Below, piece after piece: positions 1-44,111 of a stretch of 44,111 nt of DNA; position 1 is the first letter of the stretch, and each line of letters begins with the position of its first letter. The notes below the pieces were generated by a model, which saw nothing but the letters and a program-made list of their open reading frames with translations, was not told the origin of the DNA and searched no databases. The translations under genes and the position numbers were made by a program. Source of the stretch: a virus. Where the stretch lies: the IMG/VR virus record IMGVR_UViG_3300009079_001912, positions 1 through 44,111 of that record; one strand, given 5' to 3'.

Positions 1-251
1 TTGTATGCATCAGGCATAAACCATTCTGATTGTAATGCACCGTCAAAAGTCTTTTGATCTACATCTAGTGCAATATACTTAGTAAGCTCAGGCAAGTGTT
101 GATCTTGCATAGCTGCGTTAAATTTATCTATGTCATCCGACGGATCACATAATACAACATGACACTTGTCAACATGACCCGAGTAGATCATATCAGTTAA
201 GTCACGATTAGAGAATCGTGGTACGCCTAAGTCGTCAGTCTTTATCAACAT
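1..251 (-). CDS. Partial unknown phage protein (C-terminal part outside window)
   Basis: An open frame starts at an ATG at 249-251 and runs off the left edge, giving 83 codons. The visible N-terminus begins MLIKTDDLGVPRFSNRDL and carries a D/E-rich stretch and an EWFMPDAY motif just before the edge. No Shine-Dalgarno is obvious. The gene starts 9 nt after the stop of the 81-aa gene upstream, so translational coupling is likely. I do not firmly recognise it. The EWFMP segment reminds me of a DnaE-like or PHP-type polymerase-related protein of marine T4-like phages, but that is a weak memory-based suggestion; the missing part would decide. Confidence 0.7.
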   Translation of the reverse strand, partial: MLIKTDDLGVPRFSNRDLTDMIYSGHVDKCHVVLCDPSDDIDKFNAAMQDQHLPELTKYIALDVDQKTFDGALQSEWFMPDAY

Positions 252-260
252 ACTACTATA

Positions 261-506
261 TTAACTTACATTTATTAAATTGTCAAGTGGATTTTCAGGA
301 TCATCGTCAGTTTTCTTTGTGCGTTGTACCATTGCACTTGCACGACGAGCTCGACCTTCTTCTTTATACATTTCTAGTATAACACTAATCTGCTGTTGCA
401 CACTAGGGTTATTTGTCATAAAAAACTTACGACTAAGTTCAATAATTTTATCCTCAATCTCAGAATCGGATAATTTTGCAAAGCTATCTACAAGAGGGTT
501 AAACAT
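261..506 (-). CDS. Small conserved-type phage protein, 81 aa
   Basis: I chose the ATG at 504-506 (MFNPLVDSFAKL) over an upstream in-frame ATG because a TTGGAGA Shine-Dalgarno sits just before it. The protein is mostly helical and charged: an N-terminal FNPLVDSF segment, a central region rich in Glu, Ile and Lys, a basic GRARRASAMVQR stretch and an acidic C-terminus ending DNLINVS. No enzyme motif or membrane segment is visible. Its general plan resembles small uncharacterised proteins of T4-like marine phages, but I assign no function. It lies 30 nt downstream of a minus-strand late promoter candidate at 536-544 and leads into the truncated gene at 1-251. Confidence 0.8.
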   Translation of the reverse strand: MFNPLVDSFAKLSDSEIEDKIIELSRKFFMTNNPSVQQQISVILEMYKEEGRARRASAMVQRTKKTDDDPENPLDNLINVS

Positions 507-521
507 TATGTCTCCAAAATA

Positions 522-530
522 CGATAAATA
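522..530 (+). promoter_or_regulatory. T4-type late promoter candidate for the 734-aa structural gene
   Basis: CGATAAATA matches the NATAAATA form of T4-like late promoters. It lies 24 nt before the ATG at 555, and a GAGGA Shine-Dalgarno falls in between. It forms an inverted repeat with the minus-strand promoter at 536-544. Confidence 0.7.
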
Positions 531-535
531 CAAGA

Positions 536-544
536 GTATTTATG
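536..544 (-). promoter_or_regulatory. T4-type late promoter candidate, divergent partner
   Basis: The minus strand reads CATAAATAC, 30 nt upstream of the 81-aa gene (start 506). With the plus-strand element at 522-530 it makes an 8-bp perfect inverted repeat (ATAAATAC / GTATTTAT) separated by 4 nt, so the two start sites should nearly coincide or cross. Confidence 0.6.
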
Positions 545-554
545 AGGAAGCACT

Positions 555-2759
555 ATGCCGCAAAACAGTTTTAGAAACATTGGATTAAGAAGAGATCAAA
601 ATCTTGGAGATTTAGAAAATGCCGACGAGGGTTTAACAAATCTTTTAAACGACTTTGCCACTGGTAACGATACTTATATAAGTGACGACTTAACACAAGC
701 AATTAAAACAATACGATCTTACCCGGTAACGCAAGATGAAATAATAGCACTTGCTAATATAACTTTTAGAAATACATATTACGACCCAGATCTCGAAGCA
801 TCTGTAACTGCTCCAGCTGTACCGTTAGTTACTGTTAAAAATCAATTTGATAGAATAAAATTAGAAGCAGGCCAAGACAGCTATTTTGGAGGTAGTCCGT
901 TTGGATTGCAAGCAAAGTTCTATAATACATCTCAACTTTCTACGATAACTCCGGGAGATCCTGATCCAATTACTGCACTAGTTGGAAATCAAGTTCCGAA
1001 AGATGAAAAGCAGTTTTGGCTAGATGGAGAATTTATTTGGGATAACAAAATTAATTCTCAATTTGAAAATCAACAAGGTGCAGTGATATGGGAGGGTTAT
1101 ATTACTCCTGAAGGCAACGGCGATTTATTTGTTAATATTAAAACAACCGGTCACTTAATAATACAGATTGAAGATAACAACGGAGTAATGCAAAACATTG
1201 TGTGGAACGACGGTCCTTTCTATGATTTTTTATTAGCTAACACTCAATCTTTTTCAACAGTTGTAAGCGGTAAAGAAGGAATAATGAACCTTGATAGCAT
1301 TAGACTTTATACTGATTCAGCACGTACTGACGATAGTTTGTATTGGTCCGGTGACACTCGCGGTGTTGATCCGTCTAATGACAGAATAAGTCTAACAGAG
1401 TTCGATCATACAACAGCGCCAGCGACTTTATACGGTAGAGCTTTGCATCCATCTACTCATTTTGGTCAAGGTGGTAAAGAGAAGTCGATAATCATTCCAG
1501 GCTTCTTAAGATTTTCACCTAGAAGAATAAAAATACTTTGGTGGCTCGATGAGGACGTCACTCCTCCGAATAAACAGTTTACCCTAAGCTTATCAGTATT
1601 GTTAGGAACAGTAATTAACAATAATTACTATAGTACACTAAACGATTTACCAAGTCAAGACCCTGCAAATTTTCCTGAATTTAAAAAGTTTTATGTAAAC
1701 AAACTTGGCAGCGATGGCGGCATTATTGGTACACTAAGTGACACCGAAAGTATTATAACAGTTGGACCAATTGATACATCAGACTATATTCCTCCGGTTA
1801 ATCGAGCAGCAGTTGAAACAATTATAGGCATAGGCGTAGAATATAGAGATAGCTCTCCTATTGTTGCCCAAAGCCTCCAACACCCAGGCCTTACATTAAC
1901 AGCAGCAGCAGGTAATTTAGTATTGATTAGTGGATCTGCTTCCGGTCGAGATTGTACTCTTCTAGACGGCACATATATTACTGAAGTATTACCTGGCTCA
2001 GGATTCATACTAAGTAGCCCAACTCAAGGTACTTCAATAGGTGTAACTAACGATGTAATAACAACATTAGTTGATCATAGAGGATTGGTAGATAGAGTTG
2101 ACGTAACTGTATCTGGTACTAGTGTCACTATTAATAGTTCTTACTTTGGTGCTGACTTAGTTGAAGGAATGCTGTTAATAACCGATACTGGCAGATATGA
2201 TATAACACAAGTGACTAGTTCCAGTTCCTTTGAAGCTGTCGCCGGTGCTGCTAGCGGCATAAGTTATATCTATAAAGATGCTGGCATTTTAAACTACACA
2301 ACTTATAATGTAGTAACAATTACTGACCTTACTACTTTAATATTAGATACAGTGTATGGTATCGAACCAGGCTATTATATTAAATCAATCGGCAAAGGCG
2401 GCACATCATCATTACAAGAAGTTGCTACTGTTGATTCTAGCACAAATACAATTACTTTAGTAAGTAGTGCTACTGCTAATTTAGCGGAAGGTGATAGAAT
2501 CATAGCTGAACGTGCAAATGCTGATACATCGGCGCCATTTAGTGCAACACTTACAGGATTAACAACTAATACTGAGCACCTTATTGTTGAAAATGGAAAA
2601 ATAAGAGCATTAGATATAGAGTTTAAAAACTTTATTAATATATCTACAGAGTATTCGGCAGCTGACGATACTCAATATTTTCGACTTGTAGATATCTTAG
2701 TTAGTGATGTTAATAATCAAGTATCAACGCCTTATAAAATTATTGGAACTAGTCTTTAA
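555..2759 (+). CDS. Large virion structural protein with PA14-like region, 734 aa
   Basis: The ATG at 555 follows a GAGGA ribosome site and a late promoter, so this is probably a late virion gene. The N-terminus (about 1-80) is helical. Residues about 115-220 (AKFYNTS, then VIWEGYITPEG, then LFVNIKTTGHLIIQIEDNNG) look by eye like a PA14-type beta-sandwich, a fold often used for carbohydrate binding. The rest is beta-rich with Gly/Ser/Thr repeats, typical of baseplate or fibre proteins. There is no enzymatic motif. It is one of only two large rightward structural genes here; the block it faces reads leftward, and the two stop codons overlap by 3 nt. Baseplate or short-fibre role is inferred; the PA14 assignment needs a profile search. 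Confidence 0.85.
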   Translation: MPQNSFRNIGLRRDQNLGDLENADEGLTNLLNDFATGNDTYISDDLTQAIKTIRSYPVTQDEIIALANITFRNTYYDPDLEASVTAPAVPLVTVKNQFDRIKLEAGQDSYFGGSPFGLQAKFYNTSQLSTITPGDPDPITALVGNQVPKDEKQFWLDGEFIWDNKINSQFENQQGAVIWEGYITPEGNGDLFVNIKTTGHLIIQIEDNNGVMQNIVWNDGPFYDFLLANTQSFSTVVSGKEGIMNLDSIRLYTDSARTDDSLYWSGDTRGVDPSNDRISLTEFDHTTAPATLYGRALHPSTHFGQGGKEKSIIIPGFLRFSPRRIKILWWLDEDVTPPNKQFTLSLSVLLGTVINNNYYSTLNDLPSQDPANFPEFKKFYVNKLGSDGGIIGTLSDTESIITVGPIDTSDYIPPVNRAAVETIIGIGVEYRDSSPIVAQSLQHPGLTLTAAAGNLVLISGSASGRDCTLLDGTYITEVLPGSGFILSSPTQGTSIGVTNDVITTLVDHRGLVDRVDVTVSGTSVTINSSYFGADLVEGMLLITDTGRYDITQVTSSSSFEAVAGAASGISYIYKDAGILNYTTYNVVTITDLTTLILDTVYGIEPGYYIKSIGKGGTSSLQEVATVDSSTNTITLVSSATANLAEGDRIIAERANADTSAPFSATLTGLTTNTEHLIVENGKIRALDIEFKNFINISTEYSAADDTQYFRLVDILVSDVNNQVSTPYKIIGTSL

Positions 2760-3718
2760 ACAGGTTTATTAAGACATAAGAAGTAAGTTTGCCCGTCAAT
2801 CGTGATAGGTAACTTATGTGTGAACACATCAGTAATATTACCAACTTCGGTCACAACATTTATTCCGTTCATTGTAACGTCACCGTCTACAACTAACTTA
2901 CGCATTGTTACTGATGATGCTTGTGTTACTAAGCCGCCTGCTAGATCATTAGTCCACGGATTATAATCATTAGAGAATGCTCTAATAGCAACTGGATTAT
3001 CTGGAGAACTTGTAGCATCAGTAATATAAAATCCTGGTTCGTCTACTCCGGAATCTACATCGCCTTGTACAGTAAACGGTCCTTCACTTCTAATAGAAAA
3101 GTCAACGGATAAACTACCGTCTTTTCTATATTTTATTGCTTTTTTAGATTGTGATAACTCTAACTCGTCTATTACTTCAGATAATTTCTCACCAGGCGCT
3201 GCTTGGTACTCGACTGTTCGAGCAGTTACTGATGCTGAACTAGGGCGTACATAGTCAATGTCACTTATACTAGCATATGCAATATTTTCTAGCAGTGTAG
3301 CGTTGTTTCTTTTAAAAACAATATCACCACCAAGTGCCTGAAGTGCTGTTAAGTCGTATGTACTAGACAAGTTTGCATCTTCGCTTAAACTAAATGTTGA
3401 TATTGCATTAGAGTCTTTTACATATAGCTGATTAGCATTTTGTTTTATATCATTATAGTACGCATCAACTTTATCGCCATTTGTAAATACATTTGACCTA
3501 GTTTTAAAATCGTTGTTTATATTAGCAAGGGTAATTACATATTGAGTAAACTCAGTATTGCGTATAGTTAATATACTTTCATTTCTTAAGTTATTAGTAA
3601 ATAACGCAACGTCATTTGAAATACCGCCTAAGTTAGGAAGTAAATTTTGTATTGCTAATCTATCTAAAATATTTTCTACTAAATTGTTTTCTTTTGAAAA
3701 TCCTGTTAATCCTGTCAT
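2756..3718 (-). CDS. Virion structural protein, tail/baseplate block, 320 aa
   Basis: The start is set at 3718 because the ATG there overlaps the upstream LRR gene's stop in an ATGA arrangement; a further upstream ATG would create a longer overlap. The N-terminal third is helical (MTGLTGFSKENNLVEN, then NNDFKTRSNVFTNGDKVDAYYNDI). The C-terminal half is beta-rich and ends with repeats such as VVDGDVTMNGINVVTEVGNI, similar to the short VDGDV/VNGI repeats of neighbouring fibre genes. The protein is unrecognised beyond this. It is the last gene of the 27-kb leftward structural operon, and its stop overlaps that of the facing rightward gene. Confidence 0.8.
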   Translation of the reverse strand: MTGLTGFSKENNLVENILDRLAIQNLLPNLGGISNDVALFTNNLRNESILTIRNTEFTQYVITLANINNDFKTRSNVFTNGDKVDAYYNDIKQNANQLYVKDSNAISTFSLSEDANLSSTYDLTALQALGGDIVFKRNNATLLENIAYASISDIDYVRPSSASVTARTVEYQAAPGEKLSEVIDELELSQSKKAIKYRKDGSLSVDFSIRSEGPFTVQGDVDSGVDEPGFYITDATSSPDNPVAIRAFSNDYNPWTNDLAGGLVTQASSVTMRKLVVDGDVTMNGINVVTEVGNITDVFTHKLPITIDGQTYFLCLNKPV

Positions 3719-6090
3719 GACGTAATTATGCTCCAACCATTACTTGCTAAGAAACTTATACGTTCTGCTGCTGTAGCATCAGGAGAATCATTACCTGCTA
3801 AATTAATAGTAACCCCAGTTCTAGGGTTTGCTTCGTAATTATCATATAAGTCTGATATAATTTGATTTATTGCACCTGATACTAGATTATTAAAACTAAG
3901 ATCTAATCGTTGTAGTGCAGCCATTGTTGTAAATGATCCTGCTGTATAACCTGTAAGTTGATTATTATTTGCCCATAGGTAAGTTAAGTTAACCATGTTA
4001 GACAAGTCAGGTATATCACCAGTCATACTATTAAAATGTAAATGTAATCGAACTAAGTTAGGAGCATTAAGTTGGCTAAATGATGTTAGTTCATTTTGAT
4101 CTGCATAAAAATATCTAAGAGATGCACTGGTCCATGCCGGTGAGGGTCCAGTAAGTGAGTTAGTTGATAAATTAATTAACTCAACATTTGGATTATTATC
4201 TATTGATGGCCAAATGGTACCTGTAATTTGTGAAATAGTAAAAATAATTCTTTCAATACTTACTAAATCTCCAATTAACGGTAAGTTACCGTTAATATTT
4301 TTATCACCAGAATCGTTATAAGAACCTTCGACTTCGAGTTTAACTACATTTACTAATCCAGTAAATGTATTAGGGTGTATCGGTTTCACGCCATTATTTA
4401 CACTTGAGTACTCAAACTCTAACAAAGTTAAAAGACAATCTTCAAACATGCCCTGATCAAATGTATAAAGCGCCGACACTCCTTCTAGTTCTGTGCCAAA
4501 CATTTTAATTTGTTTTAAACTAGTATTGCCTAAAAACTCAGTAGGTAAGTATCCCTTTACATTGTGGTTTTCAAAATTTAGTTCTTCGAGTGCAGAACAG
4601 TTTGTAAACTTCCAAGCACCACTGTCAGTTAGTATGCTTGATCTATCACCAAATTGACGCATTGTTGCACTCTGTTTAAAAACTTTAAGTAGTACTCGAT
4701 TTGTCAAGTCCGGAACAGCAAGAATATTTCCTGAAATATCTACGTTTGTTAATAACATACTTTGTAATGGTAGTTCGTCGATTGGATCATTTTCTATTAC
4801 CGATGCTGACAAATTTAAAATAGATAAATTTATTGCACTTAATAATTCACTAGGAATAATACCAGAAAATGTATTTCCAGACATTACGTATTCTTGTATC
4901 GATGGCGGCGGAACTGGCAACGCTCCAGAGAATTTTAAAAACGATGATGTTGAAAAATCCATAACTAATAAGTTTGTTCCACTTAACACAGTGGGATCCG
5001 GTATCGGTCCTGAAAAACAACTACCGATATATAGTTCAGACAATCCAGTTGGTATTTTAGCAATAACGTCTGCATTTAAAGTTCTTAGATTAGAGTCATC
5101 GCCGATAGTAAAGTTATTCTTACTAATTTTTAAAACTGATAATGATGGAGCAAAAAAGCTAAAGTCAGGAAATGTATTTAACGAGTTATTTTCTAAGTCT
5201 AATTCAATCAAATTATCTATAGTTGCGTTAGGTAAGAATTTTATTCCACAATTTGGAAGAGATATAAGACTATAGTTGTCGGGGTTGTGATAAATTTCTA
5301 TGTTTTTTCTACGTGTTAATGTGTCAGCAATATTCAGTATGCTCTCACTGTTAACTCCGCCTTGATTTTCAAAGTTTAAACTTAGTAGTTCATTGTCAAC
5401 GTAGAATATTCGCCAACTAACATTACCGGGTTGTATAAGTTCGCATCTTGCATTTAAGCTTCTAAATTCACCTTCGAATATTAATGGTAAGTTTTTCATA
5501 ACATACCATAATACATTTTGACCATCCATTAGCACTCTTAGTTTATGTGTCGGTAACTCACTATCTGGAAAAATAACAGGGCGTACTTCTTTAAATATTT
5601 CTAATTCATTAGCTACAATATCACCACCAACTTCTACTTCTAATCCGTACTGTATTGGAGTTGTTTCTGGAATCACTTCTTGGTCAACAGTAGTACTCCA
5701 CGACGATGTTCTTGATGTTGATATATCAGCAATTCTTATTTCATCATTAATGCCGTCATAATACTGATATTTGAGGGCTGACCCGCCTATAATACCGTTA
5801 ACTGTTAAGTTACCTCGAAGCTTCTTACTAGGATCTGCACTGTTACTAAGTATTTCTTCGTAACTGCTTACCTCTTTAGCATATGCTGTAATACTGCGTG
5901 ACAAATATTGATCAAGTTCAGATAATGACTGTATATCTGTTTTAGTTCCGCCATACTCGGAAATTCCATTAATTTTTTCTAAATCTTTTTCATCTAAACC
6001 TAAATTAATAACAGCAGACTTAGTGCTCGGAATATCAGTAAATGTTTTAGATACATTTAATCCGTAGAAGTTTGTTTTTTTAATTGCCAT
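3715..6090 (-). CDS. Leucine-rich-repeat virion protein, 791 aa
   Basis: The ATG at 6090 follows an AAGGGAAA ribosome site and overlaps the upstream stop as TAATG. Residues 1-250 resemble an attachment region of the fibre block, including RGNLTVNGIIGGSALKYQY. From about 262 to 745 the protein consists of irregular leucine-rich repeats of about 22-25 residues; clear examples are IELDLENNSLNTFPD, VELINLSTNSLTGPSP, LHLHFNSMTGDIPDLS and LQRLDLSFNNL. Several have the LTGxIP-like spacing of extracellular LRR receptors. LRRs are protein- or glycan-binding scaffolds, so I infer host-surface recognition at the tail tip. No signal peptide is visible, as expected for a virion protein. Which virion part carries it cannot be told. 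Confidence 0.88.
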   Translation of the reverse strand: MAIKKTNFYGLNVSKTFTDIPSTKSAVINLGLDEKDLEKINGISEYGGTKTDIQSLSELDQYLSRSITAYAKEVSSYEEILSNSADPSKKLRGNLTVNGIIGGSALKYQYYDGINDEIRIADISTSRTSSWSTTVDQEVIPETTPIQYGLEVEVGGDIVANELEIFKEVRPVIFPDSELPTHKLRVLMDGQNVLWYVMKNLPLIFEGEFRSLNARCELIQPGNVSWRIFYVDNELLSLNFENQGGVNSESILNIADTLTRRKNIEIYHNPDNYSLISLPNCGIKFLPNATIDNLIELDLENNSLNTFPDFSFFAPSLSVLKISKNNFTIGDDSNLRTLNADVIAKIPTGLSELYIGSCFSGPIPDPTVLSGTNLLVMDFSTSSFLKFSGALPVPPPSIQEYVMSGNTFSGIIPSELLSAINLSILNLSASVIENDPIDELPLQSMLLTNVDISGNILAVPDLTNRVLLKVFKQSATMRQFGDRSSILTDSGAWKFTNCSALEELNFENHNVKGYLPTEFLGNTSLKQIKMFGTELEGVSALYTFDQGMFEDCLLTLLEFEYSSVNNGVKPIHPNTFTGLVNVVKLEVEGSYNDSGDKNINGNLPLIGDLVSIERIIFTISQITGTIWPSIDNNPNVELINLSTNSLTGPSPAWTSASLRYFYADQNELTSFSQLNAPNLVRLHLHFNSMTGDIPDLSNMVNLTYLWANNNQLTGYTAGSFTTMAALQRLDLSFNNLVSGAINQIISDLYDNYEANPRTGVTINLAGNDSPDATAAERISFLASNGWSIITS

Positions 6091-9000
6091 TAAATTTCCC
6101 TTGTCACAAGACTTACAATAATTTTATTTACTATATCCTGATCAAGGTTTCTAGCACGAATAAATGTAGCCTTAGAATTAAGCGCTCCTGGCGTAATAAT
6201 TTGTCTATCAGCACCGTATACATTAGTAAGTTTTATTAAATCTTTATTATTTGGATGTACAAACACAGTAGTAATATTTTTTCCTGGTCTTAACGGTTGT
6301 TGTAATTGTGTATCAACATTGTTCGAACTTAAACGTGACGTTGATTCAAAGTTAGTCGGAGGCAATCCTGGAGAACTACCACCGGAAAACTTAACAGTTA
6401 CATTGTCGTTTGTTAACCATGTAGGCACAAACGACCTAAGTTTATTTCCTTTAGTTTCGGCAATTGATATATTACATACTTCTGCGTTATCACGCATCCC
6501 AATGATAACATACACTGGTTTAAAATTAAAGTCTCCAAAATACACTTTAAATTGCACCTTAGGATCTGCTATTTTGATCGGGCTAAGAAAAATCTTAAAA
6601 GCGTTTTCAAGAGGAACAGTATCGATACTTACAGCATATTGAGTTAACTCTTCACCAAACTCAAAATATTTGTTTACAATTATATCAGAAGTGAATCGCA
6701 TACCACTTCCTGAAAGTGTTCCATCAGGATTTTCCTGACCAATCTCTGCGCCAACAATTACTGTGGCATTAACTAACGCAACTGGTTCTAGATCAAATGT
6801 TAAATAGTTTCCTACTGGGTAACTATCACCCTTGAGTGTGCTACTGTATATAACATTATAGTTCTGTTTTGGTTCTTCGGTTATTGTTATTTGCGAACAG
6901 TTACCGGTATCTTCACCTGCAGGACGATCTATTCTAAAGTCCATCTCCATCTTAACATCGCCTTGAATTGAAAGTCCTTCAGATAATTCTATCCCCGATT
7001 CGTTAGTGTTAATAACATCGGGAGTAAAGTTAAGCATCACTAGTTGTTCTAAGTCAAAGGATCTGTCTATGCCGGTATTTCTATCTTCAAATACTAATTC
7101 TTCGTTAGGTGTAAACACAACTTTAGGTTTATCAAATGATATGCCTACGAAGTATTCAGCATTATGTGCTTCTATGCCGTAGTTATCTACTTGGCGAGAG
7201 TTTAAAAAGTTAACATTAATCTTCTCGCCAGTCAACGGCAAGTCACTTGCAGCAAGTGCATTGTATTTTGTAAATTTAATCTGTGTAGTATCGTAACGAA
7301 AGAACTCTACCAGTTCGTCGTTTACGTTTAATTTTTCAGGAATCTTTTCATTAAAGGTAGTTATGTTCGGACCAATAATACCTTCTCTTCTAAAGTATGC
7401 ACTAGTATCATCTACTGACAATGGATCTTTCTGTAAATAAAAATTTACAAGCCCAGGTCCTATCATTTTAGTACCATCTTCTAAGTCGCTAAACGTTTCG
7501 CCATCTGTCAGTAGCATCTGTGTTCTATCTTCTGTAAAACTTAATGTGTTAAAATATATTCCAGTTTCGTTTGATCTTAGTGTAGGCGCATAATGATGTC
7601 CAAAACCCGGACAACCGCCAATTTCTACAATGTCTAATTGTGCAAGTGCGTCTGTGATAACTTTTAAATCTTCAATATAAGTATCACGTTTGTTATTAAC
7701 TCCGATACCGTCTACATTAATTAATTGTTCTTTTGGTTGTATGCCCAAAATACTCTTACCACCAATTGTACTTTCTAAATCAGCTTCGTCGATATCACCA
7801 TCATCGTCACGATCAGTTAGTGTAATAAAGGATGATACAACTTGATTAGAATTATAAGAATATACTTCTCCAGCATTGTCATCACCGCCATCAATATAGC
7901 AACTTGCGCCATACTTGTATAAAAACTGCGGAGAACGTAAAAACGATGTTTCGTTAATATCTAATATGTATTTAAATTTAAAATATGGATCAGCAAGACA
8001 TGGTTGTCCCATACCGTTTTCAATAATAATTGTATGCATTACAACCCAACGACAATCACCATTGCCAGTTGGAACATACGCTAAGAATCTTGCACCAATA
8101 GCACCATACCAGCCAAACTCAACTTTATACATTGTAACCTTAGTAACGTCTATGTTATACCCACTTTTACCGTTACCGTCCATTGTGTCGCCGTTAAAGA
8201 GATCTTGTGTAATTTCTATTTCGTACAGGCTGTTTTCTTCAAACGGTGCAGGGTTAGGCACAAAACGTTGATCTTGTATTGTTAACCCCATTTGTTGTAA
8301 TATATTTTGCGGTAATGGTACTGTACTTCTACGTACAACAGCTAGTCGCGAACCTTTAACTTGGAACATATACATATCTGTACTATTAGCAGTACCCCAT
8401 TCTATAATATTTTGTGTACTTGCTGGATCAAAGCTACACTTAAACCCAAATGTAAATCCACTAATACGCCCAGGTTGATATCTGTATGCTTTCTTTGTTT
8501 GCAGAACACTTACTACACCGTTATCTGAGGTTTGACCCGGTTGTGTGTTATCAGAATCATACCCAGGTAAGAACTCTAATTTTTTTAAATTTCTAGCATC
8601 AATTGCAATCCCGTCTCTAATATCCATCCACATAAATGTCCATCGGCCAACTTGATCAAATATTTCAGATTTAGTAAAGTTTACCCCATAATTAACACTA
8701 AGAGACTGAGTAGGTGCGTTAAGCATACTTACTGGAAGAAAATGTTTGTCAGCAAATGATTGAAACCCGGCTTCTACAAACATATCGTAATACAAGTTAC
8801 CTAGTCTAACAAATGCAAGATACTTTTCATATAGAGCAGGTTGATAATCACCACGTGTTTCTGCAAACTCAGGGCCATACGGAAACGTATAAGGCACTGG
8901 AAAAATACTCATTACAAGTGCTTGCTCATTTGTTTCTTCTATAAAATTAAGAGCAGTATGCCGACCGTATAAGTCAGAATTTCTTTGATACCATGTAATT

Positions 9001-9365
9001 GGCAAGTTAAGTGCTGGACCAGAAAAGTATTCAAACTCTTCTTCATTTAATCCATATGAACTAACATCCGAAAACAAACTTAATTGTGTTTCTGCTCGGT
9101 CAATACCAAGTAGCGTAGACGAAACTTCTGAAGTAGCAGGAAACTGTTCTTCTATTTTAACTGGATTGTCTTCGTCATTGTTAATAAATGTTGACGTTGC
9201 ATTTTTCACCTTTGCTCTTTCAGCTAATGGTGTTTCAACTTCAGTGTACAACAAATTACCGGTACGATCACGCAACGTTTCACCAGTTGGAAAGTTTTTA
9301 AGTTCTTCTAACTTAGTAGTTGTAGGTATCGGTATTCGGTCGAAGCCTAGTTTTATCTGAGGCAT
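6090..9365 (-). CDS. Baseplate/tail-fibre structural protein with YQPGR-WYGA core and Ca-loop, 1091 aa
   Basis: The ATG at 9365 has a strong GGGAGGAG ribosome site; its stop overlaps the next start (TAATG). Around residue 295 comes a YQPGRISGFTFGFK motif, and around 417 FGWYGAIGARFLAYVPTGNGDCRWV followed by KYGASCYIDGGDDN. The same core occurs in the adjacent 1272-aa protein, so the two are paralogues. At about 515-530 lies DRDDDGDIDEADL, which fits an EF-hand or dockerin-type calcium loop. The C-terminal third is beta-rich. Similar WYGA-containing proteins are, to my knowledge, common uncharacterised structural proteins of T4-like marine phages. Baseplate or fibre attachment is inferred from the gene block. 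Confidence 0.88.
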   Translation of the reverse strand: MPQIKLGFDRIPIPTTTKLEELKNFPTGETLRDRTGNLLYTEVETPLAERAKVKNATSTFINNDEDNPVKIEEQFPATSEVSSTLLGIDRAETQLSLFSDVSSYGLNEEEFEYFSGPALNLPITWYQRNSDLYGRHTALNFIEETNEQALVMSIFPVPYTFPYGPEFAETRGDYQPALYEKYLAFVRLGNLYYDMFVEAGFQSFADKHFLPVSMLNAPTQSLSVNYGVNFTKSEIFDQVGRWTFMWMDIRDGIAIDARNLKKLEFLPGYDSDNTQPGQTSDNGVVSVLQTKKAYRYQPGRISGFTFGFKCSFDPASTQNIIEWGTANSTDMYMFQVKGSRLAVVRRSTVPLPQNILQQMGLTIQDQRFVPNPAPFEENSLYEIEITQDLFNGDTMDGNGKSGYNIDVTKVTMYKVEFGWYGAIGARFLAYVPTGNGDCRWVVMHTIIIENGMGQPCLADPYFKFKYILDINETSFLRSPQFLYKYGASCYIDGGDDNAGEVYSYNSNQVVSSFITLTDRDDDGDIDEADLESTIGGKSILGIQPKEQLINVDGIGVNNKRDTYIEDLKVITDALAQLDIVEIGGCPGFGHHYAPTLRSNETGIYFNTLSFTEDRTQMLLTDGETFSDLEDGTKMIGPGLVNFYLQKDPLSVDDTSAYFRREGIIGPNITTFNEKIPEKLNVNDELVEFFRYDTTQIKFTKYNALAASDLPLTGEKINVNFLNSRQVDNYGIEAHNAEYFVGISFDKPKVVFTPNEELVFEDRNTGIDRSFDLEQLVMLNFTPDVINTNESGIELSEGLSIQGDVKMEMDFRIDRPAGEDTGNCSQITITEEPKQNYNVIYSSTLKGDSYPVGNYLTFDLEPVALVNATVIVGAEIGQENPDGTLSGSGMRFTSDIIVNKYFEFGEELTQYAVSIDTVPLENAFKIFLSPIKIADPKVQFKVYFGDFNFKPVYVIIGMRDNAEVCNISIAETKGNKLRSFVPTWLTNDNVTVKFSGGSSPGLPPTNFESTSRLSSNNVDTQLQQPLRPGKNITTVFVHPNNKDLIKLTNVYGADRQIITPGALNSKATFIRARNLDQDIVNKIIVSLVTREI

Positions 9366-9368
9366 TGA

Positions 9369-12300
9369 TTATTGCTCCTCCCAGGTCAAACTTGCTGCAA
9401 CATTTAGTAGTTCTGTTCCTGTGTATGACTCCTGACATTGTAGTGATAGGTATAATGTTTCTAAACTATCAGTAAGTGGAAAGCTTATATATTCTTTGTT
9501 ATAATCAAAGTAAGCAGACAAATCGTAATCTGATGATCCTGCGCTAACATAATAAGTAGCAACACTTGTTCCTGTACCTGGTATAGGTGATTGAACTGCA
9601 TTACTTACAAATACTGAGCTAAGTCTTTCTTTAGAAAAATCATTAATATTATGTGAAACTATATTTCCTTCACTATCAAAAATCTCATCTCTAACAAACT
9701 CTGAGCCTGAAACTATTTGTAGTTGTCCACTAAACACCTCGTGTGGATAAAAATAGTATAGATCGTTTTTGCGTTCTATCTTTCCTAATACTTTAATAAA
9801 GGCACTTGCATTGTTTAAATAACCTTTGAAATATCCGTATACAAAGTCGCCTTCTTCAGAAAGGTAGTTAATGTCAGTTGTTGATAATAAGTTACTTGAC
9901 ATTATATCTACAGTTGCATCAGTAGTAAACGTACCATTAACGCCTGTATTTGTTTGAAACAATGGTGTTTTTAATAATGTAAGTTTACCTGAATTTGCAC
10001 CGATTGTACCAATAGATAACTTTGTAGGATAAACTTGTACTCTATTTCTAACTTCATTACCATCGCCGCTAGTAATAGCTGCTTTAGTTTTTAGGCCATA
10101 TAACATTTTTGTTCTATCAACTACAACATCAATCGAGCTAGGTGAACCTGATGTTACTTTATCAATATATACATAATTGTTAACAGTGTCAACCCAAATA
10201 ACTTCAATATCTTGATCTGATGGATCACCAGTAATAATTTTAGCACCTATATAGAATGTACTTAGTGCAGGTGCACCATTTGTACTATCGACCTTAAAGT
10301 AAGGATTAGTTGTTGCTCGAGTAGAAGCAGTTGAAGTACCCGGAACAACATGAGTGTCGTCAACTGTGAATACATGCTTACTACCTTGTACATTACCTTT
10401 AGCAGGATCTACCGAGCTATGATTATAGAGTCTAACAGTTCCTCGGTCTCCGCCATCAATATAATACGAAGCACCGTACTTTACAAGATTCTCTGAGTAT
10501 GAACTTGCGTATCCATGATTTGCTCTGTCATCATTAGCAATACCTAATCTGTTTTCACTGCCGCCACCGTATACAAGATATGTAATTGGAAGCGTAGCAT
10601 TACCTAGTGATGATATTTTAAGTTGGTTTGAACAGCGTAGATGATGTACTCTAACCCAACGTGCTTCGCCGTTGCCAACTGGAACATATGCAAGAAACAA
10701 TGCACCAACAGCGCCGTACCAACTAAATTCAATTTTAAGCATAGTAACTTTACTAAAGTCGTAATCCCATACACTTTGCTGTACAACTTGCTCGTCATTT
10801 ACAACATAAGATTCGCCTGCTTTATTACCTGATACATTATCAGAATATACTGCATTACGTGTCTTTGCTGTTTCTCCATCTTCTTCAAAAGGTCCGTCTA
10901 AACTATCACCGCTGAATCTACTTCTTGGAACTCTATATTCGTACACGCTCCAATATTTAGGATCAACATGATCACGTATCCAACCAACGTATTCTAAATT
11001 AATAGCATCAATTTGATTTCGTAGCGTAGTATAATTAGCAGTAGTGTCAATAGCTGTATCAATACGTCCTTTAGATGTAGTGCCTTCGCCTCCTGCACCT
11101 AGTGGTAGTACGCCAGTGTCTGAATACATATAAGGGAACATGCCATCGTATTTTGCGCCACCGCCTAGATTAGGATTAGTAAAGTCTACATCGTAATCAT
11201 CGGGGAATAAAAACGGTACAGGTGTTTCTACTTCATGTACTCCTGCTCCAAGTGCTGAAAGAGTTATAGCAACAGTCGGTGTTAATGGATCAGCAAGTGT
11301 TATAACATTGCTCTTATGTCCGTCTACTGACTTAACATAATATGTCTTACCGTCAGTAAGTTCAGGACAAGTACCATAGTAGTTTACGTATTGACCAATA
11401 GTCATATTACCCTTTTCGAGTGTTAGTGTACTATCAGCAGCTGATATTTCTACTACTTGTCTTTCTTTCTTTTTCAATAGTGAAGGATCATAAAGAGCAG
11501 CATGTGTCATTATTAAACCGTCACGTAGTATTGTTACATCACCGAATACTTCGTTATCACCGTACTCAATGCCACCTTGATACTGTTCTGTAAAGTTAGC
11601 AATAGTAAGATCGCATAATTGAATAAGTTTGTCTTTGTAACCAGTAAGACCAAATAAGTCTACTACTGATACTATTGCTTTACCTGTTCCTGCATCATTT
11701 ACTTCAACTTCAACTGTTGTTGTATCTACTAATGCAGGGTTACCTGTAAGTAAGTGTTTAAGATAAGTATGTCTTGCAATTTCTTTTTGTACACCATTTG
11801 ATTCTTGCTGTGTGTATACTTTTATAGATCCACCAAAATAATATCTTTTAGCATTGTAAATAGTAGCAGCATTACCGTTACTACCGATATCACCAGAATA
11901 TGCATCAAGTGCAAATTTTACATCACGTAGACATTTATACTTTAGTGTTTTTTCATCTGTTACTGATGTATCATAAGTTTGACTTGCTGAAACAAGATAA
12001 CCTAAGTATTTTCTATACACTTCAAATACAGTATCAACTTTGCTTCTACTTCCGTATTGCGCAGCATCAATTTCAAGTTGAGTTGGCTCAGTGCCGCCAA
12101 CTGCACCAGTTTGTATTGCAGATAGTGTCTCAATTTTAGCAGCAGCAATAGTTTCACCAGCTGTTGTTAACTCGGTTTTGATTAGTTCTTTTAACCCATT
12201 ATGCACTGCTACTTCGTCGCCTCGGTCAAGATCGTTTGCAGTTCTATATGTAGTTGCATTAGCAATAGTATGTCCGTTCCCACCGTATTGCAAGTCGGCA

Positions 12301-13187
12301 ATGTATGCATCCATTGCTAAGTCCATATCACGCTTGCACTTTTCTTGTAGTACTGGTGATAGGCTATCGTAATATGATTGATTTGCATCACCTGCTGTAA
12401 CTACAGTGTTCATGTATGTAAATCTATTTTTTGAAATAAGTTTTGATGCTGCTGTTAGTAGTAATACTGTGTTATCAGTTCTTGCCGGCGGCCTACCTAC
12501 TAGAGCATGATCATCAAGTTGTCCGTTGCCATATTCTAACGGATTAGATCTAATAATACTTTGCGTTCTACGTACAACTGCAAACTGATCGCCTTGTGCA
12601 GTGTCTCTTGTTTCCCAATAGTATCCGTCAAACTTATCAAAGATACCGTATTTCTTAATTGTTGGGTTACGTACAGGTTTACGTGTTGTGCTTAATGCGC
12701 CAACTGATGTAGTACTTTTGATACCAAAGGTAGCAGCACTAACACGCCCAGGCTGATAACGGAAAAAACGCTTACTTGTAAGGACAGCTACTTCGTCGGC
12801 ACCAGCTTCAACTAGTGCGCCTGATTCTTCAGGTAAGTGACTTACTCCTGTTGTTTGCTTTCCAGGTATGTCGGTGTATGCAGTTGCTTCGTCAGCAGCA
12901 ACACTTATGCGTTGTTCAGGACTACTACTCCATTCACTTGGATTAACATCGTATGTATTAACATCTGCAAAAATACCTAGTGCAACTTCTGCTCTAGGTA
13001 TGCCAAGTAGTGATAGACTAACTTCTGATAAAATCTTATTTTGTTCTACAACAGGTACTGCTTCTTGGTCTGTTGAAACAACTACCGGAATTGATTTACT
13101 AGCAGGCTGCGGCCCTGGATCAACTGGTGTTGTGCGCCCTACATTGACCACATAGTTGTTATTGTTTATATTGTTAACACTTGACAT
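9369..13187 (-). CDS. Large structural paralogue with inserted helical modules, 1272 aa
   Basis: The start at 13187 overlaps the upstream stop by one base (TAATG). It carries the same core as its 1091-aa neighbour: RYQPGRVSAATFGIK near residue 139 and FSWYGAVGALFLAYVPVGNGEARWV near 820, followed by KYGASYYIDGGD. Here the two halves are about 680 residues apart, against about 120 in the neighbour. The insert holds two helical modules, KCKRDMDLAMDAYIADLQYGG (about 281-319) and KCLRDVKFALDAYSGDIG (about 417-453), related to modules in the 2887-aa giant fibre. The N-terminus is Asn/Val rich. This is a virion protein by context; the exact position in the tail is unknown. Confidence 0.88.
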   Translation of the reverse strand: MSSVNNINNNNYVVNVGRTTPVDPGPQPASKSIPVVVSTDQEAVPVVEQNKILSEVSLSLLGIPRAEVALGIFADVNTYDVNPSEWSSSPEQRISVAADEATAYTDIPGKQTTGVSHLPEESGALVEAGADEVAVLTSKRFFRYQPGRVSAATFGIKSTTSVGALSTTRKPVRNPTIKKYGIFDKFDGYYWETRDTAQGDQFAVVRRTQSIIRSNPLEYGNGQLDDHALVGRPPARTDNTVLLLTAASKLISKNRFTYMNTVVTAGDANQSYYDSLSPVLQEKCKRDMDLAMDAYIADLQYGGNGHTIANATTYRTANDLDRGDEVAVHNGLKELIKTELTTAGETIAAAKIETLSAIQTGAVGGTEPTQLEIDAAQYGSRSKVDTVFEVYRKYLGYLVSASQTYDTSVTDEKTLKYKCLRDVKFALDAYSGDIGSNGNAATIYNAKRYYFGGSIKVYTQQESNGVQKEIARHTYLKHLLTGNPALVDTTTVEVEVNDAGTGKAIVSVVDLFGLTGYKDKLIQLCDLTIANFTEQYQGGIEYGDNEVFGDVTILRDGLIMTHAALYDPSLLKKKERQVVEISAADSTLTLEKGNMTIGQYVNYYGTCPELTDGKTYYVKSVDGHKSNVITLADPLTPTVAITLSALGAGVHEVETPVPFLFPDDYDVDFTNPNLGGGAKYDGMFPYMYSDTGVLPLGAGGEGTTSKGRIDTAIDTTANYTTLRNQIDAINLEYVGWIRDHVDPKYWSVYEYRVPRSRFSGDSLDGPFEEDGETAKTRNAVYSDNVSGNKAGESYVVNDEQVVQQSVWDYDFSKVTMLKIEFSWYGAVGALFLAYVPVGNGEARWVRVHHLRCSNQLKISSLGNATLPITYLVYGGGSENRLGIANDDRANHGYASSYSENLVKYGASYYIDGGDRGTVRLYNHSSVDPAKGNVQGSKHVFTVDDTHVVPGTSTASTRATTNPYFKVDSTNGAPALSTFYIGAKIITGDPSDQDIEVIWVDTVNNYVYIDKVTSGSPSSIDVVVDRTKMLYGLKTKAAITSGDGNEVRNRVQVYPTKLSIGTIGANSGKLTLLKTPLFQTNTGVNGTFTTDATVDIMSSNLLSTTDINYLSEEGDFVYGYFKGYLNNASAFIKVLGKIERKNDLYYFYPHEVFSGQLQIVSGSEFVRDEIFDSEGNIVSHNINDFSKERLSSVFVSNAVQSPIPGTGTSVATYYVSAGSSDYDLSAYFDYNKEYISFPLTDSLETLYLSLQCQESYTGTELLNVAASLTWEEQ

Positions 13188-16100
13188 TAGTTAATCTTTC
13201 CTTTCGCTAGAACGAACTTATTCTTTAAATCTAAAGTACCGCTTGTACCTCCTGAAACGCTTCCATTTAAGGCAGCAAACTGTACAGTTATAATCTTAGT
13301 TATATTATTTATCGCAGTAATTGTTGCTTCTGTTGTAGTAAGTGAAGGGTCACTTGGTGCTGATAAGTTTAAACTGTTGATTCTTATTACATCGTTTAAT
13401 TTAAACTTAGTTGCATCCGTTACTGTTACTTCAACAAGTCCCTCACCAACATTAGTTGATTCTGCTTTAGTAATATTATTAGTTGGCACATATTCAGTTG
13501 CAATAATTCGATATACCATTCCGGCATAATCTTTATTATAATCTACGTGATTCATATCACGTAAATTTGAATCTATTGCTAATAGTTGATTTACTTGAGC
13601 TTCTACAATTCTAAAACTAAACTCACCTACACTATTTCCACTACCTGGTAAATCAAGTTGCATAATACCACTATACCCAGTACCAAGTGATTCGTTGGTT
13701 GATGTTTTGATTAGTTGATTCACTTTTCCTTCAAGTACTAGTCCATTAGCAGTAAGATCAAATATATTACCGTTTTCTTGATACAAGCCTTTGTAACTAT
13801 TATAATCGGTATCTTTATCGATCACAATATTAATACTATCATACTCTGTATTGAGCATATCAGCTACTGGTAAAAATTCACCAGCTGGCCCAAGTAAAAT
13901 GTTTGGATTAAAGATTGTACTAACACTACCGTAAGTTAATAATCCTGCACCACAATTTTCAATTATGTTAGTTGCAATTAAAGATTTATCCGAAGCTACA
14001 AAGTCAACGCTTGCTGGAAAGTTTTTAAGTGTTGATGATAACACTTTACTATTTCTCATTTCTCTAGCAACTACTGGACTAAATGTATCGTATCTGTAAC
14101 TAGCCGCGCCGTTTTCGATAACACTGTCTTTTAATGTTATAAACTCTGTAACAATTTGTGGATTAACTACATTATATAAAAATAAGCCACCGCCGACAAC
14201 ATTACTAACCTGCACATCTCTTATAGTAATTCTTTTACCGTACAAGTATACAAGGTAGTTTCGATTTGAACTTGTAGTAGTGTCATCTTGCAGTAAGTAC
14301 TGGTTTAAAAAGTTACCGTCTAGTTTAACATTCTCAATTGATACATCTTTAAATGTGCTTTCAGCACCGATTGCAACATCAGGAACAATAAGGTGATTAT
14401 CATTAGTATTAAAGTTTGTACTCCAATATTGTTTAACTAGTTTCGCTTCATTGCCTTTGCCGTAAATACTAAATCCAGTCGGAACAGTTAAGCGTGAAAC
14501 ATAATGAGTTCTGTTATCAAGATCTAGATAATTTAAACCAGAATCTGCTCTTGAATCAATTAAGTTTTGTAAATTTTGAGTATCATCAATAATACTAGTA
14601 ATACTTTCGTTATGATAAAATGTTTTGTTTAATACTACTCTATCACCATTAATACTTGTAATTATTGCATCGTCCCATCCATACAACGGTGCAGCTGGCG
14701 GCGCAATTGGAATATGAACAATTCCACTATTACTAGTAAATGAGTTTTTATCTGTCTTATTACTCCAAGTGTTTAAATCATAATTGTAATAATCAACAAA
14801 TATAAGATCCTGAGTTGCTACTTTAAGATCTTTTGGTCCTAATACACTAAGTAGTGAAAAGTCGCTTTCGATTCCTACTATTTTTCTGTAAACTATTACA
14901 CCTTTGTTTACATCTGTTCTTGAAAACGTAACTTTAAGGTTTTTGTTAAGGTTAAAAATATTACTAGTTGTACCAAGATCAGTAAGTACAACTTCAATAT
15001 CGCTTTGCTCCGTAGCAGCTGATATTCCGCCATTGAGTAAATCAAACTCTGCAATTTTATATGATACTGTTGTGTTTAATGCAGCATCAACACCAGGCTC
15101 TGTCAATCCAATTCTTTCAACAGTAGTAATTCCTAATCCAGTAGCTTCTTCAACCTCTTGTGTTGTGCTAACACCTAATAACCTTAATGCTTTACCAATT
15201 CTGTAGTTTGAAATATTTACAGGAGTATCAATAACAAGTGTGTTAGTAAGAACTTCGTTTAAATTTTTCCAAGTATCAATAACACTTAAAGATAAATCCG
15301 GACTGTAAATAATATCACCACCTACGACAAGATCACCACTTATACGTGCTCCGCCCTTAACATCAAGCGCATCGTCTCTTGTATCCTCAACACATAATTT
15401 TGTACCATCAAGTATACGTAGGCACTTATCATTTAGCTGCATTCTGTGAACGCCAGCGATATAAAAATCTAAATCATCGTTATCAACTTCCCAGTCAGTT
15501 TCAGCAATAATATATGTATCTTCGTCTGCATCTTGTAACTTGTTAGAAGTTTTAATTCTTATATAACTAGGGTTAGAAGTAATAGAAAGTTCTTGACCAA
15601 TTTTACTAGTATCAAGTCCATTTGGTTGTTCTTCTGCATACAAATATAAAGGAAGTACAGTTTCTGGTGTAATCTCAATTTCGATATATGCATTAGGTTC
15701 GCCTGCATTGCCGTCTATTGTAACATTCTGGGTGTATGCAGTAATTGATGCAGGAACAGCAGTATCAGCAGTAGTTGAAAAACGTAATGGAGCAATTTTA
15801 TTACTCGCATCTTCTAAAATAAATCTGTAACGTGTACCGGGCGTAAAGTATAACTCTGGTGTTTCGTTTAGTAATTGACCATTTAGAAAAAATGTTTCCT
15901 GTATTCCTGATCCGTCGTCTGCAATTGATACATTAAAGATAACAAGTTCAGAACCTTCCTGATTAGTAAACGGATGATTTGTAGAATCATAAGAACGGTA
16001 TAGATAACGTCCCCATACTGTTGCACCGCCATCTGTTGTGTAGAATTCTAAAACTACAGGCTCAGGGCGTAGTAATATTTTCTTAGGCCAGTTATAGTCT

Positions 16101-16540
16101 AATTTTAGTGTGCCTGCTGAGTTTTCAAATAGTATATTTACATTTGAATTACTGCGGAGTTCGATACGCATCGATGCATGGCGCCCTGTTACAGGCCAGT
16201 CAGTAAGTGATATAGTACACTCAGGTAATGTTTGAGCTACAACAAAACTTTGATAGTGTCCGTTATTAAAACTAATATTAAATGTGCTATCGTCAATAGA
16301 TCCACTATATGCTACTTTTGTAACAATTTTCATGTTACTATCAACAATTAGCGACCCGCCAAAATCATTTTCAGCATCAGTTCTAAACGTGTTTGCTTGT
16401 AATTCAGTTATTTCGCTTTTTGCTGTGGTTAATCCGCTAGCAATCGCTACAAAGTTATTTCTAAATCCTTGTGAATCGTTGTTTTGCCCAGCTCTTGGAT
16501 ATAACTGATCTATTCCACTTATGTCAATAATGCTCGCCAT
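13187..16540 (-). CDS. Tail fibre/tailspike-like protein with beta-helix, 1117 aa
   Basis: The ATG at 16540 follows a GAGGAA ribosome site. The N-terminus (residues 10-47: YPRAGQNNDSQGFRNNFVA and on into a helical TAKSEITEL segment) is a divergent form of the short N-terminal motif seen in two sister genes of this block. Residues about 50-200 form a beta domain (ISLTDWPVTGRHASMRIEL). Residues about 665-870 have the short repeating strands and asparagine ladders of a right-handed parallel beta-helix (IRDVQVSNVVGGGLFLYNV, ATNIIENCGAGLLTYGS), preceded by a SIYGKGNEAKLV cap-like stretch. Beta-helices in phage tails commonly bind or cleave surface polysaccharides. I cannot identify catalytic residues, so binding rather than enzymatic action is the safer call. 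Confidence 0.87.
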   Translation of the reverse strand: MASIIDISGIDQLYPRAGQNNDSQGFRNNFVAIASGLTTAKSEITELQANTFRTDAENDFGGSLIVDSNMKIVTKVAYSGSIDDSTFNISFNNGHYQSFVVAQTLPECTISLTDWPVTGRHASMRIELRSNSNVNILFENSAGTLKLDYNWPKKILLRPEPVVLEFYTTDGGATVWGRYLYRSYDSTNHPFTNQEGSELVIFNVSIADDGSGIQETFFLNGQLLNETPELYFTPGTRYRFILEDASNKIAPLRFSTTADTAVPASITAYTQNVTIDGNAGEPNAYIEIEITPETVLPLYLYAEEQPNGLDTSKIGQELSITSNPSYIRIKTSNKLQDADEDTYIIAETDWEVDNDDLDFYIAGVHRMQLNDKCLRILDGTKLCVEDTRDDALDVKGGARISGDLVVGGDIIYSPDLSLSVIDTWKNLNEVLTNTLVIDTPVNISNYRIGKALRLLGVSTTQEVEEATGLGITTVERIGLTEPGVDAALNTTVSYKIAEFDLLNGGISAATEQSDIEVVLTDLGTTSNIFNLNKNLKVTFSRTDVNKGVIVYRKIVGIESDFSLLSVLGPKDLKVATQDLIFVDYYNYDLNTWSNKTDKNSFTSNSGIVHIPIAPPAAPLYGWDDAIITSINGDRVVLNKTFYHNESITSIIDDTQNLQNLIDSRADSGLNYLDLDNRTHYVSRLTVPTGFSIYGKGNEAKLVKQYWSTNFNTNDNHLIVPDVAIGAESTFKDVSIENVKLDGNFLNQYLLQDDTTTSSNRNYLVYLYGKRITIRDVQVSNVVGGGLFLYNVVNPQIVTEFITLKDSVIENGAASYRYDTFSPVVAREMRNSKVLSSTLKNFPASVDFVASDKSLIATNIIENCGAGLLTYGSVSTIFNPNILLGPAGEFLPVADMLNTEYDSINIVIDKDTDYNSYKGLYQENGNIFDLTANGLVLEGKVNQLIKTSTNESLGTGYSGIMQLDLPGSGNSVGEFSFRIVEAQVNQLLAIDSNLRDMNHVDYNKDYAGMVYRIIATEYVPTNNITKAESTNVGEGLVEVTVTDATKFKLNDVIRINSLNLSAPSDPSLTTTEATITAINNITKIITVQFAALNGSVSGGTSGTLDLKNKFVLAKGKIN

Positions 16541-16566
16541 TATAATTCCTCTTTTACATATTTAGC

Positions 16567-19500
16567 TTAAACATTGAACTGATAATTTGCAAATAGTACA
16601 AATTTCTCAGTACCATCCTCAGTATTTGTAATAATATATCTATCTAGTTCAATGTTTAGTTGCTTAAAGTTAAATGTGCTTTCTTTAATTCGTTCTATAA
16701 TTTCGTCACCTTTGCCCGGAAGGCAAAAGCATAATGGTATAGCACTTACATACCCTAATGCTTGATATCCTGTTTGCGGTGTACGCATCCATAATGGTAA
16801 GTACTCTAACGATGTTTGCCCAATAGACTTTATGTTATCTCTCATGTGTTCAATACTTGAAATATATTTTACACTATCGGTATTTTGGCTAATTTTTACA
16901 GCATCACTATCTGCTTTTATTGTATTAGCCTTAGGACGTAGTCGGATAGGATCTGATTCAGTTTTTTCTAATTTAACAGTTAAATCGCCGCCTGCTCTAA
17001 CTTCGACTTCAAAGTCGCTATTATCAGTGCTAACACGTATATTACTATCACGAGTCTGTATTACTATAGAATCGTTTATTTTTTCAAATACAAACTTTAC
17101 AACTTCTCTACCGTATACTGGTAAAGCACTGAGGCCCTGACCAAGTCTTGTATTGTCGTCCATAGCTGCATATTGTACGCTGTCTACTGTAAGTTTGTTT
17201 TTTGTTTTAATGTTAAAGATTTTCTTAGTTTTACCACTTTCAGATTCAGCCGGATCGATTACAGGTACGTATATTACTTCATATACAGCATCGTTAGTTC
17301 CGATTTGTTTAGCTATTGCCTTGGTTGGCTGCCCTAGTTTGTACTTTTTTCTTTTATGATTTTTAGCAGCCGCTGATACAAATAAATCTATAGCTTTTTG
17401 TTCAATACCTGCGTAAATCAAAACTTCAATATTACTTCTTAATCCAAAATTTGGATCGTTTGCTCTATATACAAACTCTTGAGGAAATATATCAGGATCT
17501 CGAATAAATGCAGAATATTCTTTACGTTTTTCTAACGGTAACATTGGCCTAGAAACAATGTCAGTATACTCTATAGAATCTTTCTCTTCAACAATAAGAG
17601 TAAATTCTTGTGTAATTGCAACAACGTTGAAACGGTCTCTAGCCTCTACTGTAAAGTTATATGTACCGGCTGTAGTTGGCGTACCAATCAAATCGCCTCT
17701 ATAACTTAGGGCAGTACCGTCTGGAACAGCGCCGCCGGTTAACCTATATATCATTCTTATATTTGGAACAGTAGTTTCAGCTTCGACTGTAATTAATGAT
17801 GGCAAATCTGTCTTAATAGTTCCTAAGTTAGGCTGAGTAATCCAGTTTATAGACGAATCTATTTCGCCTAATATTTTAACTACAAACGTTTTACTCTTAC
17901 GTGGCTCTGTTACACTATTTGTAGTCGATGAATTAAATGTACTAGAAATAGAATCGCCTTTTACTAACGACAATCCAATATTAGTATCTGAATTTAAAAT
18001 GCCAGTTAAGTTGTTATCAAATGTAATTCTATCAAATCTGTCATATTTTAAAGTAACGGTTGGAGCTGCTGAATCATACGGTACAGTAGCTTGTATAATA
18101 TTTTCAATATCACTTTTAATTCTTGTATAGTTAGTATCACGAAGTGTAAGTTCCCATGTATTATTAGATGTTACTTTCACGCTTGGTGCAGCGTTTGGAT
18201 AGTCAACAAGTATTGCAGTAACAAGGTCATTTGGAGTAGCTGCTGGTAACTGTTCACTATCGATTTCGTATGTGATAAATGATCTAAAGTCTATAATGTT
18301 TAGTGAAGTATTGTTAAGCGTTAATGTTTTATTCACATAAAAGTCTTTTAGACGTTGGCTTATAGGTTTAACATCAACATATGCCTGTCCGCTTGCTGCT
18401 TGATTTAATGTTACTAAACTTTCTTGTACACCAATTGGACTATCGAGTATAATTTCGTCAAAGTTTTGATCCGATGTATTAATACCGATAACTTTGTATA
18501 GACTTGTATTAACAAAAATATTTCTACCAATTAAATCTGTTATTGGTGTGTCGCCTACTGTTTTGTCAACTTTAATTTTAGTTGAGCCTAGCATTGTGTC
18601 TTCTCTTACATAAAGTGTTAATGTAAGTATCGAAGTGCCGCCGGCATATCGAGAAGCATTAACTGTAAATTTATATTCCCTTGTAACTGCGGGTTGATAA
18701 GGCAGTGTTCCTGATACTTCGCCATTAAACGAACTAAGTGTTAGTCCTGGCGGAAGTGTACTAACCGATCCGTCGTCGTTAAGATTTTCTAAAGTGTATG
18801 TTACCACGCCGCGCACTGTATCAGTGTCAATTACATCTAGGTATATTGTTGTATAGTTATTAGCTCTTCTAAATCCTAAATCTCTAGGAGTGATCCATAT
18901 CGGTGTTCTTATATTTGTATTGTCTGCTCTAAATACACCGGTACTAGCTTCCATTAATATGTTGTCAGCTGTAAGGAAATCGTCTCCTACAACATAAATT
19001 TTAAAACTTCTACGTGCTACATTTATTCCGTCACTTACAGTAACCGCAAACGGATAGTATCGGTTTAACTTTTTAGGAATGTTATCTTGAGTGAAGAAAT
19101 CAAACGGCTGTGTGTCGAATAAGAAACTACTAAAACCATTACTAGGACGAGCACCAAAGTCACTCGGTGCATCACCAAACGGAAATGCATCAAACCCGCC
19201 GTTTTGAAATCTTTTATCTAAACTTAATAAAGGTTCCGTTGTACCAGTTAGTCGGCCATCTTTAGATAGTGATACACCTGGAGGTAACACTCCATCTCCG
19301 TCAGCAATATAATATTCTAATACATCGCCGGCAACTGTATCAGGATCAGTTGCGATTAATTGAAAATCAATAATTTCGTTGTCTAAAATAAAGTATGTTT
19401 CGTTAGGACCAACTGGCAGTAATCCTTGGTCAACTCCCCACTCCGGAACATCAGGTCCCCGTACTACTAAATTAAGAGTCCTGTCATCAAAGTGACCTCT

Positions 19501-19728
19501 CCAATATGCACGAATTACAAATCTATATACTGTATCTATTGCTACTTCAGCTACAGTACCTGAGATTACATTATTAGTAAGTGTCAACCCTTCAGGAAGA
19601 TTACCACTTATTACTTCAGTATCAATTTCATATGAAGAAGCAACTGGTAATATAACATTAACTGTAGTTCCTTCAACAAGTTTCTTTAATTCTTGTCCAT
19701 TACCTATGTTCCATAGAGATACTGACAT
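16567..19728 (-). CDS. Structural protein with several putative-Ig (He_PIG-like) domains, 1053 aa
   Basis: I set the start at the ATG at 19728: GGAA lies 9 nt before it, while an upstream in-frame TTG at 19737 sits too close to the same ribosome site. At least four segments match the LPxGLxL...GxxxGT...FxVxA pattern of putative immunoglobulin (He_PIG) domains, at about residues 43-73, 145-160, 323-357 and 664-697 (for example LPPGLTLSSFNGEVSGTLP). Such domains are common in surface-exposed phage tail proteins and bind weakly to cell-surface glycans. The C-terminal 250 residues are different: mixed alpha/beta with KKIFNIKTKNKL and a FANYQFNV end. A role as baseplate- or fibre-associated adhesin is inferred. 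Confidence 0.87.
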   Translation of the reverse strand: MSVSLWNIGNGQELKKLVEGTTVNVILPVASSYEIDTEVISGNLPEGLTLTNNVISGTVAEVAIDTVYRFVIRAYWRGHFDDRTLNLVVRGPDVPEWGVDQGLLPVGPNETYFILDNEIIDFQLIATDPDTVAGDVLEYYIADGDGVLPPGVSLSKDGRLTGTTEPLLSLDKRFQNGGFDAFPFGDAPSDFGARPSNGFSSFLFDTQPFDFFTQDNIPKKLNRYYPFAVTVSDGINVARRSFKIYVVGDDFLTADNILMEASTGVFRADNTNIRTPIWITPRDLGFRRANNYTTIYLDVIDTDTVRGVVTYTLENLNDDGSVSTLPPGLTLSSFNGEVSGTLPYQPAVTREYKFTVNASRYAGGTSILTLTLYVREDTMLGSTKIKVDKTVGDTPITDLIGRNIFVNTSLYKVIGINTSDQNFDEIILDSPIGVQESLVTLNQAASGQAYVDVKPISQRLKDFYVNKTLTLNNTSLNIIDFRSFITYEIDSEQLPAATPNDLVTAILVDYPNAAPSVKVTSNNTWELTLRDTNYTRIKSDIENIIQATVPYDSAAPTVTLKYDRFDRITFDNNLTGILNSDTNIGLSLVKGDSISSTFNSSTTNSVTEPRKSKTFVVKILGEIDSSINWITQPNLGTIKTDLPSLITVEAETTVPNIRMIYRLTGGAVPDGTALSYRGDLIGTPTTAGTYNFTVEARDRFNVVAITQEFTLIVEEKDSIEYTDIVSRPMLPLEKRKEYSAFIRDPDIFPQEFVYRANDPNFGLRSNIEVLIYAGIEQKAIDLFVSAAAKNHKRKKYKLGQPTKAIAKQIGTNDAVYEVIYVPVIDPAESESGKTKKIFNIKTKNKLTVDSVQYAAMDDNTRLGQGLSALPVYGREVVKFVFEKINDSIVIQTRDSNIRVSTDNSDFEVEVRAGGDLTVKLEKTESDPIRLRPKANTIKADSDAVKISQNTDSVKYISSIEHMRDNIKSIGQTSLEYLPLWMRTPQTGYQALGYVSAIPLCFCLPGKGDEIIERIKESTFNFKQLNIELDRYIITNTEDGTEKFVLFANYQFNV

Positions 19729-19743
19729 ACTAGACAATTCCTT

Positions 19744-20559
19744 TTATATAATCGAGCCAAGATCTAAATCCACTGGACCCTCTGCTGTAATTGTGCCTAA
19801 ATCAACATCTGTAAAACTAGCTAATAATGCATCAAGTGATGTAACTTTAATTGCACCAAAGTCGACAGTTGTATCTGGATCTACAACACCTGGCACCCAC
19901 GATGTACCATTCCATATAAGACCATCGCCTACTTCGGGCGGTGTTGAAGTAGTGTCAACATCTAAGATAGAATTGATAGATGTATTAATTACTTTTGATT
20001 CGTGATGTATTAGCACTGTGCCGTCTTGGGCCTGTATGTTTCCTTTGAGACTGCCTTCAAATAACGTAGCATCAATAGTTCCAACAGTTGCAATATTGTA
20101 TCCTTGCGCATCTAAATAAGTTCCTAATCTCGGAGCTGGATCTTGCTCAATTGCCGAAAACGTACTAGTAACAGTTACCGCATTACCGGCCATTGATGTA
20201 GTAATACCTGTGCCGCCTTGTATTGTTAGTGCTGCGACTTCAGTTAGTTTATGACTTCCGCTTTCAGTTATTACTAGCAAACTTTTAATTGCGCTTTCGG
20301 CAGCAATTGTAATCTTTTCATCAGTTGATGTTAGTAGTATATTTGCGCCACCTACTATATTTTTAAATTCTAGTTCATAGTTAGACTTTTTTGCAAAGAT
20401 TCCTTCACCGTTACTTCCGATATTACGTGCAGTTGTGCTTTCGTCATCTCTTAGGTCAAGTTCTTGAAAGTTAAGATTGACTTTATTAAATGCTTCTCTT
20501 AAATCGTCGCCTGTACCGTCGTTTGCAAATCCACCTATGTTAATTTCTAAAAGACTCAT
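19744..20559 (-). CDS. Short fibre-like protein with GTGD N-terminal motif, 271 aa
   Basis: The ATG at 20559 follows AAGGAATA. Residues 9-34 carry GFANDGTGDDLREAFNKV followed by NLNFQEL, the same motif at the same residue numbers as in the 2887-aa giant fibre. After it come beta-rich fibre repeats: LGTYLDAQGYNIATVGTI, a WNGTSWVPG motif, and a C-terminus of alternating VDLGTI-like strands. The length and design resemble connector or short-fibre proteins rather than a receptor tip. It sits between the He_PIG gene and the 177-aa gene, and is probably co-transcribed from the late promoter at 21127-21135. Confidence 0.85.
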   Translation of the reverse strand: MSLLEINIGGFANDGTGDDLREAFNKVNLNFQELDLRDDESTTARNIGSNGEGIFAKKSNYELEFKNIVGGANILLTSTDEKITIAAESAIKSLLVITESGSHKLTEVAALTIQGGTGITTSMAGNAVTVTSTFSAIEQDPAPRLGTYLDAQGYNIATVGTIDATLFEGSLKGNIQAQDGTVLIHHESKVINTSINSILDVDTTSTPPEVGDGLIWNGTSWVPGVVDPDTTVDFGAIKVTSLDALLASFTDVDLGTITAEGPVDLDLGSII

Positions 20560-20568
20560 TATTATTCC

Positions 20569-21102
20569 TTAAAAAAGTATGCTGAATAGTATTGAACGTG
20601 TTTCTGATACCATTTTTCTACGCTTGCCGTTTTCTATAATGTAAAATACGCCATTGTCGTAATCAAACATCATATTATCATTAGCATCTTTAAGATCACC
20701 CTTTAGGTTAACAGCGTTAACTTCGGCAAAACGTTTCTCTGGAATACCTACTCTATGATTATCGTCGTTATCTGGAAATAAGTCTCCAGTGTATTCACCG
20801 TTAAACAACCCTGCTTCGTTAATACCGACAAACTCTATGCTAGTTCCGTTTGCTGCTACTCTTAAAAACTTAAACTGCTGTCCGCCATACGTAGCTATAT
20901 CTCCGCTTTTCTTAAGGTAGTTAGTTGGAGTAACTTCGACACCTGAAATTTTCATTTCTGGTGCTGCTATAACTCCTAAACTTGTAATATCGTGTGCGTT
21001 AGTAACAGATACGTCAGCTAAGTTTAAGCTGTCCCCTGCAGGGATTTCTTTAAGTTGATTATTATCGCTTGTATCTAAAATAAGCGGAAATCTATTAGCC
21101 AT
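20569..21102 (-). CDS. Short fibre-like structural protein, 177 aa
   Basis: The ATG at 21102 has AGGAATA as ribosome site and lies 24 nt downstream of a late promoter candidate. It starts MANRFPLILDTSDNNQLKEI, followed by PAGDSLNLADVSV. To my knowledge this opening is common among short tail-fibre genes of marine T4-like phages, although I cannot name a characterised member. The middle has a GDLFPDNDDNHRVGIPEKRFAEV segment of the kind (network of grid, rendered and indexed coordinates) found repeatedly in fibre proteins, and the C-terminus is short and basic (ENGKRRKM). It opens a second transcription unit inside the structural block. Confidence 0.85.
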   Translation of the reverse strand: MANRFPLILDTSDNNQLKEIPAGDSLNLADVSVTNAHDITSLGVIAAPEMKISGVEVTPTNYLKKSGDIATYGGQQFKFLRVAANGTSIEFVGINEAGLFNGEYTGDLFPDNDDNHRVGIPEKRFAEVNAVNLKGDLKDANDNMMFDYDNGVFYIIENGKRRKMVSETRSILFSILF

Positions 21103-21139
21103 GATCTATATTCCTATCTTGTATTGTATTTATCTCCAC
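21095..21139 (-). other. Possible 14-codon leader ORF with strong ribosome site
   Basis: Directly after the stop of the giant fibre gene is AAGGAGGG, the strongest Shine-Dalgarno in this region. It is spaced correctly for a GTG at 21137-21139 that opens a 14-codon frame ending in a TAA which overlaps the start region of the 177-aa gene. It could be a translational-coupling leader used by read-through transcripts, since the late promoter inside it would make messages lacking its ribosome site. No homology is claimed. Confidence 0.35.
21127..21135 (-). promoter_or_regulatory. T4-type late promoter candidate inside the structural block
   Basis: The minus strand reads AGATAAATA followed by C, 24 nt upstream of the 177-aa gene. 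The spacing equals that of the promoter at 522-530 to its gene. It lies in the only sizeable gap of the block. Confidence 0.65.
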
Positions 21140-21149
21140 TTTGCCCTCC

Positions 21150-24100
21150 TTAGTGCTTACCTACCACAACTTCAATGATACCATTACCGCTAGTTTCTTT
21201 GTTTTCCAAAGCCTTACCAATAATTCTACCTGCTGCTGCATCGTTATTAACTATAGCGTATCCAGGTTTTGCACTTGCTACTAGTATATCGCCTTTTTCA
21301 ACTAGGCCTAATACTTTACACGGAACACGCCCTGTCATTGCAACTGCACATGTTGTATCAACATCCATATGTGAGTTCATTAAGTATGCAGGATTAGTTG
21401 ATACAACACCTGCTATTCTGTGATCGTTAAATCTGTTAGTTACTGTAACTTCCTTGTCACCGCCAAATACAACAACCGTGCCTGGCTCGTATTCTGCGTC
21501 AGCTTCATAATTTTCAGCCAAGTCAGCGTAGTATGCCTCAAGCGCAGTACCGTGGAATGTAGTAGCATAAACAGTATTATATTTGTTATTTAATTCACCA
21601 ATATTATAAAGATTATCTGCTGAGCCTCCAGTAGGTAATGCAATTGGTTTAATAGCCATGCCTTCCATTGTACCTGATGTCTTATCAACTTTAAGTACTT
21701 CGGCGCTATCAGCACCAATTTCTAAACTACCACCAACGTTTAAGTTTTTAGCAATACCAGCACCACCAGATACAATTAATGCACCTGTCTGTGTACTTGT
21801 CGACTCGCCAGTTCCTGATAAACTCTTTGTAACACCGTCATCGGAAAATGTAACAGTTAGTGTATTTAAAGCTTCGTCATATGTTACAGCCGGAGCACTA
21901 CCGCCTGCTGCTGTTAATGTCACGCCGTTTAATGAATTTTTAAATCTTGTTTCAGTATAATAAAAATTAGCATCGCCTTCTGTAAGTGCATTTGTATCAT
22001 GATTACTAATATCACTTACTGTTCCGGTTAATACAGCATCTGTTCCGTTAGTGCCATTATCAAGAATGTCAGTACCGTCGGCTGCTTTTAGGCCGCCTAA
22101 GAACCAGCTATCAGTAACAACACCTGTTGTATCAGTAGTTGTACCATTATCAAGAATCTTTGTTTTATTATCTGCCACATCTGGGTCAGCAAATAAATCC
22201 CCAGTTACACCGCCAGTTACATCTCCTTGTGTGTCACCTGTAATAGTACCAACAAACTCTCTAGCATATATTTTATTATATCTAGATGCAGCCTTACCAA
22301 TATTGTAACCTGTCTCATCTGTATCAGCATCAACATCTGGATATATTGCTGAAGAACTAACAATTAATGGTGCAACTGAACTTGATGCATCAGCGTTACC
22401 TGCTACAATAGCAACTTCGTTTGCTAGTGCATAACCTGTTCCTGCACCTAATGCAATACCAGCTGATGCAGGGTTTCTTTCACTTGCTGCTTCAATAAAG
22501 TTTGTATATGTCCACGTTGCTGCTATTGATCTTTCACCGCTAAAATCGGAGTTATCTTTAATAGTACTTTCAGTAAAGTCATTGCCGGGCGTTCCGTTAC
22601 CAATGAGATCAACAGTACCTTCAACATTAATTTTAACAGTACCTGTAGAACCTTGCGCAGTAAATACTTTACCTTGCGCTGGTGTTGTAAATATAATACT
22701 GTTAGAATCAACACTTAAAATAACATATGTGTCAGTAAGACCAACGATAATTTCCTGTGCTTGTATACCGCCAGTATTAGTTGTTTTTACAAGACTATTT
22801 TCTGAACCTGACTGCGTGATTGCTGTAACGTCATATTGCTCGCCGCCTGTTCTAATTAAAGCACCATTATCACTGTCAGCAAAATCAGTATGCAGTATTG
22901 CACCACCCTTGTCAGCTACATCAACAAAGCTAATAGCACTAACAGCACCAAGAGGATCTGCAAGTGCAATTACTGTAATACCGTCTGCATCATATACTGG
23001 ACCATCTGCTCTACCAAGGAGATGTTCTTCTGCAATATGTGTAATTTTATCTAGTGCTACACCAGTTAAATCATCAGTAGCAGTTTGTAATTCAACAAAC
23101 CCGTCTGTTGCTGTAAATTCAGTATCTTTGAATGCTGCAACACCTAAGTCTGATTGACTAATACTAGTTGCATCAGTTCTTAGGCTGGCATTGTTTAATG
23201 CTAATTTACTTTGTGATATAGCAGCACTTGCACTTACATCTGCATTTTTAATCGAATCAACAACATATTGCAGATTCATTTCTAATTCACGTGCAGTAGG
23301 CACACCGCCTATTATTGTTGTTTGTCTATTAACACTAACAGCAATATCAGTATCAGCTGCATGTTTAGTATTCATAAACTCTTCATTTGGTCCTTCAACA
23401 ACTATAGCACTAGCACCGCCAAGAACACTAATTAAATCTTGATCTGCGCCAGTTGAACTTAATTCTGGGCCAGCAGCTGGAGTATAAACAATTACAAGAT
23501 GATTTTTATCTAGTGTTGCATCAGCTGAATCACGTACTTTATTATACATGTCAATAATAGTACCTTCGCCGCCAGTTTCGCTACCAGTAAAAACATCGCC
23601 TAATGCAAATGTACCAGTAATGTTATTTGCATCAATTTCGATCATTTTATAACCACTTGATATAACTAACTCTGCAGAATCAACTACGTCAGTAAATGTG
23701 GTATTTTTTAGTCCACGTATTGTATCAACTTCGCCAACTGCTTCGTCTACATAAAATCTGTTTGCTGCATCTGTGCTTGCTCTCGGAGTTCCTAAGTTTG
23801 TAATTCTGTTGTTAGCAGCGTTCTGATCATCTGAGAAAGGAATACTGCCGTTAGCAGCTAACACACTCGGGCCTAATGGATTAGGAACAAGTATACCATT
23901 AATATCATATCCTAGTCTTCGATCAACATAGCCACGTACTGCACTTTCAGTTGGAACTGCATCAGTAGCATTGTCTGTCATTGACGTATCTGAACTAAAT
24001 TCACTTACAACAACACCACGCTTAAATCCAATACCGTCAACATTTGAAAGAGCAATACTTGCTTCAAATGTAACAGCGCCAGTACCTTGATCAACACTAA

Positions 24101-27100
24101 AGAAGCGCCCAACTCTAAAAATACCATTTTGATCAGTACTTACATAAAATACACGACCCTTTGTACGTTCGTCGACTTCTTTAGTTTGCAACGGCACTCT
24201 CGGAGCACCAAAAATTACATTCGGATAGTTACTTGTATTAAAGCCGCCACTTCCGACATTTAAGAAATCATGACTAGTTGCTCTAGTTGTACTAATATTA
24301 ATTGTAACGTCACCTTTTGCACCAGCTTTTAAACCAGCTCTAAGAGTTACAGTTGTTAATGGAACAACTAGTGTTCCTGGAATACCAGAACCGCTATACT
24401 CACGGTTGTTACTAACTGCATTGCCGCTGTCGTCTAGTACTTCTTCAATGTCAACGATTGCATATAAGTTTCCAGATAGTGTATAAAGATCTTTCGTTAC
24501 AACTTGGTCTGCACCACTTTCATTTTCACGGATAGTTCTATAGTTATAGATGTAAAACTTTTTACCTTGTGTTATAAAGATAGGTGCTTCAGAATATGTA
24601 GAAGCATTAGTTCCAACTGGTCTATTCGCTGCTGGTGTTCTAAGGTTGTTGTTTAAGCGATAAATTTCGTTGTCGTCAGCTGTCGCTTCAACAGCAAGAG
24701 TAGTATCACCTGCTGTATGTCCTTTTGTAGTACCGTTACTTAATGCTACACCGCCTAGGTCGAACACACTACCAATTGGTTCTTGTGCCTTTGTCTGATC
24801 TATAATAACTCTAATATAATCATATACTGTATCAATGCCGATTGTAGTTTGTGTATTTGATAGTTTATTACCAACAGCATCACTTTCTTGGAAGCTAATT
24901 GATCTATAAACATATCCTGGATTTTCGTCAAATATTACAGCAGTACTAGGACGAATGTTTAGTGTATTTACACTCGAGATATCATCAACAATAAAAGTAC
25001 TATTACGTCTATAGTTAATATATTGCCCCCAGTCAACACCTTCTGCTAATCCGTCTTTACTAAATGCTCCTTCATTACCAGTCTGCCCACCAGTTGAAAA
25101 GTTTAGTTTATAAATTGTACCATCATAAATCGGTGTAGTGTCTTCGACAGAAACACTACCTGTTACACTTAACTGTGTAATTATACCAGGGCCAGTGCTT
25201 TCACCGTCATCAACTTCGTCAATTGTTATAGTAGCATCATGATTTCCTGCTGTACCGCCAAGTTCGTCACCAAGTATAGTAAAGGTACTACCTTGCGCAT
25301 ATCCAGAACCGCCTAGATTTAATTCAACACTATATTCAGTTGTTGTTTTACTAACAATAAATGTAGCGTCTGAGCCACTTACCGGAGCAGTGTTTATTGT
25401 TGCATTTGGAAATGCGCCAACTTTATGTGTTGCAAGTTTTTCAACATTTGTTACAAGATAACGATCATATCTGTTCAGTACAGGATGGAATACATCTATT
25501 TCTGATCTTAGTCCCGGAATAGCAGGAAAGTCATACGTATATAATGCAAGAGATTCTTTTGCATTAGAAAATCCAGCAGATTCAATTTCGTCAATTGCTA
25601 CACCCATAGGCACTGCGTTGACTTCTAGTGCTTCTGTAGAATTGAATACGTTAACTGGATCTTTTAAGTATATGTATTTTGAATTAGATCCTACTACTAC
25701 TGTAGCAGATGCATTTGATAGCGGCTGTGTAATAACATCACCAGCGGATACTGCAACTTTTGATTGCATTAATAATATACCATCAGCTTTAAAAGTTTTA
25801 GCTGGTTCAACTAAATCTTCAAACAAGAACATTCTATCTGGCACTTCGTTAGGATCAGCGCCTTCAGACACAAGCCCGTATTCGCCATAACAACTTGAAC
25901 CTGTTAACGATCTAATTTCAGAACCATTTTTAGCATAGTATGATGTCCAGCAGTAGTATGTAAACATACTAACCATTTCTGATATACCGCCATTAACACA
26001 TACAAGACCATAGCCTAAGTCATTAATTTGCGTAAAGTCGTTACCTAACATACTTCTGTTACCAGCAGTTTGTAGTGTAATTGATATAGGTGTACTGTCA
26101 GTTCCGCTATCTAAGTCTATTCCGTCAATTGCGCTAGTTACACCTGTAAACCCAGTGCTATCATTTGAATTACGATCAAGTATTAGAGTCGCTGTACCTG
26201 CTGCTGGGTCATACGCTGTAACTGCATTAACTTGGAATCGGCGGCCTTGAATATAAAACGGACATGGAGTTTGTGGGCGCTTATTAAATAGGCCTTGTCC
26301 GGGTAAACTTCTCACTTGTAGTTCAAAATCATTATCATCAGATTTGCCAACAACTTCTAATGCACTGTTGCCGCCAAACGCATCAACAAATAATCCGCCT
26401 CTAAACGACTGCTTATTAATTGATTGTGAGAAACACGAACCTGTTTGTATGTACGGCGAACGTGTAAGTATCTGCCCATCAGGATCGAGTATTGCCATAA
26501 AGCCACCGTGATTCTGCACAGTAATGTTACGTAAGATAGTACCATCGTTCATTAAGAACACATCAAGATCTCTATTATGTAATGCTGGATTATGTAGTAC
26601 ATTAAATGCATGTAGTACAAGATTAATACAATTATCTATTGTGTCTTCTGGACTAACTACTTCTTTCCAATAAGTACCTTGTTCTGCAACATCGAATGCT
26701 TCGCCACTTGTATGATTTTTTATTGCTTTAAAAGTTTTAAGAACTGCATCAATTGTAAATGATACAAAATCATTTCTTTTGAATTCTGTGTTAATAGTCC
26801 ACAATGCCGGTGTTGTATCACCGTAAAACAGATCCGGAGCAGGGTAATCTAGCTCTGTACCGTATATAGTAATAGCAGTGTTCTTAATTAGTGCTTCGCT
26901 TAAAGTTTTTAAGTATCCAATTGCTGCTTGAATTTCAGTATTTAAACTTGTTCCGTATACATCTTTATAATAGCCCCAATTACCTTGTGCTTCTAATGAA
27001 AACTCTAGCCCACCTAATTGTAAGTCTGCAACTAATGCATCAACTAGTTCGCCTATGTGTGTTATGAAGTTTGATCTAACATAATTATTTTCTGATGAAG

Positions 27101-29813
27101 GATACTGATTTAACATAAAGTACTCAGCTTGCTCAATAATAAAGTTTTTATTATCTATAAGCACTTTTGACTGTTTTAAGAAATCACCTGTATTTTGAAA
27201 ACCACCGCCAATATTTCTTGCTAACTCTGGCTTATGTAAATAGTGTCTACCAAAGTGCCCGTCTACAGTATTAGTTTGAGGATTTAAGTATTCAATACCA
27301 TTCGGTACTGAATCAATTTCTATAATAATTTCAGGTGCAGATGAGCCTCCAATTGCGCTATCTGGAATAGTTACTAATTCTCCTGGTGTAAAGTCTTTAC
27401 CAGTGTTGACAATAGCAACAGTAACTGATCCGTCACTAGCAACAGTAACATTAAAGATTGCATCTTTACCAAGTTTGCTTGTCGTATAGTTATTTGACTC
27501 AACAGTATAACTGCCTGCTGCTGTACCACGTAGTCCTGATGCTTCACCGTTTACTATCGTAGGTTTTAAATTTTCAATACTGCTGTTACCAAGTACAAGA
27601 CCGTCAAATACATTATCTCTATAAAAGAAGATATCGTTATTAGGTGACTGTGATACTCTGTTTTTTGGCCTAATCAAGCAACGTCTAAATTCGTCACCAA
27701 CAATAGATACATTTTGTGGTACTCTAATTGGGAAGTCTTCGTAGTATGTACCGCTTTCAACTTTTACAGTAACTTGTGTTTCTTTAATAATGTTGGCGTA
27801 TTCAAGTGTTTCACCAAATTTAAACTCAACTGCTTCTAGCAAGTCAACTAGGGCATAATCGTATATTTCGCCGCTTTCCTCTGCTGTAACATAATTAATA
27901 ATTCTACCAATAGCGCCAGATTCTTTACCAACAATAACTTTGCCTGGAATAATATCAACATTAGAGTTAACTGCTTGGTCAACACTATTAAGATTACCGT
28001 TACTAATATTAATTTTATAAAACTTTTCACCGTCTGCAATCGGATCAGCTTCAAATACACCGTTATTTAAAATGTCTAAAATTGTAACGAACTTGTTTGC
28101 AACTGCCGCCGAAGCTTGGGCATCTGGTGTAAGCGCAACATTAATAGTTTGTACAAAACGTGTTTGGTACGTAGATGCCGGAGCAGTGTTAGTGATAATA
28201 TATCCAACAATTAAGTCTCTTGCGTATTCCATTGCAGCAATTGTTTGTGACTTTTGTTCGCCTAACGCTCTTTGTCCTGATACTGTACCGTAGTAACTAA
28301 TCGCAGCCCAGCGTGATAAGTAGTTTGCTGAATTACCTCTTTGAATATCTAATCCAATAGAATCAATAATAATTCCAACATCACGTTCGCATCTATCAAT
28401 ATCGTATTCAAAATTAGGATAAGTTGTATTAACAAATGCTATGACTTCTTTTTGTACGAATTTACGATTTTCAATAAGCAATGCAGTAGCATTTCCTCTA
28501 TCAACAATCGGATCAACAATGCCTTCATTTAATATAGTCGATTCGCCTAGACCGTTACCATATGTAATAGTCTGTTTGTACGGACCTGGCTCAAATGGTG
28601 ATGCAATCAATATTTCTTCAGCTTTTCTACATGCTGCGTTTATACTTGCATATGCGTATGCAGGCGACTTGCCTTCGCTTCCAACTGGAGTATTAGGATG
28701 TCTATCGCTACCTGCATTGCTAACAAAAATATTAATTTGACTCTCAGGTGAAAGTTTGTCTACATATAATTTTGTTACTGCTTGTAAATCGTCATTACCT
28801 TCCGGTGTGCCTAATCCTGCTATAGACCCGGGATGATCAGCAAGTGTAAGTATACCTTCCATAGTATCGCCTTGCTTACGTACAACCGATTTTCTTGGTA
28901 GAGGTTCTGTAGCAAGCCAATTTCCTGCTAGTGACGAATCATAATCTTTATCAGTTAAAGTTATTGTGCCAGTACCGCCTGCTAGATAAACTTTATCTTC
29001 GCCTAAAATAGCAGCCTGTTTAGTAGTATGTAACGAAATTGTATCAGCGTCTCTAATTCTACTATAAAATACACTACCTTGCTGTATGTTTATACTATTA
29101 CCACTTACATCTTCAGCAGTTGGTAATGTACCTGATGTATTAATTTCCCAACCAGAGCCATTGAAGTCAAGTCCTAGTCCATGTGCATTTATTGTTAAGT
29201 TACCGCCATCGTCGCCTGCAAGTGTAGTTAGTTCGTCAACAACTAGGCTATATTGATTAACAACTGTAGGTTCGTCAGTTAATCTAATTGCGCCACCTAC
29301 TGTAAGTCTTTGTTGATAGTTTGAATCAGCAAAGCCTTTATCAATAACAAGATCTTCTAACGTAATATCTGTACCAAATATGGAGTTATAGGTACTAACA
29401 GCATTTGTACTAATGTCAACGTTTGCAATAGGTAAACTACTTGCATTAAGTGGACCGCCTAAGTTAGGTGAACTATCTAGTACAACTTGTGTAACAATCT
29501 GTTTGAATATAATTTTACCTTCAACAGTATAATCAATTTCGATAGTATCAGCACTACCGTCAAGTGCATTATTACTTGCAAATTCTCTAAACTCAATGCC
29601 GTTACTATTTTGATTAACAACAGGTAGTTTACCTACATTGCTAAGATAAGTTTCTGGAGTATCTGTCAAGTCTGTAAAACTAATTGATCCCTCTAGTCCG
29701 AATACTGCATATAGTTCTGTAAAGTTTTCATTTACTTTATTGAAACTTTCACGAATACTATCACCAGTACCGTCATTGCCTTCTACGCCAATATCTATAT
29801 CTTTTTTTGCCAT
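21150..29813 (-). CDS. Giant modular tail-fibre protein, 2887 aa
   Basis: The ATG at 29813 follows AATGGAGT. Residues 9-34 hold the GTGDSIRESFNKV-type N-terminal motif. From about 358 (INIFVSNAGSDRHPNTPVG) to beyond 712 (VTVKVESGTYYEDFPIRVPQ, then VSIVGDEFRRC) it looks like a pectin-lyase-type beta-helix. This is interrupted by a helical module at 469-508 (CERDVGIIIDSIGLDIQRGN); another follows at about 913-950 (LVDALVADLQLGG). The middle has VPTESAVRGYVDRRLG and ITNLGTPRASTDAANRFYVD, typical fibre shaft repeats. Residues about 2756-2887 (YYADLAENYEADAEYEPGTV to the end) resemble the terminal domains of phage fibres that act as intramolecular chaperones; a Peptidase_G2-like fold is possible but unproven. 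Probably the long host-recognition fibre. Confidence 0.9.
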   Translation of the reverse strand: MAKKDIDIGVEGNDGTGDSIRESFNKVNENFTELYAVFGLEGSISFTDLTDTPETYLSNVGKLPVVNQNSNGIEFREFASNNALDGSADTIEIDYTVEGKIIFKQIVTQVVLDSSPNLGGPLNASSLPIANVDISTNAVSTYNSIFGTDITLEDLVIDKGFADSNYQQRLTVGGAIRLTDEPTVVNQYSLVVDELTTLAGDDGGNLTINAHGLGLDFNGSGWEINTSGTLPTAEDVSGNSINIQQGSVFYSRIRDADTISLHTTKQAAILGEDKVYLAGGTGTITLTDKDYDSSLAGNWLATEPLPRKSVVRKQGDTMEGILTLADHPGSIAGLGTPEGNDDLQAVTKLYVDKLSPESQINIFVSNAGSDRHPNTPVGSEGKSPAYAYASINAACRKAEEILIASPFEPGPYKQTITYGNGLGESTILNEGIVDPIVDRGNATALLIENRKFVQKEVIAFVNTTYPNFEYDIDRCERDVGIIIDSIGLDIQRGNSANYLSRWAAISYYGTVSGQRALGEQKSQTIAAMEYARDLIVGYIITNTAPASTYQTRFVQTINVALTPDAQASAAVANKFVTILDILNNGVFEADPIADGEKFYKINISNGNLNSVDQAVNSNVDIIPGKVIVGKESGAIGRIINYVTAEESGEIYDYALVDLLEAVEFKFGETLEYANIIKETQVTVKVESGTYYEDFPIRVPQNVSIVGDEFRRCLIRPKNRVSQSPNNDIFFYRDNVFDGLVLGNSSIENLKPTIVNGEASGLRGTAAGSYTVESNNYTTSKLGKDAIFNVTVASDGSVTVAIVNTGKDFTPGELVTIPDSAIGGSSAPEIIIEIDSVPNGIEYLNPQTNTVDGHFGRHYLHKPELARNIGGGFQNTGDFLKQSKVLIDNKNFIIEQAEYFMLNQYPSSENNYVRSNFITHIGELVDALVADLQLGGLEFSLEAQGNWGYYKDVYGTSLNTEIQAAIGYLKTLSEALIKNTAITIYGTELDYPAPDLFYGDTTPALWTINTEFKRNDFVSFTIDAVLKTFKAIKNHTSGEAFDVAEQGTYWKEVVSPEDTIDNCINLVLHAFNVLHNPALHNRDLDVFLMNDGTILRNITVQNHGGFMAILDPDGQILTRSPYIQTGSCFSQSINKQSFRGGLFVDAFGGNSALEVVGKSDDNDFELQVRSLPGQGLFNKRPQTPCPFYIQGRRFQVNAVTAYDPAAGTATLILDRNSNDSTGFTGVTSAIDGIDLDSGTDSTPISITLQTAGNRSMLGNDFTQINDLGYGLVCVNGGISEMVSMFTYYCWTSYYAKNGSEIRSLTGSSCYGEYGLVSEGADPNEVPDRMFLFEDLVEPAKTFKADGILLMQSKVAVSAGDVITQPLSNASATVVVGSNSKYIYLKDPVNVFNSTEALEVNAVPMGVAIDEIESAGFSNAKESLALYTYDFPAIPGLRSEIDVFHPVLNRYDRYLVTNVEKLATHKVGAFPNATINTAPVSGSDATFIVSKTTTEYSVELNLGGSGYAQGSTFTILGDELGGTAGNHDATITIDEVDDGESTGPGIITQLSVTGSVSVEDTTPIYDGTIYKLNFSTGGQTGNEGAFSKDGLAEGVDWGQYINYRRNSTFIVDDISSVNTLNIRPSTAVIFDENPGYVYRSISFQESDAVGNKLSNTQTTIGIDTVYDYIRVIIDQTKAQEPIGSVFDLGGVALSNGTTKGHTAGDTTLAVEATADDNEIYRLNNNLRTPAANRPVGTNASTYSEAPIFITQGKKFYIYNYRTIRENESGADQVVTKDLYTLSGNLYAIVDIEEVLDDSGNAVSNNREYSGSGIPGTLVVPLTTVTLRAGLKAGAKGDVTINISTTRATSHDFLNVGSGGFNTSNYPNVIFGAPRVPLQTKEVDERTKGRVFYVSTDQNGIFRVGRFFSVDQGTGAVTFEASIALSNVDGIGFKRGVVVSEFSSDTSMTDNATDAVPTESAVRGYVDRRLGYDINGILVPNPLGPSVLAANGSIPFSDDQNAANNRITNLGTPRASTDAANRFYVDEAVGEVDTIRGLKNTTFTDVVDSAELVISSGYKMIEIDANNITGTFALGDVFTGSETGGEGTIIDMYNKVRDSADATLDKNHLVIVYTPAAGPELSSTGADQDLISVLGGASAIVVEGPNEEFMNTKHAADTDIAVSVNRQTTIIGGVPTARELEMNLQYVVDSIKNADVSASAAISQSKLALNNASLRTDATSISQSDLGVAAFKDTEFTATDGFVELQTATDDLTGVALDKITHIAEEHLLGRADGPVYDADGITVIALADPLGAVSAISFVDVADKGGAILHTDFADSDNGALIRTGGEQYDVTAITQSGSENSLVKTTNTGGIQAQEIIVGLTDTYVILSVDSNSIIFTTPAQGKVFTAQGSTGTVKINVEGTVDLIGNGTPGNDFTESTIKDNSDFSGERSIAATWTYTNFIEAASERNPASAGIALGAGTGYALANEVAIVAGNADASSSVAPLIVSSSAIYPDVDADTDETGYNIGKAASRYNKIYAREFVGTITGDTQGDVTGGVTGDLFADPDVADNKTKILDNGTTTDTTGVVTDSWFLGGLKAADGTDILDNGTNGTDAVLTGTVSDISNHDTNALTEGDANFYYTETRFKNSLNGVTLTAAGGSAPAVTYDEALNTLTVTFSDDGVTKSLSGTGESTSTQTGALIVSGGAGIAKNLNVGGSLEIGADSAEVLKVDKTSGTMEGMAIKPIALPTGGSADNLYNIGELNNKYNTVYATTFHGTALEAYYADLAENYEADAEYEPGTVVVFGGDKEVTVTNRFNDHRIAGVVSTNPAYLMNSHMDVDTTCAVAMTGRVPCKVLGLVEKGDILVASAKPGYAIVNNDAAAGRIIGKALENKETSGNGIIEVVVGKH

Positions 29814-29824
29814 CGTTTACTCCA

Positions 29825-30184
29825 TTAAAACTGTGGTATATTATCCATATCAAAATTTACACTTACACCGCATCCGCACGATGAGTGTGCATTTGGATTT
29901 CTTATTTCAAAGTTACTGCCAACTAAACTAGTTACATAGTCAACTTCTGTACCAATTAGAAACATCATACTGTGTGCGCCGATAATAAAACTATAATTAT
30001 TATCTGTTTTAATAACTTCGTCATCGCCTTGTAAGTCTGCAGGTAACGCAACTGTACCCCACTCATACTCAAATCCAGCGCAGCCGCCGCCTTTGATATT
30101 TAAACTAATGCCGTAGCATTCGTTTTCGTCACAAAGTTTTTCTATCTGAGCTTGTGCTGCTGGTGTTAGTGTGCAAATTGTCAT
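29825..30184 (-). CDS. A-type Fe-S cluster carrier (HesB/IscA/ErpA family), 119 aa
   Basis: Length and motifs fit the HesB/IscA family that accepts Fe-S clusters from the scaffold and passes them to target proteins. The three conserved cysteines are present: Cys35 in KGGGCAGFEYEW, and Cys103 and Cys105 in SSCGCG near the C-terminus. The LTPAAQAQIEKL start is also family-like. The ATG at 30184 has AGGATTATT upstream, and a CATAAATAT late promoter candidate lies at 30199-30207, so it may be expressed late with the structural genes that follow 11 nt downstream. HesB genes are known in several marine phages. In this window it could serve the cluster needs of the host or of virus-encoded Fe-S proteins elsewhere; that is inference. 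Confidence 0.93.
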   Translation of the reverse strand: MTICTLTPAAQAQIEKLCDENECYGISLNIKGGGCAGFEYEWGTVALPADLQGDDEVIKTDNNYSFIIGAHSMMFLIGTEVDYVTSLVGSNFEIRNPNAHSSCGCGVSVNFDMDNIPQF

Positions 30185-30198
30185 AATAATCCTTTCTA

Positions 30199-30207
30199 AT
30201 ATTTATG
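30199..30207 (-). promoter_or_regulatory. T4-type late promoter candidate before the HesB gene
   Basis: The minus strand reads CATAAATAT, 15 nt upstream of the HesB-family ATG. The same nine bases precede the 93-aa gene at 31588 with similar spacing, supporting function. Confidence 0.55.
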
Positions 30208-30240
30208 GCTATTTTTTATAATCTTAATGTAAATATACTT

Positions 30241-30528
30241 ATGTATTTAGGCGAGACCGAAAAAAAAACTAAGCATGTACGTAAAAGTAAAACCGGCAAG
30301 GAACATGCATATTACCGTACTAAAACAATGATTATGTTAAGATGTGATTGTTGTAACGTTGAGTTTACCAGAGAACGAGGTAGTATGGACCCAAAGCGGT
30401 TAACAAATAATTACTTTCACGTATGTAGTAATTGTGATGTAAAACGTTTTGCCCAGAAAAAAGGCGTTGAAAGAAAACAAGTTTGGAATTTAAGTGCTAG
30501 TAGCAACTTACCAATTGGTAAGCTATAA
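30241..30528 (+). CDS. Small zinc-ribbon-like phage protein, 95 aa
   Basis: I prefer the ATG at 30241 (MYLGETEKKTKHVRK) over the in-frame ATG at 30205, because the upstream 12 residues look like translated promoter DNA (TATAAT and TGTAAATA are there); neither start has a clear ribosome site. It has two CxxC pairs, CDCC and CSNC, about 30 residues apart, which fits one structural zinc site, inside a very basic protein (KRFAQKKGVERKQVW). Such small zinc-ribbon proteins recur in T4-like marine phages without known function; nucleic-acid binding is a reasonable guess. Its stop codon directly abuts the stop of the convergent gene. Confidence 0.8.
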   Translation: MYLGETEKKTKHVRKSKTGKEHAYYRTKTMIMLRCDCCNVEFTRERGSMDPKRLTNNYFHVCSNCDVKRFAQKKGVERKQVWNLSASSNLPIGKL

Positions 30529-30762
30529 CTACACCATGTAAATGCCTTGTTGTCTCATTATGTCTTGTCTCTTTTTAGCATCAATACACTGCATGTTTGT
30601 TACTTCTACAGTATACTTGAGTTCGTCTTTAAGCTCTTGTTGCCAAATTTCGACTTGTTGTTTGTTTTGTACTGAGTGTTTACATTCAGCTTCAGTTTTA
30701 AAGTAAGGATCCTCAAACATATAAAATCCTTCTGCAAATATAACTACTAGGAACCAGCTCAT
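30529..30762 (-). CDS. Small unknown protein, 77 aa
   Basis: The start at 30762 (MSWFLVVIFAEGFYMF) overlaps the stop of the 54-aa membrane gene as ATGA, so I reject an upstream ATG that would add five residues (MEQRM). The N-terminal 13-15 residues are hydrophobic and could insert in a membrane or be a signal-like segment; two cysteines (in AECKHS and MQCIDA) suggest a possible disulphide in an exported part. The rest is a charged helix. The pair of genes looks like a co-translated membrane-associated unit. Function unknown. Confidence 0.75.
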   Translation of the reverse strand: MSWFLVVIFAEGFYMFEDPYFKTEAECKHSVQNKQQVEIWQQELKDELKYTVEVTNMQCIDAKKRQDIMRQQGIYMV

Positions 30763-30923
30763 TCTCTGTTCCAAATAGTCCAGCTACCGTAGACTATAGC
30801 AGCGTATGCTACTAAACTTGCAATAGGTTTAAATATTAAAAATGCAATCCCAGCACCTACTAAAACAGCACCATCGCGTGTTGATCGTTCGTTGATTCTT
30901 TCGTTAATCCATTTCTTCACCAT
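30759..30923 (-). CDS. Small membrane protein, 54 aa
   Basis: The frame runs from the ATG at 30923, preceded by GGAGAG, to a TGA at 30759 that overlaps the next start. The first 18 residues are charged (MVKKWINERINERSTRDG). Residues about 19-47 (AVLVGAGIAFLIFKPIASLV, then AYAAIVYG) are hydrophobic and form one long or two short transmembrane segments, and the end is WTIWNRE. The strong ribosome site, ATGA coupling and coherent membrane design make it real despite its size. Function is unknown; holin-like or membrane-anchoring roles are possible but not shown. Confidence 0.8.
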   Translation of the reverse strand: MVKKWINERINERSTRDGAVLVGAGIAFLIFKPIASLVAYAAIVYGSWTIWNRE

Positions 30924-30957
30924 TCATTCTCTCCTTCTTTGCTAATTACTTTATAAT

Positions 30958-30966
30958 GTATTTACA
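30958..30966 (-). promoter_or_regulatory. Variant late-type promoter candidate (TGTAAATAC)
   Basis: The minus strand has TGTAAATAC, one base from TATAAATAC, 34 nt before the 54-aa gene. The identical 9-mer precedes the 392-aa gene at 41475-41483. Confidence 0.3.
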
Positions 30967-30986
30967 CAAAGTGAAGGAGTGATACT

Positions 30987-31310
30987 ATGTTTAAGTGGAT
31001 AGGAAAAATGCTAGGTATAGTGCCAGCAGAAGATGCAGCACCGCTAGTGTTAACAGATCCTGTTAAAACACCAGCACCTGCAAAAAAGCCAGCAGCTAAA
31101 AAGCCAGCAGCTAAAAAAGCAGCAAAGTCAGCTACAATGCCTAAAACTGTAAAAAAGCCAGCAGCTAAAAAAGCAGCACCAAAGGCAAAAGCAGATGGTT
31201 TAGAAGAAATGAATAAACGTGATCTATTGGCACTAGCCAAAGAAAAGGGCGTTAAGTCCAATGCTAGTATGAACAAAGATTCGGTTATCGAAGCAATTAG
31301 AAAAGGCTAA
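30987..31310 (+). CDS. Histone H1-like Lys/Ala/Pro-rich protein with SAP/HeH-like C-terminus, 107 aa
   Basis: The ATG at 30987 has a clear GAAGGAG ribosome site. After a short hydrophobic N-terminus (MFKWIGKMLGIV) residues about 33-69 are repeats of the KKPAAKKA type, like the tails of histone H1 and bacterial H1-like DNA-binding proteins. Residues 72-107 (LEEMNKRDLLALAKEKGV and on to VIEAIRKG) form the helix-extended-loop-helix pattern of SAP, HeH or Rho-N-like domains, which bind nucleic acids. DNA binding or packaging is inferred; it could also compact or mark the phage genome. The repeat is visible in DNA as repeated AAAAAGCCAGCAGCT units. Its stop overlaps that of the facing gene by 4 nt. 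Confidence 0.85.
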   Translation: MFKWIGKMLGIVPAEDAAPLVLTDPVKTPAPAKKPAAKKPAAKKAAKSATMPKTVKKPAAKKAAPKAKADGLEEMNKRDLLALAKEKGVKSNASMNKDSVIEAIRKG

Positions 31311-31588
31311 CGTCTATTTTTTAATTGATGGAGTTCTGACTCTTGGCGAGCAGCTTTACGTTCTAGGATAGTAATTGCTGCTCGCATTTTTTTCTGTTGA
31401 TCCTCAAGGCTACGCACATATGCTTGTGTTGGTATCTCTTGTGTAGATCCGTCTTCTGCAATAATTTTATAAGAATCAGCGCCCTGAGCTCTAAGGCCGC
31501 CAGTAACTCTGTTTGGGTTTTTATCCGAGGACGGTGTCTCTAGTGTCTTGCTCTTCCGACCGTACATGCTGCTCAAGTAATTGCTCAT
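31307..31588 (-). CDS. Small late protein with C-terminal coiled coil, 93 aa
   Basis: The start at 31588 (MSNYLSSMYGRKSK) is preceded by AAGGAAG; more upstream in-frame ATGs would start before the transcript of the promoter at 31605-31613. The first 35 residues are polar and flexible, followed by YKIIAEDGSTQEIPTQAYV and a charged heptad-like C-terminus (LEDQQKKMRAAITILERKAARQ). The gene overlaps the 3' end of the UvdE gene by 68 nt in another frame. Function unknown. A late promoter hints at a virion or assembly role. Confidence 0.8.
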   Translation of the reverse strand: MSNYLSSMYGRKSKTLETPSSDKNPNRVTGGLRAQGADSYKIIAEDGSTQEIPTQAYVRSLEDQQKKMRAAITILERKAARQESELHQLKNRR

Positions 31589-32663
31589 TATTTCTTCCTT
31601 CATTATATTTATGTAGGGCAATACTAGCCAAGTTCTTACATTTGGATTCGCACATGATATCTGCGTATGGCAAGAAACTTAATGCCCAGTCATTAACTGC
31701 TGTATTCCAATAGTATTCGCTGTGTGCTCGCATTTTTGCTTTCTTATAACCTTGCTCAAGTAATGCCTGAAAGTCTGGCTTTACATTCACTGAATGATTA
31801 ACTAAACAGTCTTCACGACTAACACTATAATGTATAGCAGGTCGAACACCGCGCCAACTGTCAATCACACGTTTAAATCTATCATCTGTGGGTTTAATAT
31901 ATTCACCTGCACTATTACACCAATGATGATGTATATCTAAAACCAGTGCAACATCTTTCTCCAATTCCAAGCTGGCATCCAAGCCCCACTTGTTTTCGTC
32001 GTTTTCGATTGTAATTGTGTTTCTTGCTTCTGGAGTGAGTCGCTGCAACGCTGCTTTAATTCCTGCAGGTCCTTGTCTTCCGGATATGTGTACGTTACAC
32101 TTGAAGTCTTGCCATGTTTGTCCATAGCCCATGTAACGTATAACATTGACATGATACTCAAATTCCTCAATTGATCTCTCCACTATTTCTTGACTATCCG
32201 AAGCAAGGACTGTAAATTGGCCTGGGTGCATGGAGAGTCGAACATCGAGTCGTTTCGCAACTTCTCCGACTTTTGCGAATTCTCTTTCGCAGTATGCAAC
32301 CACATCAGGACGCTGCCAAAAATAAGACCAGTCACGCTGGGTATAAACAGGAAGCACATCGCTACCCAATCGGACCATACGAAGTTCTGGATTAAGAGAT
32401 CCAACATACTCTATCAACTTTCTGTAGGACGCAATATTGTGGACCATAATGTCCCATAAGCGTTCTTCAGCAACAGCCTTAGTTTGGCGGTTAAGCCATT
32501 GAACTGTAGTGCTTCGAGTATTTAGCGGTCTTTGATAGTCCTCTAAAATTCTTTTCTTAATTGACTGATTGCGATACATATATTTGCATGCAAAACCAAT
32601 ACGTTGTACTGATTCTTGACTTTTAAGAAAGTCACCACAATTGGTAAATTTTAAATCGTTCAT
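31521..32663 (-). CDS. UV damage endonuclease (UvdE/UVDE family), 380 aa
   Basis: UVDE enzymes nick DNA 5' of UV photoproducts and use a TIM-barrel metal site related to endonuclease IV. Recognisable pieces are GFACKY (23-28), RLSMHPGQF near 142, CNVHISG, the TIENDENKW stretch near 218, LVLDIHHHWCNS near 239, IHYSVS near 280 and KMRAHSEYYWN near 310; together these supply the expected His/Glu/Asp/Lys metal ligands. Length is slightly above bacterial homologues (about 300), with an extra C-terminal tail. It is last in the PTPS-GT-FNR operon and overlaps the 93-aa gene by 68 nt. In a sunlit marine phage it would protect phage DNA; T4 uses the unrelated DenV instead. Confidence 0.93.
   Translation of the reverse strand: MNDLKFTNCGDFLKSQESVQRIGFACKYMYRNQSIKKRILEDYQRPLNTRSTTVQWLNRQTKAVAEERLWDIMVHNIASYRKLIEYVGSLNPELRMVRLGSDVLPVYTQRDWSYFWQRPDVVAYCEREFAKVGEVAKRLDVRLSMHPGQFTVLASDSQEIVERSIEEFEYHVNVIRYMGYGQTWQDFKCNVHISGRQGPAGIKAALQRLTPEARNTITIENDENKWGLDASLELEKDVALVLDIHHHWCNSAGEYIKPTDDRFKRVIDSWRGVRPAIHYSVSREDCLVNHSVNVKPDFQALLEQGYKKAKMRAHSEYYWNTAVNDWALSFLPYADIMCESKCKNLASIALHKYNEGRNNEQLLEQHVRSEEQDTRDTVLG
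31605..31613 (-). promoter_or_regulatory. T4-type late promoter candidate inside the UvdE gene
   Basis: CATAAATAT on the minus strand lies 17 nt upstream of the 93-aa gene's ATG and within UvdE coding sequence. It separates a late small gene from the enzyme operon before it. Confidence 0.55.
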
Positions 32664-32670
32664 GTTAGTC

Positions 32671-32823
32671 TCATTCGATTAATGTTACAGTAAATTCTTG
32701 ACAGTTCCATCCTGCTGCTGGGCCAAACTTTCGTGTAGTCTTGTCTAGTGCTTCTTGTACTGTTTCTGCATACTCGTAGCCTAAGAATGTTAAGTTAGCG
32801 TATACTCTATATGTTCTTAGCAT
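32671..32823 (-). CDS. Small unknown protein, 50 aa
   Basis: The frame runs from the ATG at 32821-32823 to a TGA at 32671. It begins MLRTYRVYANLTFLGYEYAE and ends NCQEFTVTLIE. It overlaps the upstream 64-aa gene by 7 nt and ends 7 nt before the UvdE start, so it fits neatly into the operon. The composition (alternating hydrophobic and polar residues around a helix TVQEALDKTTRKF) suggests a small alpha/beta fold. No function recognised. Confidence 0.7.
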   Translation of the reverse strand: MLRTYRVYANLTFLGYEYAETVQEALDKTTRKFGPAAGWNCQEFTVTLIE

Positions 32824-33011
32824 TTTCTGTAACTCCCGTCTGTTTCATGTGTGCCTGAATTTGACAATGCCCACATAATACAGTTGACTCTGCTGTATTT
32901 GCAATACCATGCAAGATCACTTCTGTCTGTACCATATAGCTCATTACCTGTTTGCCTTAAATGTTTGTACCATTGTGTAAACAGTTTATAGCGTTTAATT
33001 ACAGTTGTCAA
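32817..33011 (-). CDS. Small unknown protein, 64 aa, probable TTG start
   Basis: No in-frame ATG exists until late in the frame, so the start is likely the TTG at 33009-33011, which overlaps the FNR stop as TTGA; there is no good ribosome site, so coupling to the FNR gene would be needed. The sequence is basic and aromatic (KRYKLFTQWYKHLRQTGNEL, then DLAWYCKYSRVN and SGTHETDGSYRKC). It looks like a compact, Trp/Tyr/Cys-containing phage protein of the type conserved among relatives, but I cannot name a family. It sits between FNR and the 50-aa gene. Confidence 0.6.
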   Translation of the reverse strand: MTTVIKRYKLFTQWYKHLRQTGNELYGTDRSDLAWYCKYSRVNCIMWALSNSGTHETDGSYRKC

Positions 33012-33703
33012 GAGACAAATGCTCTTTCTTGCACAAAAGTACCTTGTGTCTTTTTATTGCCTTCTGCAAATCCTAAAGAGTTAAAATGATCACGTAAGTC
33101 GTTATTAAATGCTATACTACCGCATAACATAATACGCTGATAACTGGGATCATCAATTTGTACAGTGCCATCCGCCATAAACTTTTGAATACGTCCGTGT
33201 AGTTCAGCTTCTTCTTGTGTCACTGTACTGATATATTCAATTGGCATTTCATTTAAAAAGTCTCTATAACAGTCTTGTTCAGCATGTAATCTAGTTGTCC
33301 ATGTTACAGTTATATTTTCAAATAAATCATATGTTTCAGGGTCACGTAGTAAACTAATAAACGGAGCAATGCCAGTGCCGCTTGCCATCATTACTAAATG
33401 TCCGCCTAATTCTAAGTTAGCAAGTAATAGTGTACCGGTTGGTTTCTCGCCTACTTCTAGCATATCACCTACTTTGATATTTTGTAATTTACTTGTAAGT
33501 GGACCGTCGGGCACCTTAATACTGTAAAATTCTATATAGTCGTCGTATGGACCACTTGAAATACTGTATGCTCTTTTAGGCGTATCTTCCATACTTATCA
33601 TTACAAATTCACCTGCTGTAAATCTGTACGTATTAGGTCTTTCAGTTCTTATTCTAAACAGGGTATCAGTGTAGTGTTCTACTTCGATTACTGCTAGTAA
33701 CAT
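33008..33703 (-). CDS. Ferredoxin-NADP+ reductase (FNR), bacterial type, 231 aa
   Basis: FNRs move electrons between NADPH and ferredoxin or flavodoxin. The start is taken at 33703 (MLLAVIEVEHYTDTLF) because GGAGATAG precedes it; upstream in-frame starts lie inside the glycosyltransferase. FAD-site motif RAYSISS is at 44-50, the nucleotide-site GTGIAPFISLLRD near 109-121, a second NADP-site MLCGS near 190, and the C-terminus TQGTFVQERAFVS matches bacterial Fpr-like enzymes whose last residues stack on the flavin. No defects seen. It could recycle host or phage ferredoxin, for example for ribonucleotide reduction or Fe-S repair; no ferredoxin gene is in the window. Identity is certain; role is inference. 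Confidence 0.94.
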   Translation of the reverse strand: MLLAVIEVEHYTDTLFRIRTERPNTYRFTAGEFVMISMEDTPKRAYSISSGPYDDYIEFYSIKVPDGPLTSKLQNIKVGDMLEVGEKPTGTLLLANLELGGHLVMMASGTGIAPFISLLRDPETYDLFENITVTWTTRLHAEQDCYRDFLNEMPIEYISTVTQEEAELHGRIQKFMADGTVQIDDPSYQRIMLCGSIAFNNDLRDHFNSLGFAEGNKKTQGTFVQERAFVS

Positions 33704-33704
33704 A

Positions 33705-34418
33705 CTATCTCCAATTTTCTGCAACCCAATAATCTGCACATTTATGCGGATTAGGATCACCATGAAATACTGCTATACTTGTATCTGGTTTAATTTTAGG
33801 CTGACCGGGTTTTTCAAAATTCCGGCCGCCCTTTTTTCGATCCAATACTAGTTTAGGATTATCACGCATTTCCCACTTATAACTTTGTATCCATTCATCA
33901 GGCCAGTAGTTGAACCCGTCTTTGATTGAATGTCGCATCCAGTCTTGGTCGCCTTGATATCTTTTACAAATCATATTATGGTTTGCCATAAAATTACTAT
34001 ATACATGTGAATGTTGACCAGTTTCTAATCTAAAAACACTTGAATTAAATTTGTCAAACCCAGCATGTCGCATCCGATTGAAATCTCTAATAATGCAAAA
34101 TTCGCCTGGCTTATATTCAAATAATTTATCTATGTTTTCAAAAATTACAAGATCGAGATCTAAAAATAAAATAGTACCGTTTAGACCTAACTCGGGATTA
34201 TAAAACATGGGCTTATACCACCAACCTTTTATACCTTGCGTAACAGGTAAAGGTCTAGTTTCAATCTGAGGGTTGATGCCTGTTGTATCTTCAGTAAAAC
34301 AAATAAATCTATAGTTCAGCGTTAAATTACGCTGAACCATATTATAAAGTTTGTTCACATATATAGGGTCGTATTTGTTTCCATATTTTAGACAACAAAC
34401 GTACCTTGGATTACTCAT
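33705..34418 (-). CDS. Glycosyltransferase (GT-A, DxD type), 237 aa
   Basis: The start at 34418 (MSNPRYVCCLKYGNKYDPIY) fits an AAGG ribosome site; longer frames overlap the upstream gene heavily. Residues 82-92 (TILFLDLDLVI) carry the DxD-like metal and nucleotide-sugar motif (Asp87 and Asp89), preceded by GWWYKPMFYNP and followed by GEFCIIRDFNR. The C-terminal half has FNSSVFRLETG and a late IAVFHGDPNPHK segment like GT8-type enzymes. It probably adds a sugar to a phage or host glycan, modified base or protein. It shares 8 nt with the upstream PTPS-like gene and is 1 nt from FNR. Family level is clear; acceptor is unknown. Confidence 0.88.
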   Translation of the reverse strand: MSNPRYVCCLKYGNKYDPIYVNKLYNMVQRNLTLNYRFICFTEDTTGINPQIETRPLPVTQGIKGWWYKPMFYNPELGLNGTILFLDLDLVIFENIDKLFEYKPGEFCIIRDFNRMRHAGFDKFNSSVFRLETGQHSHVYSNFMANHNMICKRYQGDQDWMRHSIKDGFNYWPDEWIQSYKWEMRDNPKLVLDRKKGGRNFEKPGQPKIKPDTSIAVFHGDPNPHKCADYWVAENWR

Positions 34419-34893
34419 CAACAAACCTTGTTTTAGTCCATGTAAAAGGCGTAAAGATAGCACTGTTAGCACCATGCTCTGAACATTCTACAGACTCAAC
34501 CCAGCAACGCCCGTGTGTCATTTCTTTTACTAGATTGTCAGCAAAGCGCCATGCATGTTCTGCAAACTTTTCTGCACCAACACCGTCTAGCTGTGTAATT
34601 TGTGCAAGACCCTTTGTCTCAAGTTCTAATAAGTCGTCTTTCATTGGATCATTAATATCAATTACTGTCTTATGATCAAATGTATCTTCGAGCCACGCCT
34701 TTAGTGGTTTTAGTCCACCAAAGTCTACACCCCAGTTACGATGATCTAAATCATTACATCCAAATGTAAATTTAAATGCTAGACTGTATCCATGTAAAAA
34801 TCTGCAATGTGAATGATCTGCGTGTGGTTGACGAAACACTGCTGATAGTCCAATGTTATGTCCATATGTTTTAGTCGAATAGTAGTTACTCAT
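34411..34893 (-). CDS. 6-pyruvoyl-tetrahydropterin synthase / QueD-like enzyme, 160 aa
   Basis: The start at 34893 has a strong AAGGAGA ribosome site. The fold motifs of the T-fold pterin enzymes are present: HADHSHCRFLHGYSL (24-38) with the cysteine and His34, the VDFGGLKPLKAWL stretch, FDHKTVID, and SEHGANSAI near the C-terminus. Classical PTPS and QueD have HGH at the zinc site; here it is HGY (Tyr36). A phage-associated subfamily with HGY exists, I believe, so this may not be a defect. It would make 6-carboxy-tetrahydropterin (queuosine or deazaguanine pathway) or a related pterin. Partners (FolE, QueE, QueC) are not in the window. It is first in its operon and has host-type and late promoters. 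Confidence 0.9.
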   Translation of the reverse strand: MSNYYSTKTYGHNIGLSAVFRQPHADHSHCRFLHGYSLAFKFTFGCNDLDHRNWGVDFGGLKPLKAWLEDTFDHKTVIDINDPMKDDLLELETKGLAQITQLDGVGAEKFAEHAWRFADNLVKEMTHGRCWVESVECSEHGANSAIFTPFTWTKTRFVDE

Positions 34894-34925
34894 AGTTGTC
34901 TCCTTGGCTAATGGAGTGTGCGGAA

Positions 34926-34933
34926 TATTTATA
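34926..34933 (-). promoter_or_regulatory. T4-type late promoter, exact TATAAATA
   Basis: The minus strand carries CTATAAATAT (34925-34934), 32 nt before the PTPS-like gene. It is the best consensus match in the window and lies just downstream of the sigma70-type promoter for the same operon. Confidence 0.7.
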
Positions 34934-34964
34934 GTGGGAACGAACACGAAGACCACTTGTAGTT

Positions 34965-34993
34965 ATAATACTATATATAGCATATCATGTCAA
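34965..34993 (-). promoter_or_regulatory. Sigma70-type promoter for the PTPS-GT-FNR-UvdE operon
   Basis: TTGACA (34988-34993), 17-nt spacer, TATTAT (34965-34970) on the minus strand. This near-consensus host promoter suggests early transcription, in addition to the late promoter at 34926. Confidence 0.75.
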
Positions 34994-35013
34994 GCTCTAA
35001 TTACATCTAGATT

Positions 35014-35022
35014 CGATAAATA
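35014..35022 (+). promoter_or_regulatory. T4-type late promoter candidate for the 1172-aa fibre
   Basis: CGATAAATA, the same nine bases as at 522-530, is 28 nt before the ATG at 35051; GGAGTGGG lies between. Confidence 0.7.
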
Positions 35023-35050
35023 TATATAATTAACGCATAGGAGTGGGTGA

Positions 35051-38000
35051 ATGCCAGCAGCATTTTATGACTTTTTTAGGAAGGTAGTCCTAAAATCAAC
35101 TGACGGAGTAACAGTTGAAACTGAAATCGAAGCAGATAGCTTCACAGATGAACTTAATATTATACGCGGTAACGGCGTTGCATTTAACGGCGACAATGCT
35201 ACTGATACTTTTTCTATTGATGTAGACTACGGATTTGAAATTCCATTATCAACAACAGACTTAGAACTGCGTGATGTAAACAACAACACTAAAACAGTAA
35301 GTTTGATAGCAGGTAACAATATTACACTAATTAGAGAAAGTGCAAATGCACTTAGAATTGATAGTGCAGACTTAACAGTTAATATTACAGCAGCTACACA
35401 AACAGATCCAGTATTACTCACAGCAGGCGCAGTACACGGACTAGCAAACGGTGCTAGTATTACTGTTCAAGACGTTGTAGGTATGACAGAACTAAACGGT
35501 AACAGTTATTTTGTTAGTGTTGTAAGTAGTACACAGTTTGAACTTTATACAGATTCAGCAAGAACTGTATCACTCGATGGTACTAGCTTTAGTGGCTATA
35601 TTAGTGGTGGTAGTATTCAAATTGAAAACACTGCAACATTAGCTGCGCTGCTTGACGTTGAAATTCCAACCGCAGTTACAAACGATGTACTTGTTTATAA
35701 TGGTACTGACTGGGTTGATAGTGATACTGTTACATTATCTACTGCCAATATAACTACATTAAACACTGACGACATTAATGCTGTTGCAGGATTATCTATA
35801 ACTTCAGCTGCTGGTAGTAACTTAGTTATTTCAAACGGTGCTGACGGATTTTTCCTTTCACACGATAATGGTAATATTCAAGTTACTACAGCCGGTTCAC
35901 TAAATCTAAACGGCACAACTGTTACAATTGGCGACGGTACAAATACTATTGATGTTCCAGATGGTACAACAGTTGACTTAACAGGTGTTACTGTAACTGG
36001 TGCAGGATTTGACTTAACAGGCGATGTAACAGGTGATGTAGTTAGTACTAGCACTTCATCTGTAGTGTTAGATACAAGTGCTGCTGATGCAGTATTCACA
36101 GGTAACGTAACTGGTGATTTAACTGGTAATGCTGACACTACAACATTGTTACAATCAGCAAGAACATTTGAAATACTAGGCGGGTTTATTACAGCAGATC
36201 CTGTATCATTTGACGGAAGTGGCAATGTACAACTTAATGCAGAAATTGATAACAATGCTGTTGTACTAGGTGTTAAGACATCAGGATCTTATGTTTCAGT
36301 CATTAACGGCACAGCAAATGAAATTGAGGTTGCTGGTAGTGGTTCAGAAACTGCTAGTGTAACATTAAGTTTACCAACTTCGATGGTTGTACCTGGAAGT
36401 TTAACTGTAACCAGCGACTTAATTGTTAACGGTACAACAACTACTGTAAACACAACCGACTTAGATGTAACTGATAATACAATTAAATTAAACAAAGACG
36501 AAGTAGCTGCAGGCGTTACTGCTGGCACTTCAGGAATTGAAATTGAACGTGGTACTGCTGATAATGCAAGATTTGTTTGGAACGAAACGCTTGATACTTG
36601 GTCACCTGAGTTATGGGACGGCGCTGCTTGGAATACTACAACATTAACAGCAAGTGAATTTATTGGTTCGCTAACTGGTGATATTGCAGGCAACCTAACA
36701 GGTAATGTCGTTAGCACTAACACTTCATCTGTAGTGTTAGACACAAGTGCTGCTGATGCAGTATTCACAGGTAACGTAACTGGTGATTTAACTGGTAATG
36801 CTGACACTGCAACTGCATGGGCAGCAAGTATCGACTTATCATTGTTCGGCGAAGTTACATCTGGTACACACTCAGTTGACGGTAGTGGTAATGTTATTAT
36901 TTCTGATACAGTCATTCCAAACTTTGCAGAACGTGCAGTTGATGCAACAGCAGCGGCACTTGCTGCTGGAACACATACTGGTGTTACAATTACGTATGAC
37001 GATCCAGGTGATAACTTATCAGTAACAGTTAATAATCCTGTTATTACTATAGATGGAGCAGTAGCTGGTAACGCTACAATGACAGACTTAGGCGATATAA
37101 CTATTACAGTTTCTCCAGTAGCAGATGCTATTACATTAGGTACCGACACAACTGGTAGCTTTGTAAAGAATCTAGTTGCTGGCACAGGTGTTACACTTGA
37201 TCTAACTACAGGTGAAGATCATACTCCAATGATCACTATTGAAAATCTTCCAAACTCGTCACTTGATAATTCAGCTATTACAATAACAGATACTGTAGGT
37301 CCAACTTCGCAAGTTATTGATTTAGGAGAAACTATTCAGTTTGCTGGCGACGGCGGCTATTTAGAAGTAGAAGTAGCAGCTACAAATAGTATAAACTTTT
37401 CACATGCTGATTCTATTGTTACAGCTGGCACTTATGGGTCAGCAACTGAGCTTGCTACATTTGTTGTAGATTCAAAAGGACACATTACTGGTGCAAGTAA
37501 TGTAAGTATGCCTGATCCTACATTACAAATTACTGGTGCAATTACTGCATCTGGTACATTTACAAATTTAGGCGATATGACAATGACTGCTACTTTGCAG
37601 GCTACTACTGATAACTTAGCGGATGTTGATTTATCCGGTGGTGTTGCTTCGCTTGCAACAGGAGACGTTCTAGAATGGAACGGTTCAAATTGGGTTCCGT
37701 CAGCTATCGGTGGCGCTGCTATTCCAGGCCTACAAGCTGTTACAAACACCTCAGCGACATCAACTAATACAGTTACACTAAGCAATACTACTGCTGACGG
37801 TAGCGGACCAGGACTTGTTATAGACGAAATGGCAGCTAGTGGTGCAACTTTAATTGTTAGTGCTGGTTTTGTTACGTTTAGTGGCAATCTTACTACAACA
37901 ACAGGCACAATGACAGCTACACAGTTTATTGGTGATACTAAGGGCGATGTACTTAAAGGTGACGGTACTGTTATAATTGATTCATCAGCAGGTGAGATGG

Positions 38001-38569
38001 ATTATAGCTTTGTTACTAACGGCCCTGTTATAGAACAAAGTGCGTCATTCTACTTAGACGCAGGTGCGCCTTTAGGGTCAGTTACTGGTAGTTCTAGTAT
38101 TGGTAAGGGATACGATTCAGCTTCCCCATCAGAACTAGGAGAATGGGTAGAAATTAAGGCACTGAATACTGTTGCTAATAATTTTGGTCCTACAAACTCA
38201 CAGTACGATGGTAAGTTAACTGGTATTACATGGAATGAAACACTTGGCGGATTTAATGGGTTTGCACAAGGTTCTACATATGATATTGATATAACATTAT
38301 TACCAAACTTTACAGTTTCAGCAAACCAATTAGTAAGATTTGACTTAGAAGCATTTAGTTCATCTAATAAAATTATGGCGGACGCAGGCGATACATTAGT
38401 ATTAGAAAATGTTGATAAAGCAAGTGCAGTAAAAGCAAGAATACTTGTAACATTTGAAGATGCTACACCTGCAAACAATTATTTTACAATAACAAATTCA
38501 GACGGCGATAATCAGACACCACAATACTTCATTGAAGAAGGTTGGGTAAGAATTACCAAAATTAGTTAA
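35051..38569 (+). CDS. Large tail-fibre-like protein with internal repeats, 1172 aa
   Basis: The ATG at 35051 follows TAGGAGTGGG and a late promoter. The N-terminus (DFFRKVVLKSTDGVTVETEI) is followed by beta-rich repeats. Residues near 125-195 contain TQTDPVLLTAGAVHGLANG and FELYTDSARTVSLDGTSF, a module common in phage fibres. GDVTG/GDLTG repeats and DGSGNV units follow. At 36052-36139 and 36721-36808 an 88-bp sequence is repeated almost exactly (residues about 334-363 and 557-586). The C-terminal 190 residues (YLDAGAPLGSVTGSSS, then GEWVEIKALN and ITWNETLGG) are a distinct, non-repetitive domain that may be the tip. It is an independent late unit facing the fibre gene at 38868. Confidence 0.88.
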   Translation: MPAAFYDFFRKVVLKSTDGVTVETEIEADSFTDELNIIRGNGVAFNGDNATDTFSIDVDYGFEIPLSTTDLELRDVNNNTKTVSLIAGNNITLIRESANALRIDSADLTVNITAATQTDPVLLTAGAVHGLANGASITVQDVVGMTELNGNSYFVSVVSSTQFELYTDSARTVSLDGTSFSGYISGGSIQIENTATLAALLDVEIPTAVTNDVLVYNGTDWVDSDTVTLSTANITTLNTDDINAVAGLSITSAAGSNLVISNGADGFFLSHDNGNIQVTTAGSLNLNGTTVTIGDGTNTIDVPDGTTVDLTGVTVTGAGFDLTGDVTGDVVSTSTSSVVLDTSAADAVFTGNVTGDLTGNADTTTLLQSARTFEILGGFITADPVSFDGSGNVQLNAEIDNNAVVLGVKTSGSYVSVINGTANEIEVAGSGSETASVTLSLPTSMVVPGSLTVTSDLIVNGTTTTVNTTDLDVTDNTIKLNKDEVAAGVTAGTSGIEIERGTADNARFVWNETLDTWSPELWDGAAWNTTTLTASEFIGSLTGDIAGNLTGNVVSTNTSSVVLDTSAADAVFTGNVTGDLTGNADTATAWAASIDLSLFGEVTSGTHSVDGSGNVIISDTVIPNFAERAVDATAAALAAGTHTGVTITYDDPGDNLSVTVNNPVITIDGAVAGNATMTDLGDITITVSPVADAITLGTDTTGSFVKNLVAGTGVTLDLTTGEDHTPMITIENLPNSSLDNSAITITDTVGPTSQVIDLGETIQFAGDGGYLEVEVAATNSINFSHADSIVTAGTYGSATELATFVVDSKGHITGASNVSMPDPTLQITGAITASGTFTNLGDMTMTATLQATTDNLADVDLSGGVASLATGDVLEWNGSNWVPSAIGGAAIPGLQAVTNTSATSTNTVTLSNTTADGSGPGLVIDEMAASGATLIVSAGFVTFSGNLTTTTGTMTATQFIGDTKGDVLKGDGTVIIDSSAGEMDYSFVTNGPVIEQSASFYLDAGAPLGSVTGSSSIGKGYDSASPSELGEWVEIKALNTVANNFGPTNSQYDGKLTGITWNETLGGFNGFAQGSTYDIDITLLPNFTVSANQLVRFDLEAFSSSNKIMADAGDTLVLENVDKASAVKARILVTFEDATPANNYFTITNSDGDNQTPQYFIEEGWVRITKIS
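36052..36139 (+). repeat. 88-bp near-perfect direct repeat, copy 1
   Basis: It encodes part of the GNVTGDLTGNAD region of the 1172-aa fibre. It matches copy 2 at 36721-36808 with a single mismatch (GATACAAG versus GACACAAG), 669 bp apart, so the reading frame is preserved. Confidence 0.9.
36721..36808 (+). repeat. 88-bp near-perfect direct repeat, copy 2
   Basis: Second copy, 87 of 88 bases as copy 1 at 36052-36139 and in the same frame. Loss or gain by recombination between copies would shorten or lengthen the fibre by 223 residues without a frameshift. Confidence 0.9.
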
Positions 38570-38864
38570 TACTATCATCTCTTAAAGATTGTCTTATTTC
38601 TTTAAGAGATGTAGTTACATCGTATAATCTATGTTCTGTTTCAGAAAGAAATTTACTTAACTGGTAAATTTTGTAAGTGCTCCACCACCACCAATATACA
38701 ACGGATGACAAAAATAAGGTAGCGATAATTACCATTACTTTTGATTTAATATCGACATAGCCGACCATATCGATAAAGAAAATTATACCTAACGCAACAA
38801 TAGGTAAAATACGGCCAGCAACAGCCCATATTTTTGTTTGTCTAATTAATTTATCGTATTCCAT
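38562..38864 (-). CDS. Two-TM membrane protein with C-terminal helix, 100 aa
   Basis: There are two hydrophobic segments: about 14-35 (VAGRILPIVALGIIFFIDMV) and about 43-62 (VMVIIATLFLSSVVYWWWWS). A charged helix follows (LSKFLSETEHRLYDVTTSLK). The start has no Shine-Dalgarno and lies 3 nt after the preceding stop, so it is probably coupled to the fibre gene. The WWWW stretch next to TYKIYQ marks a membrane border. A lysis or membrane-anchor role is possible (two-TM holins exist) but the context, at the end of a fibre unit, gives no proof. Its stop overlaps that of the 1172-aa gene by 8 nt. Confidence 0.8.
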   Translation of the reverse strand: MEYDKLIRQTKIWAVAGRILPIVALGIIFFIDMVGYVDIKSKVMVIIATLFLSSVVYWWWWSTYKIYQLSKFLSETEHRLYDVTTSLKEIRQSLRDDSIN

Positions 38865-38867
38865 TTT

Positions 38868-40265
38868 TTATTGATGGATTTGTCCGAAAGTCTTCCATTC
38901 ACCTGGATTACCAGATCTAATGCATACCCATCCTACATAACCTGTAGGCGCAGGATTTTGATTCCAAACAATATCGCCCTTATTCCATGTTCCCATAGAC
39001 GGTGATGAATCTCCTACAGAAAACTTCTTGCCCTCGAACTTAACTGGTCCGGCAGTAACAATATCAGCGTCAGGACTATTAACATTAATTCCTAGCTTAC
39101 CTTGTATATTAGTTTTGGTCTCTACACTACTACCGATAACAATTCTATTACCGGTTGCACTAATTTGTATTCTTGCAACATTATCTGTAATAATATTAAG
39201 TGGCGTACTACTATAGTTACCAACCTTACTTGAAGTATCTTCGATATCGATAATAAAATCGTTATCAATGCCCGCGATGCCGATTGTACCGTTTGGCTCT
39301 TCTACGCCAAATCCTAGTCTATTTGATACTGCGCTATAAAAAACAAACTGATCAATTTCAAAATTGCCATCTACAGCAAGATTTTGCAAACGTCCTACAT
39401 GTTTTAATTTAGAATGAGAAATACTATCTCCTAATTTTTCTCGATTAATAATTGGTAGGCCGCCGATAAAGTATTCTTTATCTTTGTGTAAATTTACATG
39501 TTCACTACTATAAAATTGATCCGGGTTAGGATGTAACACAAACTGTTTCGTAGGTCCATCAACTACCCATAATAATCCATTGTTGTAGTTATTTTCTCCT
39601 TTAGGAAGAAATTGTAAAGGCTCAGAACGCTCTTGTCTAGAGTCAGTTGTAACTTCCTCGATATGCATCCTCTTTGCTTTAAATGTACCAGTAATTGTTA
39701 GATCACCATGTATACTTGCATTATCAAGTAGTAGGTTATCAGTCTTTACTACTCTTGCAGTAACTTTATCAGTTTCAATTCCTTGCTCAGTAACAACTAA
39801 CGCTATCTTTTTTGCATCATCTCTTATGCCTAAACTTTTAAAGTTTGTATATAGTCCGCCATTTAAGTGATTACCGCTAAGGCCTCGTTGAGGTATCGAT
39901 GTATGATCTATTTTTGGAGTTATAGTTGCTGCATGTTCTGCTGCTTCTTTAAGTATATCAGCTTTAAGCCCACTGTTATCCCAAAGTAACGGTCCTTTGA
40001 TTCGTACTGCTCCTGGAAATGTAACATTACCAACAATATTGCTAGTATGTAACGTTGAAGTATGAATTCCGTCATCTTCAACTGTTAGCACTTGCGAATT
40101 GGCAGTATCATGTATGCCTGTACTTTGGAACTTCTTATACAGGCCGCCTTCTAGTGCATTACCTGTTAAACTGCGGGGCTCTATAACAGGTGTGGAAGAC
40201 ATACTTGCTAATGCATCATATAGTCCGTCCACACCTGTTTTTAATTTTGATAAATCATTGTTCAT
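38868..40265 (-). CDS. Tail-fibre protein with two N-terminal tandem units, 465 aa
   Basis: The ATG at 40265 is the only sensible start. It lacks a close ribosome site, and a TGATAAATA element starts 5 nt upstream. Residues 1-190 contain two related units of about 95 aa: LTGNALEGGLYKKFQSTGIH with LTVEDDGIHT, and LSGNHLNGGLYTNFKSLGIR with VVTEQGIET. A linker to a fibre shaft follows (NRLGFGVEEPNGTIGIAG, LGINVNSPDADIVTAGPV), and the C-terminus has KGDIVWNQNPAPTGYVGWVC, a typical fibre end domain. It is transcribed together with the two-TM gene that follows. Confidence 0.86.
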   Translation of the reverse strand: MNNDLSKLKTGVDGLYDALASMSSTPVIEPRSLTGNALEGGLYKKFQSTGIHDTANSQVLTVEDDGIHTSTLHTSNIVGNVTFPGAVRIKGPLLWDNSGLKADILKEAAEHAATITPKIDHTSIPQRGLSGNHLNGGLYTNFKSLGIRDDAKKIALVVTEQGIETDKVTARVVKTDNLLLDNASIHGDLTITGTFKAKRMHIEEVTTDSRQERSEPLQFLPKGENNYNNGLLWVVDGPTKQFVLHPNPDQFYSSEHVNLHKDKEYFIGGLPIINREKLGDSISHSKLKHVGRLQNLAVDGNFEIDQFVFYSAVSNRLGFGVEEPNGTIGIAGIDNDFIIDIEDTSSKVGNYSSTPLNIITDNVARIQISATGNRIVIGSSVETKTNIQGKLGINVNSPDADIVTAGPVKFEGKKFSVGDSSPSMGTWNKGDIVWNQNPAPTGYVGWVCIRSGNPGEWKTFGQIHQ

Positions 40266-40269
40266 ATAG

Positions 40270-40278
40270 TATTTATCA
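40270..40278 (-). promoter_or_regulatory. Possible late promoter that would give a leaderless transcript
   Basis: TGATAAATA ends 4 nt before the 465-aa gene's ATG and starts with the TGA stop of the upstream gene. If active, transcription would begin at or near the ATG itself. The overlap with a stop codon may be chance. Confidence 0.25.
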
Positions 40279-41454
40279 GGATACCTTAAGTAATATAGTA
40301 TCCGGATTAATACGCCCGTTTAATTTTGTATCTGTAGTTGGGATGTCTTCTAAAAATTTTCTTAATGCTACTTTGCCAGCGCTTTTAAACTCTTTTAATT
40401 GGTCTGCAGGCTTACGTAGCGTCTTCTGTACGCTTCTCTTCTCATCAAAGAACTGTATTGTGGTGCCTTTTACTTGCAGTGTCTGATGCTCTTGTGCAAT
40501 ATACTTACCTAGCTTACGTGTTTTAATATTAAAAACCCAAAGCTCCGCAGCACCAACAATAGTACTTGGATCAATACTTGCAAGTTTGTACTTGTCGTCT
40601 GTTTGCAAGAATTTTAATTTCTCTACAAGTTTAGTTGCACTCTTAGCTTTAGGCTTACGAGTCTTACGTGTTGCCTTAGCAGTGTCAATAATGTAATCAA
40701 GTGCCGCTTGGAGCTCTTCGATAGCAGTTGTATAGTTCTTGATATCTTTCTTCTTAATGTGTGCATAGCCTTCTTTTAGTTGCGCCCACATATCTTGAGT
40801 ATGCTCATCCATCTTTTTAAGCTGTCCAGCAGTTGGCATACGCTCTAAGTCTTGAAAGTCCTGTAATGCATCTGTGTAGAACTTTTTCATTTTACGTGCA
40901 TGAGCCTGTGTTACACCTCTTTTAGTAAAATGTGTCTTAAAGTCAAACCCCTTAGGATCAAAATTATCTTGATCGCTAATAAACCCGTCGAGCCATTCGT
41001 CAATATCTTCTACAGCATCTTGTGCCTGTTCTAAGATACGCTCTTGTATAGTTGGAATATACACATTCTTCTTTGCTGTTTCTTCTTCTTTGTCTTCTTT
41101 TACAATAAGAGCGCCTTCTTCAGCAAGTCCGTTAATATACAGATCAAGTTTTCCAGCATAGTCGGGATGTACAAGCTCAGGCTTTACATTAGTAAGGTGA
41201 ACCACAGTCGCCCAATGACTCTTCCCATCAATCTTCCAATTTGGTAGCTTGTTAATTGCAGCGACAATGTTTTTATCATAGTTATCTTTGATGTAGTCAC
41301 GTACTTTATTACCCCAAGATTTAGATTCCATTAAGTAGTGTATATGATAATGTGCTTTATGCCACGTAGTAACAGGAACTGCATCCCATTCACTTCCACG
41401 TCTCTTTGCACGAACTGCTTTCTTCTTTACTTTTACGCCTGCTACTTTTGCCAT
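40276..41454 (-). CDS. Unknown basic phage protein, 392 aa
   Basis: The ATG at 41454 is preceded by AGAGGATATT. It is very basic at the N-terminus (MAKVAGVKVKKKAVRAKRRG), then WHKAHYHIHYLMESKSWGNK, a mixed middle with long helices (acidic then basic, about 120-260), KATRKTRKPKAKSATKLVEK near 265, and a beta-rich C-terminal domain (AAELWVFNIKTRKLGKYIAQ, EHQTLQVKGTTIQF). It has no recognised catalytic motif. Proteins of this size and layout recur in marine T4-like phages as uncharacterised, I believe. The basic tails suggest nucleic-acid binding. It is preceded by TTGACA-N15-TATACT, so it may be expressed early. Confidence 0.82.
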   Translation of the reverse strand: MAKVAGVKVKKKAVRAKRRGSEWDAVPVTTWHKAHYHIHYLMESKSWGNKVRDYIKDNYDKNIVAAINKLPNWKIDGKSHWATVVHLTNVKPELVHPDYAGKLDLYINGLAEEGALIVKEDKEEETAKKNVYIPTIQERILEQAQDAVEDIDEWLDGFISDQDNFDPKGFDFKTHFTKRGVTQAHARKMKKFYTDALQDFQDLERMPTAGQLKKMDEHTQDMWAQLKEGYAHIKKKDIKNYTTAIEELQAALDYIIDTAKATRKTRKPKAKSATKLVEKLKFLQTDDKYKLASIDPSTIVGAAELWVFNIKTRKLGKYIAQEHQTLQVKGTTIQFFDEKRSVQKTLRKPADQLKEFKSAGKVALRKFLEDIPTTDTKLNGRINPDTILLKVS

Positions 41455-41474
41455 ATCTAATATCCTCTGTTGCT

Positions 41475-41483
41475 GTATTTACA
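41475..41483 (-). promoter_or_regulatory. Variant late-type promoter candidate (TGTAAATAC)
   Basis: Same 9-mer as at 30958-30966, here 20 nt before the 392-aa gene, overlapping the -10 region of the sigma70-like element. Confidence 0.3.
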
Positions 41484-41509
41484 GTATAGTCTAATTATTA
41501 GGCTGTCAA
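41483..41509 (-). promoter_or_regulatory. Sigma70-like promoter with short spacer
   Basis: TTGACA (41504-41509), 15-nt spacer, TATACT (41483-41488). The elements are near consensus but the spacer is below the 16-18 optimum. It lies in the gap before the 392-aa gene. Confidence 0.5.
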
Positions 41510-41514
41510 GAGAT

Positions 41515-41724
41515 TTATGTAATATAGACTCTTAATACTGTACCTTCGATAGAATATGTAATTGTTTCACCAGGTTGTAGTTTTGCCTTAAACTCTCTGC
41601 CTTTGTTATCAATAACTTCAACAGTGTCTAAGTTATTCAATGCTTCAGCAGGTGTATCAGGCATATCAGGTAGCCCGATATCACCAAACTGTTCCATTAT
41701 CATACGTGTTGCATTATTACTCAT
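41515..41724 (-). CDS. Small unknown protein, 69 aa
   Basis: The ATG at 41724 has an AAAGG ribosome site and overlaps the upstream stop by 8 nt. It has a helical N-terminal third (MSNNATRMIMEQFGDIGLPD, then a PDTPAEALNNL stretch) and a beta C-terminus (VEVIDNKGREFKAKLQPGET and TYSIEGTVLRVYIT). No family recognised. It closes the HemE-side operon; 60 nt downstream a new promoter begins. Confidence 0.78.
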   Translation of the reverse strand: MSNNATRMIMEQFGDIGLPDMPDTPAEALNNLDTVEVIDNKGREFKAKLQPGETITYSIEGTVLRVYIT

Positions 41725-42439
41725 CGTTTTGCCTTTTTATCTCTGCCAATATTTGTTTACGGAAATTGTGTTGCTTAAATCTAGCATATGCTTCTTGTAA
41801 TGTAAATAGTTTCCTTCGTGTATGTTTAAGTTGTAGACAACTTAACATTAACTCTCGTAACCTACGTGTTTCGGAAAAATGGGATAGTTTAATATTTTCA
41901 TCAGTATCGGCTTTTAGGTAAAACAATATATCGCCTTGTTTTATATTAAGATTAATCTTTGGCATGTTTGGTCTGACAAACAATGCAGCCTGTATTGGTC
42001 TAAACCAATTACCAACATCAAAGGTGCCTGATATAGCATGTCCCGCATCTGTCCAGCTGTTATGATGTAAAAACGGATGTATAATTGATAAATTTAAAGG
42101 CTGATCGCAAAACACTACAAGATCAGTAGTATACTGTATTAAGCGATCATTAGCGAGGTTAACTAAAGATAAATGCCGATTAATGTATCCTTGATCACTC
42201 CCATCCCAAGACTCTGCTACTTGATCTATATCTACTTCAAAATCAAACCCTGCTTTAACTACAAATATTTTTTTCATGTCTTTAGTAAAAGCAGGACACT
42301 TACTGTATTCTGAATTTTTAATTTCAACAGGTAAATTTTTTGACAATGGCTCAAGACTTGTATATCCTAGTACATGACGTCCTGAAGGTTCTTCATCGTT
42401 TCCGACACCCGACATAAACCAACCGTAATTTAAAATCAT
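41717..42439 (-). CDS. Unknown protein after HemE, 240 aa
   Basis: Its start overlaps the HemE stop by 1 nt (TAATG), so the two are co-translated. The middle has VVKAGFDFEVDIDQVAESWD and LHHNSWTDAGHAISGTFDVG, then FRPIQAALFVRPNMPKINL and QGDILFYLKADTDENIKLSH, a beta-rich pattern like a jelly roll; the C-terminal 50 residues are basic helix (RKLFTLQEAYARFKQHNFRK). I recognise no family. Coupling to HemE suggests either a metabolic partner or mere phage compaction. Confidence 0.82.
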   Translation of the reverse strand: MILNYGWFMSGVGNDEEPSGRHVLGYTSLEPLSKNLPVEIKNSEYSKCPAFTKDMKKIFVVKAGFDFEVDIDQVAESWDGSDQGYINRHLSLVNLANDRLIQYTTDLVVFCDQPLNLSIIHPFLHHNSWTDAGHAISGTFDVGNWFRPIQAALFVRPNMPKINLNIKQGDILFYLKADTDENIKLSHFSETRRLRELMLSCLQLKHTRRKLFTLQEAYARFKQHNFRKQILAEIKRQNDE

Positions 42440-43413
42440 TAGCTAAACTCGTTGCGTATTTTGTTTATAAAATAGTGTACTCTGTCCTCCGGTGTTTCTT
42501 TATTGATACCGTGTCCTAGTCCACAAACCCATCCAGTACGATCCGGAATATCTTTCATTTTAGCAATAAACTCGTCTACTTTGCCACGGAACCTGTCTTC
42601 AGGAAGTAACATAAAGTTTTGATCAAAGTTACCTTGTATAAATCCGTCTTTCTTTTTGTCCATAATTGTTTCAATGTTAATTGATGCATCAAACCCAATA
42701 CCGCCCCACATCTTGTTTAGTACTAAATGTGACAAGTCAGTAGTTAGTCCTTTGCAGTAATATCCGCAATCAGGTCCAACAAGCTCGTTAAGCAATTCGG
42801 AATATGTGTCTCTTAAAAATGAACGCCCAAGTGTGTCTAGCCCGCTATCAATAATTAAAACTTTTTCAGCACCTGCATCTAATTGCAGTTGAATGTTACC
42901 TTGCAATAATGGAATAATTACTTCTTTCAGATAATATTTTTTAAAGTCCATGTGTGCTCTATAATCTACGCCGTAGTGCATAAGTGTCCACGGACCCCCT
43001 ACAAATCCAATAAGACTTTTGTCTGCTGGTAAAACATGTCGAGTTGCCCGAACAGCATCAGCTTGAAAGCCCATAAACTCAATGGCTCCGTTGATGTCTA
43101 AATAGTTTTCATAGTTTTCAGGCGTAATCAGTTCATTAAATTTTGGACCTGGATCAAAATCTAGTTGTAGTCCTAGTCCTTGAAAAGGATAAACAATATC
43201 GCTAAACAATATACTAACATCAAAATCAAACTCTTTAATTGGACCAAGAGCAACTTCGGCTGCAAGTTCCGGATTTTTTGAAAGTGTATCAAAAGTATAA
43301 GTTTGTTTAAGATTTTGATAATGACTATGATAACGACCAGCTTGTCTCATAAACCAAATAGGCGGACAACTCTGTGGTACTCGGCGGGATGCATTTTTAA
43401 ATTTTGTGTTCAT
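42439..43413 (-). CDS. hemE: Uroporphyrinogen decarboxylase (HemE-like), 324 aa
   Basis: HemE removes four carboxyl groups from uroporphyrinogen III to give coproporphyrinogen III in heme and chlorophyll synthesis. The signature PIWFMRQAGRY (18-28) gives Arg23 and Arg27; ILFSDI (68-73) gives the key Asp72; IGFVGGPWTLMHY (135-147) gives Tyr147; Ser190 lies in LIIDSGLDTLG; and GLGHGI near the C-terminus gives His301. GNFDQNFML matches the GNMDP motif. All expected active-site residues are present, so the gene looks functional; it is slightly short against about 345-355 aa for bacterial HemE, mostly at the N-terminus. It has a weak ribosome site. It lies in a phage operon between unknown genes, not at a host junction. 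Confidence 0.95.
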   Translation of the reverse strand: MNTKFKNASRRVPQSCPPIWFMRQAGRYHSHYQNLKQTYTFDTLSKNPELAAEVALGPIKEFDFDVSILFSDIVYPFQGLGLQLDFDPGPKFNELITPENYENYLDINGAIEFMGFQADAVRATRHVLPADKSLIGFVGGPWTLMHYGVDYRAHMDFKKYYLKEVIIPLLQGNIQLQLDAGAEKVLIIDSGLDTLGRSFLRDTYSELLNELVGPDCGYYCKGLTTDLSHLVLNKMWGGIGFDASINIETIMDKKKDGFIQGNFDQNFMLLPEDRFRGKVDEFIAKMKDIPDRTGWVCGLGHGINKETPEDRVHYFINKIRNEFS

Positions 43414-43425
43414 AATTGTAATTAT

Positions 43426-43602
43426 CTACTCTATGCGTACTTGAACACCAATATTGGATAACATTGTATCCGCAAGTTTAGTGTCAACTATATCGTCTTG
43501 TTCGTCTAGCGTATCGCACATCGATACTGTATCTATTGCTTCCCATAGTAGTCCGTGTGTACGATATGGTTGCGTCCATTTATGTTCCGAATGATAGTGC
43601 AT
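43426..43602 (-). CDS. Small acidic protein upstream of HemE, 58 aa
   Basis: The frame runs from the ATG at 43600-43602, preceded by AAGGAGTAAAC, to a TAG at 43426. It starts MHYHSEHKWTQPYRTHGLLW and is acidic in the middle (CDTLDEQDDIVD). It ends 12 nt before the HemE start, making it the first gene after the terminator at 43621-43650. No family recognised. The good ribosome site and operon position argue it is real. Confidence 0.72.
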   Translation of the reverse strand: MHYHSEHKWTQPYRTHGLLWEAIDTVSMCDTLDEQDDIVDTKLADTMLSNIGVQVRIE

Positions 43603-43620
43603 GTTTACTCCTTAAAAATA

Positions 43621-43650
43621 AAGTGTCTTGCTATTTAAAACAAGACACTT
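43621..43650 (-). terminator. Intrinsic terminator after the 77-aa gene
   Basis: Perfect 10-bp inverted repeat AAGTGTCTTG / CAAGACACTT with a 10-nt loop, followed on the minus strand by TATTTTT. It lies 5 nt beyond the stop of the 77-aa gene, and the HemE-side genes read on from it. Confidence 0.8.
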
Positions 43651-43655
43651 AGTAA

Positions 43656-43889
43656 CTACCCTTCAATCAAACAAAGTTTAACTTTAATCTCATAGCCTTT
43701 AGATTTAGCTACTTCGACAAGATCTCTCCGACGGCCACCGGACCAATTTCTCCAAGCATCGCCGATAACATCTTTTTCAAGACGTGCTTTACGCTTGATT
43801 GTGTTTTCATCGTTTTCGCTGAAAGCTACGAACCCGTCCATTTGTTGACCGTTCTTTGGATTGACTGAATATAAAATAGTTGATAGCAT
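43656..43889 (-). CDS. Small basic unknown protein, 77 aa
   Basis: The ATG at 43889 has an AAAGGAGA ribosome site. It starts MLSTILYSVNPKNGQQMDGF and has a basic middle (NTIKRKARLEKDVIGDAWRN, then a GGRRRDL run), ending EIKVKLCLIEG. Arg/Lys content suggests nucleic-acid or partner binding, unproven. It is the first gene after the near-consensus sigma70 promoter at 43943-43971 and is followed by a strong terminator, so it is probably an early gene. Function unknown. Confidence 0.8.
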   Translation of the reverse strand: MLSTILYSVNPKNGQQMDGFVAFSENDENTIKRKARLEKDVIGDAWRNWSGGRRRDLVEVAKSKGYEIKVKLCLIEG

Positions 43890-43942
43890 TGTATTCTCCT
43901 TTGATAATGCTTAATAAAGCGCCATTGCCTTATTGTCTCTAA

Positions 43943-43971
43943 AGTATACTACAATTTGTATCTATTGTCAA
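43943..43971 (-). promoter_or_regulatory. Near-consensus sigma70 promoter
   Basis: TTGACA (43966-43971), 17-nt spacer, TATACT (43943-43948) on the minus strand. This is a strong host-type promoter for the 77-aa gene and, past the terminator, the HemE genes. The stretch 43890-43989 holds no gene, only this promoter and the leader. Confidence 0.85.
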
Positions 43972-43989
43972 TCTATTTTTAAAATAGTT

Positions 43990-44065
43990 TGGCACCGGTG
44001 GAAGGAATCGAACCCTCGCTGTCGCGGTTTTGGAGACCACCGCTCTACCACTGAGCTACACCGGC
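43990..44065 (-). tRNA. tRNA-Trp (anticodon CCA)
   Basis: A 76-nt cloverleaf can be folded by eye: 7-bp acceptor (GCCGGTG with CACCGGT, one G-U pair), D arm GCTC/GAGC, anticodon stem GTGGT/ACCGC with loop CTCCAAA, T arm GAGGG/CCTTC with loop TTCGATT, and encoded CCA end. Loop position 34-36 is CCA, reading UGG for tryptophan. It lies just beyond the sigma70 promoter. Confidence 0.95.
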
Positions 44066-44073
44066 ATATTCAT

Positions 44074-44105
44074 AAAAAAAGCCCTAACACGTTAATGCTA
44101 GGGCT
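44074..44105 (-). terminator. Intrinsic terminator for a gene beyond the right edge
   Basis: Minus strand: AGCCCTA, 12-nt loop, TAGGGCT, then TTTTTTT. It ends about 8 nt before the tRNA 5' end, so the tRNA depends on read-through, processing, or an unseen promoter. Confidence 0.7.
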
Positions 44106-44111
44106 GCTAAA

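Follow-up and report, generated by a model that had tools for sequence, protein, structure and literature searches.

The window, which is the whole 44,111-base IMG/VR virus record (GC 36.6%), carries a gene that very probably encodes a genuine uroporphyrinogen decarboxylase (HemE). The enzyme would be active, of SAR11-type origin, and would boost the coproporphyrinogen supply during infection. We read the family, the fold, the active-site residues, the clade, the gene neighbourhoods and the purifying selection in the clade from the data, and we infer from there the activity, substrate, benefit, donor and host.

The hemE locus in the window

The gene is an intact single ORF (324 aa, ATG start), at the exact coordinates given in the initial annotation. 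The genes around it are of phage type, and its strand also encodes tail fibre, baseplate-connector and virion proteins. The features at the locus are the following.

41717..42439, minus strand: phage ORF of 240 aa, function unassigned (phrog_17480); its ATG overlaps the hemE stop codon (TAATG)
42439..43413, minus strand: hemE (uroporphyrinogen decarboxylase), key residues R23, Q24, R27, D72, Y147, S190 and H301
43426..43602, minus strand: 58-aa ORF immediately before hemE; its AAGGAG, read from the sequence, resembles a ribosome-binding site
43621..43650, minus strand: terminator-like hairpin of 12 pairs followed by a T-rich stretch; it separates the upstream 77-aa ORF from the hemE unit
43656..43889, minus strand: upstream 77-aa ORF, preceded by a sigma-70-like promoter match
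43943-43971: sigma-70-like promoter match TTGACA-17-TATACT, before the 77-aa ORF
43990..44065, minus strand: tRNA-Trp (CCA) at the window edge, same orientation as hemE

Judging from the overlapping codons, the 240-aa ORF is likely translationally coupled to hemE. Sequence inspection reveals no clear ribosome-binding site for hemE itself, so the gene may depend on translation of the 58-aa ORF. Four terminator-like hairpins were found in the region, versus 1.3 expected. The gene had been described as embedded in a phage operon. This is borne out only in part. Downstream, the hemE stop overlaps the start codon of the following phage ORF, but upstream there is the terminator-like hairpin at 43621-43650.

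The T4 late-promoter motif TATAAATA was considered as a signal before hemE and rejected; it is absent there and has a single copy in the window. Over the whole window, 7.8 copies of this T4-type late-promoter core would be expected (sd 2.5) and one is present. It is strongly avoided, as if the motif were functional in the window virus.

Several metabolic cargo genes are present in the record. Between 31521 and 34956 there are, in succession, genes for a UvdE-type UV endonuclease, an FNR-like FAD/NAD oxidoreductase, a glycosyltransferase and a QueD-like 6-pyruvoyl-tetrahydropterin synthase. Relatives of this UvdE occur in large Erwinia, Dickeya and other phages.

Family, active site and fold of the window HemE

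The Pfam URO-D profile (PF01208) matches the protein over its full length, residues 2-320, with 180.8 bits (E=4.9e-53; cut-off 23.9 bits). TIGR01464 hemE also gives a full-length match (189 bits, E=8.6e-56), below the curated NCBIfam hemE equivalog cut-off (302.95 bits). The solved relatives found by sequence are all uroporphyrinogen decarboxylases.

Residues R27, R31, D77, Y154, T209 and H327 of E. coli-type HemE align with R23, R27, D72, Y147, S190 and H301 of the window protein. These are the six catalytic residues listed in the initial annotation, and all of them are present. The R-Q-A-G-R stretch (E. coli 27-31) corresponds to R23-R27, within a MRQAGRY motif that is kept whole. The substrate and catalytic set of R-Q-A-G-R, Asp, Tyr, Ser/Thr and His is complete, and serine at the place of T209 is also present in other canonical HemE rows. 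All six residues are invariant in a 31-row viral alignment. In a larger set, Y147 is tyrosine in 41 of the 42 viral representatives and phenylalanine in 6 of the 26 cellular ones. Of about 80 positions that are conserved at 95% or more, the window protein deviates at only 4, and the active-site list includes none of these four.

The AlphaFold model, built from the 31-row viral alignment, has a pLDDT of 90.4 and a pTM of 0.90. It predicts the UROD TIM-barrel fold. Foldseek ranks 24 UROD chains first and an MtaA-type methyltransferase next. A structural aligner gives UROD for every top PDB match, with Z 34-37 over 311-321 residues. The best of them reaches a Z of about 37 with an rmsd of about 2.1 over 317 residues, versus Z 31 for the MtaA-type methyltransferase. 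The BFVD viral structure library gave no match to the model at E 0.001. We rejected an identity as an MtaA/MtbA/CmuA-type corrinoid methyltransferase, with UROD preferred by sequence and fold (Z 36-37 vs 31). Neither sequence nor fold places the protein in the methyltransferase branch of the URO-D superfamily. The identification as HemE, made at the outset, is thus borne out by sequence, fold and residues, and also by the phylogeny given below.

The nearest cellular relatives belong to SAR11-type Alphaproteobacteria, SAR86, OCS116 and Bdellovibrio. In 16 genomes of these types, the hemE model finds exactly one match each, with 201-239 bits, always under the cut-off. In a sample of 58 genomes of the same class, 37 exceed the cut-off. 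Since the sole HemE of SAR11, SAR86, OCS116 and Bdellovibrio also fails, the cut-off appears to leave out a real HemE subtype. It is a database naming rule, not a biochemical definition. The pathway context suggests that those cells rely on the low-scoring subtype as their working HemE. In SAR11 the heme operon is complete, with the order hemC - hemE - hemH - hemF - hemJ-like and an AlaS-like gene nearby. Its other members encode porphobilinogen deaminase, ferrochelatase, coproporphyrinogen oxidase and a UPF0093 (HemJ-type) protein. In SAR86 the order is hemC - hemB - hemE - hemF.

The SAR11 HemC ORF (L033 1460-2992) has 510 aa, and its second half is without a HEM4 (HemD) match in Pfam. This half may be a HemD that has diverged strongly and become fused to HemC.

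The viral clade and its tetrapyrrole genes

Two scans of IMG/VR contigs gave at least 87 distinct viral hemE loci, with 45-64% identity; the second scan retained the best 80 of 132 relative-encoding stretches. The viral HemE fall into 42 clusters, window included. In a 57-row tree, for which canonical HemE served as outgroup and no methyltransferase rows were included, all viral HemE form one clade (bootstrap 95 / SH-aLRT 95). This clade is sister to the one containing Pelagibacteraceae/SAR11 HemE (100/99), whose SAR11 label comes from one row named Pelagibacteraceae and from close grouping, most rows being titled 'uncultured Alphaproteobacteria'. The window HemE therefore groups with operonic HemE, that of SAR11 (100/99), which answers the phylogenetic question raised at the start. 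The window branch has a longer end branch, and its closest kin are L113 and L002, with the locus and neighbouring phage genes in common. The gene belongs to a widespread clade in uncultured marine viruses and is not peculiar to the window virus.

Within viral clusters, the median dN/dS values are 0-0.26 and the largest is 0.30; these figures exclude the window's own branch, which is too divergent (its relatives are only 62-64% identical). On these values, the viral hemE clade is under purifying selection. With a clade of 42 representatives, phage neighbours and dN/dS of 0-0.3, hemE presents itself as a tetrapyrrole auxiliary metabolic gene, that is, a host-type metabolic gene maintained under selection in viral genomes.

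Gene-family clustering places a 273-aa neighbour, identified as HemC, at 54 of 88 hemE loci. We then take 51 viral records, the window among them, which were selected for length and are not independent. At least one other tetrapyrrole gene is present in 34 of these 51. Most frequent are hemC (33/51) and hemF (20/51), followed by heme oxygenase (10/51), ferredoxin-dependent bilin reductase (FDBR, 9/51), alaS (8/51), hemB (7/51) and ferrochelatase (1/51). A family search for HemD (PF02602) found it in 0 of the 51, so these phages would depend on HemD from the host or else cope with the type I isomer. The sole record with a putatively phage-borne ferrochelatase is the L013 contig, which also carries alaS and hemE.

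The viral hemC and hemF genes overlap or adjoin hemE, often in tight operons. Recurring lineage orders are hemC-hemE adjoining ribonucleotide reductase, hemF-hemC-hemE, and hemE-hemF-hemC, some after gp46/gp47-like genes. In the L140 contig, hemF-hemC-hemE-hemB are consecutive on one strand, with hemC and hemE overlapping. Its alaS is about 7 kb from the heme genes, and it also has a DNA ligase and a tail-spike-like protein. On the L124 contig, alaS and hemF-hemC-hemE are accompanied by overlapping genes for heme oxygenase and bilin reductase (L213 10858-12091). The viral HemF form one group in a tree without outgroup, which does not indicate the donor. In the window, L002 and L113, no other tetrapyrrole gene was found on 31-49 kb (44 kb in the window, 49 and 31 kb in the two relatives); all three are fragments.

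The initial annotation contrasted hemE with the bilin genes of phages. Viral hemE is, however, often accompanied by hemC, hemF, hemB, alaS, heme oxygenase and bilin reductase. For this reason it joins up with the bilin genes and does not stand apart from them.

At nine loci (L010, L011, L014, L017, L018, L031, L126, L132 and L139), hemE either lies directly between two genes of KDO synthesis, kdsA and kdsB, or follows kdsA without a kdsB. The nine constitute one viral HemE lineage, and hemC is not nearby. Heme and LPS genes are paired in this lineage. The names kdsA, kdsB, gp46/gp47, UvsW and gp41 are what we take these genes to be, as recognised from sequence and not from a database match.

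Proposed role, rival explanations and known systems

The conversion of uroporphyrinogen III to coproporphyrinogen III is the step that commits tetrapyrroles to heme. The viral HemE would carry it out by decarboxylating the four acetate side chains. The ancestor of the viral clade most likely acquired hemE from the SAR11 (Pelagibacterales) lineage, and the gene would then have spread among marine tailed phages. During infection, the viral enzyme would increase the flow to coproporphyrinogen and on to heme. Many relatives would combine the step with phage HemC, HemF, HemB and AlaS. Sometimes phage heme oxygenase and bilin reductase would turn the heme into bilins, so heme may feed bilin synthesis. 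The missing steps (HemD always, ferrochelatase usually) would be left to the host. In the window phage, the HemE step alone is seen, in a 44-kb fragment.

The best reading of these gene sets is that the viral HemE is part of a modular phage heme/bilin pathway. We lean slightly towards a wider proposal. In it, the marine phages that infect SAR11-like hosts have between them AlaS, HemB, HemC, HemE and HemF. These cover most steps from glycine/succinyl-CoA to protoporphyrinogen, with only HemD missing, and some lineages continue to bilins via heme oxygenase and bilin reductase. HemE would then be one step of a rebuilt tetrapyrrole pathway, and more than a single added bottleneck enzyme. The relief of a bottleneck in host heme supply, suggested in the initial annotation, is plausible, and some viruses appear to take over much of the host heme pathway.

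Several points count against a working heme enzyme in the window virus. They are the score under the NCBIfam cut-off, the lack of another tetrapyrrole gene in the window, L002 and L113, the kdsA-hemE-kdsB lineage, and the window branch, where relatives of 62-64% identity make dN/dS not measurable. The low score, together with a hemE that is solitary in the window clade and set between kdsA and kdsB in another, might suggest a repurposed URO-D-fold enzyme, with another decarboxylase or methyl-transfer substrate unrelated to heme; the MtaA-type methyltransferase shares the fold (Z 31). We hold this quite improbable. The MRQAGRY motif, D72, Y147, S190 and H301 are all retained, and the 4 deviations in about 80 conserved sites spare the active site. 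Moreover, the sole HemE of SAR11-type organisms scores equally low, and most other longer viral records have hemC, hemF or further pathway genes beside hemE. The gene could also be passing cargo on the window branch, formerly in a hemC/hemF module and now solitary, little expressed, marginal or on its way out. Its isolation on 31-49 kb in three contigs, the lack of a clear ribosome-binding site, the upstream terminator-like hairpin and the longer end branch are in line with this. However, the reading frame is intact with every key residue, conserved positions deviate little, and three diverged relatives retain the locus despite changing neighbours. As all these contigs are incomplete, further heme genes may lie elsewhere in the genomes. 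We consider passing cargo unlikely.

Some contigs in virus catalogues are misassigned, and the closest cellular relatives of these genes are bacterial hemE genes. Both facts would fit host chromosome mis-sorted as viral, which we judge to have a negligible probability. The viral copies form their own clade outside SAR11, and their gene order is unlike the SAR11 operon. Their neighbours are phage genes (gp46/gp47-like, RNR, UvsW-like, tail fibres and virion proteins, with gp23 on five records). Host contamination was rejected on clade, neighbours and gene order. The reading as a genuine viral HemE is the one we retain.

A tblastn search of 50,697 phage records gave 12 records for HemE and 10 for HemC. 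No isolated phage with hemE was found in this collection, the inspected matches being bacterial or unverified contigs. Two annotated HemE matches filed as phage, CAKLQF020000018.1 (L170) and AGRM01000005.1 (L169), are not phage copies, as bacterial chromosomal neighbours surround hemE; they are likely mislabelled. Two further matches are unverified, unannotated metagenomic or wastewater contigs and were not counted. In full-text searches, none of the papers found reports a uroporphyrinogen decarboxylase from a phage; supplementary tables and subscription papers, outside their scope, may list one. The view that such a decarboxylase is little described therefore agrees with both surveys.

Phage tetrapyrrole genes are known mainly at the ends of the pathway, with alaS at the start and heme oxygenase and bilin reductases after heme. 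The hemE gene, with hemC, hemF and hemB adjoining, fills the middle. This points to heme itself as something in which many marine phages invest; in very lean-genome hosts such as SAR11, it might be needed for respiratory cytochromes or to supply bilins. It also offers a testable case for why phages of non-photosynthetic hosts make bilins, with a defined gene set for assay.

Compared with canonical HemE (TIGR01464; human UROD, E. coli HemE), the window protein has the fold, the catalytic residues and a full-length alignment in common. On the other hand, the identity is 21-30%, the protein is about 20-30 residues shorter, and the score is under the curated cut-off. The HemE of the SAR11 and SAR86/OCS116/Bdellovibrio subtype is closer. 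It is likewise a short URO-D subtype (about 324-345 aa) with the same active-site residues, and the identity to the window HemE is 43-51%. In cells, the gene is part of a chromosomal heme operon that also contains hemH and a hemJ-like gene. In contrast, the viral copies lie among phage genes, in other gene orders and with a shorter HemC.

In phages, alaS, hemC and hemF have already been reported (alaS in PMC11480375, hemC and hemF in the available passages of PMC7029224); hemE has not, in searchable papers. In those passages, PMC7029224 describes coproporphyrinogen oxidase and porphobilinogen deaminase in a deep-water pelagimyophage, the same pathway and the same kind of virus as the hemE contigs. 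These hemC and hemF genes are probably the neighbours seen beside viral hemE. The word 'uroporphyrinogen' is absent from the text of PMC7029224 and hemE is not named. The same passages do not describe hemB, alaS and bilin genes, which hemE-bearing contigs carry. In its accessible part, PMC13184970 counts 'heme biosynthesis' among viral functions with the genes not listed. PMC11480375 presents phage alaS with heme oxygenase and bilin reductase; uroporphyrinogen III is named only as an intermediate, and a viral uroporphyrinogen decarboxylase is absent from its main text. Its alaS and hemO-pcyA/pcyX (PebS) bilin cassettes are, like viral hemE, phage tetrapyrrole auxiliary genes from aquatic metagenomes. 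The position of hemE differs, as it is mid-pathway, between ALA and heme. Nevertheless, alaS, heme oxygenase and bilin reductase of these types occur on hemE contigs too.
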